Assembly: GCA_032622095.1 (NCBI GenBank)
Contig: CP136062.1
Coordinates: 1,984,001-2,048,000, forward strand
From: Siphonodentalium dalli
Taxonomy: Eukaryota; Mollusca; Scaphopoda; Gadilida; Siphonodentaliidae
DNA length: 64,000 nucleotides
Direction: 5' to 3'
This document shows, one piece after another, positions 1 through 64,000 of the stretch. Below the pieces are notes generated by a model that ran no database searches, was not told where the DNA came from, and worked only from the letters and a program-made list of their open reading frames with translations. The first letter of the stretch is position 1. Every line of letters starts with the position of its first letter. The translations under genes were made by a program, and so were the position numbers.

Positions 1-330
1 TTAGTAGAATGATAACATTCCCCACGTTGGAAAAGTGCCTGAGCACTAACTTATCAATTTCTCGCTCCCGAAAAATTCCATAATATGTCTTTAAACATAT
101 ATATAAATCTCCGAAAAAAAATATTCTAAAGCATTAAACGATTTGCTATATTTCCACTAGGGCATATATTTCATCTGATTTTGCGAGAATCCATATATAC
201 TTTTTCATGAGAATCCAGGGTAATTTGCGAGAATCTAGATTTGGATTCTCGCCGAAATATAAGCACAGATTTCACTCTGAAGTGTGCCTAAATGGCATAA
301 ATTGTACCTTGGTTCCCATGTTCGCTATAA

Positions 331-1270
331 ACTAGCTTGAAATTCGCAAACCAATGAATTTTTTTTCTTCAGAAAATTTACATTTTTATGATTCGCGACA
401 TAAATTGTCACCAATAAAAACAAATTTGATTCATCGTGGAAGTTAGTCGGTGACTATAAATAATGACACCATTCAACTGAATGTTGTTGAATTCTATTGA
501 GATGTGGAGCAGACAATATATTGGGAGGCTCGGAGGCTCCATAGCATGAGGCCCCCACCCCCCTTTTTCGTATGCCGTATTCCATGCCCTGTTATGAGGT
601 ACGCCGTATTTCCGGCCCCTCTGTTAGGATGTATTCGGTATTCCAAAAATACCGGTATTCGTACGCCGACCTTCCAATAAATGAAGTTTTCATATATTTT
701 TATGTATTCCATATGGTATTCCGTATTCCAACTTCTGTGTTAAGTGGTATTCCGTCTTCCATTGGGGGTGGGGGTGTGGGCCTCTAGCATCTGCTCCTCA
801 ATCCTTACCAGATGTCAGTAAAAGTTTCCCATTTCATTATTTCAGTTCTTTAGCAATCTTAAGCATTATATGTAATGCCCTGACCATGCTCAATACTAGC
901 TTGAAATTGGCGAAACAATGAATTTTTTTTCTTCAGAAAATTAACATTTTTATGACTCGCGACATAATTGTCATCAATAAAAACAAATTTTATTCATCGT
1001 GGAAGTTAGTCGGTGACTATAAATAATGTCACCATTCAACTGAATGTTGTTGAGCATATTTCAACCAATTTTGGAAGTTTAAATGAATATTTTCTTCACA
1101 CTCAAAGTCAATTGACAAATTTCAGGATTTTAGCCTGCTTCGTTGGGACCAAATATTTGTTGTGCACACTGAAGGAACGTCTACCATCACTCGATAGGCC
1201 AGATTATGCCCTGACCATGCTATAAAGTATTAAACTAGCTTGAAATTGGCAAAACTATGAATTTTTTTGG
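331..1270. repeat. Dispersed direct repeat, two full copies and one partial
   Basis: A 160-base segment starting ACTAGCTTGAAATT occurs at 331-490 and again at 895-1053, with only scattered differences. A shorter third copy starts near 1234. The second and third copies are also preceded by the same ATGCCCTGACCATGC string. Short ORFs across this stretch lie in the repeats and have no recognisable domain, so I do not call genes here. Confidence 0.8.
500..790. repeat. Possible small element with C-rich/G-rich inverted ends
   Basis: Between the two copies of the flanking direct repeat lies a block starting near ATAGCATGAGGCCCCCACC (541) and ending near GGGGGTGTGGGCCTCTAGCAT (about 770-790). The ends are imperfect inverted repeats. 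The interior repeats the heptamer GTATTCC many times in slightly varied form. This fits a small non-autonomous insertion, but no target-site duplication is clear. Confidence 0.35.
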
Positions 1271-2280
1271 TTGAACAAATTTACATGGGAATCTCCATAG
1301 AAAACGGTTATATTTCGATAAAAACGAAAGTAATGCGAAATGAAAGTCGGCACTGGCCAGAATTGTGCAGAATAACATATGAGTCAAGTTATATGCGAAT
1401 ATTTGACCTCATTCGATTAAATAGTCTCGTATATAAGGAATCAATGCCAATGGCGCTCGGACATGTGGAAATTTTTTCCGTCGCACTCGCAGACTGTGAG
1501 GCGGAATTGTGAAATGTAAACACGCATTACCTTTTGTGAGAATAACACAAGCGCAGACTGTATCAAAGTAATGCAATACACAACAAAAAATAGGATAAAA
1601 CGGATATAAACACGGTATAAGTGAGAATAAACGTGGAAACAGTTGACAACATTTGTTCGGTTATTCGGCAAAACCGAAGGTATAGATTTATGGTCACTAA
1701 CAAGAAATTCAATTAATTGAGGAAAAACACACACTGTCCTGAGTGGTATTGATAAACTGTTGGGGGGGGGGGGGGAGAGATATTAATTGTGTTAAAGTGC
1801 AATGGGAAGTAATTGCGGTTAAGGGTAATAAGAAATGTCTTATTGCATTCTCATTGGGCTTAATCATAATTAGAGATTCCTTAAGTTATTGCGGTTAATC
1901 GAAATTGTCTATTAAATGTCAATTTTGATTCCCATAGAGATCATCAATGATGTCTATGCGCAGGGTCGACGTGCCAATCTTCTCTATTTGGATTCCAATT
2001 GTTGGCTCATTAAATATGCACATATGCTTAAGATACAGTCGTGCACGAAGCGAGCTCCCGTAAGTCGGGTTTTGGATCCCATGCAGTTAATGAAAATATC
2101 ATTGAAATAATCAGTTTCCCCCAATAAACAACCATATATTCAATATACATGTTTTGGAGCAGAATTAGGCAGTCCATATTGGACGCCATCATGGAATTTA
2201 TTTTTTTTGGTTTAATTTTCACACATATTTATTAGTTATGTGGATGGAGTTCTCATTAAACCTCACATCCTTATATTGGT
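1271..2280. other. No gene seen; contains a poly(G) run
   Basis: I see no recognisable coding region. A G homopolymer of about 13 bases lies near 1761-1774 and is a likely length-variable site. The reading frames of 60-97 codons here have no domain-like sequence. Confidence 0.6.
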
Positions 2281-2755
2281 TACAGTAATGCCCAAAGTAA
2301 TTGACCACTTAACCACATCAGAATTATTGGTAATTTTTCAGCATTTAAAATCCTGACAAATTACCCATTATTCAGCTGTGGTCAATTACTTTGTACATTA
2401 CTGTATGAGGATTGAGTTATCATTACACCTCAAATCCTTATATTGGTTACAGTAATGCCCAAAGTAATTGACCACTTAACCACAGCAGAATTATGGGTAC
2501 TTTTTCAGCATTTAAAATCCTGACAAATTACCAATAATTATGCTGTGGTTAAGTGGTCGATTACTTTGGACATTACTGTATGAGGATTGAGTTATTATTA
2601 CACCTCAAATCCTTATATTGGTTACAGTAATGCCCAAAGTAATTGACCACTTAACCACAGCAGAATTATGGGTAATTTTTCAGGATTTAAAATCATGAAA
2701 AAATACCCATTATTTTGCTGTGGTTAAGTGATCAATTACTTTGGACATTACTGTA
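2281..2755. mobile_element. Three tandem copies of a palindromic Tc1/mariner-like MITE
   Basis: Three copies at 2283-2403, 2450-2578 and 2625-2753 each start CAGTAATG and end CATTACTG, and each is flanked by TA on both sides. Each copy is close to a complete palindrome: the left half, containing CAAAGTAATTGACCACTT, is repeated inverted in the right half. The spacers between copies (starting TGAGGATTGAGTTAT) are also near-identical, so the amplified unit is MITE plus flank, about 170 bases. TA duplications and CAGT-type ends are typical of Tc1/mariner-type MITEs. No transposase is present. Confidence 0.75.
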
Positions 2756-3049
2756 TGTAGATGGAGTTAAACCTCACATCAGTGTGTTGGGGATTTGGAC
2801 CTTGACTTGGGACCTTTTGTTTTTAACGCGACAAATGCGCGTACACCTTATACACAAATTTCTTATGTAACCAGAGTTTTTCTTGGATAAGATGAGTTTG
2901 AAGCCTGCTTACATTTCAAAATGTTGTCAGTTTTATATTGTCTGCAGCGGAACTCAACGCGTTGAAGCAAAAGTTAGAAAAGATAAAATATGTACGTAAT
3001 GAGACAATAATACAACTGAAAAAATAAACTGAGGGAGGGGTGGGCGATA

Positions 3050-3720
3050 CAGGGAACTAAGGGTTGAACCGATATAAATTTGTAGAGCGATAACGACCGA
3101 TGTTGACATAATATGCATCTGAACTCTACTGTTGCAACATGGCTATAAAATAGGGGGGTGTCAGAATCTTAGTCATCTCTATATAGTGCCAGAATAGTCA
3201 TCTATAAGATGTTGGGTTGGTTATATGGACTCGGAGAAAAAGTGGTTTGTACCGATGAACTGACATAAATTAGTGGAGCGATGTTGCATCGCGACTGTAC
3301 TAAAGCAGCAATGATGTAAAATGGGGGGGGGGGGTCTGAAATTATCTATCTCTATAGATGGCACCAGGATTATATAGATAGGAATAGCAATTGATATACG
3401 TATACAGTATACTATAGTAATACCATAGACATATAAGTACAAATATCACGTGATAAAATATTACGTTACGTGAATATACCGATGAAAGAAATAAATAAAT
3501 TGGACCGGGATTAGAGGTTGGGTTGGTTATATGTGGATAATTGGATATGGAATTCATACCGATGAAACGATACAAATTAGTGGAGCGATAATGACCAATG
3601 TTGACACTTACCCCGGTAGTCAGGCTACGCGCGGGAGAAAATAGGGGTTGATACGATAGACCAAAATAAATTTGTCAGGTGATAATGACCAATGTTGACC
3701 TATAAAGTAACGCGACTATA
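3050..3720. repeat. Diverged repeats containing AGCGATAATGACCAATGTTGAC
   Basis: A motif of the form AAATT.GT.GAGCGATAA followed by GACC.ATGTTGAC recurs near 3075, 3270, 3575 and 3680, in each case a little after a GTACCGAT- or GATACGAT-like string. The copies are degenerate and irregularly spaced. A G run of about 9 bases lies near 3324. Confidence 0.45.
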
Positions 3721-3847
3721 CTGTCGCATAATTATCAGGTGTAACCGGTCAAATATGAACTCTAGTGACCAATATAGAACAGGTCAGAAAACATTCGCAG
3801 GGCCCTAATTGGCCTAAAATTTATTTAACACTCCATTTGCCATTATT

Positions 3848-4169
3848 GGCATTAAAATTGATTTATGTCGATAAAACTGTCATTTTTCAAAATTTTAAGC
3901 TGAGACTTGGAGTGTGTTGGTGGGATAGCTACATATTCGTAAAATGACAGAGTACATCACGCAATTATGTTTTAGATGGAAGAAATGAATTTTTTTCAAT
4001 GATAAAATTTAACATGGAATTTAACATTATGGCATTAACATCGATTTATGTCGATAAAACTGTCATTTTTCAAACTTTTAGGCTGAGACTTGGTGTATGT
4101 GCGTGTGATACATATATGTTCCTAAAATGACCGAGTCCAGCGCGTAATTATGTTTTAGATGGAAGAAAT
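3848..4169. repeat. 183-base-offset direct repeat, two copies
   Basis: The segment containing ATTTATGTCGATAAAACTGTC and ending TTATGTTTTAGATGGAAGAAAT occurs at 3848-3986 and 4031-4169. Short ORFs over this block are repeat-derived. Confidence 0.75.
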
Positions 4170-4954
4170 TGAATTTGACATTTTCACAAAAACACGCCAA
4201 TTCCGAATCCAGATGACCTACTTCAGTACTTGCAGACGGGCGCTCGTTAATATTCATGCCAAGAAATACAGGCGTCAAACTCATCTTTTTGGAAGGTTAA
4301 TCCGATATACACATATTGAAATAATCCTTCCAGAACACCTTCCAAGATATAGAAGAATATTTTAATAGATTAGGACGCCAAAACAGTCGTAATGAAAGAA
4401 TTAAAATGCACATCGCCTACGCGTCGATTGTCATCGGCATTGGAATTAGACCATTGTATCTGTTTTGCGCATGCGCAAGTCACTTTCCATATTTGGAATT
4501 TCCATATATGGGATTTGTGTTAACATGATCACCGATCAATCCATTAACAAACAAATTACCACGCAATTATCTTAGCATAAAAATATATTGTAATTTATGC
4601 AACTACGACCCTGGTAACCCTGATAACTAATAAAATATACCGGCCAATTCATTTTAAGATCGTTATTTCACTTTGCTTTAAGCATAAATACACTCTTAAA
4701 CGCACATAAACGACCCATTGGCGTTAAAATTAAATATACTCGGTATTTATTATATTAGTTTTTTATTGCTCAGTATAGAGTTAGACCCTTGACACCTGTC
4801 AATATATTTGGGCTGAATTCATATGATGCGGTATTATTCCTCGAAATAAACAACAAAGCAGTCGTTACTTCTAAATGTCGTTTGGGCTAACATTTACACA
4901 AATCCTTCGCGTGTTCTCCTCAATTGGCACGCAGGTTCTCAGTCGACACACAGG
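4170..4954. other. No gene seen
   Basis: AT-rich sequence with no recognisable coding region, inverted repeat or array. It separates the direct repeats from the truncated 3' side of the neighbouring retrotransposon. Confidence 0.5.
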
Positions 4955-4984
4955 TTATCCCAGAAAGTGGTGTGAAATAAACAC

Positions 4985-5311
4985 CCAAGGTTTGGGTGAA
5001 ATGATGTAGATATCACCAGTGTCAACTTCAACACAATTAGCTGTGATGTCATTGCGAATCAGAATAGCAACACCATCTCTAGTAAACTTTCCGCCACTTG
5101 GGGTTAATATTGTTCTCCCGGGTTTGCTGATTTGTTTATATCGGTCGCTGAGTGTACCAATACAGCTCAATACCTCTTCATTGAGCCAGTGTTCTGATAG
5201 GCCGACAACGTGGTAATGTTCAGTTTTGAGGATATCAGCGACATATGGTGAACTACTTTTAAGGCCGGTTGCATTCCATGATAACAATTTAATTTCAGTG
5301 CTATTTGTCAT
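4985..5311 (-). pseudogene. Non-LTR retrotransposon ORF2, N-terminal endonuclease fragment
   Basis: This is the start of the ORF2 polyprotein of a non-LTR retrotransposon. In these elements the N-terminal AP-endonuclease-like (EEP) domain nicks target DNA to prime reverse transcription. The frame shows the metal-binding Asn region (LLSWNATGLKS) at about residues 8-18 and the catalytic Glu region (VVGLSEHWL) at about residues 35-43. About 100 residues survive of a domain that normally has about 220. Homology appears to stop near 4985, and the frame runs into flanking DNA to a stop at 4955. I start it at the ATG at 5311, which overlaps the end of ORF1 by 11 bases in another frame; an in-frame ATG also exists at 5371. 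The reverse transcriptase is absent, so this piece cannot function. Confidence 0.8.
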
Positions 5312-6479
5312 TGTTATGTTTCTGTTCAGCGCGCCAAGGCCTGCAGTATACACCTTCTGGCCAGAATCCATTATCCACCAAGGGGTAACTGTGATCCTTG
5401 ATCACATTTAGACGTGCGCATACCGTGCCTCTCCTGGCACTTGGCATCAACTTCAGGTAACTTGGTTGAACACCCTTCTCTGTGAGGAAATTTTGAATTC
5501 CAGACTTAGTTGAATACGGTGCTATGCCCCCAATATAGAAACGTAGCGTCTTTTTTCTAACTACACCAGAGAAGCCGTCGTCATTGACATTTGATATTGT
5601 CTGTTCAGTTTTTACTCCCGAGAAGCCTACATTTATGTTCGGTTTACTTTTAATATCATTTTGAGTGGCATAACACTGGTCACGCATGACAATAGTTTGA
5701 ATTGGTTTGGGTGTATGCGGTGACGACGACACAACGTCAGAGTAAAGCTTCGGTGGTGGAATAATATAGTCAACATCAAGTCCATCATGACTGGTGTGTC
5801 CACATGATGAGTTATCCTCGCGCTCAGCATTGATATGTCGATCTCGGTTGTGTGTTTTATCTTTGGAATTTCTGGTCAGTTTAATATCAGGAAAAGGCGA
5901 ATCTTGCTGTGGTTGTCCGGTCAGCACATGATTATGGGACACACTATTGGAACTTGGTGTTGAATACGTAGCACGACCGGGCTGGTATACAACTGGTATC
6001 GGTTGAGAATACTGTTGATTCAGTGCTTGTGTTGGTTGATGGGAGACCCAAGCGTGCGAAACCTGAGAAAGTTCGTGTTGTGTGACATGGGCAATCTCCA
6101 GTTCACGTTTTGACGGACCTCTGCGATTTGCCATAGTTTGTGAAACAATTTCATTTGGGATAAATGGTGGGTTTTCAAGTTCAAAATTGTTCACATAGGT
6201 ATTCGTATGGTGGGCATCTGAGTCGTTTCCAAGTGATTCAGATGGCTGTATATCGCCCTTAATCGAACTGTTAGAACTGAGGTCGTTTAAACCCGGACAC
6301 TCTGTCGATGAGTTGATAGTGCTGTTGGTGGCGACGTTGATTGAAACCAACTTTTCGCCAGCTGTATTGCATAGAGAATCAATTGGCCGAGTATTACTAT
6401 TTACCGGCGTTCGGTCGTTTTGATCACCTTGTGACTGAGCGTTAACACTTATCATTGCGGACGACGTCCCGTCTAACAA
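5301..6479 (-). CDS. Non-LTR retrotransposon ORF1 protein (392 aa, apparently intact)
   Basis: ORF1 proteins of non-LTR elements bind element RNA and act as chaperones in the ribonucleoprotein. The N-terminal two thirds are rich in Ser, Thr, Asn and Gln and look disordered. The C-terminal region, about residues 290-380, reads KKTLRFYIGGIAPYSTK ... VCARLNVIKDHSYPL ... GFWPEGVYCRPW. This is the RRM-like segment that ends ORF1 in many invertebrate CR1/L2/Rex-type elements. The stop overlaps the ORF2 start (TGACAAATAG region), the usual dicistronic arrangement, and the endonuclease fragment follows directly. No frameshift is visible, so the insertion may be young, although the element is cut off downstream. 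Clade assignment is inference. Confidence 0.8.
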   Translation of the reverse strand: MLDGTSSAMISVNAQSQGDQNDRTPVNSNTRPIDSLCNTAGEKLVSINVATNSTINSSTECPGLNDLSSNSSIKGDIQPSESLGNDSDAHHTNTYVNNFELENPPFIPNEIVSQTMANRRGPSKRELEIAHVTQHELSQVSHAWVSHQPTQALNQQYSQPIPVVYQPGRATYSTPSSNSVSHNHVLTGQPQQDSPFPDIKLTRNSKDKTHNRDRHINAEREDNSSCGHTSHDGLDVDYIIPPPKLYSDVVSSSPHTPKPIQTIVMRDQCYATQNDIKSKPNINVGFSGVKTEQTISNVNDDGFSGVVRKKTLRFYIGGIAPYSTKSGIQNFLTEKGVQPSYLKLMPSARRGTVCARLNVIKDHSYPLVDNGFWPEGVYCRPWRAEQKHNNDK

Positions 6480-7740
6480 CTCATTGTTCCGGCTGCATAG
6501 AATAGGCGACGAATCATATAAATGATAATTAATTAACGCGGCATTGGAATTGGACGAACTTGTCCGCTAAATTATAATCGTCCACACAACAAAGTGATTG
6601 TCCTCATCTACAGGTACAACTCGAGTCGCTTATTCATTCCGGCTTTGACGCGAGGTTATGTTACGTTAAAACACAACCAAATTAACATAACAGGTATTGA
6701 TTAAAACCCCCGCTTGACGAATCACAAATATGCAAGTAATTAAACTATCAGATTACACTTTTACACGTATAGCTGTTTAGGTTATTTTTCACCTTGTTGC
6801 CATAATGGAATTATCGTTCAGAACACAGGAGACAATGTGCCGGTTGTGTTCGACCTCGGAAGTGAAACTATTCCACATTGCATAAAGTTTGTGTGATGAA
6901 ATATCACCGGAATTCATAACAAAAGACGTAAGCAAAACTGTGTATAGTGCCTGTATTTTCCGCGCACATGCATGAATATGTGAACAGTTTGTGAAATTTT
7001 CGCAATGTACCATTCAAAAGATCATTAAGTGGTTATTGTGGATTATACATTCGAAACAGGTTTGGATCTCGTTCAGTTTACTTCCAATCACCCGCCCCTC
7101 CCGACAAACCATAACATATTCAACCGAAAGTGTTGGGCACCCACCCATGCAGACCACCCCTATACAGGTATGTCCGCTAATAATGGAATGATCCGTGTCT
7201 TAACTTCCCGAGTGACTGGTGCGATCATTATCATGGCGCATTGTTAGAATTTCACACCTCTCGCTCCGATCTCCTTTCAGCTTACTATGTCAATTTATGT
7301 GTGATATTTAGCTCAAGTCTGTATTTTGGCCCCGTTGAAATACAGATTCATACAAGAAATATTGTTCATGAATTGGAGCAATTTGATTGGCCGAGGGGTG
7401 TGAACCGGTTTATAAGATTATATTATTAATGGGCACCTGGGGGATGATGACAATAGTTATTGATTTGTTCTGATTCAATAGGGAAGTGATCGTGCATGAG
7501 CCATCGATTTTCTTTTAAATCAGTTAATTAGTATTGGAAAATTGTTCGGGTCCGTTGGGTAATAAATATTTGAACAATCCCATATCAGATATATAATATA
7601 ATAGTTGTTGTTATTATTTTCAAATATTAACTTTCGTCCAGGGTCATACACATGTATCAATCTCAATGCATTCATTACGCCACTCGGGTGTATACTAATG
7701 TAGAAATGCTTGATACCTATGGTCGCTGGACGTTTTATTT
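6480..7740. other. No gene seen; may include the 5' UTR of the minus-strand retrotransposon
   Basis: The first few hundred bases upstream of ORF1 on the minus strand may be the 5' UTR of the element. Its 5' end cannot be set because no target-site duplication is evident. The remaining short ORFs (60-74 codons, both strands) show no domain features. Confidence 0.4.
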
Positions 7741-8430
7741 ATAGATATGGGTTTGTTTGGGACGTATTAAAAGTTGTAGTGCGACCCCGAGTCCGGTTGT
7801 TTTGGGACGCATTAAAAGTTGTAGGGCGACCCCGTGTCCAGTAAAAGGTGTAGTTGTTTCTAATTGTTATTCAGATGCCAAAAAGTGCAAGGCGATTAAT
7901 TCTAATGGGAATTCGCGCGTTAACCATTAGCGCGCTGCACGTTATGTGTTTCTATTGATCTTTAACCTGCTTTGTTGCGTTGTTATTTGAACATCTTTCG
8001 TTTATTTTCACGTGACATAAATCGGAATGGTATCTACTATTATACTGCACGGGGATTTGACGATTGTATAAGAACTTTAATTCGAACATGAATCTGAGGT
8101 GTTTGTTTATATCGGTGTTTAACATGTTATTTAATATCGTTTAGTGAACTTTTTCATTTAGTTATACACGACAAATATCGGCATGTTATATTCTAAATGA
8201 ATTGGGATGGTTGCTCCTTCGTGCTGTTTGTTAATATTGACTTTTCATTTGTTTGTATATATGCGGAATATATCGAGCTATGAATAGAAAAGTTCCAACA
8301 CTAACCCTTCACATTGGTTGTTTAATATACAATGTGGCCTAATTCTAAACCTCATTTTTATTTATGTGTACCGAGGATATATCAGAATGCTATAATAATT
8401 GAAGAATGTTCAGAAATTACCCCCCCCCAC

Positions 8431-8910
8431 TTCCTGTGACCATGTTTTAATTGATACTCATGGGGAGGGGGAAAATTATAATTAGTCCTCACTGGACCAT
8501 ATTTTAATTGACCTTCATGTGACTATATTGTATTTCACCCCAGTGGGACCGTAGTTTAATCAACACTGATGACACCATATTTTTATTTGTATTAACCCTC
8601 ATAATGGGCCATATATTTATTCTTTAATGAAGTAACGTTACCATATTTTAATTGACCTTAATGGGACCATATTTCTATTAATCCCGATGGGTCCATATTT
8701 TGATTAACCCTCATGGGACGATTTTTTAATTAACAATCAAGGTACAATTTTAATTAACCATCATGTGACCACATTTTATTTAACCGTGATGTGACCATAT
8801 TTTAATTTACACTCATCAGACCATATTTTAATTAACCCTCTCTGGGTGTGACGATATTTTAATTTACCCTCATGGAACCATATATGTATTTTAATTACTC
8901 CTTTATGAGA
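8431..8910. repeat. Degenerate about 30-bp minisatellite, copy 1
   Basis: About 14-15 imperfect units resemble GGGACCATATTTTAATTAACC followed by CTCAT, with spacing of roughly 28-35 bases. The array is carried in both copies of the 1.5-kb tandem duplication, so it predates the duplication. Units vary too much for a recently homogenised satellite. Confidence 0.7.
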
Positions 8911-9270
8911 GGTCATATCAGGAGTGCATTACCTGAGGCCATTCTTAGATCAGCATTACGCCCTCATATGGTGCATATTGGCAAGTATATCTGACCCTGT
9001 CGCAGGAGGTGGTGGACTAAATGCGATTAAAACATACTCGGTATTTTCGTAATTTGATACTGAATGTGATTAGAAACGTGCTCGTACTTGAACCATGTTA
9101 CGAAGATCGCAAATTTTTGCCCGATTATTATTATGCATGCTATTTAATGCGCTACTCAGGCCACTATTTCAAATGAAATTAGAATAAAATATCACATATG
9201 ATCAACTACATATGCGTTACCTATATACAGATTTTTCACAATCACCATACTAAAGTTGTTATATTGTATA

Positions 9271-9313
9271 CTAGCAGATTAGCCCGCCACTGGCGGGATT
9301 GGTCCCATGACTT
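9271..9313 (-). mobile_element. Helitron 3' terminus fragment, 43 bases
   Basis: The first 43 bases match the left end of the Helitron at 10774. They include the CTAG terminus (9271-9274) and the CCCGCC/GGCGGG hairpin. The rest is missing because the tandem duplication breakpoint falls here. It is a fragment made by duplication, not an independent insertion. Confidence 0.8.
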
Positions 9314-9936
9314 AAAAGTTGTAGGGCGACCCCGTGTCCGGTAAAAGGTGTAGTTGTTTCTAATTGTTATTCAGATGCCAAAAAGTGCAAGGCGATTAAT
9401 TCTAATGGGAATTCGCGCGTTAACCATTAGCGCGCTGCACGTTATGTGTTTCTATTGATCTTTAACCTGCTTTGTTGCGTTGTTATTTGAACATCTTTCG
9501 TTTATTTTCACGTGACATAAATCGGAATGGTATCTACTATTATACTGCACGGGGATTTGACGATTGTATAAGAACTTTAATTCGAACATGAATCCGAGGT
9601 GTTTGTTTATATCGGTGTTTAACATGTTATTTAATATCGTTTAGTGAACTTTTTCATTTAGTTATACACGACAAATATCGGCATGTTATATTCTAAATGA
9701 ATTGGGATGGTTGCTCCTTCGTGCTGTTTGTTAATATTGACTTTTCATTTGTTTGTATATATGCGGAATATATCGAGCTATGAATAGAAAAGTTCCAACA
9801 CTAACCCTTCACATTGGTTGTTTAATATACAATGTGGCCTAATTCTAAACCTCATTTTTATTTATGTGTACCGAGGATATATCAGAATGCTATAGTAATT
9901 GAAGAATGTTCAGAAATTACCCCCCCCCCCCACTTC

Positions 9937-10413
9937 CTGTGACCATGTTTTAATTGATACTCATGGGGAGGGGGCAAATTATAATTAGTCCTCACTGGAC
10001 CATATTTTAATTGACCTTCATGTGACTATATTGTATTTCACCCCAGTGGGACCGTAGTTTAATCAACACTGATGACACCATATTTTTATTTGTATTAACC
10101 CTCATAATGGGCCATATATTTATTCTTTAATGAAGTAACGTTACCATATTTTAATTGACCTTAATGGGACCATATTTCTATTAATCCCGATGGGTCCATA
10201 TTTTGATTAACCCTCATGGGACGATTTTTTAATTAACAATCAAGGTACAATTTTAATTAACCATCATGTGACCACATTTTATTTAACCGTGATGTGACCA
10301 TATTTTAATTTACACTCATCAGACCATATTTTAATTAACCCTCTCTGGGTGTGACGATATTTTAATTTACCCTCATGGAACCATATATGTATTTTAATTA
10401 CTCCTTTATGAGA
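9937..10413. repeat. Degenerate about 30-bp minisatellite, copy 2
   Basis: This is the second copy of the GACCATATTTTAATTAACC-type minisatellite, carried inside the downstream copy of the 1.5-kb duplication and almost identical to the array at 8431-8910. Confidence 0.7.
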
Positions 10414-10773
10414 GGTCATATCAGGAGTGCATTACCTGAGGCCATTCTTAGATCAGCATTACGCCATCATATGGTGCATATTGGCAAGTATATCTGACCC
10501 TGTCGCAGGAGGTGGTGGACTAAATGCGATTAAAACATACTCGGTATTTTCGTAATTTGATACTGAATGTGATTAGAAACGTGCTCGTACTTGAACCATG
10601 TTACGAAGATCGCAATTTTTTGCCCGATTATTATTATGCATGCTATTTAATGCGCTACTCAGGCCACTATTTCAAATGAAATTAGAATAAAATATCACAT
10701 ATGATCAACTACATATGCGTTACCTATATACAGATTTTTCACAATCACCATACTAAAGTTGTTATATTGTATA

Positions 10774-11193
10774 CTAGCAGATTAGCCCGCCACTGGCGGG
10801 ATTGGTCCCATGACTTTGGTCGATCCATTGATTTTTGTTTTTCAAGGTAACCCCGTACGTCGCTGCCACCGCTGATGCCCGAAATATCGCCCAAGGTCAT
10901 TTGCGGGTACCCGTGTCAAGGTCATGTTGGGTGGACAAAATAACCCGACAAAAATATTTCCCGTCCCGAGTTGACCATACATAACAAATTTCACATCGAT
11001 GTCACCGCTGACTACCGAGATATCACCAATGTCATATTTGGGTACCCGTTTCAAGGTCAAGGTCACACCGGGCGGACAAACTGACCCGACGAAAATCTCC
11101 CCAGTCCCTTGGAACCCCTAAGTACGAAATATCGTCTCTATTTCCCCAGTTTCCGAGCGAGACGGTCAAATGCCGTATATTCACTTAAGTAGA
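10774..11193 (-). mobile_element. Short non-autonomous Helitron
   Basis: Read on the minus strand, the element ends with a perfect CCCGCC-AGT-GGCGGG hairpin, eight bases, then CTAG, followed by host T. That is the canonical Helitron 3' end. The proposed 5' end is TCTACTTAAGTGAATATA, preceded by A, at 11193. The interior holds two imperfect copies of a roughly 130-base unit containing GGTACCCG..TCAAGGTCA. There is no Rep/helicase coding sequence. The 3' end is firm and the 5' end is inferred from the TC start and A|T target rule. Confidence 0.65.
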
Positions 11194-11231
11194 TAAAAGC
11201 TCTTTAATAGCGACGCCTTATACAACAAGTC

Positions 11232-12550
11232 TAGGCAAATATGGACATAGGTGTCGCCTCTAGAGGGAATTTATGAGACCTACATTTTTTGTTAGCATGA
11301 ACACTTAACTTTTGGAATCCGTATGTTTGCTTTGTCAGATAGCGGACTTTTTTCGCACCGCCTGGTTTTATTGAGGCACCTGATGATAAAATCGGTCATT
11401 TTTTAAATAAAGCCGACATATTTGACAGAGTATATTCACACCTTTTAAGAAGATATATTCGTCCAATGTTGATACCTGTGAATGGGGCGATAGACAGAGT
11501 AAGGTAATAAATGTAATCATTGAATCTCAGAATAACAGTCATGACGTCATGTGACGTCAACTAATTTTTAGAGTGAGAAGAATATGACGATTCACGCAAA
11601 GCGTTGTCTTTCGTTTCTTATAAAATCAGAAGTAAGACGGTTATGCCAAATTATTTTATACCATGGGAAACTACTGCCAATTAGCTACGTTCTAGTATAT
11701 CACTTATCGCTGTTGGTCGCATTATTTTTAATCAAAGGCAGATAAATCCCCCCCTAAAACTGAGAGGTGTCAGGATGTGGCGTAAGGCTCACAGAACGCA
11801 CGATTATGTGCCAAATTGCTAAATTAACACAACGGCAGTTGATGGACTGCTATGGTATTGTCTAATATATATATGTTTCGTCGACACAGTGGAGCATTAA
11901 AGTAAAATTATTACATTATGTACATCCTGACTCAATATTTTAACAAATTTTAGATTTTTTCGCAAAAAAAGATAATCTAAAATGCACTTTGTCTTCTTCG
12001 GGAGGCAAAAATGAAAATAATGTATTAATGGTGGATATAATTGGTGTATACGGTAATTTCGTTCTGTCTTGGTTTAAAAACTGGCCTAATAACACAAGAT
12101 GGCTGCCAATTTGGTGGCCGGTATATAGGTGGGAATTGTGAAATTTGTAAGAACGCACAATTACTTGCCAAAATGGCTTAACTAACACAACGGTCGTTGA
12201 TAAACTGCTACAGTTTTATGTAGTGTATATCCCGATCCATCGACTAAAACATTTAAGTGAAACCGGTACACAATGCACCTCCTGGCCCCATTTTTAAAAA
12301 TAAAATATTTAATTAGTTTAGTCTAAAACTAATCGATAACCTACTTTTGTCATCTTCTCGAAATGCATAAAGACAATAATGTAGCGTGGGTGGATATAAT
12401 TTGTATGTACGATAATGTCATGCCGTCGGCGGTTACTACATGACATATTAACCCCAAGATGGCTGCCAATACGGTGGCCGGTATATGGATGGAAATTGTA
12501 AAATCTGTCATGTGGCAATTAACACCACCATCGCAATGCAATGTCTTATA
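11232..12550 (+). repeat. Left arm of a large inverted repeat (about 1.3 kb)
   Basis: This segment is repeated in inverted orientation at 16240-17563. Landmarks shared in mirror order are AGGCAAATATGGACATAGG (11233), the CATGACGTCATGTGACGTCA region (about 11540), GAAACGAAAGACAACGC-type sequence, ATACCATGGGAAACTA, and repeated AAGATGGCTGCCAAT strings. Within the arm a 357-base unit (starting GAACGCAC at 11794 and 12151) is tandemly repeated. Divergence between arms is substantial, roughly 15-25% by eye, with indels. No ORF in the arm looks like a transposase. Confidence 0.8.
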
Positions 12551-12751
12551 CAACCAATAGTCCTACTATATTCATATAATTTTGCATTAGTAGGACGTAA
12601 CAGTGACCAGTTCTATTAAAATGACAACCAGATTGGTACAAACGAGTGAGAGGTTCGACAAATGTTGCATTCATTCGCGCTCTCGAGTAAGATTTGTTCT
12701 TCGAAATCGGTGGCATGTCGTGCAAATTATTTCACGATAAACATGATTCAT
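12551..12751. other. Inner spacer of the large inverted repeat, no gene
   Basis: This is unique-looking sequence between the left inverted arm and the nested TTAA MITE. No coding or repeat signal is seen. Confidence 0.4.
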
Positions 12752-13342
12752 TTAAAGGGGTACTGTACGCCATTTTCATTACATTTCCGGTGACAACAAC
12801 GATCTAATATCGATAATATTTAGAAACATAAGTAATTTGAGTCGAAGATGTATTCTGTAAACGCTCAGGTTAATAGGCTATCTTAAAATTTAATAATTTA
12901 AAAGTTAATAATTTGATATAAATTGAATTTATGACTGGAGCCATAAAATGGCGTCAATTAAATTACGAATTACCGTAATCAAAAACAGTAATTGAGGGAT
13001 ACTGGATTGTTAAACCGATCGCACACACGATCGCTTAAAATATTATGATGATACGGGGAGAACACTCAAGCCACTCACTGACTAGCGACGATACAATAAC
13101 TTAAATGATTTGATGGGACTAGTATGCATATAATATAACTTTTATTTGATTTATTTGGTTGAAATCTTTACAAAAATTACTCGACAACGACAATTTGTAT
13201 TTTTGCATTCCGGTAAATTTGTCATCCGTAACATGACTTCGTACTCAACAGACTTTCAAATAATGGAAAAATTGTTACCTTATTCTCCGACTCGGAGACT
13301 ATAGAAACCAACAACAACATTTGGCGTACAGTACCCCTTTAA
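12752..13342. mobile_element. TTAA-target MITE, 583 bp, TIR AGGGGTACTGTACGCCA
   Basis: The element at 12756-13338 begins AGGGGTACTGTACGCCA and ends with its exact 17-base inverted copy. Both sides carry TTAA (12752-12755 and 13339-13342). TTAA target duplication is the signature of piggyBac-type transposition. There is no transposase ORF, so it would depend on enzymes made elsewhere. It is nested inside the spacer of the large inverted repeat, so it inserted there later. The first 13 TIR bases match the MITE at 37255. Confidence 0.85.
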
Positions 13343-14590
13343 GGCAGATGGCTGTCTGACTATCTTTATGAAAAGAATAAGGGAATTATGTAGATTATAT
13401 TAAATATAACACGACAGTTAAGCAAGCATACTTGGCACTCTCTATGGCTATGTGGAACAAAATTCGACCTCGAATAACATAGTTAACCAATTGACCAATT
13501 CGGATATATATCCCATCAAATAACTCCTGTTAATACGAATCGTTAGTTACCATCTATCAGCGATGCGTGGTTACAAGAACGGAGCTACTGATACATTGGG
13601 TCTCACGTATACCGTTCTAAAAGTAAGTATAAATGGATCTCATTGACCAATAGCAATTGCTGCCCAGTTCGCAAGAGGATATATCCAGCACATTATCAAG
13701 CCGTCACATCATACAGGTTCGTTCAGTTTCATCATCACGCAATAGACTCGTTTAATTTTGTATTCTAACATTTACCGGATTATTTTCCATGACACATATT
13801 TCGCACACAAGGAGATGGAAACCTGGTTGATTTATCTCTTGTAGTCTGTCAGCTGCTTAGCGGGTGGGAGGTATTTGCTTATACTAGCAGTAGATAAGTT
13901 GCAAAGCAAAGTCAAGACTCTAAGCGACGTTTCCAACAACGAAAATACCAGCGATGTGGTAAATCACACAAAACTGTCAAAATATGTCCCTATATATTTC
14001 GATTGTATAAAACTCCGTATATTACAGTACTGGAGTCTCGTGTCACCCCATGTACACTCGTGATTTCCAGAAGTGACTGTACAATTGCTTGTAAGACGAG
14101 GTACCCCCAAATATGGACACGTATCCCATGCTAGATGAACAGTCATATTATCCATATCTGTCTATGCTGATGATTAGGTAGGATTACTTCTGGAAGGCTG
14201 TAAATTCCGAAAACAGCATATAGATCGGAGTACTGGCATGTAGTTTTATCACGTAAACTGATACATTTTGGACTTTTGGTATCCCAGTGTAAGTTTTAGC
14301 TCATTATGACACCAAAATGAAAAGGACGACAATTGCAATTAATTTTATACATGCCATACACATGTTGATACCAGGAAGCGTATACTAACTTTCTAGATAA
14401 GTCCAAAGATAATGCGGTTAGGGACTTGATGCCAGCAGGTCGGATGTCTGAAAACATACCATATTTTGATTATGGCCGTTCATGATTAAAGCATCATAAT
14501 TCCACCACCCGTCATATCTAAAGCAAGATGTGTTACAGTTAAATTAAAATGTATCTATAGTTATCCCACTATGCGCGATTGGGGTGGACC
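13343..14590. other. No gene seen (spacer of the large inverted repeat)
   Basis: Only short ORFs (at most 63 codons) with no recognisable domain are present. No strong repeat was found by eye. If the surrounding inverted arms are transposon termini, this interval is where a transposase gene would be expected, and none is visible. Confidence 0.5.
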
Positions 14591-15000
14591 GTGTGTAGTG
14601 CGTATCCTGATATTATATTGTGGTAGTGTTTGATGTACAAATGGGTAAAACAAAATGGGATCACGAGTCTTGGTGTAATTTGTCGCTGCATCTCAGAAAT
14701 GACATTTAGCAACAACTTCTGTACAGACCAGAATCTGATCTACGATAACTCATCCATAACAACTCCGAATGTGCTGAGCGAAATAAGTCGTAGCCGTGTG
14801 TAGTGCGTATCCTGATATTATATTGTGGTAGTGTTTGATGTACAAATGGGTAAAACAAAATGGGATCACGAGTCTTGGTGTAATTTGTCGCTGCATCTCA
14901 GAAATGACATATAGCAACAACTTCTGTGCAGACCAGAATCTGATCTACGATAACTCATCCATAACAACTCCGAATGTGCTGAGCGAAATAAGTCGTAGCC
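14591..15000. repeat. Young 205-bp tandem duplication
   Basis: Positions 14591-14795 are repeated at 14796-15000, with two visible substitutions (CATTTAGC/CATATAGC and GTACAGACC/GTGCAGACC), so about 99% identity. It lies in the spacer of the large inverted repeat. No gene is associated; the 79-codon ORF at 14835 runs through the duplicated sequence. Confidence 0.9.
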
Positions 15001-16239
15001 GTTGTTTAGTATTTACTGAACAGCGTGTGATGAATACATGCATATGTCTTTATACAATTGGAACGATCTGGTGACGAGGAATTATTCGACATATTGTTTT
15101 CCGCCGGTGTTGCCTGTAAATACGAATATTGAATACAGCCTGATTGATGACATGTGTTTTACGTTTTAAACACCAATGGTACTTGCAGCAGCAGCAGGTC
15201 TCCTGGTCTGAATATGACTCGTTCAGATGTAACATAACGTAGACAAGTTTACTTTTCGACTAAGTTGGAAATAACATTTGAAATTTCTGAAGGTTATCGC
15301 GTTCATATATTGCAAATAAAGCGATCCTTCATGGCGATCTTGTTAAACAGAAACTGCATAATTAAGTTAGACACACAGGAGGGATTCTCATTCTGGACAT
15401 GATTATTCTTATGTTTATCACTGATAAGAAATTTTTTCGGAAGATGCAATATCTGAACTAATTTTGTACGACGAGCGCTATCTTTTTTATGAATCTTATC
15501 TTCTGTGCGTTATTGGACACTCGTCAGTGAAAGCGGCGATGTTGATTTATGGTCTGGACAAATGCACTCTGTGTTTTCACGACCGTCATCTGTGGGTCGA
15601 AGCTATTGTACAGCAATTGTACATTGTATATATAACAGATTAAGGGAGGCAATGACTCAGAATCAAAATCATTGCTTCAAATGCGATTGCTTCAGTAAGT
15701 GTGAAAAATTTATAATTTCTTTTCGAAGTGGTCGTGTATTTATCCGATAGCACAATGAGATGTTCCTTATCTCACATCTAGCTTTAAAATCGATCCCAAT
15801 TTTCGCCCAATCAAGTCGGAGTGTGAACACACATCAACCTCGTCTAGCCCAGACTTCGATAATGGTATCCACGACATATTCACCTCATATGTAGTTATAT
15901 ACCATCATACATGGTAGCACTTGGAATAATATTCATTGAGAAAGATTGACCTTCTATAATCGGGTTTAAGTAATTTCATATTGATTGGCATAAATAACCA
16001 TCAGGCATTCAATGTACTACTGTTACTCGGTTCTTCGTTTTAAACAATCATGTTCATCTGTAAATACCTCGCTCAAATTTCCACATATTTCAAGGGACAC
16101 GGATTACTTGAGAACGAATACTCATGAATGCAAGATTAGTCAATATGGGCACAATTCTGGTAGCAATTTCAAATAGAATTGCGCATCATGATGTCCAGGA
16201 GTAACATGATACAATGAATATAATACTTTGGGTTGTGTG
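15001..16239. other. No gene seen (spacer of the large inverted repeat)
   Basis: There are short ORFs only, including an 81-codon frame at 15505-15750 that has no domain I recognise. No arrays or hairpins stand out. Confidence 0.5.
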
Positions 16240-17563
16240 AGACATTAGATGGCGGCAATGGCGGCGATAAAAGTGAAACATGACATATTTCACCATTTAT
16301 TCTGACCACCGTATTGGCAGCCACCTTGGGGTTAGTAAGACATTTTGTAATCTAAAAACGACATTGAATTATCGTACACACCAAACATCTCCGCTAAGCT
16401 ACATGCTGCGCTTTATGGCTCCAGAGAAGATGACAAAAATGGTTTTAGGCTATTTTTGGAGAAAAATACCTAAATTTTATATAAAAAAATGTGCCAGGAG
16501 GTACACTGTGTAATATTTTCACTTTATTGTTCGAGTTTGTAGATCGGGATATATACCTTAAACTAGAGCCTAGCAGTTCACCAACGACCGATTTGTTAGT
16601 TAAGCCTTATAGGGCATGTAATTGTGCGTTCTTACATATTTCCCATTTTCCATCTATATTGCGGCTGCCATGTTGGCAGCCATTTTGGGTTAGTGTCATT
16701 TTTTAATCCAGTGCGGAATGAAATTGCTCTATACACCAATTATGTCCACCCTTACTAATTCTCTTTTCTTTCTGTTTTGCCTTCCGGAAAATAAAACAAA
16801 TGCGTTTTCTATAATTTTTTAGGAAAAATTCTAAAATTTATTCAAATTTCGAGTCTGGGGGTACATTATATATTGTTTCTACTTTAATGTTCGAGTTTTC
16901 AGACATAAATGTATATATTATTACATTCTTTAGCAGACTTTCAACGGCCGTTATGTTAGTTAAGCCTATTGACATGTAACCGTGAGTTATGTGTGCCTTA
17001 TACCACAGCATGGCGCATCTTAACTTTAGGGGGAGGGTTGATTTATCTGCCTCTGATAAAAAATAATGCGGCCTGAATCGATAAGTTATAATTCAAAATA
17101 TAGCCAATTGGCATTAGTTTCCCATGGTATAAAATAATGCGGCATACCAGTCTTACTTTATGATTTAAAAGAAACGAAAGACAACGCTTTGTGTGAATCG
17201 TCATATTTGTCTCACCCAAAATATTATTTGACATCACATGACGTCATGACTACAATTCCGAGATTCAATCGTTACATGTACTACCCTACTCTGGTTATCG
17301 CCCCACTCTAAGGTATCAATATTGGACGAATATTTCTTCTCAAAATGTGTGAAAATACTCTGTAAAAAATGTCGGCTTTATTTAAAAAATGACCGATTCT
17401 GTCATCGGGTGCCTCAAGAAAACCACGCGGTGAGAAAAAAGTCCGCCTGTCTGACAAATCCAACATACGGATTCCGAAAGTTTAGTACTTGCGCTAACCA
17501 AAAGTGTAGGTCTCATAAATTCCCTCTCCAGGCGACACCTATGTCCATATTTGCCTGGCCTAA
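16240..17563 (-). repeat. Right arm of the large inverted repeat (about 1.3 kb)
   Basis: This is the inverted counterpart of 11232-12550, in mirror order: GGCAGCCACCTTGGGGTTA (16317), GTGCGTTCTTACAT (16624), TTGATTTATCTGCCTCTGAT (about 17038), TTTCCCATGGTATAAAATAA (about 17119), CATGACGTCATGAC (about 17240), GACACCTATGTCCATATTTG (17545). The two arms and the spacer form a structure of about 6.3 kb. No target-site duplication is obvious at the outer ends. Confidence 0.8.
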
Positions 17564-17599
17564 AACGATCATTAATTATCACGCGATTAACCCATCAAT

Positions 17600-17750
17600 C
17601 CCCATTACGGTGGCAGTTGAAGGGTGAAGGTGTGCTCGGATGTTCTCAGAAGCGATGCGATGACACTTCCCGTGGATTTTTACCCTTAGATAGGACGTTT
17701 GGGCTCAATCAGTCGAGCCGTTTTCGAGTCTATAAAGGATATATATATAT
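17600..17750 (-). mobile_element. Helitron 5'-region relic
   Basis: The stretch from TTCTCAGAAGCGATG through TTTTTACCCTTAGAT to GCCGTTTTCGAGTCTATAAAGG is a diverged inverted copy of the 5' end region of the Helitron at 32498. It breaks off in the TA/CA-rich run that follows. No 3' end is found, so this is a fragment. Confidence 0.5.
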
Positions 17751-17782
17751 ACACACACACATATACAGAGGGTATGAATTGA

Positions 17783-17902
17783 GTGTTTCTCTCATATGAT
17801 ATTGATGAAACGAGTCTAAGAATTTTCAGTTTTCTCGAGCCTCTGGCGAGAGAAAACTGAAAATTCGTGACGAGTTTCATAAATATCATATGAGAGAAAC
17901 AC
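17783..17902. repeat. Long hairpin (about 120 bp)
   Basis: GTGTTTCTCTCATATGATAT (17783) is mirrored by ATATCATATGAGAGAAACAC (ending 17902). Pairing continues inward through AATTTTCAGTTTTCTCGAG and CGAGAGAAAACTGAAAATT, leaving only a few loop bases near 17843. It is a foldback element, or less likely a small-RNA hairpin. There is a related direct repeat of its right flank near 18141. Confidence 0.8.
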
Positions 17903-18766
17903 GAATCACATATTCTATTTATCATATGACACCTATAAATTGATTATGATGTCCAAAACGCACACAAATCACTAAATAGCTATATGACATCGGCAGCAAA
18001 AGGTTAATGTGACGTCACTTCATTGCACCGGAAGCCCAATTACACCTGGTGAACTAGCAGAAATAATATGCACGCGAAGATATAGTGCGCTATTCTTTTC
18101 TCAGTTTGTCGACATTATATCGTATGTTTATTAGATAAATACGAATTATATATTCTATTTATCGTATAACAATGTCCAAAACTATATATTTCAAGATTAT
18201 AATTGCGATAATTTCGGCATCGTGTTGATTGCGCACGAATTTGACCTGCATTTAGTCAGAGGTGCGGCTCGAACCCCGGCTGCCATTCAGACAATCAGAA
18301 CCCACTTTTTGTCAACAAACCAATCAAATTATCGGAAGGTGATATGAATTAGTAACTCATATGAAATTGATTTATGACATAGTTTCCAACGTAAATGATG
18401 ATTGAGTCATATATATACGGAAGTCTCAAAATATATAGTAGATATGGCAAATAATATGATCTTGAGGGCGTTACCATTTCTGACTATGGTTTTCTTGTAT
18501 ATATTCATACATATAAGTTATTCGGATAGAATGCGTACACCAAGTATGTCCCTTTGGCAAATGCGAATAGTACATAATTTTAAACTAAAGTTAGATATTC
18601 GTGATTGTCGCTGGTTTCCACTGATGCGTACACTGGTGTGAAGGGCGATTATTTACTACAGCGGCTTACGCAGGGTAGTACATTACCGCGAACATCATGG
18701 TCTGTCAAACAATCTTCGATGGCGCGTGTTAACGATGCCACTATAGTCTAATATGAACGATGTATT
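17903..18766. other. No gene seen
   Basis: The string ACGAAT(C/T)A(C/T)ATATTCTATTTATC occurs at 17901 and 18141. Otherwise nothing is recognised. A B-box-like GGTTCGAGCC on the minus strand near 18270 has no partner A box. Confidence 0.4.
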
Positions 18767-20743
18767 ATGCATTGTGGACGTTTAAAAATAACAAAATTTA
18801 AAATCAGCAAAGCAAAAGTTAAATTAAGAAACATAGGCAAAGCCGACTGGCAAATATTCAAGCAAGAAATAATTTCAAATCTATCAAACTCTGACCTAAA
18901 CTCACCCAGAGCTCTAGAATTAGCTGCAATAAATATATCGGAAACACTTAATAATGCACTAAACTTAGCATGCCCCAACAAAGATGTAAAATCTTATACG
19001 TGGAGGGTGTCCAGAGATACACTGAATCTTATACGGTTCAAAATGAAAATACGGAGACTCTCAGCGAAGAACCCCCATGACAATGAATATAAAACACTGT
19101 ATAATAACCTCAATAGACAAGTAAAGCAAAAAATCAAAGAGGAAAAAAATGATTCCTGGAAAAGAATAACAACCAGTCTTAATGACCAAAACATGGATAG
19201 AAAATTCTGGCAAACATTCAAAACGCTTACGGGCCAAGGGAACAACGCAACATCAGATAACTCTAAATCACTAACTGACCAAAATGGAAAAAAATCTGAA
19301 AATAACCAAGAAAAAGCTCAAATCTTCGCAGAGAGTCTACGCAAAATCCACATCACCCATGGAGGCGATATATTTAACAAACGTTTTAAACGTTATGTCA
19401 ACGATTACATCGATGACAACTCGGAAATCTTCGCACCACTGCTAAAAGACAAAGTCGAACTGGGTGACGACGATCTCATAATGACCAAAATCGATTTAGA
19501 AGAGGTGATAAGGAATCTGAACCGAGGAAAACCTAACAAAGCACCCGGCGACGACGATATCACGTACGGTGTAATTAGACAAGCGCCGAACGAGCTATGT
19601 ATTCGTCTTACTAACCTATATAACAAATGCCTGAGACTGGGTTACTTTCCCAAAACATGGAAGACTGCAATCGTGACAATGATTCCTAAACCCGGCAAGG
19701 ACCATACCATTCCAACCAACTATAGGCCCATCAGTGTATTGAAATGCACTGGTAAACTTTTTGAAAGGATCATTAGCACTCGCATAAAGACTCACTTAGA
19801 GAGCATTGACTTTTTCAACAAATATCAACGGGCTTATAGAAGTGGGAAAGAGGGCATAGAACACATATATCGATTAATATCGAAGATATTAGAACGGCAA
19901 TAAGCAGGCGTTGGGAAACTGGGGCCATATTCCTCGACGTAGAAAAAGCTGTCGATTCTGTATGGCACAATGGGCTCAGATACAAACTCAGAACACGCAC
20001 AGAACTACCACAAAAATAGTTAGACTTCTATCATCGTGCTTAACACACAGAAACATCGCAGTGATGATAAATGATGAAATTTCAGAAACAGTCAATCTTA
20101 AAGCTGGTACCCCACCCAGGGGTCAGTCTTAAGTCCTCTCCTTTTTTAATCCACTTAAACGATATACCAATAGATTCTACACACAATGTACAAGCATCAC
20201 AATTTGCAGACGACTTGGGCATATGGACACTAGCAAAAGGAAATAAATTAATTGAACTTAGACTGCAAAAACAACTCACAGCACTTGAAAAATGGTGTTC
20301 GAAATGGAGAATAAAACTCAATGCAAATAAAACACAATTGGTAATATTTGGAAACCTAACTCACAGCTCAAAGAAAACTCACGCTATTTAACGAACCAAT
20401 AAAACAAAACAAAGAAGCAACTCTACTAGGATCCACATTAGATGAACACTTCACACTCAACAAGCATATAAAGAACATTTCAACTAAAGCTTTACAAAGA
20501 ACCGCACTCCTAACGAGACTTCGGGGCACAGGGTGGGGGGTCAACCTAACCACCCTATTCAAATTATATAAACAATTAATTCGCCCAGTCATGGAATATG
20601 GGGCAATAATTACTTCAAAATGCAGTCAATCAAACCTAAGCAGAATGCAGCGGGCACAAAACGCAGCACTTAAGAAAGCACTTTTCGAAATAGGCCCAAC
20701 CCCCATTTCGGCTCTGCATTCGACTAGCGGGCGCACGCCCTAG
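18767..20743 (+). pseudogene. Jockey-like non-LTR reverse transcriptase, frameshifted
   Basis: This is ORF2 of a Jockey-clade-like retrotransposon, missing the endonuclease. The first 378 codons hold the pre-RT region and early RT blocks: NKAPGDDDITYGVIRQ (about residues 257-272), MIPKPGKDHT, NYRPISVL and FNKYQRAYRSG. After the stop at 19903 the protein continues in other frames. RT motif A, FLDVEKAVDSVW, lies at about 19930-19965. PRGQS and FADDLGIW (motif C, catalytic DD) lie at about 20110-20230. The thumb/connection region, ending MEYGAI..SKCSQ, lies in a fifth segment ending at 20743. Counting by frame there are at least four frame changes plus nonsense codons. The Asp and DD residues remain, but the reading frame is beyond function. 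The 5' truncation near 18767 is typical of non-LTR insertions. Confidence 0.9.
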
Positions 20744-21053
20744 ATGGCTCCTTGGGCGCTGATGAATTTCCTCGGGCGGCGCCTATACGCTTGTCGTGCC
20801 GTAGTATAAGTCGTCGAATAATTATCTCCTCTAAAACAAACTAACACTCAAATGCATAACAGGCATACTCGCCAAACATTGATATCATGTACATCATTAC
20901 ATTAACTAATACCAAAACTAAAACTCAGGCTAGCGGGCTCACGCCCTAGATGGCTCCTTGGGCGCTGATGCATGTCCTCGGGCGGCGCCTATACGCTTGT
21001 CGTGCCGTAGTATAAGTCGTCGAATAATTATCTCCTCCAAAATCAACTAACAT
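20724..21053. repeat. GC-rich repeat, two copies 216 bp apart
   Basis: CTAGCGGGC.CACGCCCTAG begins copies at 20724-20847 and 20940-21053. Both continue through GGCTCCTTGGGCGCTGATG, a GGGCGGCGCC segment and GTCGTGCCGTAGTATAAGTC. The copies are nearly identical and much richer in GC than the surroundings. They replace the expected C-terminal end of the Jockey ORF2, so they are either a 3' UTR tandem or a later insertion. The left end (hairpin GGGCGTGCGCCC, one base, CTAG on the minus strand) resembles a Helitron terminus. Confidence 0.7.
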
Positions 21054-21116
21054 TGTCTAACTGATAATACAGAAATTGCATATATATACATACTCTATTT
21101 TTACCCAAACAAAATT

Positions 21117-21134
21117 AAAAAAAAAAAAAAAAAA
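21117..21134 (+). other. Poly(A) tract, probable 3' end of the Jockey-like element
   Basis: Eighteen consecutive A residues follow the RT pseudogene and its GC-rich 3' repeat on the same strand. Jockey-clade elements usually end in poly(A). The target-site duplication cannot be identified because the 5' end is undefined. Confidence 0.5.
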
Positions 21135-21668
21135 GCATAAAAACCATAAATAGATCACTGTGTTTATTATATGCTTCCCCATTAAATAGTGGGAAATTGC
21201 CGTGGCGTATAGCGTTATATCCATCGCCTGGACCGACTCGATGGATAACACTGACCGACTCGATGGATAACACAATAGTATTACTTTTTCGGAGATTACT
21301 TCCGGTTTATAGCGGCGAATCACATTAAGTTTCAAAGCGTATCAATAACAGTCGGCCTATAGTTTTAATTATTGATTTTCACGGTTCTTAAACTGTTATT
21401 TAATTGTTATAATGTTAACGCATTTGTTTTAATATATTCTTATCACTAAATTATGTATACATTAATTTTCTCGCATCATTTCAGAATAAAACAATGGGGA
21501 CTATTTCTTATGGCGGCTATGCTCGATATTTGTCATTCAGTGGTGAGCAAATCAATTGATGGAATGTAAACAAAATGCAAATGTCGAAGCTTTCTAACAA
21601 TTTGAAGTGAACTGTTGGACAAAACTAGCAGTTTTGGTGCGGTTTATAGCACATATAATAAAAAGAAC
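21135..21668. other. No gene seen
   Basis: A short local duplication (GACCGACTCGATGGATAACAC, twice near 21231-21273) is present. The 92-codon minus-strand ORF reads through the poly(A)/poly(T) tract, which explains its run of Phe codons, and is not a gene. Confidence 0.5.
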
Positions 21669-21766
21669 ACCTAAGGGTTTTGGTTGAATACCCGGATTAT
21701 CTCATTCGTGGGTACAAGGAAATACACTCAAGAGATAATCCGGGTATTCAACCAAAACCCGTAGGT
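21669..21766. repeat. Near-perfect hairpin, 29-bp arms
   Basis: Arms at 21675-21703 and 21732-21760 are exact reverse complements over 29 bases (GGGTTTTGGTTGAATACCCG then GATTATCTC). The loop is 28 bases. Pairing extends six more bases outward with one mismatch (ACCTAA/GTAGGT). Such fresh symmetry suggests a recent foldback MITE. A precursor-type hairpin RNA is possible but unsupported. Confidence 0.9.
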
Positions 21767-21941
21767 ATTCTCTATATATTCACCCATATTGTCTACCATC
21801 GTTCATATTTATTTCAACCAATAAACTACAACATGAGTGTGATTTCACTTACGCCTGCGCCCTTGGGAACCCATAACTATAACTATCGGGGGAAACAACG
21901 CATTCATTTCTATAACAGGCACAACTCGCCACCTGTATAAT

Positions 21942-22236
21942 ATGACAAATTCACTTTCAGAAGCTAGCGCTCATGTCTTACACATTCCACTCACCGGACA
22001 ACACCTACCGAGCGGGACCCGGCTTAAAAATCGACCCAGCACTAGCTCGGGGTCTGGTGCAGGAACTACAGACCCAAAAGTGGCCACAGCTCTCACAGAG
22101 TTGGGAGGGGCATATACCGACATATGCTCGTCCCGCTTGCCGCTCTGGCCTTTCTTCGGGAGCAGGGACGGCTCACGGCTCAAGAACACACTGCCATGTA
22201 CTAAATGTATATATCATTTTTATAAAAAATAAATAA
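21942..22236 (+). CDS. Possible small coding exon in a GC-rich island, unrecognised
   Basis: Positions of about 21950-22200 are clearly more GC-rich than the AT-rich flanks, and two forward frames stay open: 96 codons from 21942 and 87 codons from 21973. The second begins MSYTFHSPDNTYRAGPG and looks more protein-like at first, with a mixed composition and few low-complexity runs. I recognise neither. With no intron signals or homologue it may be a chance open stretch in GC-rich DNA. Confidence 0.15.
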
Positions 22237-22418
22237 ATTACCAAAAATCAAAACAAAAAAAATCTATTGAATGTAAATCATATGTATACATCTCTGTCTA
22301 AACCATTCACATATATTGTCAACCATTAAAGACTATCTTGTACATTATCATTCTGATTTATTTCATATATTAAAACCCAAATAACACTGTATACAAATTC
22401 GCCAATATATGTTTTCAT

Positions 22419-22616
22419 CTACGCCCGTGGCCAGGGGAGGTAGGGCAGGCCATATAAATGCAACAACCTGACATAGCTAAGACAAACTCTCACAGTGCGT
22501 TTGGTCTGGATTGGAATCTCTATAGGTTGGCAGTGGCACATTGAATCACACGCTTTGCCTTGCCATCGTTTAGCGGCTTGAAAAACTAACAAACTAACAA
22601 TACAAACTAATACCAT
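22419..22616 (-). CDS. Possible small secreted-type peptide ORF (65 aa), unrecognised
   Basis: The frame begins MVLVCIVSLLVFQAAKRWQG, a short hydrophobic start that would pass as a signal peptide. A cysteine cluster (KACDSMCHC) follows, then a basic stretch. I do not recognise a family. There are no obvious splice or promoter signals, and one such frame is expected by chance in a window this size. Treat it as a hypothesis only. Confidence 0.12.
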   Translation of the reverse strand: MVLVCIVSLLVFQAAKRWQGKACDSMCHCQPIEIPIQTKRTVRVCLSYVRLLHLYGLPYLPWPRA

Positions 22617-22619
22617 TTT

Positions 22620-24479
22620 AACATCATAACACGGGCCCCGTTCCTTTTTTCAGCGCACCACGCGACACACTCAGCAACAACAAAAACATCAAAGGGACAC
22701 ACCGGGACTCCCCACATACCCCGTATTAAAGCTCGTGGGCCTTTCCCCTAGCAACCCAATTCAAATCAATCCAATTCAAGATATAACATTTAATTCAATT
22801 ATATTCAACTTTTGCAGTGTTCAGACATGACGATTTTCTGTGTGCAATATCTCCAACAACAACAAACCGTGGGGCGAAGGAGAAGATCACTCGATCTTTT
22901 CGACCATCCCGGGCGCTTCACGCCCATCTACTCACTTCTCTTGTGGACGTTTTATCTACATCTAATGCACGTGTGTGAATAACTCAAAAAAGAGTATATA
23001 TAACGCTAATTTCATGAAATAAACTAGCGTAATGGTTGGTAAATATTCACATTTGTTCAAATCGCCATCAACAGAAGGAATATTCAAATATATATAGTTT
23101 TGTTCATTTGTCAGACATATTAATCGGCGCGTAAATAGTATATTGTCGTCAAGACGTACGATGGTGTACGTGAACAAGAGCCTGCTCGTGTTACATAAGT
23201 TTTGCTTCTGTTTACATAACGCAATGTAATTATATTGGTTAATCACATAAAATGATATAAACGCAAAAAAAAGTTTGATTGACATTCATCTATTTAAGTA
23301 TGTGGATTCCCTGAACGAAAACAAACCCATACCGGAAAGGATTTTTGAAATCCGAGAAGATGTCGAAGAGTTACGGCCCCTCAAAGTTTGCAAGTGTCGG
23401 TCCAGTATTGTGGGTCAGGGGAGGGGTGGTCTGTGGTACCAATTTTTAATTCTTCTCCGAATCAGATGAAACTTGGAATATAACATAAATATGTCTATCC
23501 AAATGTAATTCGCGAACTTTGAACGAATGTTGTACAAGCTCACATCTCATTCCCCAAACTATCCGTTACTTATTCATAAAAGTCATATTATGCTACACGC
23601 GAAACGGAGATAACTTTTGGGGAATCCAGAGTCCAAAGCGGATCGAAATCGCCCTGTTCCAGAAAAGTCGTTCATTTTGTTTTCACTTTTTGAAAAAGGC
23701 TCCAATATTTCAACCAAAACTTTTGGACTTAGAACATTATTTTTTTCTCAGTCAAGTGAAAAGTGCTCTTCAAAATAATTCCGCATATATATTTAATATA
23801 TATTATCTATATATACGCCAAACAAAATACAAACATTACATTAATTTGATAAAACAAGCCTTCGTTATACGATGTATATTTCTACTAACGTAATGACGAC
23901 TTATAGCCAATTATTCCATTTGCGATAACAACGATAAACACATAGAAACATGCAAACATCATCATTTTCGTAAGAACAATTTGTATATTGTTATAAACCG
24001 TAGTATACTGCTGATAGACATTCAATTATTTCCGTTAGTATATGTCTGCTGAATTGGAAATGACTCCTGTTATACTTTCGCAAAATAAAACACCACTGAT
24101 AGTTTCGTACACCGTCATTTAAGTCTTGTCAAAAAGCAAACGTGAAACAACCGCTCATTATTCCTATCATAAAGGAATATACTTATAGAGAACGCTCTTT
24201 TCTGTTCGATTATGTTCAAACTCTTTGTGTGTTGTTGTTAATCACTCATTATATTCTTCGGACCGAACGTTTATTAAGCGCCCTTCATGTTATATATGCG
24301 AAAACCGACCCACGTGTTTATTGTTTTATATCCGATTCAATAACACATCGACGTTTATATTCTAGTTATTTGTCGAATATAAAAAGCATCTTTACATTAT
24401 CTTTAGTTTGGTATTATTCGTATTTGATGATTAAAATACACCAAAGTATGTTAAAAATAAAAAAAATAGTAGATAATTT
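22620..24479. other. No gene seen
   Basis: Several ORFs of 60-124 codons occur (for example 23519-23893 and 24142-24507 on the plus strand, 22962-23285 on the minus). They are rich in Ile, Tyr, Phe, Leu and Lys, as expected of translated AT-rich noncoding DNA. No domain, signal or array is recognised. Confidence 0.5.
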
Positions 24480-24554
24480 GACGGGATTCGAACTCACGTC
24501 GCAATAAAACACAAACTGAGGGTTTAACGCTCTCACCACTCGGCTACGCACTGC
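24480..24554 (-). tRNA. tRNA-like sequence, Leu-type anticodon, probably a pseudogene or SINE head
   Basis: On the minus strand an A box TAGCCGAGTGG (24546-24536) is followed about 40 bases later by a B box GAGTTCGAATCCC (24495-24483), the internal promoter spacing of a tRNA gene. The only U-preceded anticodon that fits the loop is CAG (Leu). The anticodon stem pairs poorly (about three of five) and the T stem has a mismatch. It is therefore more likely a decayed tRNA or the head of a tRNA-derived SINE than a working tRNA. Confidence 0.45.
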
Positions 24555-24696
24555 GTTGTTAATTTATAAGAAAATATATTAGTATTAAATATATAGGCAT
24601 ATAACTGTGTATATTTAAACTTTATATCCAAACTGATTGAAATGCGTGACTATATATACCCCTTTCCGCTATACGGGGAACGGGAAAATGCACCTA

Positions 24697-25770
24697 TTCT
24701 TCCCACCAAATCCAAACGGGCTAAGGTAATGCCGTAGCAGGTACATTTGTATATTCTATTCACGCCCCCCCCAAATATTGACCGCTATACTTTAAAAGTA
24801 ACCTACCCAGCGGAGAATGCAAGATGGGGTGGGTTGAGACTTTTGGTAAATTCCACCGAAAATCGCAAAGGGGCAAAATTCAAACATCGAGATAAAAACA
24901 TTTTGACGAGTACATCTGATGGGTAGTTTTCACGCGGATCTAAAGAGCCATTTTCGAATTTTCAGATGGATCGGTTTACTCGTGACAACGCTATCTACTA
25001 CATATTTTGTGACTTCTGTCTGTTTGTCTGTTAGGTATGGCCGGGAAAACTGCCGGACGGATTTCGACGAAATTTGATATCTAGGGGTGCTTTTGTCCCG
25101 GGAGTGTTTTTGACCCCGACCTGGTCATGACTTTAAAAATGGTCAATTCAATGTCAAATCGTGTAAAACGAATGGATTTCCACGAAATTTGATACCTATG
25201 GATACGCTTGTCCGGGGAGTGTTTTGGACCGGTAAAACTGTGTCCCCGACCTGACCTTGACCTTTAAACTGGTCAATTCAAGGTCAAATCGCGCCTTTCG
25301 ACGGGAGTTTGATGAAATTGATACCTAGGGGTGATTTTGTCGTGGGAATGTTTTACACGGGTCAAATCGAGATCCCGACCTTACCTTGACCTTCAAAATT
25401 GTCAATAGGGAAAACAGCACGGACGAAGTCTGGTCAACCTGCTAGTATAATATAAATATTTATACTTAAGTAGTCTATCACTAACCTAATTGTAGCCCCA
25501 AATCCAAACGTGCTAATAAAGATCTAGTTTAATGCAGGAGCATGTACGTCGGTAAACTGTAGGTACGCCTCCAAGATGTATGCTCAGCGGAGAGCTTGCG
25601 TCGGGTGGATTCAGACTTTGCAAATTCCACCGGAAACAAATGTGGAAAATTACTTAAAAAATAAAAATTTGAGACAAAAATTTGTTGACGTGGTCAGAAG
25701 TATCCAGGTGCAACTTTCGAACGATTGTATAAGTTTTAGAGTGGACCGTTTAATCCTGGTAGCGGGTAAC
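24697..25770. repeat. Diverged direct repeat flanking a Helitron
   Basis: The block at 24697-24990, starting CCAAATCCAAACGGGCTAA, is related to 25494-25770, starting CCAAATCCAAACGTGCTAA. Shared strings in order include CAGCGGAGA, GGGT(G/T)GA and AAATTCCACCG. Divergence is high. The 69-codon ORF at 25576 lies in the second copy and is not called. Confidence 0.55.
24994..25445 (+). mobile_element. Non-autonomous Helitron, 452 bp
   Basis: The 5' end TCTACTACATATTTTGTGAC is preceded by A (24993) and followed by CTGTCTGTTTGTCTG. The 3' end is GACGAAGTC (short hairpin), GGTCAACCTG, CTAG (25442-25445), then host T. TC start, CTAG end and an A|T target without duplication match Helitrons. The interior has about three imperfect units containing GGTCAATTCAAGGTCAAATCG and a GATTTCGACGAAATTTGAT core (that core is near 25058-25076). 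It carries no protein-coding sequence. Confidence 0.7.
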
Positions 25771-26188
25771 ATTGTTAACGGGTGAAAGATATTACTCAAA
25801 TTAATATGATTTGCACCCTTTTGATATATATATACATGCCGATTACTCTATAATCAGACACACCAAATTTCGTGACCGTAGAACAGGATTTGGGCATCCA
25901 GGGGAGCGGTTATAATTAGCCATAAAATGTATCCCTACTGAATACAAATGAACTGATTGGCTGGGTGAATGGTGACTCAGTTGGTCAGGACCATGATGCA
26001 TTAGACAGTCATTAATCATCATGACATAAACCTTTGGAGTATATTTATTATTTAGAAATGTCAATGCAAGTCCACCATCGGATCATTAAGCACCAATATG
26101 CATTCGCACGAAGAGGAACGCATAACACTCACATGGGATGGAATGGGATACCATGGAAGTATATCTGATTCCATGGAATCTGACCTCT
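25771..26188. other. No gene seen
   Basis: No coding region or array is recognised. A short imperfect duplication around TGGGATGGAATGGGATACCATGG lies near 26135-26160. Confidence 0.4.
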
Positions 26189-27112
26189 AGTTATTATTAT
26201 TATTATTATTTACATTTAAGAAATGCATTCTACATAATGTGCCAATGCGCTTTACAAGTAAATACAAATAAACACACATAAAACTATAAAAATACAAACA
26301 ATAGGCCTACTACTATTAAATACAATTTGGTAGAAATGGATGAAGAAAAAACTTAACTATATTAAGAAAAATAAATTAACTAATTAAATTTAACGAAATT
26401 ACTATAAAATTAAAGCTAAAGAAAATTGAAATTTCAGTAAAAAATTAAAAGTTTGATTTAAAATTAAAATAAAAGAATAAATTACAACTTCAACAACGGT
26501 CGAAACATGATATGACATGCGCTTATGGCATATAGTCAGCAATCTGCAACTGAAGATGGTCTTATCAAAACATTTTGGCATTTTTTTAACTCATTGGGAG
26601 AATGTTTCAAAAATTCAAAAAAGGACACTGTGGCATTGCTCATTCTGAAACAACTAATGCAATAAGATTTCCAAAAATAATGATTTATAAATTGAATTTG
26701 TTTGTGAAAAGATGGGTTTTCAGTTTTTTCTTAAATTCGGAGGTTGTTTTTGAACGTCTAATCTTTAACGGTAGTCCATTCCAAATCTGGATAGATGTCT
26801 CTTGGAAGCATTTTTCACCATAACGTCCGTCTGGTTTCCCGATGTTGGTTAGGTCTAGACCACACGCACTTGAACGGGTAACTCTGTCACACGATTTCAG
26901 GATGAACATGTCTGTTATGTATGACGGTACTTGTTTTCTGAGGGATTTAAAAACGATCACAGCACATTTAAACTGCATCCTGAACTCGAACGTCATTATG
27001 TGATTATGAATTAGAACTCGTGTTATGTGGTCAAACTTCGAAACGTTCCCAATAAGCCGAGCACAGTTATTCAATAACAGGTTGATTCTTTTAATGTTCT
27101 GGTCTTCCGGTT
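26189..27112 (-). pseudogene. 3' end of a CR1/L2-like non-LTR element
   Basis: The minus-strand frame (start at 27074, stop at 26685; sense reading extends to about 27112) matches the region after the RT domain in CR1/L2-type ORF2 proteins. It has VFKSLRKQVPSYITDMF, then R-rich spacing, GEKCFQ, IQIWNGLPLKIR and FKKKLKTHLF. The roughly 500-base 3' UTR contains TTGTAAAGCGCATTGGCAC-type sequence (plus-strand 26236-26256) and ends in an (ATA)n microsatellite at 26189, both typical of L2/CR1 3' tails. All upstream ORF2 is missing, and the fragment stops where the DIRS-like sequence begins. Confidence 0.8.
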
Positions 27113-27500
27113 ATAGATATGTTTGCCTCTAGAATTAATCATCTAGCTCCCCAGATTCTGCTCTTGGAAGCCTGACCCAGAATCAAGTTATGTTGATGCT
27201 TTCGCTCAATCTTGGAACACTGCTTATATATGTTTTCCCTCCTTTTCAGCTATTTGGATCGGTGTGTCTGCAAGATTCGTCTAGAACAAGCGGGGTGTTT
27301 GGCCATAGCGTCTGTCTGGCCGACTCAACATTGGTTCTCTCTACTGATTCCTCAGACGCCTACTCTTCTGACTATACCTCAGACGCCCGTCAGGAAACGG
27401 TTATCAGGAGACACTAATCGCAACTTGGAATTTCTTCAGACACAGCCTCGATCATAGCTTTCTCTTGGCGATATGGCACGCACAAATAATATTTCACATT
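27113..27500 (+). pseudogene. DIRS-like element, end of the RT/RNase H region
   Basis: Reading in switching frames, this resembles the end of the RNase H domain and the linker before the recombinase in DIRS retrotransposons: FASRINHLAPQ at about 27121, VDAFAQSWNTA at about 27190, a PPFSAIWI block, then VWPTQHWFSLL..PQTPTLLTIPQTP at about 27325-27390. DIRS elements replicate through RNA but integrate with a tyrosine recombinase rather than a DDE integrase. At least two frame changes and several stops are present. Sequence upstream of 27113 belongs to the oppositely oriented CR1/L2-like fragment, so the 5' part of the DIRS element is lost. Confidence 0.65.
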
Positions 27501-27558
27501 TCAAAAACAGTAGTTTTTCTTCTGTGATCAAAGACAGATCAAACCGTTTCTCCCTTCT

Positions 27559-28375
27559 GTGAAAGTCGTGCTTGACTTTCTTACCACCTTGTTCGACCGT
27601 GGACTCTCTTATAGCGCTGTGTATACTGCTCGATCAGCGTTAGATGCTCTGGACATTTTCGAGGACGGACTTATCGTGAGCCAACATCCTTTGATGTCCA
27701 GATTCATGCGAGGAGTTTTTAACCAACGCACGCCAATGTTGCGCTACACCTCTACATGGGATGTGTCTCCGGTTTTGACTTTTCTTCAATCCTTGATGCC
27801 TTTTGACAAACTCAGCCTTAAGCAGCTCTCGTGTAAACTTGTGATGTTGATTACTTTAACAAGTGCTGCACGGATGCAAACAGTCAATGCACTTCGTGTT
27901 GATCATATAACCTGTTCTGACTCGGAATATGTATTCACTTTTCCAGCAGTTTTGAAAACCAGCCGCCCAGGCTGTTTGCCTCAGCCAGTCCGACTGACTA
28001 AATATGATAATGATGAGAGTCTGTGTGTAAATCGAACATTAAGAATGTATTTGCAAATGACTCAATGTTTTCGTTCAGGCGATTTTGCTCATGATGCTTT
28101 ATTCCTTAGTTATGTGAAGCGTAATGGCCCAGTTTCGTCTGACTCTTTGGCACGATGGGTTCGTACAGTGCTTTCGGATGCAGGAATTGATGTTTCTTTG
28201 TATAAAGCACACAATGTCCCAGGCGCGGCAACTTCTCGCGCCTTTCTGTTAAATGTTCACACATCATCATGGACACAGCTGGCTGGAGTTCAGCTCAGAC
28301 TTTTGTAAATTCTACAAAAAGCCAATTGTTGAAAATAATTTGAATGTGTTTGCTTCAAAAGAATTGTTGGGATAA
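27559..28375 (+). pseudogene. DIRS-like tyrosine recombinase, inactivated
   Basis: The 249-codon frame matches the tyrosine recombinase (phage-integrase fold) of DIRS elements: N-terminal SAM-like helices, FNQRTPMLRYTSTWD, a catalytic first Arg region TSAARMQTVNALRVD (about residues 113-126), LKTSRPGCLPQPVRL, GPVSSDSLARWVRTVLSDAGI, and the box II His in YKAHNVPGAATSRAF. In active enzymes this last block is HxxR; here the Arg position reads Pro. Downstream, the frame shifts near 28258 (GWSSAQTFV continues in another frame) and again near 28310. The catalytic Tyr codon (28313-28315) and the terminal FYKKPIVENN stretch end at 28375. Loss of the box II Arg plus two frameshifts rules out activity. 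Confidence 0.85.
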
Positions 28376-28560
28376 TATGGTCTTTTCAAATTGTCGTGTT
28401 GATGCTTTAAAGTCTCATTGAATTCCGTAGTTGGATTATAAAAAGCCAATAGTTGAAAATAATTTGAATGTGTTTGCTTCACAAGTATTATTGGGATAAT
28501 ATGGTCTTTTCAAATTGTCGTGTTGATTCTTTAAAGTCTCATTGAATCCCGTAGTGGGAA
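28317..28560 (+). repeat. 124-bp tandem duplication of the recombinase C-terminus and DIRS 3' region
   Basis: AAAAGCCAAT(T/A)GTTGAAA occurs at 28317 and 28441, and both copies run through GTCTCATTGAAT(T/C)CCGTAGT. The second copy also encodes the KKPIVENNLNVFAS segment ending LLG-stop, so the end of the recombinase gene has been duplicated. CCCGTAGTGGGAATATAT near 28551 resembles terminal-repeat sequence of DIRS elements, but I cannot confirm that. Confidence 0.8.
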
Positions 28561-28680
28561 TATATGGAACTAACTTTAACCCGGATTCCGGAACCGGATC
28601 CGGATCCGAATTTGGCCGAAAAAGCGCCTTTTTTCCGGACTCCGATCCGGATCAGGATCCGACCCACTTTTTAAAATTGC
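28561..28680. repeat. Degenerate CCGGATC-rich repeat
   Basis: GGATCCG-type hexamers recur irregularly (CCGGAACCGGATCCGGATCC near 28587, and again near 28647), making a small partly palindromic patch. I see nothing else in it. Confidence 0.5.
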
Positions 28681-28867
28681 TTTAAATCACTATTATGTGG
28701 CATTTTCGCATTATATCACCGTTGTATGTGACTTTATCAGCTAGCTAGAGGCCTAGCCACGAATCAGGCCTTCCCATGGTTGCAAACAGATGACTGGCTC
28801 ATACAAGTGAATCCGGATTGTTCTCTATTGTTACTCCAGGACTGGGTCACTTGTCTCGTTACACTAT

Positions 28868-28870
28868 CTA

Positions 28871-28904
<34 letters not shown>
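28868..28904. repeat. (TA)n microsatellite, Helitron target
   Basis: A run of about 18 TA repeats directly abuts the CTAG terminus of the leftmost Helitron of the array (28905), consistent with Helitron insertion into A|T sites. Confidence 0.9.
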
Positions 28905-28905
<1 letters not shown>

Positions 28906-30029
28906 TAGAAGGTGAACATACTTCGTCCGGGCTTTGACCTTGAATTGTCCATTTTGAAGGTCAAGGTCAAGTGGGGCCACGATTTGACCAGTCCAAAACA
29001 CTGCCCAGACAAAAGTACCCGACAAACGTGCCCGTCGAAATCCATCCGGTTTTACCCGATTTGACCTTGAATTGATCATTTTGAAGGTCAAGGTCAGGTC
29101 GGGGTCACGATTCAAAACACTCAGTGGACAAAAGTAACCCTATGTGTAAAATTTCGTCGAAATCCCATCAAAATTGACGATTTGACCTTGAATTGACCAG
29201 ATTTCAATGTCAAGGTCACGTCGCACGGGCAAATGAATAGGCCTATGCCACTTCCCTGCCGAAAATACCCCCACATACCAAGTTTTATCGAAATACCGTG
29301 ATATTCGGGCGTTTGACCTTGAATTGACCCGATTTCAAGGTCAAGGTAACGTCGCACGGGCAAATTAATAGACCTATGTCACTCCCCGGCCGAAAATACC
29401 CCCACATACCAAGTTTCATCGAAATCGGCTCGGCCGTTTTCGAGTCCATCGATTAGACACACACACAGACACACACAGACAGACAGATCTTCCAAAAAAC
29501 TGAATATGCTTATGAGACTCCCCATACGAAAGTACCCCACATACCAAGTTTCATCGAAATCCCGTGATATTCGGCGTTTGACCTTGAAATGACCCGATGT
29601 CAAGTTGAAGGTCACGTCGCACGGGCAAATTAAAAGGTGTATGCCACTCCTCGGTCGAATGTACACCCACATACCAAGTTTCATCGAAATTCCGTGATAT
29701 TCGGTCGTTTGACCTTGAATTGACCCGATTTCAAGGTCACGTCGCACAGGCAAATTAATAGGTTTATGCCACTCCCCGACCGAAGGTACCCCCACATACC
29801 AAGTTTCATCGAAATCCCGTGATATTCGGGCGTTTTACCTTGAAATTACCCGATTTCAAGGTCAATGTCACGTCGCACGGGCAAATTAATAGGCCTATGT
29901 CACTTCCCGGCCTAAAATACCCCCACATACCAAGTTTCATCGAAATAGGCTCGGCCGTTTTCGAGTCCATCGATTACAGACACACACACGGACACACACA
30001 CAGACAGTTCTTCCAAAATATATAATAGA
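28905..30029 (-). mobile_element. Helitron A of a head-to-tail array (1125 bp)
   Basis: Read on the minus strand, it starts TCTATTATATATTTTGGAAG (5' end at 30029). It ends with a GCCCGGACGAAGT...hairpin region and CTAG (28908-28905), then host T. Its interior carries tandem units of about 125-135 bases, with starts near 29271, 29402, 29537, 29667, 29792 and 29923. Each unit contains ACCAAGTTT(C/T)ATCGAAAT and GACCTTGAATTGACCCGATT. A truncated internal copy of the 5' terminus (AGATCTTCCAAAA at about 29486-29498) suggests A is itself a fusion of two copies. There is no Rep/helicase gene. Confidence 0.75.
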
Positions 30030-30350
30030 CTAGCCGATGAGCCCGACATTGTCCGGGCTATTCAAAAACCAAATTTCAAGTCGATAGCTCGGCGACCCGA
30101 TAAAATTCGCATCCGGAGCAAGATACATTCACATAGCAAATTTCAAGTCGATAGCTCCACCCGTTTCCGAGATCTCGTCTGCTCATGCGCGAAGCGGGCG
30201 CCGCACGGGCTCGCCAATACGACAACGTCCACCGCCTTGTCAAACTACACACAATTACCAAGTTTCGTCCCGATCGGTCGAGAATCGTAGATTTGTATTA
30301 ATGACAGACAAACAGACAAACAGACAGAGGTCTTCAAAATATATATGAGA
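30030..30350 (-). mobile_element. Helitron B of the array (321 bp)
   Basis: On the minus strand, the 5' end TCTCATATATATTTTGAAGA sits at 30350. The 3' end has a strong AGCCCGGACAATGTCGGGCT hairpin (30038-30057), six bases, then CTAG (30033-30030). It is joined without spacer to its neighbours on both sides. The interior has two AAATTTCAAGTCGATAGCTC copies and one CCAAGTTTCGTCCCGATCGG, the shared core motif. No coding sequence. Confidence 0.75.
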
Positions 30351-31136
30351 CTAGAAGGTGACCCGACTTCGTCCGGACTTTGACCTTGAATTGTCCATTT
30401 TGAAGGTCAAGGTCAAGTGGGGTCACGATTTGACAGTTCAAAACACTGCCCGGACAAAAGTACCCGACAAACGTGCCGTCGAAATCCATCCGGTTTCACC
30501 CGATTTGACCTTGAATTTATGATTTTGAAGGTCAATGTCAGGTCGGTGTCCGGGCTTTGATCATGAATTGACCATTTTGAAGGTCAGGTGGGGTAACGAT
30601 TTGACCCGTCCAAAACACTGCCCGGACAAAAGTACCCGACAAAAGTACCCGTCGAAATCCATCCGGTTTTACCCGATTTGACGTCGAATTGATCATTTTG
30701 AAGGTCAAGGTCAGGTCGGGGTCACGACTCGACCCGTCCAATACACTCAGTGGACAAAAGTAACCCTACGTATCAAATTTCGTCGAAACCCCATCAAAAT
30801 TCGCGATTTGACCTTGAATTGACCCGATTTCAATGTCAAGGTCACGTCGCACGGGCAAATGAATAGGCCTATGCCACTTCCCTGCCGAAAATACCCCCAC
30901 ATACCAAGTTTTATCGAAATACCGTGATATTCGGGCGTTTGACCTTGAATTGACCCGATTTCAAGGTCAAGGTAACGTCGCACGGGCAAATTAATAGACC
31001 TATGTCACTCCCCGGCCGAAAATACCCCCACATACCAAGTTTCATCGAAATCGGCTCGGCCGTTTTCGAGTCCATCGATTACAGACACACACACAGACAC
31101 ACACAGACAGACAGATCTTCCAAAATATATAATAGA
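30351..31136 (-). mobile_element. Helitron C of the array (786 bp)
   Basis: This is a sister copy of Helitron A: 30747-31078 and 29121-29452 are almost identical by eye. It begins TCTATTATATATTTTGGAAG at 31136 on the minus strand and ends CTAG at 30354-30351, with the same GGACGAAGTCGGG hairpin region. It has one more internal unit of the GGTCAAGGTCAGGT type than A. Its 5' flank on the plus strand is T (31137), so the A-before-TC rule holds here. Confidence 0.75.
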
Positions 31137-31157
31137 TCGCGGATGCACTATCCGCGA
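31137..31157. repeat. Perfect 8-bp-stem hairpin abutting Helitron C
   Basis: TCGCGGAT, a five-base loop and ATCCGCGA lie immediately outside the 5' TC of Helitron C. It could be the 3' hairpin of a further Helitron variant lacking CTAG, or host sequence. Confidence 0.6.
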
Positions 31158-31261
31158 TGCGGCGTACTTCTAGTTCGTGCTGTTGTAGGCCTATAAAACG
31201 CAAACAGTTCATTTCCATCAAATAATTTTAGGAGATCGTTTATTGTAAAAACCCATTAGAA

Positions 31262-31350
31262 CCAATTACCCCCCCCCCCCCCACACACACACACACACAC
31301 CCACACGCACCCACCCTCACACACACCCTCACGCACACCCTCACCCCCCG
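31262..31350. repeat. Poly(C) and (CA)n low-complexity tract
   Basis: A C run of about 13 is followed by (AC)n and CACCCTCACA-type repeats to about 31350. Simple sequence only. Confidence 0.9.
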
Positions 31351-31679
31351 CATCCTTGCCATAACAAAATGATATGTTGTTCCAAAAGCTAAATTAATGT
31401 CCAAAACAACACTGAACAAATGATTTACTTGGCCTCATAACACAACATATTTGTAATTTTACAAAATCGGTGTCAATTTGAAGTTATCGCTGCCATGGCA
31501 ACATGAATCTTTTGACCTATGGTGGTCCTCTACAGTACCGGACATGGAGTTTCATAGCAGTTCATGGGCAGGGCCTATACAAGCAACCGTTGCTGCCAAT
31601 TCGATTCCTTATATTTTTGAATAATCAATCTAAATATATGTAGTTAGTGAAAATAGTGTTTTCCCCAGGAGAACTGGTA

Positions 31680-33850
<2,171 letters not shown>

Positions 33851-33866
33851 GAATTATTAAATTAAA

Positions 33867-34780
33867 CTAGCCTTCCCCTTGGAAGACGCAGTTTGATTGT
33901 GATTCTACGAGTGATAGAATCAAACGGAGGGATTAATTGCCGCCCTCCCTCTCAGAGACGTGGCGACAGGGGGGTTTGGGGGTGTCTCACCCCCCAAACT
34001 TTGGTCAAAATTTTCAACAGTTGGAAATTTCATACCTGCCAAAACATTAGTTGGAAATTTCACACCAACAATAGGTTGAATATGTTCTTGTAGTTTGATT
34101 TTCAAACAATTTATTTGGAGGAATTAATTGTTTTTGGACCAATATTTGCATATTTTCCAATTTTTTGTCAAAATTTTGGACTGAAATTGTCATCAGTTGG
34201 TAATTTTCCAACCTTACGGGGGTGACAGGTTGGAAATTTCCAACACTGGAAAGCTTGTGTCCTGGTCCCTCTCCAGTGGCCAGTCAAAAACTACTAGTTA
34301 ATTTAAGAAATCAATTGGTCATATATTTGGTCAACATTGTCATTGGAATTGTCATCAGTTGGACATTTTCCAACCTAAGTGGGGGTGTCATGTTTTGAAA
34401 TTTCCAACTCTAGGAAGGCTTGAGACTAGTCTAGATGCTAGGATTTTGCGATTTTCTTGTTCAGATTTCAAAATTTTCGCACACCGGGCAGAACCATGGT
34501 CGGCTCGGTGTGGCATTGTCCCTCCCCCGTGGCCGATACAAAACTGCTAATTGGTTTAACAAAACAATATTTTACTACATTTGGTCAAACTCCTGGACTG
34601 AAAATTAATGGTCATCAGTTGGAGAATTTTCCAACCTGAGGGGGAGTATGAGGTTTGAAATTTCCAACACTAGGAAATCTTCATTTGAGGCCAGTCTAGA
34701 TGCGAGGATTTGCGATTTTCTTTTATAGTTTTCAAAATTTTCTCACACCGGGCATAGCAATATAACACAATTCCTATTCT
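33867..34780 (-). mobile_element. Repeat element with CAGTTGGAAATTTCCAAC units
   Basis: The left end CTAGCCTTCC..GGAAG forms, on the minus strand, a CTTCC/GGAAG hairpin next to CTAG followed by T, similar to a Helitron 3' end. The interior repeats a 160-250-base unit with GTCATCAGTTGG, TTTTCCAACCT, a G-rich spacer and GGAAATTTCCAACACT; GTCATCAGTTGG begins near 34189, 34350 and 34611. A TC-start 5' end was not identified, so classification is open. A related fragment is at 47700. Confidence 0.5.
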
Positions 34781-34789
34781 GGTTAACAT

Positions 34790-35925
34790 AAAGATAAATA
34801 CTTCTACAAAATACTTATGTTTCTGTTACTAGATCTTGTACGTTACCACATGGTTCGAATTATGAACAGACCCGACGACACAGGCTTGAATGACAATAAG
34901 AAGGCAAACATTTGTTTACGTCAACATGAGTTTCAAAAATACGAGAATACGGACCAATAATCCAAGCTTACGCGCTTCGAAGCTAGGTTACACATCGCGA
35001 TCACCGTGGTCTAGACTATAGTTTACCCGAAACCTGGTCCAGACCAGAAACCAGATTCGGCCGTATGGGTCACTCATATGTATAGTCTGCTGTTTGCATC
35101 ATTTTCACTGAATTAATCATCTGTCATTTTCATTTTGCATATATATATCCTGTATAAACACAGATGCATATCTCCATATTTGAGTTGTGCTAGTCATTCC
35201 ATTATGTGATGTTCACGTTCTCTTGAAGTGGATACATGTATATTATAACTCCTGGAACGGGGATATAGGTTTAACCGTTGGGAGACAATACTCTGCTGTG
35301 TGAATTGGGAAGGCACTGATGCATTAGGTTCTCAGTCTGCTAGATTGTGACTATTTGTGGAAACTAGACCATTGTTGAGCATGTGAAATGAATTTCAAAA
35401 TTATAGTGACTAATACTATGAGCTTCTGAGAAAATGTAAATGTCCCTATAGATATTTAGCAGCATTATTTTGGAATTAGATGGATTATATTATGCGTATA
35501 AGCTCTGTGCGTATCAGTATATTAATGCTATTGTTCATGTTCTTAAACTCGGTATACCGAGTATTTAATTAACCTGGATCGGTCCTCCCTATACAAACTC
35601 AAATATATTCCACTGTTTAAATTGGTTAATAATTGCACGTTTGAACAGATTTACAAATCTTTTGCTAGAAGAGGATATATTTTCATTTACCTCACACATA
35701 TTTATTATTGTTTTTTCACCAATCAAAATAAACATGTTTTATACTGTTGTTATTCACTTATTAATGGTGATATACATGTTGCTTGGCACTTTATGCATAA
35801 ATACTCAACGTGAATAGATCGTATCTATTTTCTACATGTGAATTTACAGTGTCTAAGGGTCTTAAATAATTTAATTACATTTTACAATTCCTTGTCATGA
35901 AATTTAAGAATGAGCAAGTAATTAC
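34790..35925. other. No gene seen
   Basis: AT-rich sequence; no domain-bearing ORF, array or hairpin was noticed. Confidence 0.5.
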
Positions 35926-35929
35926 ATAT

Positions 35930-36965
35930 AACTTGTTTAGGTAAACGTTTTTGTCTGATCTAATAAATTCTAACAGTTTTCTGGTCTCTAAAAATTAGGA
36001 GCGTTCCATCACTGGGTATATTTAGGGACCAAATTAAGTTTGTTCGTTTTTCTGGTGGATGGGGTAAGTTTCACTGGGAAATAGTCCCACTGTGTGTAGA
36101 AGCCTGTGATCCATGGAAAGCATCTGACCAACTTGTTCAGGTATACGATTCTTATCACCCTCCATACAGCGAGGTTCGAAACAGCTTCACCATTGCTGGA
36201 CAGTTTATCACCGTGTAATGGACCATGTCGAAGTGTAAAACATATTGGTAAATTCAGTAATTCAAGTACTGCTTCCCTTTTTTCGAGACAATATTCATTA
36301 CCTTACCTAGAATTTATATCAAAAGCATTTACATATAACTAGTATAAACAACCGTTTGTGCCCGGGCTAATAAAGGCTTATAGTGCTCAGGACCTTAATA
36401 ATAAAGAGCGTTACATCACTCTGAGTATGTTTAGGGACTATAATAGCGTTGCTAGTTTTTCGGGTGGAGGAAAGACCGTGCATGGTCTCAATTTCACCGG
36501 GAATCCTCACAATGTGTGCAGAAGTATCTGAGAAATGGAGAGAAACTGACAAACTAGCTCAGGTACACGATATATGCCTGTGTAATTCATTTGACTCCGG
36601 GTCAAAGTGTAAGCTATGTTGATAAATATGTAATTCATGCTTTAACAGTAATTCAAGTACTGTCATCATTTTTAATTAGACAATCTGCAAAGCCTTAACT
36701 AGCAATTTCATAATTATAGTAATCATTTGTATTTAACTTGTATAGACAAACGTTTCTGCCTTGGCTGATAATGTCTTAGAATGCCCGACTCTCTAACTAT
36801 AACAGAGCGTCCCATCACTCTAGTTATAATTAGGGACTATTTTATTTTTTTTATTATTTTGTGGTGTAGGACAGAATACGCAGATGGTCATTTTCACCGG
36901 AACATCATATCAATGTGTGCAGAAGCCTCTGAGCCATGTTCTATAGTTTTGGGCTATACCACATA
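35930..36965. repeat. Three diverged tandem units of about 400 bp
   Basis: GAGCGTT(C/A)CATCACT followed by TTTAGGGAC occurs at 35999 and 36406, and a variant occurs at 36803. Each is followed about 60-120 bases later by TTTCAC(T/C)GG and TGTG(T/C)(A/G)GAAG. The copies are old, with many differences and indels. The ORFs at 36106 and 36781 lie in the units. Confidence 0.65.
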
Positions 36966-37250
36966 CACATTCGCTGATATACGGATTATTTACTGGGACT
37001 AACTTCATTTTTCGACTAACGACAATAACCCCCATGGACTTGTGTTTGTCTGTCCATTACATGGTTAGAGGGTTACGCATTTGGTTCAGGCAAATAGCAT
37101 AATTATCCCACAGGTAAATGAAACATCATGTACATATCTTAAGCTTCATTGTCTCATCATTTGCGAATCTGGTTCATATAGTTAATACGAGCAAAATAGC
37201 ATATCCCACATTTAGGTGTCCCATCACACGTGAAACAGCGTGTACATATG

Positions 37251-37593
37251 TTAAAGGGGTACTGTACACTAAATCCGGCTATTTATGGGATCATATCCTT
37301 TTATACTCAACAGAATATATGCAACAAATGAATGAATTTGAGCCATGGATACACTCATGTGGTCCATGAACAATGCAAACAACATGGCGATTCTATTGAA
37401 AATGAATTTATGACTCCAGTCATAAATTCATTTTCATTATAATTACATGTTGTTTTACATCGTTCATAAAGTAAATGAGTGTATTTTGAACTCATCTATG
37501 GCTCACATTCATTCACTTGTTGCATATATGCTGCTGAGAATAAAAGGTAATGGTCCCAAATATGGCCGGATTTAGTGTGCAATACCCCTTTAA
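37251..37593. mobile_element. TTAA-target MITE, 335 bp, hairpin-like
   Basis: The element at 37255-37589 starts AGGGGTACTGTACACTAAAT and ends with an inverted copy (two mismatches). TTAA lies on both sides (37251-37254 and 37590-37593). Almost the whole element folds on itself: left and right halves are inverted copies centred near 37418 (TTTATGACTCCAGTCATAAA). The first 13 TIR bases match the MITE at 12756, so the two are related but distinct subfamilies. No transposase. Confidence 0.9.
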
Positions 37594-38460
37594 GCTTCCC
37601 TGTTCTTGTCACGTTGATAAACTGCGACGATTTGTCGAGAAGTTCAGAAATACATTATTCGAACAAAAAGATTAAAATAAAATCTCGACCACAAACCAAG
37701 GGGCTTCCACTTGAACCACACACATGCAGTCATGCATATCATCTATCATCTAACAGTTACCAAATCGACTCATATCGTCATCTCCCCTCCCATTTCCCCT
37801 CCCTATACTGCATGTCAGACTCACCCAAACGTTTGATATGTCACCTCACACTCTTATCTATACCGATCTATACTTCGTTCCGCTATACTAAATATATTTT
37901 CAATCAATTTCTTTCTATTATACTCCATAAGAAAAAAATATAATTTCGATATATCTATCGATCCAACCCACACTGAGTAGCTGAGTAACATATATACCAA
38001 CAGCGATCTTCTAAAATTATTATGAACACAATTACCTAATACTATGTCATCATTCTCACAGCGTGGGCTTATTCACACGTAATCGGAAACGACCCCATAA
38101 TCGTTATGCTTGATGTCGGATCCCCTCCATAAACCAATATTCATGCTTCATTTTGTAACATGCACTGTATTGAATTATATGGAATAAATAATGTTTACAT
38201 CAAACTGCGACACTTTTATTATCTTGTATTTGCCTTGCTCATGTCACGTAGTTTCACCAATTTGACCCTGATACTTGTCGAAGTTGTAAAATTTATGTTT
38301 ATGTAAAACAGGAAGGTGCAGGTTATATACAGACATGTTTTTATGGCGTACATTCCGATTAGGGGATTGGTTGTTATATATATTGTTGCCGTTGTTAAGG
38401 GTGACAATGACTTGAAACTTTCAAAGTAGTTTATCCTATTTTTCTCTGGGTCATATGATA
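37594..38460. other. No gene seen
   Basis: The 122-codon ORF at 37575-37943 starts inside the MITE terminus and is rich in Ser, Ile and Tyr with no recognised domain, so I do not call it. Nothing else stands out. Confidence 0.5.
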
Positions 38461-38466
38461 ATTAAG

Positions 38467-39045
38467 AACAATAGGTTTTCCGGGTAGAATATAATAAAGT
38501 ACAATAGGCTATCCGGGTAGATTATAATTAGTAACAATAGGTTTTCTGTGTATATTTATTTGTTCTACCCTGTTTCAGACTATCCCTGTATTATAACACT
38601 ATCAGCCAGTAAGTTCGTACAACGATTTGCTTTTCAATAATTGATCTCAGAAGATCAATTTGTCAGTGAAAACATTTTTGTTTCTATTAAAAATAAGACC
38701 AGAAGTGATGAAATTAAATTTTACTTTTATTTTCGTATTTCGTATATCCCTGTATTATAACACTACCAGTCAGTACGTTCGTACAACGATTTGCTATAAA
38801 AATAATTGATCTCAGAAGATCAATTTGTCAGTGAACATTTTTTTGTTTCTATGAAAAATAAGACCATAATTTTTACTTTTATTTTCGTATATCCCTGTAT
38901 TATAACACTACCAGCCAGTACGTTCGTACAACGATTTGCTATCAAAATAATTTATCTCCATAGATCAATTTGTCAGTGAAAACATTTTGTTTCCAACAAA
39001 AATAAGACCAGAAGAGAGGAAATTACATTTTACTTTTATTTTCGG
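38467..39045. repeat. Two tandem repeat blocks (about 35 bp x3, then about 135-174 bp x3)
   Basis: First, ACAATAGG(T/C)T(T/A)T(C)CGGGTAGA-type units recur three times at 38467-38556. Then TCCCTGTATTATAACACTA begins units at 38583, 38757 and 38892, each with GTTCGTACAACGATTTGCT and GATCAATTTGTCAGTGAA. The (T/A)GATCTCAGAAGATCAA segment is a small palindrome. Confidence 0.8.
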
Positions 39046-39740
39046 TTAATCTTCAAATGTGCATGCCTTTTGGCACACAATTCAAGACTTCGCATTTCAT
39101 ATTTTACATGGTGTCAACAATGTTGTCAGTTGAAAACTAAATACCGACAAAAGATAGAAAATTCAAACATTAGCAAGCTGTTATACAAGGAGTGAACGGA
39201 ACACAAATACTCTATATAAAGATACTAAATTTTGGTACCTTTCTTCAAACGGCAAAATTACCCTACAGTGCGACAATGCCACAATTGCCATATGGCAAAC
39301 AACCTGAATTTGAAATGGTATACAGCCTAAAATAATATCACAACCACTAAAATTCCTCATAGGGAGATGATTATATATAAGTTCGGTGGGATTCGGCGAC
39401 AAAAAAATGTCACAGATTTTGTTGCTCCTTCCCTCTTGTCGACAGTGTCACTTAATAATTGTTTGACCCGCTTCATTATCTTTATCGTAAAACAGTTACC
39501 AATGTTAGACCATTTGTGTCCCTTCAGATGCCCCTACTTAATTTATATAGCAGACAGACATACATTAGCAAATATAATATAAGATGCATTCAGAGTTCCA
39601 TGATATTTTTATTGAACTTAACTTTTACTTTAAGCATATTGTACTGTATCTGTAAAATATTCACAAACACATATGCAATTGAGGCACAAGTTTTTTTTAA
39701 ACGTACGTGGGACCTCGATCATGATACATTTGAAACACAT
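39046..39740. other. No gene seen
   Basis: Overlapping ORFs of 71 and 102 codons (39367-39767) run into the MITE and have no recognised domain. Confidence 0.45.
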
Positions 39741-39743
39741 ACT

Positions 39744-40189
39744 TTAAAGGTACTCAATCCGAATTAGCAGCTAGAAAATTACTATTTCCTTGGCTTCGGG
39801 TGTAAACAATATTTGATTCGAGTCGAGGAACCCGCCCATCAAAGCTAGGACTGATCAGATATCGATGTTTGAAAAATATTAATTTAATTTTATGTGGCCC
39901 AGTAAACTGTCGACGAGAAGAACATATCTGATCAGATAGCGGATGAAGATAGATAACTTTAAAACCCAGTGGCTTTTTTGTGTCAGATGTTTGACAACTG
40001 GCAAAATTTCGTTGAACAAAACGTTGATTAATAACAGGTTTTGTGCAATTTTATACTATAATTGACTGTGGTTAGCATTATTTTTGGGCAATTAATCGAT
40101 TCTGATAACTGAAACGGCATTTAAAAAAAAATTGTTGTTTTTGGAATTTGATGATATGGGGACCGTCGAATCGGATTGAGTACCTTTAA
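39744..40189. mobile_element. TTAA-target MITE, 438 bp, TIR AGGTACTCAATCCGA
   Basis: The element at 39748-40185 begins AGGTACTCAATCCGA and ends TCGGATTGAGTACCT, a perfect 15-base inverted pair. TTAA is present on both sides (39744-39747 and 40186-40189). The TIR is unrelated to the AGGGGTACTGTAC pair. The interior contains two TGATCAGATA strings and no transposase ORF. Confidence 0.88.
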
Positions 40190-41520
40190 AATTTCAAGAT
40201 ACCAAAAATATAGCGAGGTATATTGAATAAACAGTGCGTGAGTTGTTTTGGCTAGTGTTCCATCCGTATTACAAACTTGATAATTTAGTAGTCGCCGAGC
40301 AATATGAAGATGGTAGTCAGAAATAGGAATTTTTGTTTGGTTGCTCAAAACGATTTGTTTAATTTATATACGATTTAATTAACCTAAATAGAATGCTATA
40401 CTGGCTGTTGGGTTTGCCTTCTACTCCGTAAAGGAAATGTTTCGTTTCGAGTGAATGAAAGCCGTGCATTGAACCTACTTAATTACGTCTTATATTGATT
40501 ATAGTGTATATAATAACATGTTTGCAATGAAAAGTACTACACGAAAGACGCCATTTTGTTTGATATAGCATTTCCAACGCATTCACTTCATATTGCAGCG
40601 ATGTTTATGAGGGACACAGAAAATTATCTTTCAATAACAAATAGAGAATACCTACAGTTTTTGTTTGAATACCGAACAATTTCACGAGTGTTCGGAAAGA
40701 TATATCGAACAATTCAATATTTCTTTCCAGACAAGAACGCGATGTTTCAGGTATTCAAACAAAACATACTGTGAAAGAAAAAACTGGTTGACTCAACGAT
40801 CTAATTTTCCGCTATTTTATAGGCAAGCATATAATAAAACGATATACTTAAGTATTTCTAGGCTTGGGTATGTCACACTTGGTGTTCATCATTTGTTCAA
40901 CTGAACAAAGCAAACAAATTATGTTAAATTGTATTTTTCACATCGTTGTAACTCGAGATATTGAACCCAGAATACATCTTAAATTATTTTACTTGACTTA
41001 CCTAATTCTGAACATCCTCCGTGTTTGAACAACTCACAATTGAGTACATTATTAAACACACAGGCAGACATATCTTAATTTCTTCTTTTCTGTGTCATAT
41101 TTCTTATTCGTAGACGCCTGTTTTATTTTCGAGTGATATTAATATGTGTGAATCGACGGACACGTAACCAATAGTAACTATAGCTGGTCGTGTATTGGTT
41201 GAATTGGTGCCGCCTATATAACCGATCACAAGGCATACTGACACCTGTCACCTCTCGCCAGAGTGATACAATTTCCAATCGACATACCCAGGGACCCCAT
41301 ATGGTTTCAATTACAATATCGCGTACGAAAGGTTTGATGTGTCAGATCTGCTCATTGTGGGTACGTCTTGTTCATTCAACGGTCGGGAACGCAATGGTGT
41401 ACTGCCTGTCCATTAAGTTGACAACGGGGTAAGATGTCGCACATCCGTGCAGCCAATCGGGTTAATCCATTCTGATAAGAGGTGACGCATCAAACAAATG
41501 GACTCGGCCATGTTTTAAGT
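40190..41520. other. No gene seen
   Basis: ORFs at 40556-40774 and 40665-40904 overlap in different frames and contain no domain I recognise. No array or hairpin is evident. Confidence 0.5.
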
Positions 41521-41523
41521 CAG

Positions 41524-41630
41524 ATAATAGCTTCAAACTGTACATTATTTCAGCGAATGGAGCGATCTCGGCCTACGGCCTCAATCGATCCATTCCCTGA
41601 AATAATGTACAGTTTTCAGCCATTATCATA
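41524..41630. repeat. Hairpin-forming inverted repeat
   Basis: ACTGTACATTATTTCAG (41537) is mirrored by CTGAAATAATGTACAGT (ending 41613), and AATGGA..CGAT pairs with ATCG.TCCATT further in. Weaker pairing extends out to about 41524 and 41630. The loop region contains CGGCCTACGGCC. Probably a small foldback element. Confidence 0.8.
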
Positions 41631-41674
41631 TACATAGCTATCCTCAGCAGTAATACACAATGTTCGCAGGGTGA

Positions 41675-41917
41675 TATAAATACCAATATATCATCATTCT
41701 AGATTCATTCCAGTTTCTAATCTAGTTTCATTCGAGTTAGCCGAGAAGAGTCCACCCGGGACGCGTCGTTGGACTGTTGCGATTTACCAACCGTGACCAT
41801 GGACATTTCCGGTCACCAAATCACGCATCTATTCATCTGATATTATAACTAACGATTATCTCCAACAAGACTGTGCCAACTCCACAACCCCACATCATCG
41901 TGTCGCTATCCGAGGTA
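41675..41917 (+). promoter_or_regulatory. Candidate core promoter with 5' exon and splice donor
   Basis: TATAAATA (41675-41682) is followed 32 bases after its first base by an initiator match TCATTCC (A at 41707), the usual spacing. About 210 bases further, CCGAG|GTATGT (41917) resembles a splice donor. The stretch between is less AT-rich than its surroundings and holds a short upstream-type ORF starting at GACCATGG (41798), 13 codons long. No downstream coding exon is recognised. Each motif alone is weak; only their order and spacing make this worth listing. Confidence 0.22.
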
Positions 41918-42150
41918 TGTTAGAGTTTGTGAGAAACTTCTAGTCTTGTTTGTGTATAATTAATTCATAATTTCCCCCGATATTTTTCGCTGAATCACAA
42001 TAACACGGGGTTCTGAATATGTGCATGCATGGCGTACATATAAGTACATATATGTAGTAGTTTCTCATAAACTCGCCTCAGATAGTGACATGGTAACTGG
42101 TGGTGTTAACTGAAATGTGAACGGATTATTGGATGCCGAAAATAGTATTC
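41918..42150. other. No gene seen
   Basis: AT-rich sequence downstream of the candidate splice donor. No feature is recognised. Confidence 0.4.
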
Positions 42151-42154
42151 CCCA

Positions 42155-42445
42155 ACTTTATGCCAACCATTTTAGTTTGAGGTTCCAACGTTGTCCCTCC
42201 GTTGGGCCAACATTATTCCAACCAATGGGTTTAGTTTCCAACGTTAAATTGTACCTCCGTCGGGGGAACGTTATGCCAACTATGTGGTCTCATTATCAGA
42301 ATAGGCCAACGTTGGACCAACGCTCTGTATAATTATGTCGTTGTCGTCCCAACGTTGGCCTAACGTTGACAACATGAGCAAAATTACGTTGGCTAAATGT
42401 TGGTTCCCAGCGGTGGCCCAAACATTCAGCAAGGTTGGCTCAGCC
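42155..42445. repeat. CCAACGTTGG-type short palindromic repeat block
   Basis: CCAACGTT and its complement AACGTTGG recur about every 15-40 bases (for example near 42184, 42237, 42307 and 42356), often joined as CCAACGTTGG(C/A)CC. The block is internally self-complementary in many registers. The two adjacent ORFs of 63 and 71 codons run through it. Confidence 0.65.
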
Positions 42446-42449
42446 ATGT

Positions 42450-43395
42450 CATGCTATCTGCGATGGCACCACCGATCACATACCGATGATTTATATGGTA
42501 AGCCTACTTATAAGCTCTGTGAATAACATACACACACTCGACACTGGGAGAGCTGTCTGCATTAGCGTTCGAATGAAATCATTTCTTTAAAAATAGAATG
42601 ACCTTTGACATGCCCTATTGAACTCTTTGTGTCGACTTTCCGAGCCACCAATGTACCGATTGGATGATCGCGTTTATTTTAACCAATCTGAATGAACGTT
42701 GCTCACAGACGGTTAAGTAATTTTATTCCAACAACTGAAATTCGCCACCTATGATTAGTATTTCCACCAATTACCACACACGAGATGTACGAGACCAACC
42801 TGCCTACGTTTGTACAAGATGAGTGGTCAGCATATTGGGGATAATATAGTCGGCCTTGAGTGTCCACGAATGTAACAAATTCAGCAATTTCAGGCAAGGG
42901 CAGACTCTGAGATTGAGACTGACATCTGCCCTGGTCTGTAGTCTGAACAAATCAAACTTGAACATCTATCGCATTCTATCTGTTCTTCCGTGTACAGCCA
43001 TGATTAATTTTTAACACAGTGTTGTGTCGGTGTTTGTCACAGCGACCAGAATTTTTATCGACACACCTGAAACTGGTCATTTGATTGTCGAGAAAAATGT
43101 TAACTTTTCTAATGATATTGCTAGAAACCAAACCGGCGACGATCACGATGATGACAAAATGAATTTCATGGTGATAATCCGGTTGAGAAAGTATGGAATA
43201 ATGCACTAGTCTACATTACAGTTTATCAACAGTTGAGACTTGAGCAAACAATCTGGTCAATTGATTGCCAACATTTGCAACATTGCAGCACTCGAAATTA
43301 GGAAAAATGTCCCATATAAAATTTAATGATTGCGCCATGGCATGTTAAAACTTAGATGCAACATGTTACCATGGCCTTTCCCATGTCATTGTGTG
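42450..43395. other. No gene seen
   Basis: Short ORFs on both strands, no recognised domain. Nothing structural was noticed. Confidence 0.45.
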
Positions 43396-43399
43396 TCGT

Positions 43400-43565
43400 G
43401 GCCACAGTTACTGGACATAAAGTCCCAAAATAAGGTTTTAATCGAATTTATAGATCAGTATGCTAATAAAGTATCTCAAGAGATACTGTATTAGGATACC
43501 GATGTATAAATTCGATTACAACCTTGTTTTTTGGGACTTTATGTCCAGTAACTGTGCCGTGGCCA
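43400..43565. repeat. Foldback element with about 75-bp arms
   Basis: ACAGTTACTGGACATAAAGT (from 43404) is mirrored by ACTTTATGTCCAGTAACTGT (ending 43555). Pairing continues with TTAATCGAATTTATA/TATAAATTCGATTA towards a loop near 43478 (TATCTCAAGAGATA). The arms are flanked by GTGGCC/GGCCAC remnants. No coding sequence. Confidence 0.85.
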
Positions 43566-44570
43566 ATTTCGAGAACTAAATTGCAATGCCAACATGTAAT
43601 ACATGTAGCCTCTTCATCCCCAGACTCAGCCATATACATCAGCCTAGGGTGATTAGAACTTAACAGCTTCAAGTTCAACATGATAATAATTAAGCCTTTA
43701 CGGGAAATACTAAGTTTTGTCTTGAAACTTGGATTTCAACTATTATATGGTTTCATCCTAATACTTTGCTCGTATTTAATTTCGTGCAGTATTTTATTCG
43801 CTCAATATTAAATACGGGAATTTCGCACACTTTGAATTCGTGCATTCGTGCAGCTGCATGTTCAGTTCTTAATCGATGCGCAAGATATATTTGATCGACA
43901 TGCATGATATAAATGTATCGTCTACACTGCATTTCATTTTGTTCATATAACGATAATGTATGTATTTCTACTACACTTAGAATAACAATTCTCTTATTTC
44001 TTATTTAGTTGTGGGACTCGATGACATTGACATGAATTCAAATTAATTAAATCTAAAATAACATTAATGACCATCGATAGGCTGTTGACTTAGAAAACTT
44101 GAAGTTACTGCATACTCTCATAGTGTCAGCACGATTGTTAATTTTGGAGAAAATTCCCATCACTAATATTTGGCATTGAGACATACATGTAGAGCCAAAT
44201 TACCATCACTATTATTAATTTCAGCCTAAATCCCCAGCCATCACTATTATTAGGTCATCACGATTATTGGAACCTGAGAGTATGTTACGAGTGTAAATGT
44301 ATTGATCAGTATACAAACCGGGTTTGCGTCGTATGCTTTGAATTGTACTATTATGCGGCCAGTTTTAAATTAGCACACGACAAATCAGCCGCAGCCGAAT
44401 TCGATTAGTATTGCAGGCTTTGAGCAATTTTGAACAATCTGCATTTATGTCGGATTCAGACAACTCTTAGTCAGAGCTTTGTATCTAGAAAGTTGCCCAC
44501 CAGTACCAGATACCTGTATCTCTAAAATTATAAATGAGGCTGAATGAGGAAGAGATAATTGGGTGATATT
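43566..44570. other. No gene seen
   Basis: Only minor signals: repeated ATCACTATTATTA(A/G) strings near 44203-44246. No coding region is recognised. Confidence 0.45.
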
Positions 44571-44571
44571 G

Positions 44572-45498
44572 TTAAGGACTTTGCTAACCCAATTTCCCCC
44601 AAATTTGATGGAGTCAAAATAAAGGATTATGTTCACTTTAATTAGTAATCACAGTAACAAAACCCATTGATGCAAAGTTTTTAAGAGTATAATTCGTGGT
44701 GGTTTAGGTTAGAAATACTAAATGTGAAATTTATAGAGGTTTTTTAAATCTATTTTTTTCGAACACAAATTCAACAAACACAAAAGTCCATTTCTAAGAA
44801 AAAAATATGGCAATGTGTACTGAACACTGTGAAGAATGATGAACAATAAAATGATATTCATATTTATCAAGCGTTCCTTGATAAAATTACTAAGAACCAA
44901 ATGTTTACAAATGATAGAATAACTTGCCTTACACTGCTTGTTGGGCCGTGGCAGTTGTATGTTAATATATGTGGACAGTGGTGTGTTGTGAATCCCTTGA
45001 TTAATCCTCAATCTGGGGTTACCCTAGTCCAGACACTAGGTCAAAATCAGGAGTTAATATACTCATGGTTCGGCACCTGCTGATCATAATCCCAGCTGGC
45101 TTGAGTGCACATTAACGTGACCCATCAAATTCAGTTCCCAAATAACATTACTGAGCAATGAAATCTAACATTTGTAAACAACTGCTTCCAAGTCAAAAAT
45201 CCCAAGAATACCAAGAAATGTGAGTATATTTTTATTGTTCATCATTCTTCAGTGTCCAGTACACATACCCATATTTTGTTCTTAAATATGGACTTTGTGT
45301 TTGTTGAATTTGGGTTCGAAAAATTAGATTTTAAAAACGTCTATAAATTTCGCATTTCTAACATAATCTACCGTGAATTATACTCTTAGAATGTTGCATC
45401 AATGTGTTTGGTTGCATTGATTACTAATAAAAGTTAACATAATCCTTAATTTTGACTCCATCAAATATGGGTTGAAAATGGGTTAGCAAAGTCCTTAA
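44572..45498. mobile_element. TTAA-target element with about 300-bp inverted arms (919 bp)
   Basis: The element at 44576-45494 begins GGACTTTGCTAACCCA and ends with the exact 16-base inverse, with TTAA on each side (44572-44575 and 45495-45498). The inverted similarity continues inward for about 300 bases per arm (for example GATGGAGTCAAAAT..AAGG; ACACAAAGTCCAT against its inverse near 45290), with indels. The roughly 250-base centre is unpaired and carries no transposase. ORFs at 44718-45011 and 44901-45083 lie inside and are not genes. Confidence 0.88.
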
Positions 45499-46260
45499 AT
45501 GGCCTGTTTTTGGTCAATAAGCTAGAAATGTCAGACAACAATATTCAACATTTATACTGGTTTATATACTAACTTAAATGTTACAAAAACTATTCTTACA
45601 AAAATCGCTAAATCTGTCCACTCACCAAAGACCATGATATAATTCCTCATACTGGTGTATAAAGGATATGCAGTGGCAATATTACCAGGTAACCGTGTAA
45701 CAGCAGGGGGTGTCCAGGAATATTTTGAAGACACCTATTTCTGTGCCAAGGATGCCTGATGGGTGGACATACTATGAGGGTCACGCTACCTTATAGGGGG
45801 CGTGATACCTACTCATTTATTTATTGAGTGACCCCCTCCCACCCACTGACCCTATAAATTATTGGAGTGATTATATCACGTGAACTGCTCACTGTTTTTT
45901 TCTTATTGGCTTAATTATATATTGACCCCTCCCCTATATTTTGGTATATTATTCGTATAGTATAGTGTCTTGCTTAAATGGCTCCCTCCTTTCCTGCTAT
46001 TTTCTAATTGGTTCCCAGTGATTTTATTACGTCATATTTGAGTAAACAATTGATTATGGAACCTTCTGGAATCACCAATCGATCTGGGCGTCCGGAATGA
46101 CTCAAACCCCCATATCCCTAAAATTCGCGGCCCATGCACACAACTCTTTTTGTAAGTTTGTTCCTATCTATATAATATTGATTGGGACAGCATACAATCG
46201 GGGGTATAATGAATGGTGCACGTCATTGTTAAATGGCTTCGTTGTCTTATTTTCTAAAGC
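45499..46260. other. No gene seen
   Basis: No recognised coding region. A small inverted CTCATTTATTTATTGAG string lies near 45811. Confidence 0.4.
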
Positions 46261-46263
46261 AGT

Positions 46264-46571
46264 TATAGTTTAATAATAAAAGCTAATCCCCGGGCGAACA
46301 AAAATTGCAACGGGGTGTCCACATCACTTATGTTCCTCTTTTCGAAGGTTCGCAAATGCATACCCATATCGGCTATCAAAGTATAATCCATGCATTCATA
46401 CATGTCCCTAAATTAAAAAGATGATGGGATAATAAATTGCCCATTCTAAAGCATTATATATGAACATCGATTTACTGAACCAAACCTATAAGTTTAATAA
46501 TAAAAGCTAATCCCCGGGCGAACAAAAAATACAGCGGGGTGTCCACAGTGATTAGATGTGGACACCCCGCT
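46264..46571. repeat. Direct repeat plus perfect 15-bp hairpin
   Basis: AATAATAAAAGCTAATCCCC followed by GGGCGAACAAAAA and CGGGGTGTCCACA occurs near 46271-46323 and 46494-46547. The second copy ends in a perfect hairpin: AGCGGGGTGTCCACA (46533-46547), a nine-base loop, TGTGGACACCCCGCT (46557-46571). These look like termini of a small element whose left copy is separated from the right by about 170 bases. Confidence 0.75.
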
Positions 46572-47690
46572 TAATAATTAACCTCAATGATGAGCGTGTT
46601 TGCTTGTGTTTCTGTTTTCCCAGCCACCCCTATACAAGACCCATGTGCTGTTGTCAAAAGTTGCATTTACATGTGCCATCATGTCCATTCAATACATTTT
46701 AAATTCCCGTATACAGCGGGTCTCTACCCAATGCACGATTTATTATGGAAAAGTAAGTGGTGCATGCAATGGAGAAATTGATTTACGAAACGTTGTGGAA
46801 CCACGACTATTCAAACCCTAAGTTTCTCTGTTTTTCCAACCACCTATCTACGCCCTTGCACAATCGACTCATGTACATTCAATACAGCGGGTCTCCAATG
46901 CATAAAACCACATGAATGCATACATGGGTTTATCCTATTCTGTGTTTTGATATATATGGCAACATTGATTATGACACCTTATCGACCCATGCCTATTGCA
47001 AGAGTACAATGTGTGTCTTGGGCGAGAGCATCCATTTTACACCGTATAGCGATTTTTGAATACGTGGTCGCAAAGGAACTCACTCCATGAAGCTAGTGCG
47101 GATTTCTTTATCCTATGCAAAAAATCTTACCATGGCATGGGGTCTTCATCCACTTGTTCTGAAGGAGTATCTTGTTTTATCTGTTTGGAAAGCGACATAC
47201 TTTACACTTGAAATTACATGTCTAACAGAAAGTGTACAGGTAATCGAATAAGACCTCAAGACTCGACCACGATGATATTTCCTTCTGATTGATACAATAT
47301 TGGTGCCAACAACCCATAGTATCACAGTTGGTTATGTTTTTATTAGAATAACATGACCAGTAGTATATTTTTTTTAAACAAAGTTAACCTATTAATTTCT
47401 TAATGCTTGTCGTGTTCCAGGGTACAGAGCGTGCCATAAATGTCAATAGGCCAAATTTATTGTGGTTGTGCCTAGCTACCAAACCCTATACTAAAATTGA
47501 CCGATTTATCAGTTAAACGTTTGTGTTGATTGAAGGGTATACAAACTTGCAGATAATATAAGACTTGAAAAGTCATAACAACGTAAATATAAACCGAAAT
47601 TAGAAAAAAAACAAGATCATTAACCCTACTTAATGATTCTTAATTAAATTGTAACCCCAACCACTGTCGTAATTATTATTGTCCTACTTT
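46572..47690. other. No gene seen
   Basis: A loose repeat, ATTCAATACA..CAGCGGGTCTC, occurs near 46687-46728 and 46876-46897. ORFs at 46587 and 46600 overlap it and have no domain. Confidence 0.45.
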
Positions 47691-47699
47691 TACTTTACT

Positions 47700-47960
47700 T
47701 TTACTTTGAAATTGCCATCAGTTTGAAATTTCTAAACCTTAGTGTGTGTCAGGTTGGAAATTTCCAACACTTGGAAAGTTTGTGTCCGGGTTCCTCCCCG
47801 TGTAAAGTCAAAAACTAATATATTAATGCTGATTAACTTAAGAAAACATTTTCCTACTGTTTGTCAAAATTGTGGACTGAAATTGCCATCAGATGGACAT
47901 TTTCCAATCGTCGGGGTGGGGGTTTCAGTGGAAATTCCTAACGCTTGCAAAGCTTGAGAT
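47700..47960. repeat. Fragment related to the 33.9-34.8 kb repeat element
   Basis: GCCATCAG.T.GA.ATTT.C..A.C followed by GGTTGGAAATTTCCAACACT and GGAAAGTTTGTGTCC.GG matches the unit at 34189-34270 and is repeated once more from about 47880. The 71-codon ORF at 47742 is repeat-derived. Confidence 0.6.
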
Positions 47961-48052
47961 ACAAATGGCGGATTTTTATTAGCCGTGTCTCGCACAGCTC
48001 CCGTGACGATCCCAAAGTAAAGCATTTATGAAACTAAATACGACGCATAGGA

Positions 48053-48533
48053 ATGGAAACAGAAAATAATGAGTTAAAACAGAGAAATAAACAGGTAGAA
48101 CAAAAGCTGAACAACATGGAAAACATATCAGAAAGGAACTTTGACAAGGGGAGCAGTACAGTAGAAAGGGGTGCCTTAGATTTCACAATCTTCCTGTCCC
48201 AGGCAGTGAAACAAATATATTCAACATTAACACTATTGCCATAATTACCAAAACCTGCAAAACCTATCTTGGAATTGACTTAAAGCAGTCTGAAGTATAC
48301 ACATCTCACCCATTGGGTGCCATAAGAGAAAACAGGAAACAAAGCCAGATGGCACCAAAACTGTTCAAAAAACTGTACAGGCTATCATCAGGTTCAATTT
48401 ATGGGATCCAAGGAAATAAAAAAAGACAAGAAAATCAACTCCTTTTGGACCTGCAATTGTAAGGTATATGCAAAGAAAACTGAAACCTCACAAAAGGTCA
48501 ACAACAAAACATTTGATGACATCTCAGGTCTGA
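48053..48533 (+). pseudogene. L1-ORF1-like retrotransposon protein relic
   Basis: A coiled-coil-like start (ENNELKQRNKQVEQKLNNME, residues 3-22) leads, after a frame change near 48175, into RFHNLPVPG, ITKTCKTYLGIDLKQSEVY and SHPLGA. Then, in a third frame, comes AIIRFNLWDPRK. The order (coiled coil, RNLR/RFHNLP-type motif, SHRLG-like block, V.VRF block) is that of the L1/Tx1-type ORF1 RNA-binding protein (Transposase_22-like). Two frame changes and stops make it non-functional. No ORF2 is found nearby. Confidence 0.55.
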
Positions 48534-50732
48534 TTTAGCCAATAAGCAACTAGCCCTCAAAATGGGCAAATATATATATAAGTTCTTGAAACATTCATAA
48601 ACTTTATTTGAAAACTACCAATTTCCAGAGTTAATTATGTTGATATGTGTATTAATGTTATATATATATGTATATATATATATATATGTGTGTGTATGTG
48701 TGTATGTGTATGTACACACATGTATATATATTTATATATATGGGTGTGTATATATATATATCCCTACTATTGCTCCAATTTTTGCACTTCTCCAAATCTT
48801 GAATATTGACTCATTAATCTCATACATTTCACAAATGTGAAATTGATGAGGTAATATAAAAGACAGCATACAGTTACTGTCCAAAGTATATATATTAACT
48901 TTTCAAAACAAAACCTTTATTTCATATACCAATCATATTTCTCTAACAAGTCAAACATGTAAATGAGAATTAACTTATTCTCCAAAATGTTTGCATAAAC
49001 TTTGAAATGACTACAATTTTAATTATTTTCAGTTTCCTCATTACTATTGCTCCCATTTTGCACTTCCCCAAATCTTGAATATTGACACATTAATCTCAAA
49101 CTTTTCAAAAGTGTGAAATTAAAATGCAAATATATAAGACAGCATACTGTCCAAAGTATATGTATTACCTGTTCAAAACAAAACCTTTATTTCATATACC
49201 GATCATAGGTCTTTAAAAGGTAAAACTATTCAAATGTGAATTAATTTTCTCCAAAATTGTCTGCATAAACCCTGAAACGACTACAATTTTAGTTATTTTC
49301 AATGCCGCTGAAATGTCAGTCACAATATCCCAAAAGTGTGAATATATAGTTATATGTGTGTATGTACATGTATGTATACATATGCATATGTGAATGTAGG
49401 TCTGTATATATAACTATGTGTATATGTGTATGTAGGTGTATGTATATGTATATATATAACTATGTGATATCCTCCTTACTATTTGCTCCCATTTTTGTAC
49501 TTCCGCAAATCTTGAATATTGACTCATTGATCTCATGAATTTGAAGGATGTGACAATTGACATGTCAATATATAAGAGATCATACTGTCCAAAGTGTATG
49601 TATTCACTTTTCAACTAAAACTTTATTTCATATACCAATAATATGCCTTTAAAAAGTTAAACATGTAAATGCGAATTGACATATTCTCCAAAATGTCTGC
49701 ATAAACTTTGAAATGACTACAATTTTAATTATTTTAAATTTTTCCTCCCTACTATTGCTCCCATTTTGCACTTCCCCAAATATTGAATATTGACTCCTTA
49801 ATCTCAGACATTTCCAAAGTGTAAAATTAACTTGTAAATATAAAAGACAACATACTGTCCAAAGTATGAGTATTAACTTTTCAAAACCTTCATTTCATTT
49901 ATCAATCATATGTCTTTAAAAAGTCAAACATTTAAATGTGAATTAACTTTTCTCCAAAATGTCTACACAAACTTTGAAATGACTAACTTTTAGTTATGTT
50001 CAATGTTGCTGAAATGTCAGTCACAATATCCCAAAGTGTGAAGTTGACTAATTAGATATAATGTTACATGTGAATTGATAAGCGTATAAACATATGAACC
50101 AATGTGTAATTGATCTGGCTTTCACATACCTCTTAAACAACTAGTCTAGAATGAGCAACTTGTAAATGGTGTTGGGACAAGATATTACTATCAATCTCAA
50201 ACAATATTTCAAACTGCAAATGATTTAAATACATATCACAAGTATTATATATTTGCATATGTAGATATTAATTTGCATATTACCCAAGGTATTTTACTTT
50301 GAGATATCGAAACATGCCTAAAATATTCTGCCTTGTACCTTCAATGATAACACAAATATTTTATTTCAAATCAAAACATCCCTGAATGTGAAATTAACTC
50401 AGAAAGTATTCCCATTGGTGTTTAGACAATACTTGAATGATGCGTCTCAAATTGCGTTACATGTAAATTCAGTGATGACACAAATTTGATATTCCTAAAT
50501 GACAACATCCCAGAATGTGAAATTGGCTAAGGAACTATTCCCAATTAGATATCACATGACTGAAACATTGTATGAACATATGAACCAATGTGTAATTACT
50601 GTGGCTTATATGTACATCTTAAATTAAACTAGCCTTCCAAATGGGCAAATATAAAATATTAAATTCTTGAAACATTCATAAATTGGAAAACTGCCAATTT
50701 CCAGAGTTAATTCTGTTTGTGTATATATTATA

Positions 50733-53700
50733 CTAGCAGGGTTACCCGGCGTTGCCCAGGTTAATGTATGCTGTGGATATTTGTTGGGAATAGAGAATGC
50801 TCTTGCTTAAAGTGTTATACGTTTTCTCATAAATTGTATATTCAAATAGCATCACAAAACATGATTATTACAGTCATGGAATATAAGTAGTGGCTCACCT
50901 TGTCAATTGTCATTCTGTTTATCGCGATTAGTCCGTTCCACCAATAATGAAGTATTTATTTATTTACAACTGCGTATACATTACACGTTATAATATGATA
51001 CATGAACATCATAAACACATTCGTTCGATAAAAGATGATAATTGGGTTTTACATATTGAGATGTATCAATCAATCTAGTGGGTTGGACTAAGATCTCGAG
51101 GACACCTGCTTATCATATCTCCATGAAGATACAGATGTTTCAAAGAAATTTCCAGGTGCTCCTCTGTTAATGGTGCTAAATATTGGCTAAATATTCTTAG
51201 TTTAAACGAAATGTTGCTGCGTACATATATATCAGCTACATGTGCCAGGCACAGGGCGAGATTTTGAGTTGTTTATGTCAGTCGATGAGTCTGTTCTAAA
51301 ACCCTTGTCAGATGTCAGTATTGGTAGGATCCTGAAAAGTCTTGTGCTACTAACTGCATTTTCTTGTATATCAGAAGAAACTATATTTGACTGCACACTG
51401 TGACCACTATTTTTGAACAGGCCTTCCATATCTTTTGACAAATTGTAACTTTTTGTGGAAACTGTATTGAATGGAACAGACTAAATTTTGTTATTATATA
51501 TATGCAATCCTCTGACGGTTCGAGGTCTCTCAGTTTGCACGAATATATGTATCTCTTCAATAGAATGATAAATATACGTTTAATGCTTCTTCTAGTTATC
51601 TTTTTTTGTAGCTCATTGTGTGAATGCCTTGATTGTCATTCCCATATAAATATGACTGTTAAGAAGATATAATTGTCCAAGTGACTTATGTGGGTCACCA
51701 TATGTCGGGATTGTGAAATGTGAACGCCCAACTACTTGAAATGATATGGAGATGGCCTGGTGGCTGTATATAACTTATATGTGGATATCGGCGATTAGCA
51801 ATCTTATCAATGATAGTGCATATCCGCTCGCCATCCGTGACGCAAATGACACCAAATGTGATTTAATTCATGGTATATCATTAGAGAAAAACGTGTATGA
51901 ATTTGGTGGAATTTGGTTTATTAAATCAATTGTTGATGCAACGCTGACTCGAACAACGCCATATTGTGAAGGTATTCGTTTGGTGGAAATCAGCGACAAA
52001 ACTATTTCACCATATTTTTTTAATTTCCCCTCCCACCAGGGGGCGGGGGGGGGTGAACAAAAAAAATGCGGCACGTATGCCGGGGTGGGTGGGTGGTCAA
52101 AGCCACCAACAAGCAATTATATCCGCAACTAAAAAAACAAATTCCTGCTTGTTTTTTAGTGTTTTGGCAATGAGTTGGGCTTCAAACCCACTTTGAATGA
52201 GAGAAATAATGTAAATCTAACTGTAAACTGACTGCAGGCAGTTATCGTGTTGTATTTTGTTGCAAATTTTGAAATCCAAGATGGCCGCTGGCAGCCATGT
52301 TTTTTTGGCCGAATGACCTCAAAATGACTCATTCCTATTTACATGTCCATGTTAACATCCATGATAAATAGTATGCACAGAAATTCATATACAGCTGTTT
52401 ACAGTGAATTTTCCCCCGCAAATCTCTGTTTTAGTGTTAAAAGGGGGGTGGGTGTCAAAAAATGGTCGGAAAAAACTGCCGAAAGCGGAAACAAATTTGG
52501 CGGTGGAGGTGGGTGGGTACAAAAAATGATCGAAAGGGAAAAAATGCCATACGTGCCTGAATTTGTTTTCCGACCCCCCCCTGCTCCCACCAACAGCGTC
52601 ATTTTAGAAAATTTTAACCCGCAACATTATCTTCCTTGTAAAAAGTTACCCCTCTTAGAATGCTTTGATGCATCTCGATTGTACCGCGTGAAGTTATATA
52701 TAGAACGCACACAGACAGACAAAAAGACAGACAGACAGCACGATTTTATTTCTTGTATCATTTGAGAAGAACATGTCTGAATTTGATGGTAATTGGTACT
52801 AAAAATATTTTGTATCAGTTTTGGTGACCCTCCCGTCCCTATTTCGGACTCAAGCTGCACACATTAAGACTCATTAGAGATTAGAGATGCATATATATGA
52901 AATTGGTGAAAATTGGCGAGTATACAAATTCGTATCAAATTTAAGGTCCCCATATCTCTCACCCATAGGGCACCAATTTGGTGTATCTAAACCACAAGAT
53001 AAGATTATGTATCAATCTGGTGGAAATCGGCACTAAACATATAGATATAATTTTTTGTGTCCCTTTCATCTCTATACACCACTGACTCGAATGGCCCCAC
53101 TTGTGACATCCTTAAACCACACGATTACACTCCTGATATCATGGAGATGATTGTTTATAAGTTTGGTGATAATCGGCGACTAAACAATTTTTTTTATCAA
53201 ATTTGGTGCCAATCCCTCCCCTCTACATCTCTCACCCAAACAGCACCACTATGGCGTCTTTAAATCACGATTAGATTCCTCGTATCATGGATAAGAACGT
53301 GTATCAATTTGGTGGAAATTGGCGCTAAAACAATTGTGCATCAATTTTGGTGCCCCTGTCCCTTTCAATGCAACCCTGACTCGAATGAGGCCACATTTGA
53401 CAGGTAAAAGCCACACCATTAGACTCCTCATACCATGGGGATGATTGTGTATAAGTGTGATGGCAATCGGCGACTTATTATCAAATTTAGTGCCCACCCC
53501 CTCCCAATCTCTCATCCAAAAACAATAATTTGGCGTTGTTAAATCGCACAATTAGATTCCTTGTATCATGAAGAAGAATATATATCAATTTGGTGGAAAT
53601 CGGCGCTAAAATTAGTTTTATCAATTTTGGTGCCCCTCTCCCCTTCCGTTCATCCCTGACTCAAGCGACGCCACTTTTGACATATTTAAACCACACCGTT

Positions 53701-54044
53701 GGATTATTCATATCATGGGGATGATTATATGTAAGTTTCGTGGCAATCGGCGATAGAAAAAAAATCTGCCCCCCCCCCTTCCGGGCACCCATGACGCGAA
53801 CGGCGCGACTTTTTCCATATTTAAACCACGCCATTAGATTCCTCATATTATGGGGATGATTATATATAAGTTTGGTGGCAATCGGCGACAAATTTTGTTT
53901 CTGCCCCTCCCCCTTTTCTGCCCCTGACAACAACGGCGTCACTTTAGAAAATTCTAACCCGACCATTATCTTTCTCGTAAAAAGCTACTCCTAGTAAACC
54001 CTTTTGGCATCATATAGATGGTCCCCTGTGAATTTCTATAGAAC

Positions 54045-54075
<31 letters not shown>

Positions 54076-54095
54076 TTCGCAAATATAGATATAGA
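50733..54095 (-). mobile_element. 3.4-kb non-autonomous Helitron nested in the tandem family
   Basis: On the minus strand the 3' end is a GGGCAACGCC-containing hairpin region, GGTAACCCTG, CTAG (50736-50733), then T. The 5' end is TCTATATCTATATTTGCG (54095), followed by a (CTGT)n tract. The flanking repeat resumes on both sides: GTTAATTCTGTTTGTGTATA before and TATATAACTATGTGATTTC after. The uninterrupted form of this junction is at about 54675-54711. The interior holds alternating tandem units (52.7-54.0 kb) with AAGTTTGGTGGCAATCGGCG and a monomer like the 61-62.7 kb array at 52266-52378. I see no helicase or Rep domain; the 128- and 140-codon ORFs at 51746 and 52343 run through repeats. Confidence 0.75.
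52750..53990 (-). repeat. Alternating two-type tandem array inside the Helitron
   Basis: Two versions of a roughly 145-base monomer alternate. One has TATCAATTTGGTGGAAAT(C/T)GGCGCTAA (near 53308 and 53582). The other has TATAAGTTTGGTGGCAATCGGCGAC or close variants (near 53155, 53450, 53730 and 53865). Each monomer also has a CCCCTCCC..-type C-rich stretch and a GACTCGAA(T/C)G..CCAC.TTTGACA block. The two-monomer period is about 280-290 bases. Minus-strand ORFs across it repeat the same peptide and are not genes. Confidence 0.65.
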
Positions 54096-55384
54096 TATAT
54101 GTATATTATATAACTATGTGATTTCATCCCTGCTATTGCTCCCATTTGTACTTCTCCAAAACTTGAATATTTACCATTATTGCTCTCATACATTTCACAA
54201 GTGTGAAATTAACATTTAAATTTATAAAACATAATATTTTCCAAAGTATCTGTATTAACTTTTCAAAACAAAACCTTTATTTCATATACCAATCATATGT
54301 CTTTAATAAGTAAAACATGTAAATATGAATTAGCATATTCTCCAAAGTGCCTGCATCAACTTTTAAACGACTACAGTGTTAGTTATTTCCAATGCTGCTG
54401 AAATGTCCGTCACAATGATGTGTCTCAAATAGTGCTACACGTAAATTCAATGATAACACAAATTTGACATTCCTAAATCATAACATGTGAAATTGACTAA
54501 AATTTTTTTTACCAAATAGATATAATATGACTGGAATATTGTATGAAAATACAAACCAATGTATAATTCCCGTGGCTTACATGCACCTCTTAAATTAAAC
54601 TAGCCTTCCAAATGGGCAAATATAAGTTCTTGAAATATTCACAAACTGTTTTTGATAAATTACCAATTTCAGAGTTAATTCTGTTTGTATATATAACTAT
54701 GTGATTTCTTCCCTATTACTGCTCCCATTTTGCAGTTCCCCAAGACTTGAATGTTGATTCATATTAATCTCATACATTTGAAAAGTGCGAAATTAATATG
54801 TAAAAAATATAAAACATCATATTGTCCAAAGTGTGTGTATTAACTTTTCAAACAAAATCTTTATTTCATATACAAATCATAAGTCTTTAAAATGTCAAAC
54901 ATGTAAATATGAATTACCTTATTCTCCAAAGTGTCTGCATCAAATTTGAAATGACTACAATTTTAATTATTTTCAATGTGCTGAAAAGTTTTTGGTATAT
55001 ATCAATCAAAATATTACAAAATGTGAAGTTGACTAATTACATACCATGTCACTAGAAAATTGTATAAACATATGAGCCAATGTGTAATTACAGTGGTTTA
55101 GCTCGATATTTTCAATACTTGTGTGTAAAGTTTACTTATTACATATAGTATACTAGGTAGTTTATTTTGTAGTGTTTTAGACCTTAATTTTGCTGGTCGA
55201 ATAAAATATCTCATGTTGTTATCTGGCGGGGGGGGGGGGGTGATCAGTGGGACCTAACGAATTTTGTAAATTGGATGACCTTTAAATATAAACAATCCAC
55301 GAAAAAGCAGATATCAAAGCTGAAACAGTTTGAAAAACAATTGTTTCCGTTATATATATAGGCTTACAACAATCATATTATCGC

Positions 55385-55990
55385 CCGTAAGACATACTTC
55401 TCATGTGTGTGGTAGCTACAGTGTCAATGTCACATTTTGAGCCATGTGCACGTTGTCCACATCAGCGTTCCTCGGTCGTTTGACGTCAAAACAAGTTTAC
55501 GATGGATCAGGGCATCCTCGACTTGATAGTAATCGCCATTTACACAATCAATCAAAATCGGTTTCCAATTAACAGATATGTACCCTGTATACGTTGACCA
55601 CTCAGAGAGTTTGAGCTATGCAAGACTTAGTCACGCCCACAGAGCACATAAATTTTCACCACGTATATTCAGACGGATTTATCACCTAGAGGCTTCAACG
55701 TGTGGAGCTACGCGATACATCGTTTGAACGGGGACATCCTCGGCTACACGATTATGTACACTTTGAATGGGTACTCGCAACAAAAATTCATCTAATACAG
55801 CATATGCGCTTGCGCGTATATCAGCTCCCCCCGATGATAATTAAAGGCGCGTGTCTTAAAATGTAACTTGTAATCCGCAGTATTCTACGAGTGTGCAACA
55901 AGATTGAAATTGCGAGTTTTTCGCAAAGCACAGCATGTTTTAAACGAGGTTTTCTGTGCAACGTACATATACGTCGCCGGCACTGAATGA
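55385..55990. other. No gene seen
   Basis: Less AT-rich sequence without a domain-bearing ORF. The 64-codon minus-strand frame at 55885-56079 extends into the MITE. Confidence 0.45.
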
Positions 55991-55991
55991 G

Positions 55992-56392
55992 TTAACCCTT
56001 TACCCAACAAACTGGCCAAAACCGGCCAAATAAAGCTTCCACAGCCTAAATTATCTTGGGTCTGTCTCAATAAAACCATACAAATATGGATATCATTGGA
56101 ACCGGCTCATTGACCACATTGTGATGGTTACAGTTATGCCCTGTGCCAATGCATTCTCTTATATATGCGAGTCGACCATAGGTCGCCTCGCATATATAAG
56201 AGAATGCATTGGCCTAACAAAAAATCTGTTTTTAACACTTTTTACCATTTTTTCTTACATTCTTTAACAATTTTATAATTTTTAATGTGTTAAGCCAATG
56301 CATTCTCTTATATATGCGAGGCGACCTATGGTCGACTCGCATATATAAGAGAATGCATTGGCACGGGGCCCTTCTGTTGGGTAAAGGGTTAA
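55992..56392. mobile_element. TTAA-target MITE (393 bp) with two mirror-image palindromes
   Basis: The element at 55996-56388 begins CCCTTTACCCAACA and ends with its exact inverse, flanked by TTAA (55992-55995 and 56389-56392). CCC-type ends next to TTAA are typical of piggyBac-like elements. Inside are two 69-base palindromes, about 56147-56215 and 56293-56361. Each has 27-base arms (GCCAATGCATTCTCTTATAT then ATGCGAG, and the inverse) and a 15-base loop. The second palindrome is the exact reverse complement of the first, loop included. No transposase. Confidence 0.9.
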
Positions 56393-56816
56393 ATGCTGTG
56401 AAATTCCTGTCCAATTGAAGAGCACATATACAGGAGATCGTTTTACTGAATTGAACATTTCCTTTGCAGTCCGGAGTTATGACCGATTGAAGGTCCGAAA
56501 ACTCTAAAGTTAACTCATTCAGTGCCAGGTTAAGCTGGGAGAACGATATTTGTGTGCTAGGATTCCTGGGGAAAAGCCATTATTTACACTAACTACATGT
56601 AGATACATAGTTGGAATATTCAATATTGGATAGAATCGAATTTACCATTGGTATTGCTAGTATATGCCCTACGCATGGACTGCTTTGAAACACCATCTCC
56701 TATTCTGGAGGGTCATCATGGCTCCATAATTGCATGTTGTCATGGCAACGATCGATGACTTAAAGTTAACACCGATTGCGTAAAATTACAAATCTTTTGT
56801 TTTCTGTGGCCATCTA
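56393..56816. other. No gene seen
   Basis: No recognisable coding region, hairpin or array between the MITE and the second copy of the direct repeat. Confidence 0.45.
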
Positions 56817-57099
56817 AGTAGTTTATTCTGTAGTGTTTTAGACATTAATTTTGCTGGTCGAATACAATATAATCATGTTGTTATCTGGGGTGGGTGATGA
56901 TTGGGACATAACGAATTTTGTAAATGGGATGACGTTTACAATAAACAATCTACGACAAAAGCAGATGTCAAAGCTTAAAACAAATTGTTTCCGTTATATA
57001 GACCTACAACAATCGTGCTATCGTCGGTGCATGAGCAAATAGTACGCATTATTCTATCATTCTTGCGTCCAATCCCCAGCGATGGCTGGTTTTCTAATT

Positions 57100-57752
57100 G
57101 TTCGTTTAACACAATGATGGAAGGAATGCTGGAACGTGTGATAACAAAAATGGCAAAGTGCGAGGTCGCTAACATTGCAGAAGACGCGTTCGTTCCCAAA
57201 GACAAATATGACAAAGAACGGGAGTCGCGACAGTCTGACGTCCGGGGCACTAAAGTTGACCTAGATGACTTACAACAGTAAGTTCGCCGTACAAACCTCC
57301 GTATCTCGGGCGTTCCGGAGAGACCGAATGAAAACACAGACCATATCGTTCTCGGCGTTGCCAATCAACTTGGTGTCCCTCTAGGAGACTGATGTGCATC
57401 GAAGCCATAGATTGGGCCCTAAACAAAACAACGGAACTAACGGCGTCTCATATAAACCTATATATACCCAGTCTCGCCAAAATATATTTGGGCTTCCCTC
57501 ATTCAAAATCAGGAGGGAACTCCACGGGAAGCGTAGAGACATTCCCCAAATAAAGCTACCATATCTTGATAAAAAGATATACATAAAGGAGGACTTAAGA
57601 AAGCCCATCAGCTACGCAAAGATGAACTGATCTACCAAACGTGGACAATTGATGGTGCCATCCTCATCCGGTTTAGGGAGGGTGAAAAGCCTATTAGTAT
57701 TACCACAGCCGAACAAATCGACAAGCTAGATTATGATTTACGTGGAAATTAA
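57100..57752 (+). pseudogene. L1-ORF1-like (Transposase_22-type) retrotransposon protein relic
   Basis: The first frame (to a stop at 57281, then continuing in the same frame to 57392) reads DKYDKERESRQ, DLDDLQQ-stop-VRRTNLRISGVPERPNENTDH and VANQLGVPLGD. This is the coiled-coil end and RRTNLRI(S/R)G(V/I)PE motif of L1-type ORF1 RNA-binding proteins. After a +1 change the next frame gives HRSHRLGPKQNNG and later KKIYIKEDLRKPISYAK, the SHRLG and I(Y/F)I.EDL blocks. The third frame (57621-57752) gives TIDGAILIRFREGEK and ends at a TAA stop. One internal stop and two frame changes make it a pseudogene. No ORF2 follows. Confidence 0.75.
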
Positions 57753-58040
57753 ACCACAATGTAATCAATGTCAAAATTATCAGATCTTGACCATACATGT
57801 ATATAGCTGGTTGTTCTTTCAGATCGAATTTTGGAACTGAACAAGAAATTGTCATGCATAGTTGCATTCTTTATTGTATTAATACGGCACAACCAATATA
57901 TATTAGCACATGTAAATACACACCTGAATGTCCACAAATCATCGCTTCGTGTTTTGGCCAAACTCACAAATATCCACAATACACATTTATGATTAACACC
58001 TGCACTTCTATATCCGACGAAAATGATTTATGCAGAAATC
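57753..58040. other. No gene called
   Basis: A 90-codon plus-strand ORF (57797-58069) rich in Ile, Thr and Cys runs into the next repeat. No family is recognised. It directly follows the ORF1-like relic, where an ORF2 start would be expected, but it shows no endonuclease motif. Confidence 0.4.
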
Positions 58041-58042
58041 TG

Positions 58043-58346
58043 CTAGATAAACAAAACGCCACCAACTGAATCTATCTTCTCCGTAAGCCTGGTGAAACAC
58101 TCCAGGACCGTTTGTTCTGCTTTCCAGTGTAGTAAATCATTAAGTTTCCTTCTCGAACGAATCCTCGATAGAAGGACGTCAGATTATTCGATTTTAAAAA
58201 TATTTTCAATGCGCAGCTAGATAAACAAAACGCATCCAACTGAATCTATCTTCCGTAAGCCCGATGAAACATTCCAGGACCGTTTGTTCTGTTTTCCAGT
58301 GTAGTAAATCATAGAGTTTCTTTCTTGGACGAATCCTCGATGGGTC
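58043..58346. repeat. 174-bp-offset tandem duplication
   Basis: CTAGATAAACAAAACGC starts copies at 58043 and 58217, each continuing through CAACTGAATCTATCTTC, CAGGACCGTTTGTTCTG and TTTCCAGTGTAGTAAATCAT to GACGAATCCTCGAT. The copies differ at roughly one base in ten. Confidence 0.85.
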
Positions 58347-58349
58347 AAA

Positions 58350-59535
58350 CGCTTATTATCATCAATACATATTTATAACGAACCAAAGACGCTTTGGATC
58401 GTATATAGGCTATATCTGATTTTGTGACGTCACCAATTTTTAAGTAATACGACCCTTGGATTTTGAATTTTGAGGAGCAGAAATGTCGCACATAGGATCG
58501 GTGGGCCTAAAGCATTATTGTCGTAAAACTTGAAACTATAGATATATTACTGTAGTCTATAGGCAGTAATAATATATAATGATTATATGTAAGATGATAT
58601 TTATATATGTATTTTATCTTGGATTACGCTAGAATATTGTCATAACCAATAAATAATTTGAATTTGTATATTGTCGTAATCGGTTGTCAAGACCAACACA
58701 AATCAGTCGATAATTGTTTACAAATTAAAAAACATTTTCCCAGAAAACTATATTAATAACAGTCGCATCAATGCCCATGTTGAGAATATCTTCAATTTTC
58801 AATCGGTATTTTAGATAGATTCGTGCAATATTCATAAGTTTAAAGCAGAGTAACCCGGGCCAGGCTATTATTATTAACTTGTTTCGATCATCGACGAATA
58901 TTGTATAGATCGATGTTTCGATTCAGTCAATCAGTGCTCGTCGATAAAATCTAAAAATAAATCCGATAAATAAAATTTGATGATAACTTATAGTTCCAAA
59001 CGCATTGACAATTTAAACCCATAATATTCTGCAATTGTATGAAACAAACTACTTATTTAATTGTATTGAGGTTTAATAATGTTATAAAATGTTGTATTTC
59101 TAACAACCACGGACGAAGAGATGTGAGTTTGTGCTATAAATTAATACGCAATCACAATTCACAAATAGTCCCGCCGCAGAAATAATTCGTGAACACGAGG
59201 TGCAATTTATGTGAATATCGGCATAAACCGAGCACAACAACCGACTGTGACTAGCAGGTAAGTTACGTCAGTATGTGTGCATATTTGTGAACTCCATCTG
59301 TCCATAATTTCTAAGCATAGATACTTTCAACGTGATGACAATTTTGCAAATGAAAACAACAGAAAACTTGGAAAATTCGATGCACCATCATTGGCATCAA
59401 AACATCAATCATGGTAGGCCTATTGTCAATGTCATTATGTTCAAAGTTCTACATGGTGATATTCAATCAGCAACCATTGATTAGATGCCAACAACAATCA
59501 ATGAATCATTGCACTAAGTGAACGTTACATTAACT
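58350..59535. other. No gene seen; weak promoter and donor-like motifs
   Basis: AT-rich with no domain-bearing ORF. TATAAATT (59135) lies about 120 bases before a strong splice-donor match CAG|GTAAGT (59257). No coding exon is recognised, so this is noted only. Confidence 0.3.
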
Positions 59536-59539
59536 TGCT

Positions 59540-60640
59540 TAAGTGTACATTCAGACAACCACGATGCAATAGTAAGTGGACAGATTTCCGTCGTAGGAAG
59601 TAACTGGTGGCTGGACTGCGCACGTCCAAATCGTAGGGCATAAAATAATATCAAGCTCTTGATTTTAGATGCTAAACCGTGGCATTCTTGGTTATCACCA
59701 CTTGCGGCTTAATCGCAGTCGTGTGTACATAAAAATTGAAGCTTGAAATGATAGCAGGCCAGTAGTCAATCACATGCTTTAGGAACAATCTATGATATCA
59801 TAATGTATGCAACATCGCAAGCGTCCGAACAAACTATCGACGATCATGTCGGGCTTGGTTCCTCTACTTACGATTGAATCATGGTCGTCTGAATGTACAC
59901 TAAGGCAACCATGCATGATTCAATTGTAAGTGCCACCACACACGCTGCGATTAAAATCGTAAGTGGGGAAAATCGCAGGAGGAAGCATCCAATGCGCATG
60001 CCCACGACAATATCGTAGCCAAATCATAGTGATCGAGCACTGTTTGATTTTACCAGGAAAATCGTGGCGTGACCTTGGCAACTGTAGCTGTCACATGACC
60101 ACTGTCGCACTGGTCATGTTGTAAATACCACGAAAATTAAACATTCAAAAATGGCGCAACGTTTACAAACTTCTTGCACTTACAAAAACGAGGCCACATT
60201 GGTGGAGATGTGGCACGACAGGGAGTGCATGCCTATACCATATATCAGGCAAGGAGAAGAGGGCTGTCGCAATTGTTGAAATTCAATTGGGGCAGCTGAG
60301 CCTGTTGAGTTGACAGGTACAAAAATGTCAAAATAAAAACAATATTCAATTTCACTTGAACTTTCAACATCAAATTGTTAGTTTAGAAAATTTAGAAACA
60401 TGCCATGCATATGTATTTAGTTGCATAATGTGGAGAATGTGGTCTAACGTTTTGCTATCATGTGATTGATCACGTGGATAAAATCGTAGCTGTAAACATC
60501 GCAGCACCATAGCGTCTGCGGGCAAGCTACGATTTCTCCACCTACGATTTTCTCCACTGACAATTTTAATCGTAGCGTCTGCGGTGGCACTAAGTGGAAG
60601 AATTTCCATCGTAGGAAGTAACGCAGATTAATCGACGACG
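59540..60640. repeat. Block of nested inverted and direct repeats
   Basis: GTGTACATTCAGAC (59547) recurs inverted near 59889 as GTCTGAATGTACAC. ACTTACGATTGAATCATGGT (59868) pairs with ACCATGCATGATTCAATTGT, a hairpin with a short loop. The segment GTGCCACC..ACGCTGCGATTAAAAT (59930) recurs inverted near 60560-60595. AATTTCCATCGTAGGAAGTAAC near 60600 is a direct relative of GATTTCCGTCGTAGGAAGTAAC near 59582. The whole looks like one or more decayed elements with long subterminal inverted repeats. ORFs at 60370-60653 (minus) lie in it. Confidence 0.6.
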
Positions 60641-60845
60641 GAAATGGTGTCAATTATCGGCTTTATCAAGGGTTCATCGATTATACGATTAATCGTGGCA
60701 CCCCTACTCGCTTTGGCAGCTGCCAGCTGGGGCCAGGCTATATAACGACATTGCTGGTTTTATGTGATGGAGGAAACCCGTGTACGCCATACTAGTAGGG
60801 TTAAACAATTAATTAACTCGGAATTTTGCTGTCCACTAGTCGAAA
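60641..60845. other. No gene seen
   Basis: Short unique-looking interval between the inverted-repeat block and the next hairpin. Confidence 0.35.
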
Positions 60846-60849
60846 CATT

Positions 60850-60995
60850 ATTAGTTATCTTCGGCAACATCGGGGGTACATGTAGATTTAATACCTGGAT
60901 GTCGATTTTGAACCCTGAGGCGAGCAGAGGGGTTCAAAAAGAGACATACAGGTATTAAATCTCCATGTACCCCATGATGTTGCCGGAGATAATGA
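60850..60995. repeat. Hairpin element with about 60-bp arms
   Basis: AGTTATCTTCGGCAACATCG (60853) pairs with the GATGTTGCCGGAGAT region (60976-60990). GGGGTACATGTAGATTTAAT pairs with ATTAAATCTCCATGTACCCC, ATACCTG with CAGGTAT, and TTTGAACCC with GGGTTCAAA around a loop near 60921. A related TGTGGGGACAAA string recurs near 62961. Probably a foldback MITE. Confidence 0.8.
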
Positions 60996-61100
60996 TTTTG
61001 TCCCCACAACAATAACCATGTCTCCTTAATTGAAGTGTGTTTTTCATAGGTTATCGGATTAATTCACACCAATAAGAATGAAAGTGTCAATGACACTGTA

Positions 61101-62715
61101 GCTCAACTTAGGTAAGTGAATAATTTAATGGTTGAAATGTCTAACCTACATGTACATGTAGGCTGTAGCTGTGCCAAAGGATTTAGTCATGCAAAGAGTA
61201 AAATCCAAGATGGCTGCTGGCGGCCATGTTTTTTGGCTGAATGACCTCAAAATGACTCGTTTCCCATCTACATGTCATTGTTAACATCCATGATAAATTT
61301 CATGAAGATCCGACTAAAGCTACGACCTGCAGCCCACGCCAAAGGATTTAGTCATGTAAAGAGTAAAATCCAAGATGGCTGCTGGTGGCCATGTTTTTTG
61401 GCCGAACGACCCCAAAATGACTCGATCCCATCTACATTTCAATATTAACATCCATGACAAATTTCATGATCATCAGTCGAATAGTACGACCTGTAGCCCG
61501 CACCAATGGATTTAATTTTGAAATCCAAGATGGCCTCCAGCGGCCATGTTTTTTGGCTGAATAACCTCAAAAGGACTCGTTCCCGTCTACATGTAATTGA
61601 TAACATCCATGACAATTTTCACGAAGATCCGACTAAAGCTAAGACGTGTAGCCCGCGCCAAAGGATTTAGTCATGCAAAGAGTAAAATCCAAGATGGCTG
61701 CTGGCGACCATGTTTTTTGGCCAAACGACCCCAAAATGACTCATTCCAATCTACATGTCATTGTTAACATCCATGACACATTTCATGAATATCCGACTAA
61801 AGCTACAGTACGACCTGCAGCCCGCGCCAAAGGATTTAGTCATGTAAAGAGTAAAATCCAAGATGACAGCTGGCAGCCATGATTTTTGGCCAAACGACCC
61901 CAAAATGACCCGTTCTCATCTACATTTCAATATTAACATCCATGACAAATTTCATGATTATCAGTCGAATAGTACGACCTGTAGCCCGCACAATGGATTT
62001 AATTTTGAAATCCAAGATGGCCTCCAGCGGCCATGATTTTTGGCTGAATAACCTCAAAAGGACTCGTTCCCATCTACATGTCATTGTTAACATCCATGAC
62101 AAATTTCATGAAGATCGGACTAAAGCTACGACCTGTAGCCCGCGCCAAAGGATTTAGTCATGCAAAGAGTAAAATCCAAGATGGCTGCTGGCGGCCATGT
62201 TTTTTGGCCGAACGACCCCAAAATGACTCGTTCCAATCTACATTTCATTGTTAATATCCATGATAAATTTCATGAAGATCCGACTTAAGCTACGACCTGC
62301 AGCCCACGCCAAAGGATTTAGTCATGCAAAGAGTAAAATCCAAAATGGCTGTTGGTGGCCATGTTTTTTGGCCGAACGACCCCAAAATGACTCGATCCCA
62401 TCTACATTTCAATATTAACATCTATGACAAATTTCATGATCATCAGTCGAATAGTACGACCTGTAGCCCGCACCAATGGATTTAATTTTGAAATCCAAGA
62501 TGGCCGCCAGCGGCCATGTTTTTTGGCCGAATGACCCCAAAATGACTCGTTCCCATCTACATGTCAATGTCAACATTCTTGACAAATTTCATAAAGATCA
62601 AACCAAAGGTACGACCTGTAGCTCGTGCCAAAGGAAATTGTTGACAGACACACAAAGACACGGACGACGGATGCCAACCCATGGCAATAGCTCAAACTTA
62701 CAAAGTAAGTTGAGC
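61101..62715. mobile_element. TIR-bounded element holding a higher-order repeat array (1615 bp)
   Basis: The ends GCTCAACTTA (61101) and TAAGTTGAGC (62715) are exact 10-base inverted repeats flanked by TA on both sides. Inside are nine monomers of about 155-169 bases, each with AAATCCAAGATGGC, GGCCATGTTTTTTGGC, CCAAAATGACTCG, AACATCCATGA(C/T)AAATTTCATGA and CGACCTG(C/T)AGCCCGC. The right end has a GACAGACACACAAAGACAC tail. It carries no coding sequence; the ORFs inside are translated monomers. Confidence 0.8.
61205..62640. repeat. Three copies of an A-A'-B trimer, about 485-bp higher-order unit
   Basis: Monomer positions (from CCAAGATGG or its variants) are 61205, 61370, 61525, 61689, 61858, 62012, 62176, 62340 and 62495. 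Types repeat in order: A (preceded by CATGCAAAGAGTAAAAT), A' (CATTTCAATATTAACATC and a CAGTCGAATAGTACGACC ending) and B (preceded by ATGGATTTAATTTTGAAAT). Same-type spacing is 484, 487, 488, 482, 487 and 483, whereas neighbour spacing is 154-169. That is a true higher-order repeat. In the fifth monomer the GGCTGC string is changed to GACAGC. Confidence 0.88.
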
Positions 62716-63315
62716 TAATAATTCAGTAGCTGACCTAAGGACCTGGGGTCAGGTGACGTCAAATTCGGAGTGTGAGAGCAACATCACGATTGGTGGAAAC
62801 TGCGAGTTCAAGGGTCATTCATATACCCCTGATGTTTCACGTGCTCATATACCCCCGATGTTTGGCGCACATTCTCTTATACCCCGCCGTCAAGGGTGAC
62901 GGGGGACATGGTGATTTAAACATGGCGTTGTAGCCAATCAGATTGCTAGTTACAACCGGGTGTGGGGACAAAGTGTATTAGTTACATGTATAACATTTTC
63001 AAGATCGATTCCGGCATAAACGGTGTAAACTGCGTGTAAGTTACGGTAAGTATAACGTTTGGTGGCACCCGGAATTGACAGTGTTACTAGTACTAATATA
63101 GATGGTGACCCGACTATTAATTGAAAAAATGAAATTGACAAGACAATGTCTCACTCGTCGTTTGAGGTCAAAGACATCACTGCGACATGATGGCAATGAT
63201 TGATGCTTTATCGTTTGTCGGAGACCGCTTTGATCTAGACACTGTGTATATTTCAATTGATCTCGCACCGTCGGGTTATGATGCGATCTCTGTGAAGGTC
63301 GCTTAAGGATGAAGT
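62716..63315. other. No gene seen
   Basis: A short direct repeat, TCATATACCCC(T/C)GATGTTT, occurs twice near 62818-62862, and CCGTCAAGGGTGACGG near 62886 is a small palindrome. ORFs are short and without domains. Confidence 0.4.
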
Positions 63316-63320
63316 TAAGG

Positions 63321-63360
63321 TGACGTCAATGTCACGTCATTGGTACTACCGTATATAAAT
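63321..63360 (+). promoter_or_regulatory. Candidate promoter cluster: CRE, inverted CCAAT, TATA
   Basis: A consensus cAMP-response-type palindrome TGACGTCA (63321-63328), an ATTGG (inverted CCAAT, 63339-63343) and TATATAAA (63352-63359) lie within 40 bases in the usual order. No initiator match is obvious about 30 bases downstream and no coding exon follows. TGACGTCA also occurs in repeats of this window (for example near 11541 and 18011), so chance or repeat origin is possible. Confidence 0.25.
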
Positions 63361-64000
63361 GAGACTGGATTTAAGAACTGGTTATCGTACCGGTATTCTA
63401 CAACGTCGTAGCCTATACTATAGGGCGTATTTAGTCGGAACATTAACATTTTATAGTGACACCGCTCGGCACCAGTTTATTGGTGATCCCTAAACGAAAT
63501 CTCGAACGCCGATAATAAATTTAAGACCTGTATAAATGATCGTGTTTTTAATCATTATCCACCACATGTCAAATTATATAATTACATTCAGTGTGTTGGA
63601 TAAATATTAAGATGTTTACTGTATTATTTCCCAAATAAATTGGTGTCTATGCAGGGAAATGCGCTATGCAATAGACTGTCATTGCATCAGTCATCAGTGT
63701 ACGCCATGTACAATGAATTTTCCGTACCATGTTATGTTTGAAAGTTTTGATATCGGGTACCGACCAGTCGACGCAACGTGACTTTTGGACCTCGACTAGT
63801 CGACTTTGGAATTCACTAATCGTTTCAACACTAGACTGCGCCACGATTATGGTACAACCGTGATGAACACGCGAACCATCACAGACCTACCGGTACCTGC
63901 AGGTTGCACAATAACACACAGACCTTCCACGAGTAACCAGCGCCGGGACTGGGAGGCCAATACATATGAACAGTGGGCTATTGAGCAACTTAGCCTATAC
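63361..64000. other. No gene seen
   Basis: No recognisable coding region up to the window edge. The 65-codon minus-strand ORF at 63647-63844 has no domain. CGACTAGTCGA-type strings near 63766-63804 are small palindromes. Confidence 0.4.

Follow-up and report, generated by a model that had tools for sequence, protein, structure and literature searches.

Three short Helitrons lie head to tail on the minus strand of a contig of the scaphopod Siphonodentalium dalli without a single base between them, which raises the question of how such an array is put together. The window, by which we mean the whole stretch of DNA analysed, comprises 64,000 nucleotides (C2:1984001-2048000 of a 2.23-Gb genome in nine contigs), and the array in it consists of the following parts:

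30351..31136, minus strand: Helitron C, c family, 786 bp, the 5'-most element of the array, A|TCTATTATATATTTTG..CACCTTCTAG|TC
30350..30351, minus strand: joint between C and B, CTAG|TCTC, the same joint being found in L002 and L004
30030..30350, minus strand: Helitron B, b family, 321 bp, TCTCATATATATTTTG..CATCGGCTAG, with a 6-bp hairpin
30029..30030, minus strand: joint between B and A, joint sequence CTAG|TCTA
28905..30029, minus strand: Helitron A, c family, 1125 bp, the 3'-most element, followed by host T; two c bodies fused

A preliminary description of this DNA had reported three abutting elements in the order C-B-A with these lengths and two inner CTAG|TC joints with zero bases between, and the coordinates, when rechecked, agreed throughout (C 31136-30351, B 30350-30030, A 30029-28905). 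The 5' ends of all three were likewise as claimed, TCT(A/C)..ATATATTTTG. Read on the minus strand, the outer borders of the array are A|TC before C and CTAG|T after A, giving the layout A|C(786)|B(321)|A(1125)|T, in which the outer bases are those of one ordinary Helitron insertion. In the 5' flank of the array, on the opposite strand, a hairpin with a 9-bp stem lies 11 nt before CTAG|T (31137-31173, plus strand) and resembles the 3' end of an oppositely oriented Helitron.

The array mixes families, as had been proposed. A and C belong to one family (c) and B to another (b), the similarity of B to C being limited to approximately the first 50 bp of B. Within A, two c bodies have been fused (A 533-1105 versus C 12-589, 93%), and repeats of ~131 bp and ~173 bp are found inside both C and A. 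Each element had also been credited with a 3' hairpin of its own. This is clear for B, with a 6-bp stem (-6.4 kcal/mol, z -2.1), weak for C (z -0.6), and only partly true of A, whose hairpin has decayed (-1.0 kcal/mol, z +0.8). The end motifs of the b, c, and e families fold as hairpins.

Two solo elements on the other strand of the window bear on where these Helitrons begin and end:

24994..25445, plus strand: solo element D, a relative of A and C, flanked by A and T
32498..33284, plus strand: solo e-type element, flanked by A and T

Since these solo elements have the same end types and lie between A and T, the ends assigned within the array are independently supported. The 5' TC and 3' CTAG termini of canonical non-autonomous Helitrons are present in A, B, C, D, and the e-type element, and the flanks place the array, D, and the e-type element between A and T. 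Elements of the DINE-1/HINE/Helentron type are short and non-autonomous with tandem repeats in the body, as are those described here, and Helentrons and HINEs are defined by ends other than TC..CTAG and by insertion at T|T. In contrast, the array and the e-type element have canonical TC..CTAG ends and are not T|T insertions.

Several other features of the window deserve mention. On the minus strand, 9271 and 10774 mark two 3' ends of the e type, with hairpin and CTAG|T; they are 1,503 bp apart, within a direct duplication that is also among the tandem-repeat matches. An e-type 5' tip follows A at 18442 (minus strand), with no matching 3' end recognised within 4 kb. At 53194-54095 (minus strand), a TCTATATCTATATTTG tip is followed by TCTG repeats and repeats of ~135 bp, perhaps representing a further Helitron-like family. 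To judge from its translation, a 378-aa ORF at 18767-19903 (plus strand) resembles part of a non-LTR reverse transcriptase.

The preliminary description had suggested searching the assembly for joints between these families, and this search shows that exact CTAG|TC joints occur by the thousands. A pattern covering joints of the three families had 20,399 matches in 2.23 Gb, and a pattern with a b-type 3' neighbour had 10,126; the reversed-pattern control gave 0 in both cases, which places the b-type joints beyond chance. These counts, like those of family order below, include segmental duplicates and satellite-like clusters. Exact b tips number 15,660 genome-wide, and a CTAG joint precedes 35 of the first 100 among the matches listed. 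Arrays can be long: seven elements follow each other in L034, and a single long array accounts for at least 23 of the joints among the matches listed, all inside 21 kb at C1:31.737-31.758 Mb. A random survey of 80 kb (L040-L047) held one convincing tip, and genome-wide pattern counts were taken instead. No match to a tip or joint was found in the collections of viral and genome contigs (viral_contigs, genome_contigs). Some individual loci are irregular. L054:253-2242 holds two apparent hybrids of a b tip with an e-type 3' end, e tips lacking the first TC follow a 3' end in L005 (minus strand, 621) and L035 (plus strand, 6213), and in L015 (plus strand, 1501) a b tip stands directly after the CTAG of no recognised 3' end, perhaps that of another family.

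Could insertion at A|T sites produce such joints? It had been argued that the G before TC at the inner joints rules this out, but the argument fails. If a newcomer inserts after a host A and directly in front of a resident's TC, the product is A|TC(new)..CTAG|TC(resident), exactly the arrangement seen here. Du et al. 2008 had made the same case for two unlike maize Helitrons (PMC2267711). The related claim that ordinary random insertion at A|T is insufficient is borne out by the spacing of the joints. Among the matches listed for the b-type pattern (10,126 in total), 93 of 100 joints were exactly spaced, although the 100 are not all independent, with 23 coming from one long array and others from one cluster. 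The 7 inexact joints comprised 1 extra T, 1 TA expansion, 3 short tip losses, and 1 each of CTAG|TA|TC and CTAG|TCTA|TC, the last 2 looking like near-border insertions. Among 92 distinct complete elements, the body contains a mean of 46 A|T sites and the first 20 nt a mean of 3.8, and uniform targeting of A|T therefore predicts a border share of 2.4% over the whole element or 21% over the first 20 nt. Elements that each inserted independently at a random A|T site would account for the outer borders of arrays, which are mostly A and T. Against these predicted shares, however, the joint counts already refute this reading, and we give it virtually no probability.

The neighbouring A|T sites tell the same story. 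A pattern for shortened tips had 123 matches, and the 100 listed were of 29 nt (97), 28 nt (2), and 22 nt (1), while a standard b tip interrupted at an inner A|T would be cut to 26 or 24 nt; one of the 28-nt tips could be an inner A|T insertion in a longer tip. In the loci examined, exact joints make up 67 of 85 distinct 3' contexts, with host T in 16 and other sequence in 2; one of the 16 (L034) starts like a b tip and is then broken. Exact joints likewise make up 67 of 95 distinct 5' contexts, with host A in 20, host T in 3, G in 1, and other sequence in 4. The 3 with host T are related copies, and 3 of the 4 others are CTA|TC in related copies. Outside the arrays, the host base is thus T at 16/16 3' ends and A at 20/24 5' ends.

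The cause originally put forward was rolling-circle read-through or integration of a concatemer. This would have a ready source, since Helraiser produces circles with an exact CTAG|TC joint (PMC4778049, PMC5876387). Concatemers of one Helitron would consist of near-identical neighbours, while C and B differ in family. Divergence between b elements has a median of 0.056 for adjacent pairs, 0.068 for non-adjacent pairs of the same array, and 0.063 between arrays, so that an element resembles its neighbour hardly more than it does elements of other arrays, which disfavours concatemers of a single circle. Pairs differing by less than 0.02 number 3/64 when adjacent, 1/78 when non-adjacent in the same array, and 22/4,318 between arrays. 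Near-copies are thus commoner among adjacent pairs than between arrays, yet few, which indicates that some tandem duplication occurs. A tree of 56 b elements from 15 arrays required 41 label changes compared with a shuffled mean of 41.5 and showed no overall clustering by array. L039 alone clusters, in keeping with its internal two-unit duplication, which, with one close adjacent pair in L033, also speaks for single-circle integration. Given the few near-copies, the absence of overall clustering, and the joining of different families in a polarised order that coeval concatemers do not predict, we find the read-through or concatemer reading unsupported as the cause of the arrays and hold it to be quite improbable. 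What stands of the earlier interpretation, and of the observation on which it was built, is that Helitron-type elements of mixed families are exactly joined and that random A|T insertion is insufficient; neither its exclusion of any A|T insertion from the G before TC nor its concatemer cause does.

Family order is polarised genome-wide. An element of the b family precedes one of the c family 1,861 times and follows one 462 times, although the two counts would be expected to be approximately equal under random order. The lower count comprises c elements with CACCTT or CACCTG ends and includes the satellite-like clusters at C1:188.85-188.87 and C2:103.71-103.80 Mb; c elements with CTT ends precede b 314 times. 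The loci examined show the same tendency (13 b before c, 4 c before b), and the C|B joint of the window has the rarer order. This asymmetry bears on a variant of the concatemer idea, in which the ends of different elements are joined during transposition and the product is integrated once. Without invoking a preferred target, such an event would account for the exactness of the joints, the mixture of families, and the dissimilarity of neighbours, but it predicts equal counts for the two orders and no order of age, and we regard it as unlikely.

The polarity also has a direction in age. Median pairwise divergence is 0.145 in c and 0.063 in b, and nearest-neighbour divergence at equal sample size is 0.066 in c and 0.037 (0.028-0.046) in b. 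The higher divergence of c may at least partly reflect subfamily diversity rather than age. A 5' position of the younger family would be in keeping with arrays that grow from their 5' border. Within the b family alone, age increases from 5' to 3' in a first set of 53 elements from 15 arrays, selected because they resemble B (p 0.0006, or 0.002 without the search hits), while a second set of 10 arrays taken from joint-match lists was flat (p 0.39; 34 pairs versus 27). Pooling the two gives p 0.012 (91 elements, 25 arrays). Left out of these tests were L021 (a duplicate of L039), loci that overlapped or were duplicates, and those containing only one b element. With all families pooled, no age trend was significant (p 0.15 to 0.45), and the gradient within the family is only suggestive. 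The e family shows a weaker order, with 566 cases of e before b (AACCTG ends only) and 275 of b before e, and since the e group is heterogeneous we could not use this order as a second clock.

The same age data weigh on serial insertion at the opposite end of the resident, between its CTAG and the following T. This would yield the same final structure, and both a 5' A|T route and insertion at the 3' G|T are on the list that Du et al. 2008 gave for maize, where some lines have only the left element (PMC2267711). Newer elements would then lie 3', yet the more diverged c is mostly 3' of b, and in the set where b shows an age gradient, its direction is the opposite one. We therefore consider insertion at the 3' border improbable.

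Duplication of finished arrays adds to the number of joints. The C-B-A array is also found at C2:0.85 and 5.86 Mb, and because both flanks are common to all three copies these are segmental duplicates; in one of them (L004), A measures 863 bp instead of 1125 bp. The presence of the same joints at C2:0.85, 2.01, and 5.86 Mb argues against a one-off assembly error. The idea that the array of the window moved whole as a composite element is unsupported, the three copies having both flanks in common. Elsewhere, L016 and L018 match L017 at 99.8% along the entire stretch compared, L012, L019, and L023 match it in blocks at 97-99%, and in L013, which overlaps L039, the pairs of the internal two-unit duplication have similarities of 0.977 and 0.961. 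Joints form regular clusters at C1:188.85-188.87 Mb (16 among the matches listed) and C2:103.71-103.80 Mb (17 among the matches listed). Their even spacing there and at C6:57.367-57.374 Mb is like that of Helitron pairs turned satellite units. Arrays thus spread additionally by segmental duplication and satellite growth. As the main source of arrays, however, multiplication of a few founding joints, for which the triplicated array, the relatives of L017, and the regular clusters could be cited, seems very improbable: amplification multiplies joints but does not account for joints in 67 distinct contexts that involve several pairs of families.

We consider the best explanation of the arrays, and a reasonably probable one, to be that Helitrons insert serially and site-specifically at the 5' border of a resident Helitron. 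In this reading, one transposase presumably mobilises non-autonomous Helitrons of several families, which would insert one after another, each newcomer entering between the host A and the TC of the resident and leaving A|TC(new)..CTAG|TC(resident)..CTAG|T. The 5' border of the newcomer would then become the next landing site, and arrays would grow at the 5' end. The transposase would most likely recognise the shared 5' tip of the resident (TCTMHTATATATTTTG) and nick A|TC there as if starting transposition, after which the CTAG|TC joint of another Helitron's circle would be exchanged into the nick. Mixed families would follow if one transposase is common to them. In favour of 5'-border insertion are the exact joints, the outer A and T in most cases, and the scarcity of insertions at A|T sites nearby, along with the mixed families, the unlike neighbours, and a polarised order in which the 3' position mostly goes to the more diverged family. 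Against it are the flat second age set, the weaker order of e and b, some tandem duplication, and the rarer order of C and B in the window; nor was any half-filled site seen. A more far-reaching version, which we would put at about even chances, is that resident 5' tips are dedicated landing sites for any compatible family, joined through site-specific recombination of tip to tip, with the order of families in a stack recording the order of their activity.

Tandem Helitrons with exact joints are already known. Du et al. 2008 described two adjacent, unlike maize Helitrons with an exact G|T joint and argued for consecutive insertions (PMC2267711). That pair resembles the arrays described here in the unlikeness of its members and its exact joint, but it is one case, whereas here there are thousands of joints, arrays of at least 7 elements, and a polarised family order. 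Maize Helitrons are also said to insert near other Helitrons (PMC3288121). Head-to-tail Helitrons in plants and bats, cited by Grabundzija et al. 2018 (PMC5876387), share exact CTAG|TC joints in genomic DNA with those described here and were read by the authors as rolling-circle tandem copies (PMC5876387, PMC2267711), while the neighbours here are unlike. The rice CentHel arrays (Xiong et al. 2016, as cited in PMC10095026 and PMC5148889) are also tandem Helitrons, but are described as truncated and centromeric, whereas those here are mostly complete and dispersed. In the FoHeli self-insertions of Fusarium and Metarhizium, one element lies 2 bp upstream of the 5' end of another, and insertion at the 5' end was offered as the explanation of a three-copy tandem, as proposed here; these differ in having non-canonical ends and in being single cases (PMC5148889). 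The relaxase TrwC, an HUH enzyme that integrates DNA at a resident oriT, its own nick site, belongs to bacterial conjugation and serves as an analogy only (PMC3264647). In the Helitron literature covered, outside which most subscription papers lie, we found no description of arrays that mix families in a polarised order throughout a genome. What is new in S. dalli is the scale, the mixing of families, and the polarity.

Whether adjoining Helitrons arise as concatemers or by successive insertion is disputed, with Pritham and Feschotte holding a view contrary to that of Du et al. 2008, as told by the latter (PMC2267711). The thousands of joints, several families, and polarity found here could decide between the two. 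If newcomers target the 5' ends of residents, this would constitute a site-specific mode of Helitron insertion besides that at A|T. Such targeting, if true, would keep insertions out of genes and could provide a starting point for satellite DNA.
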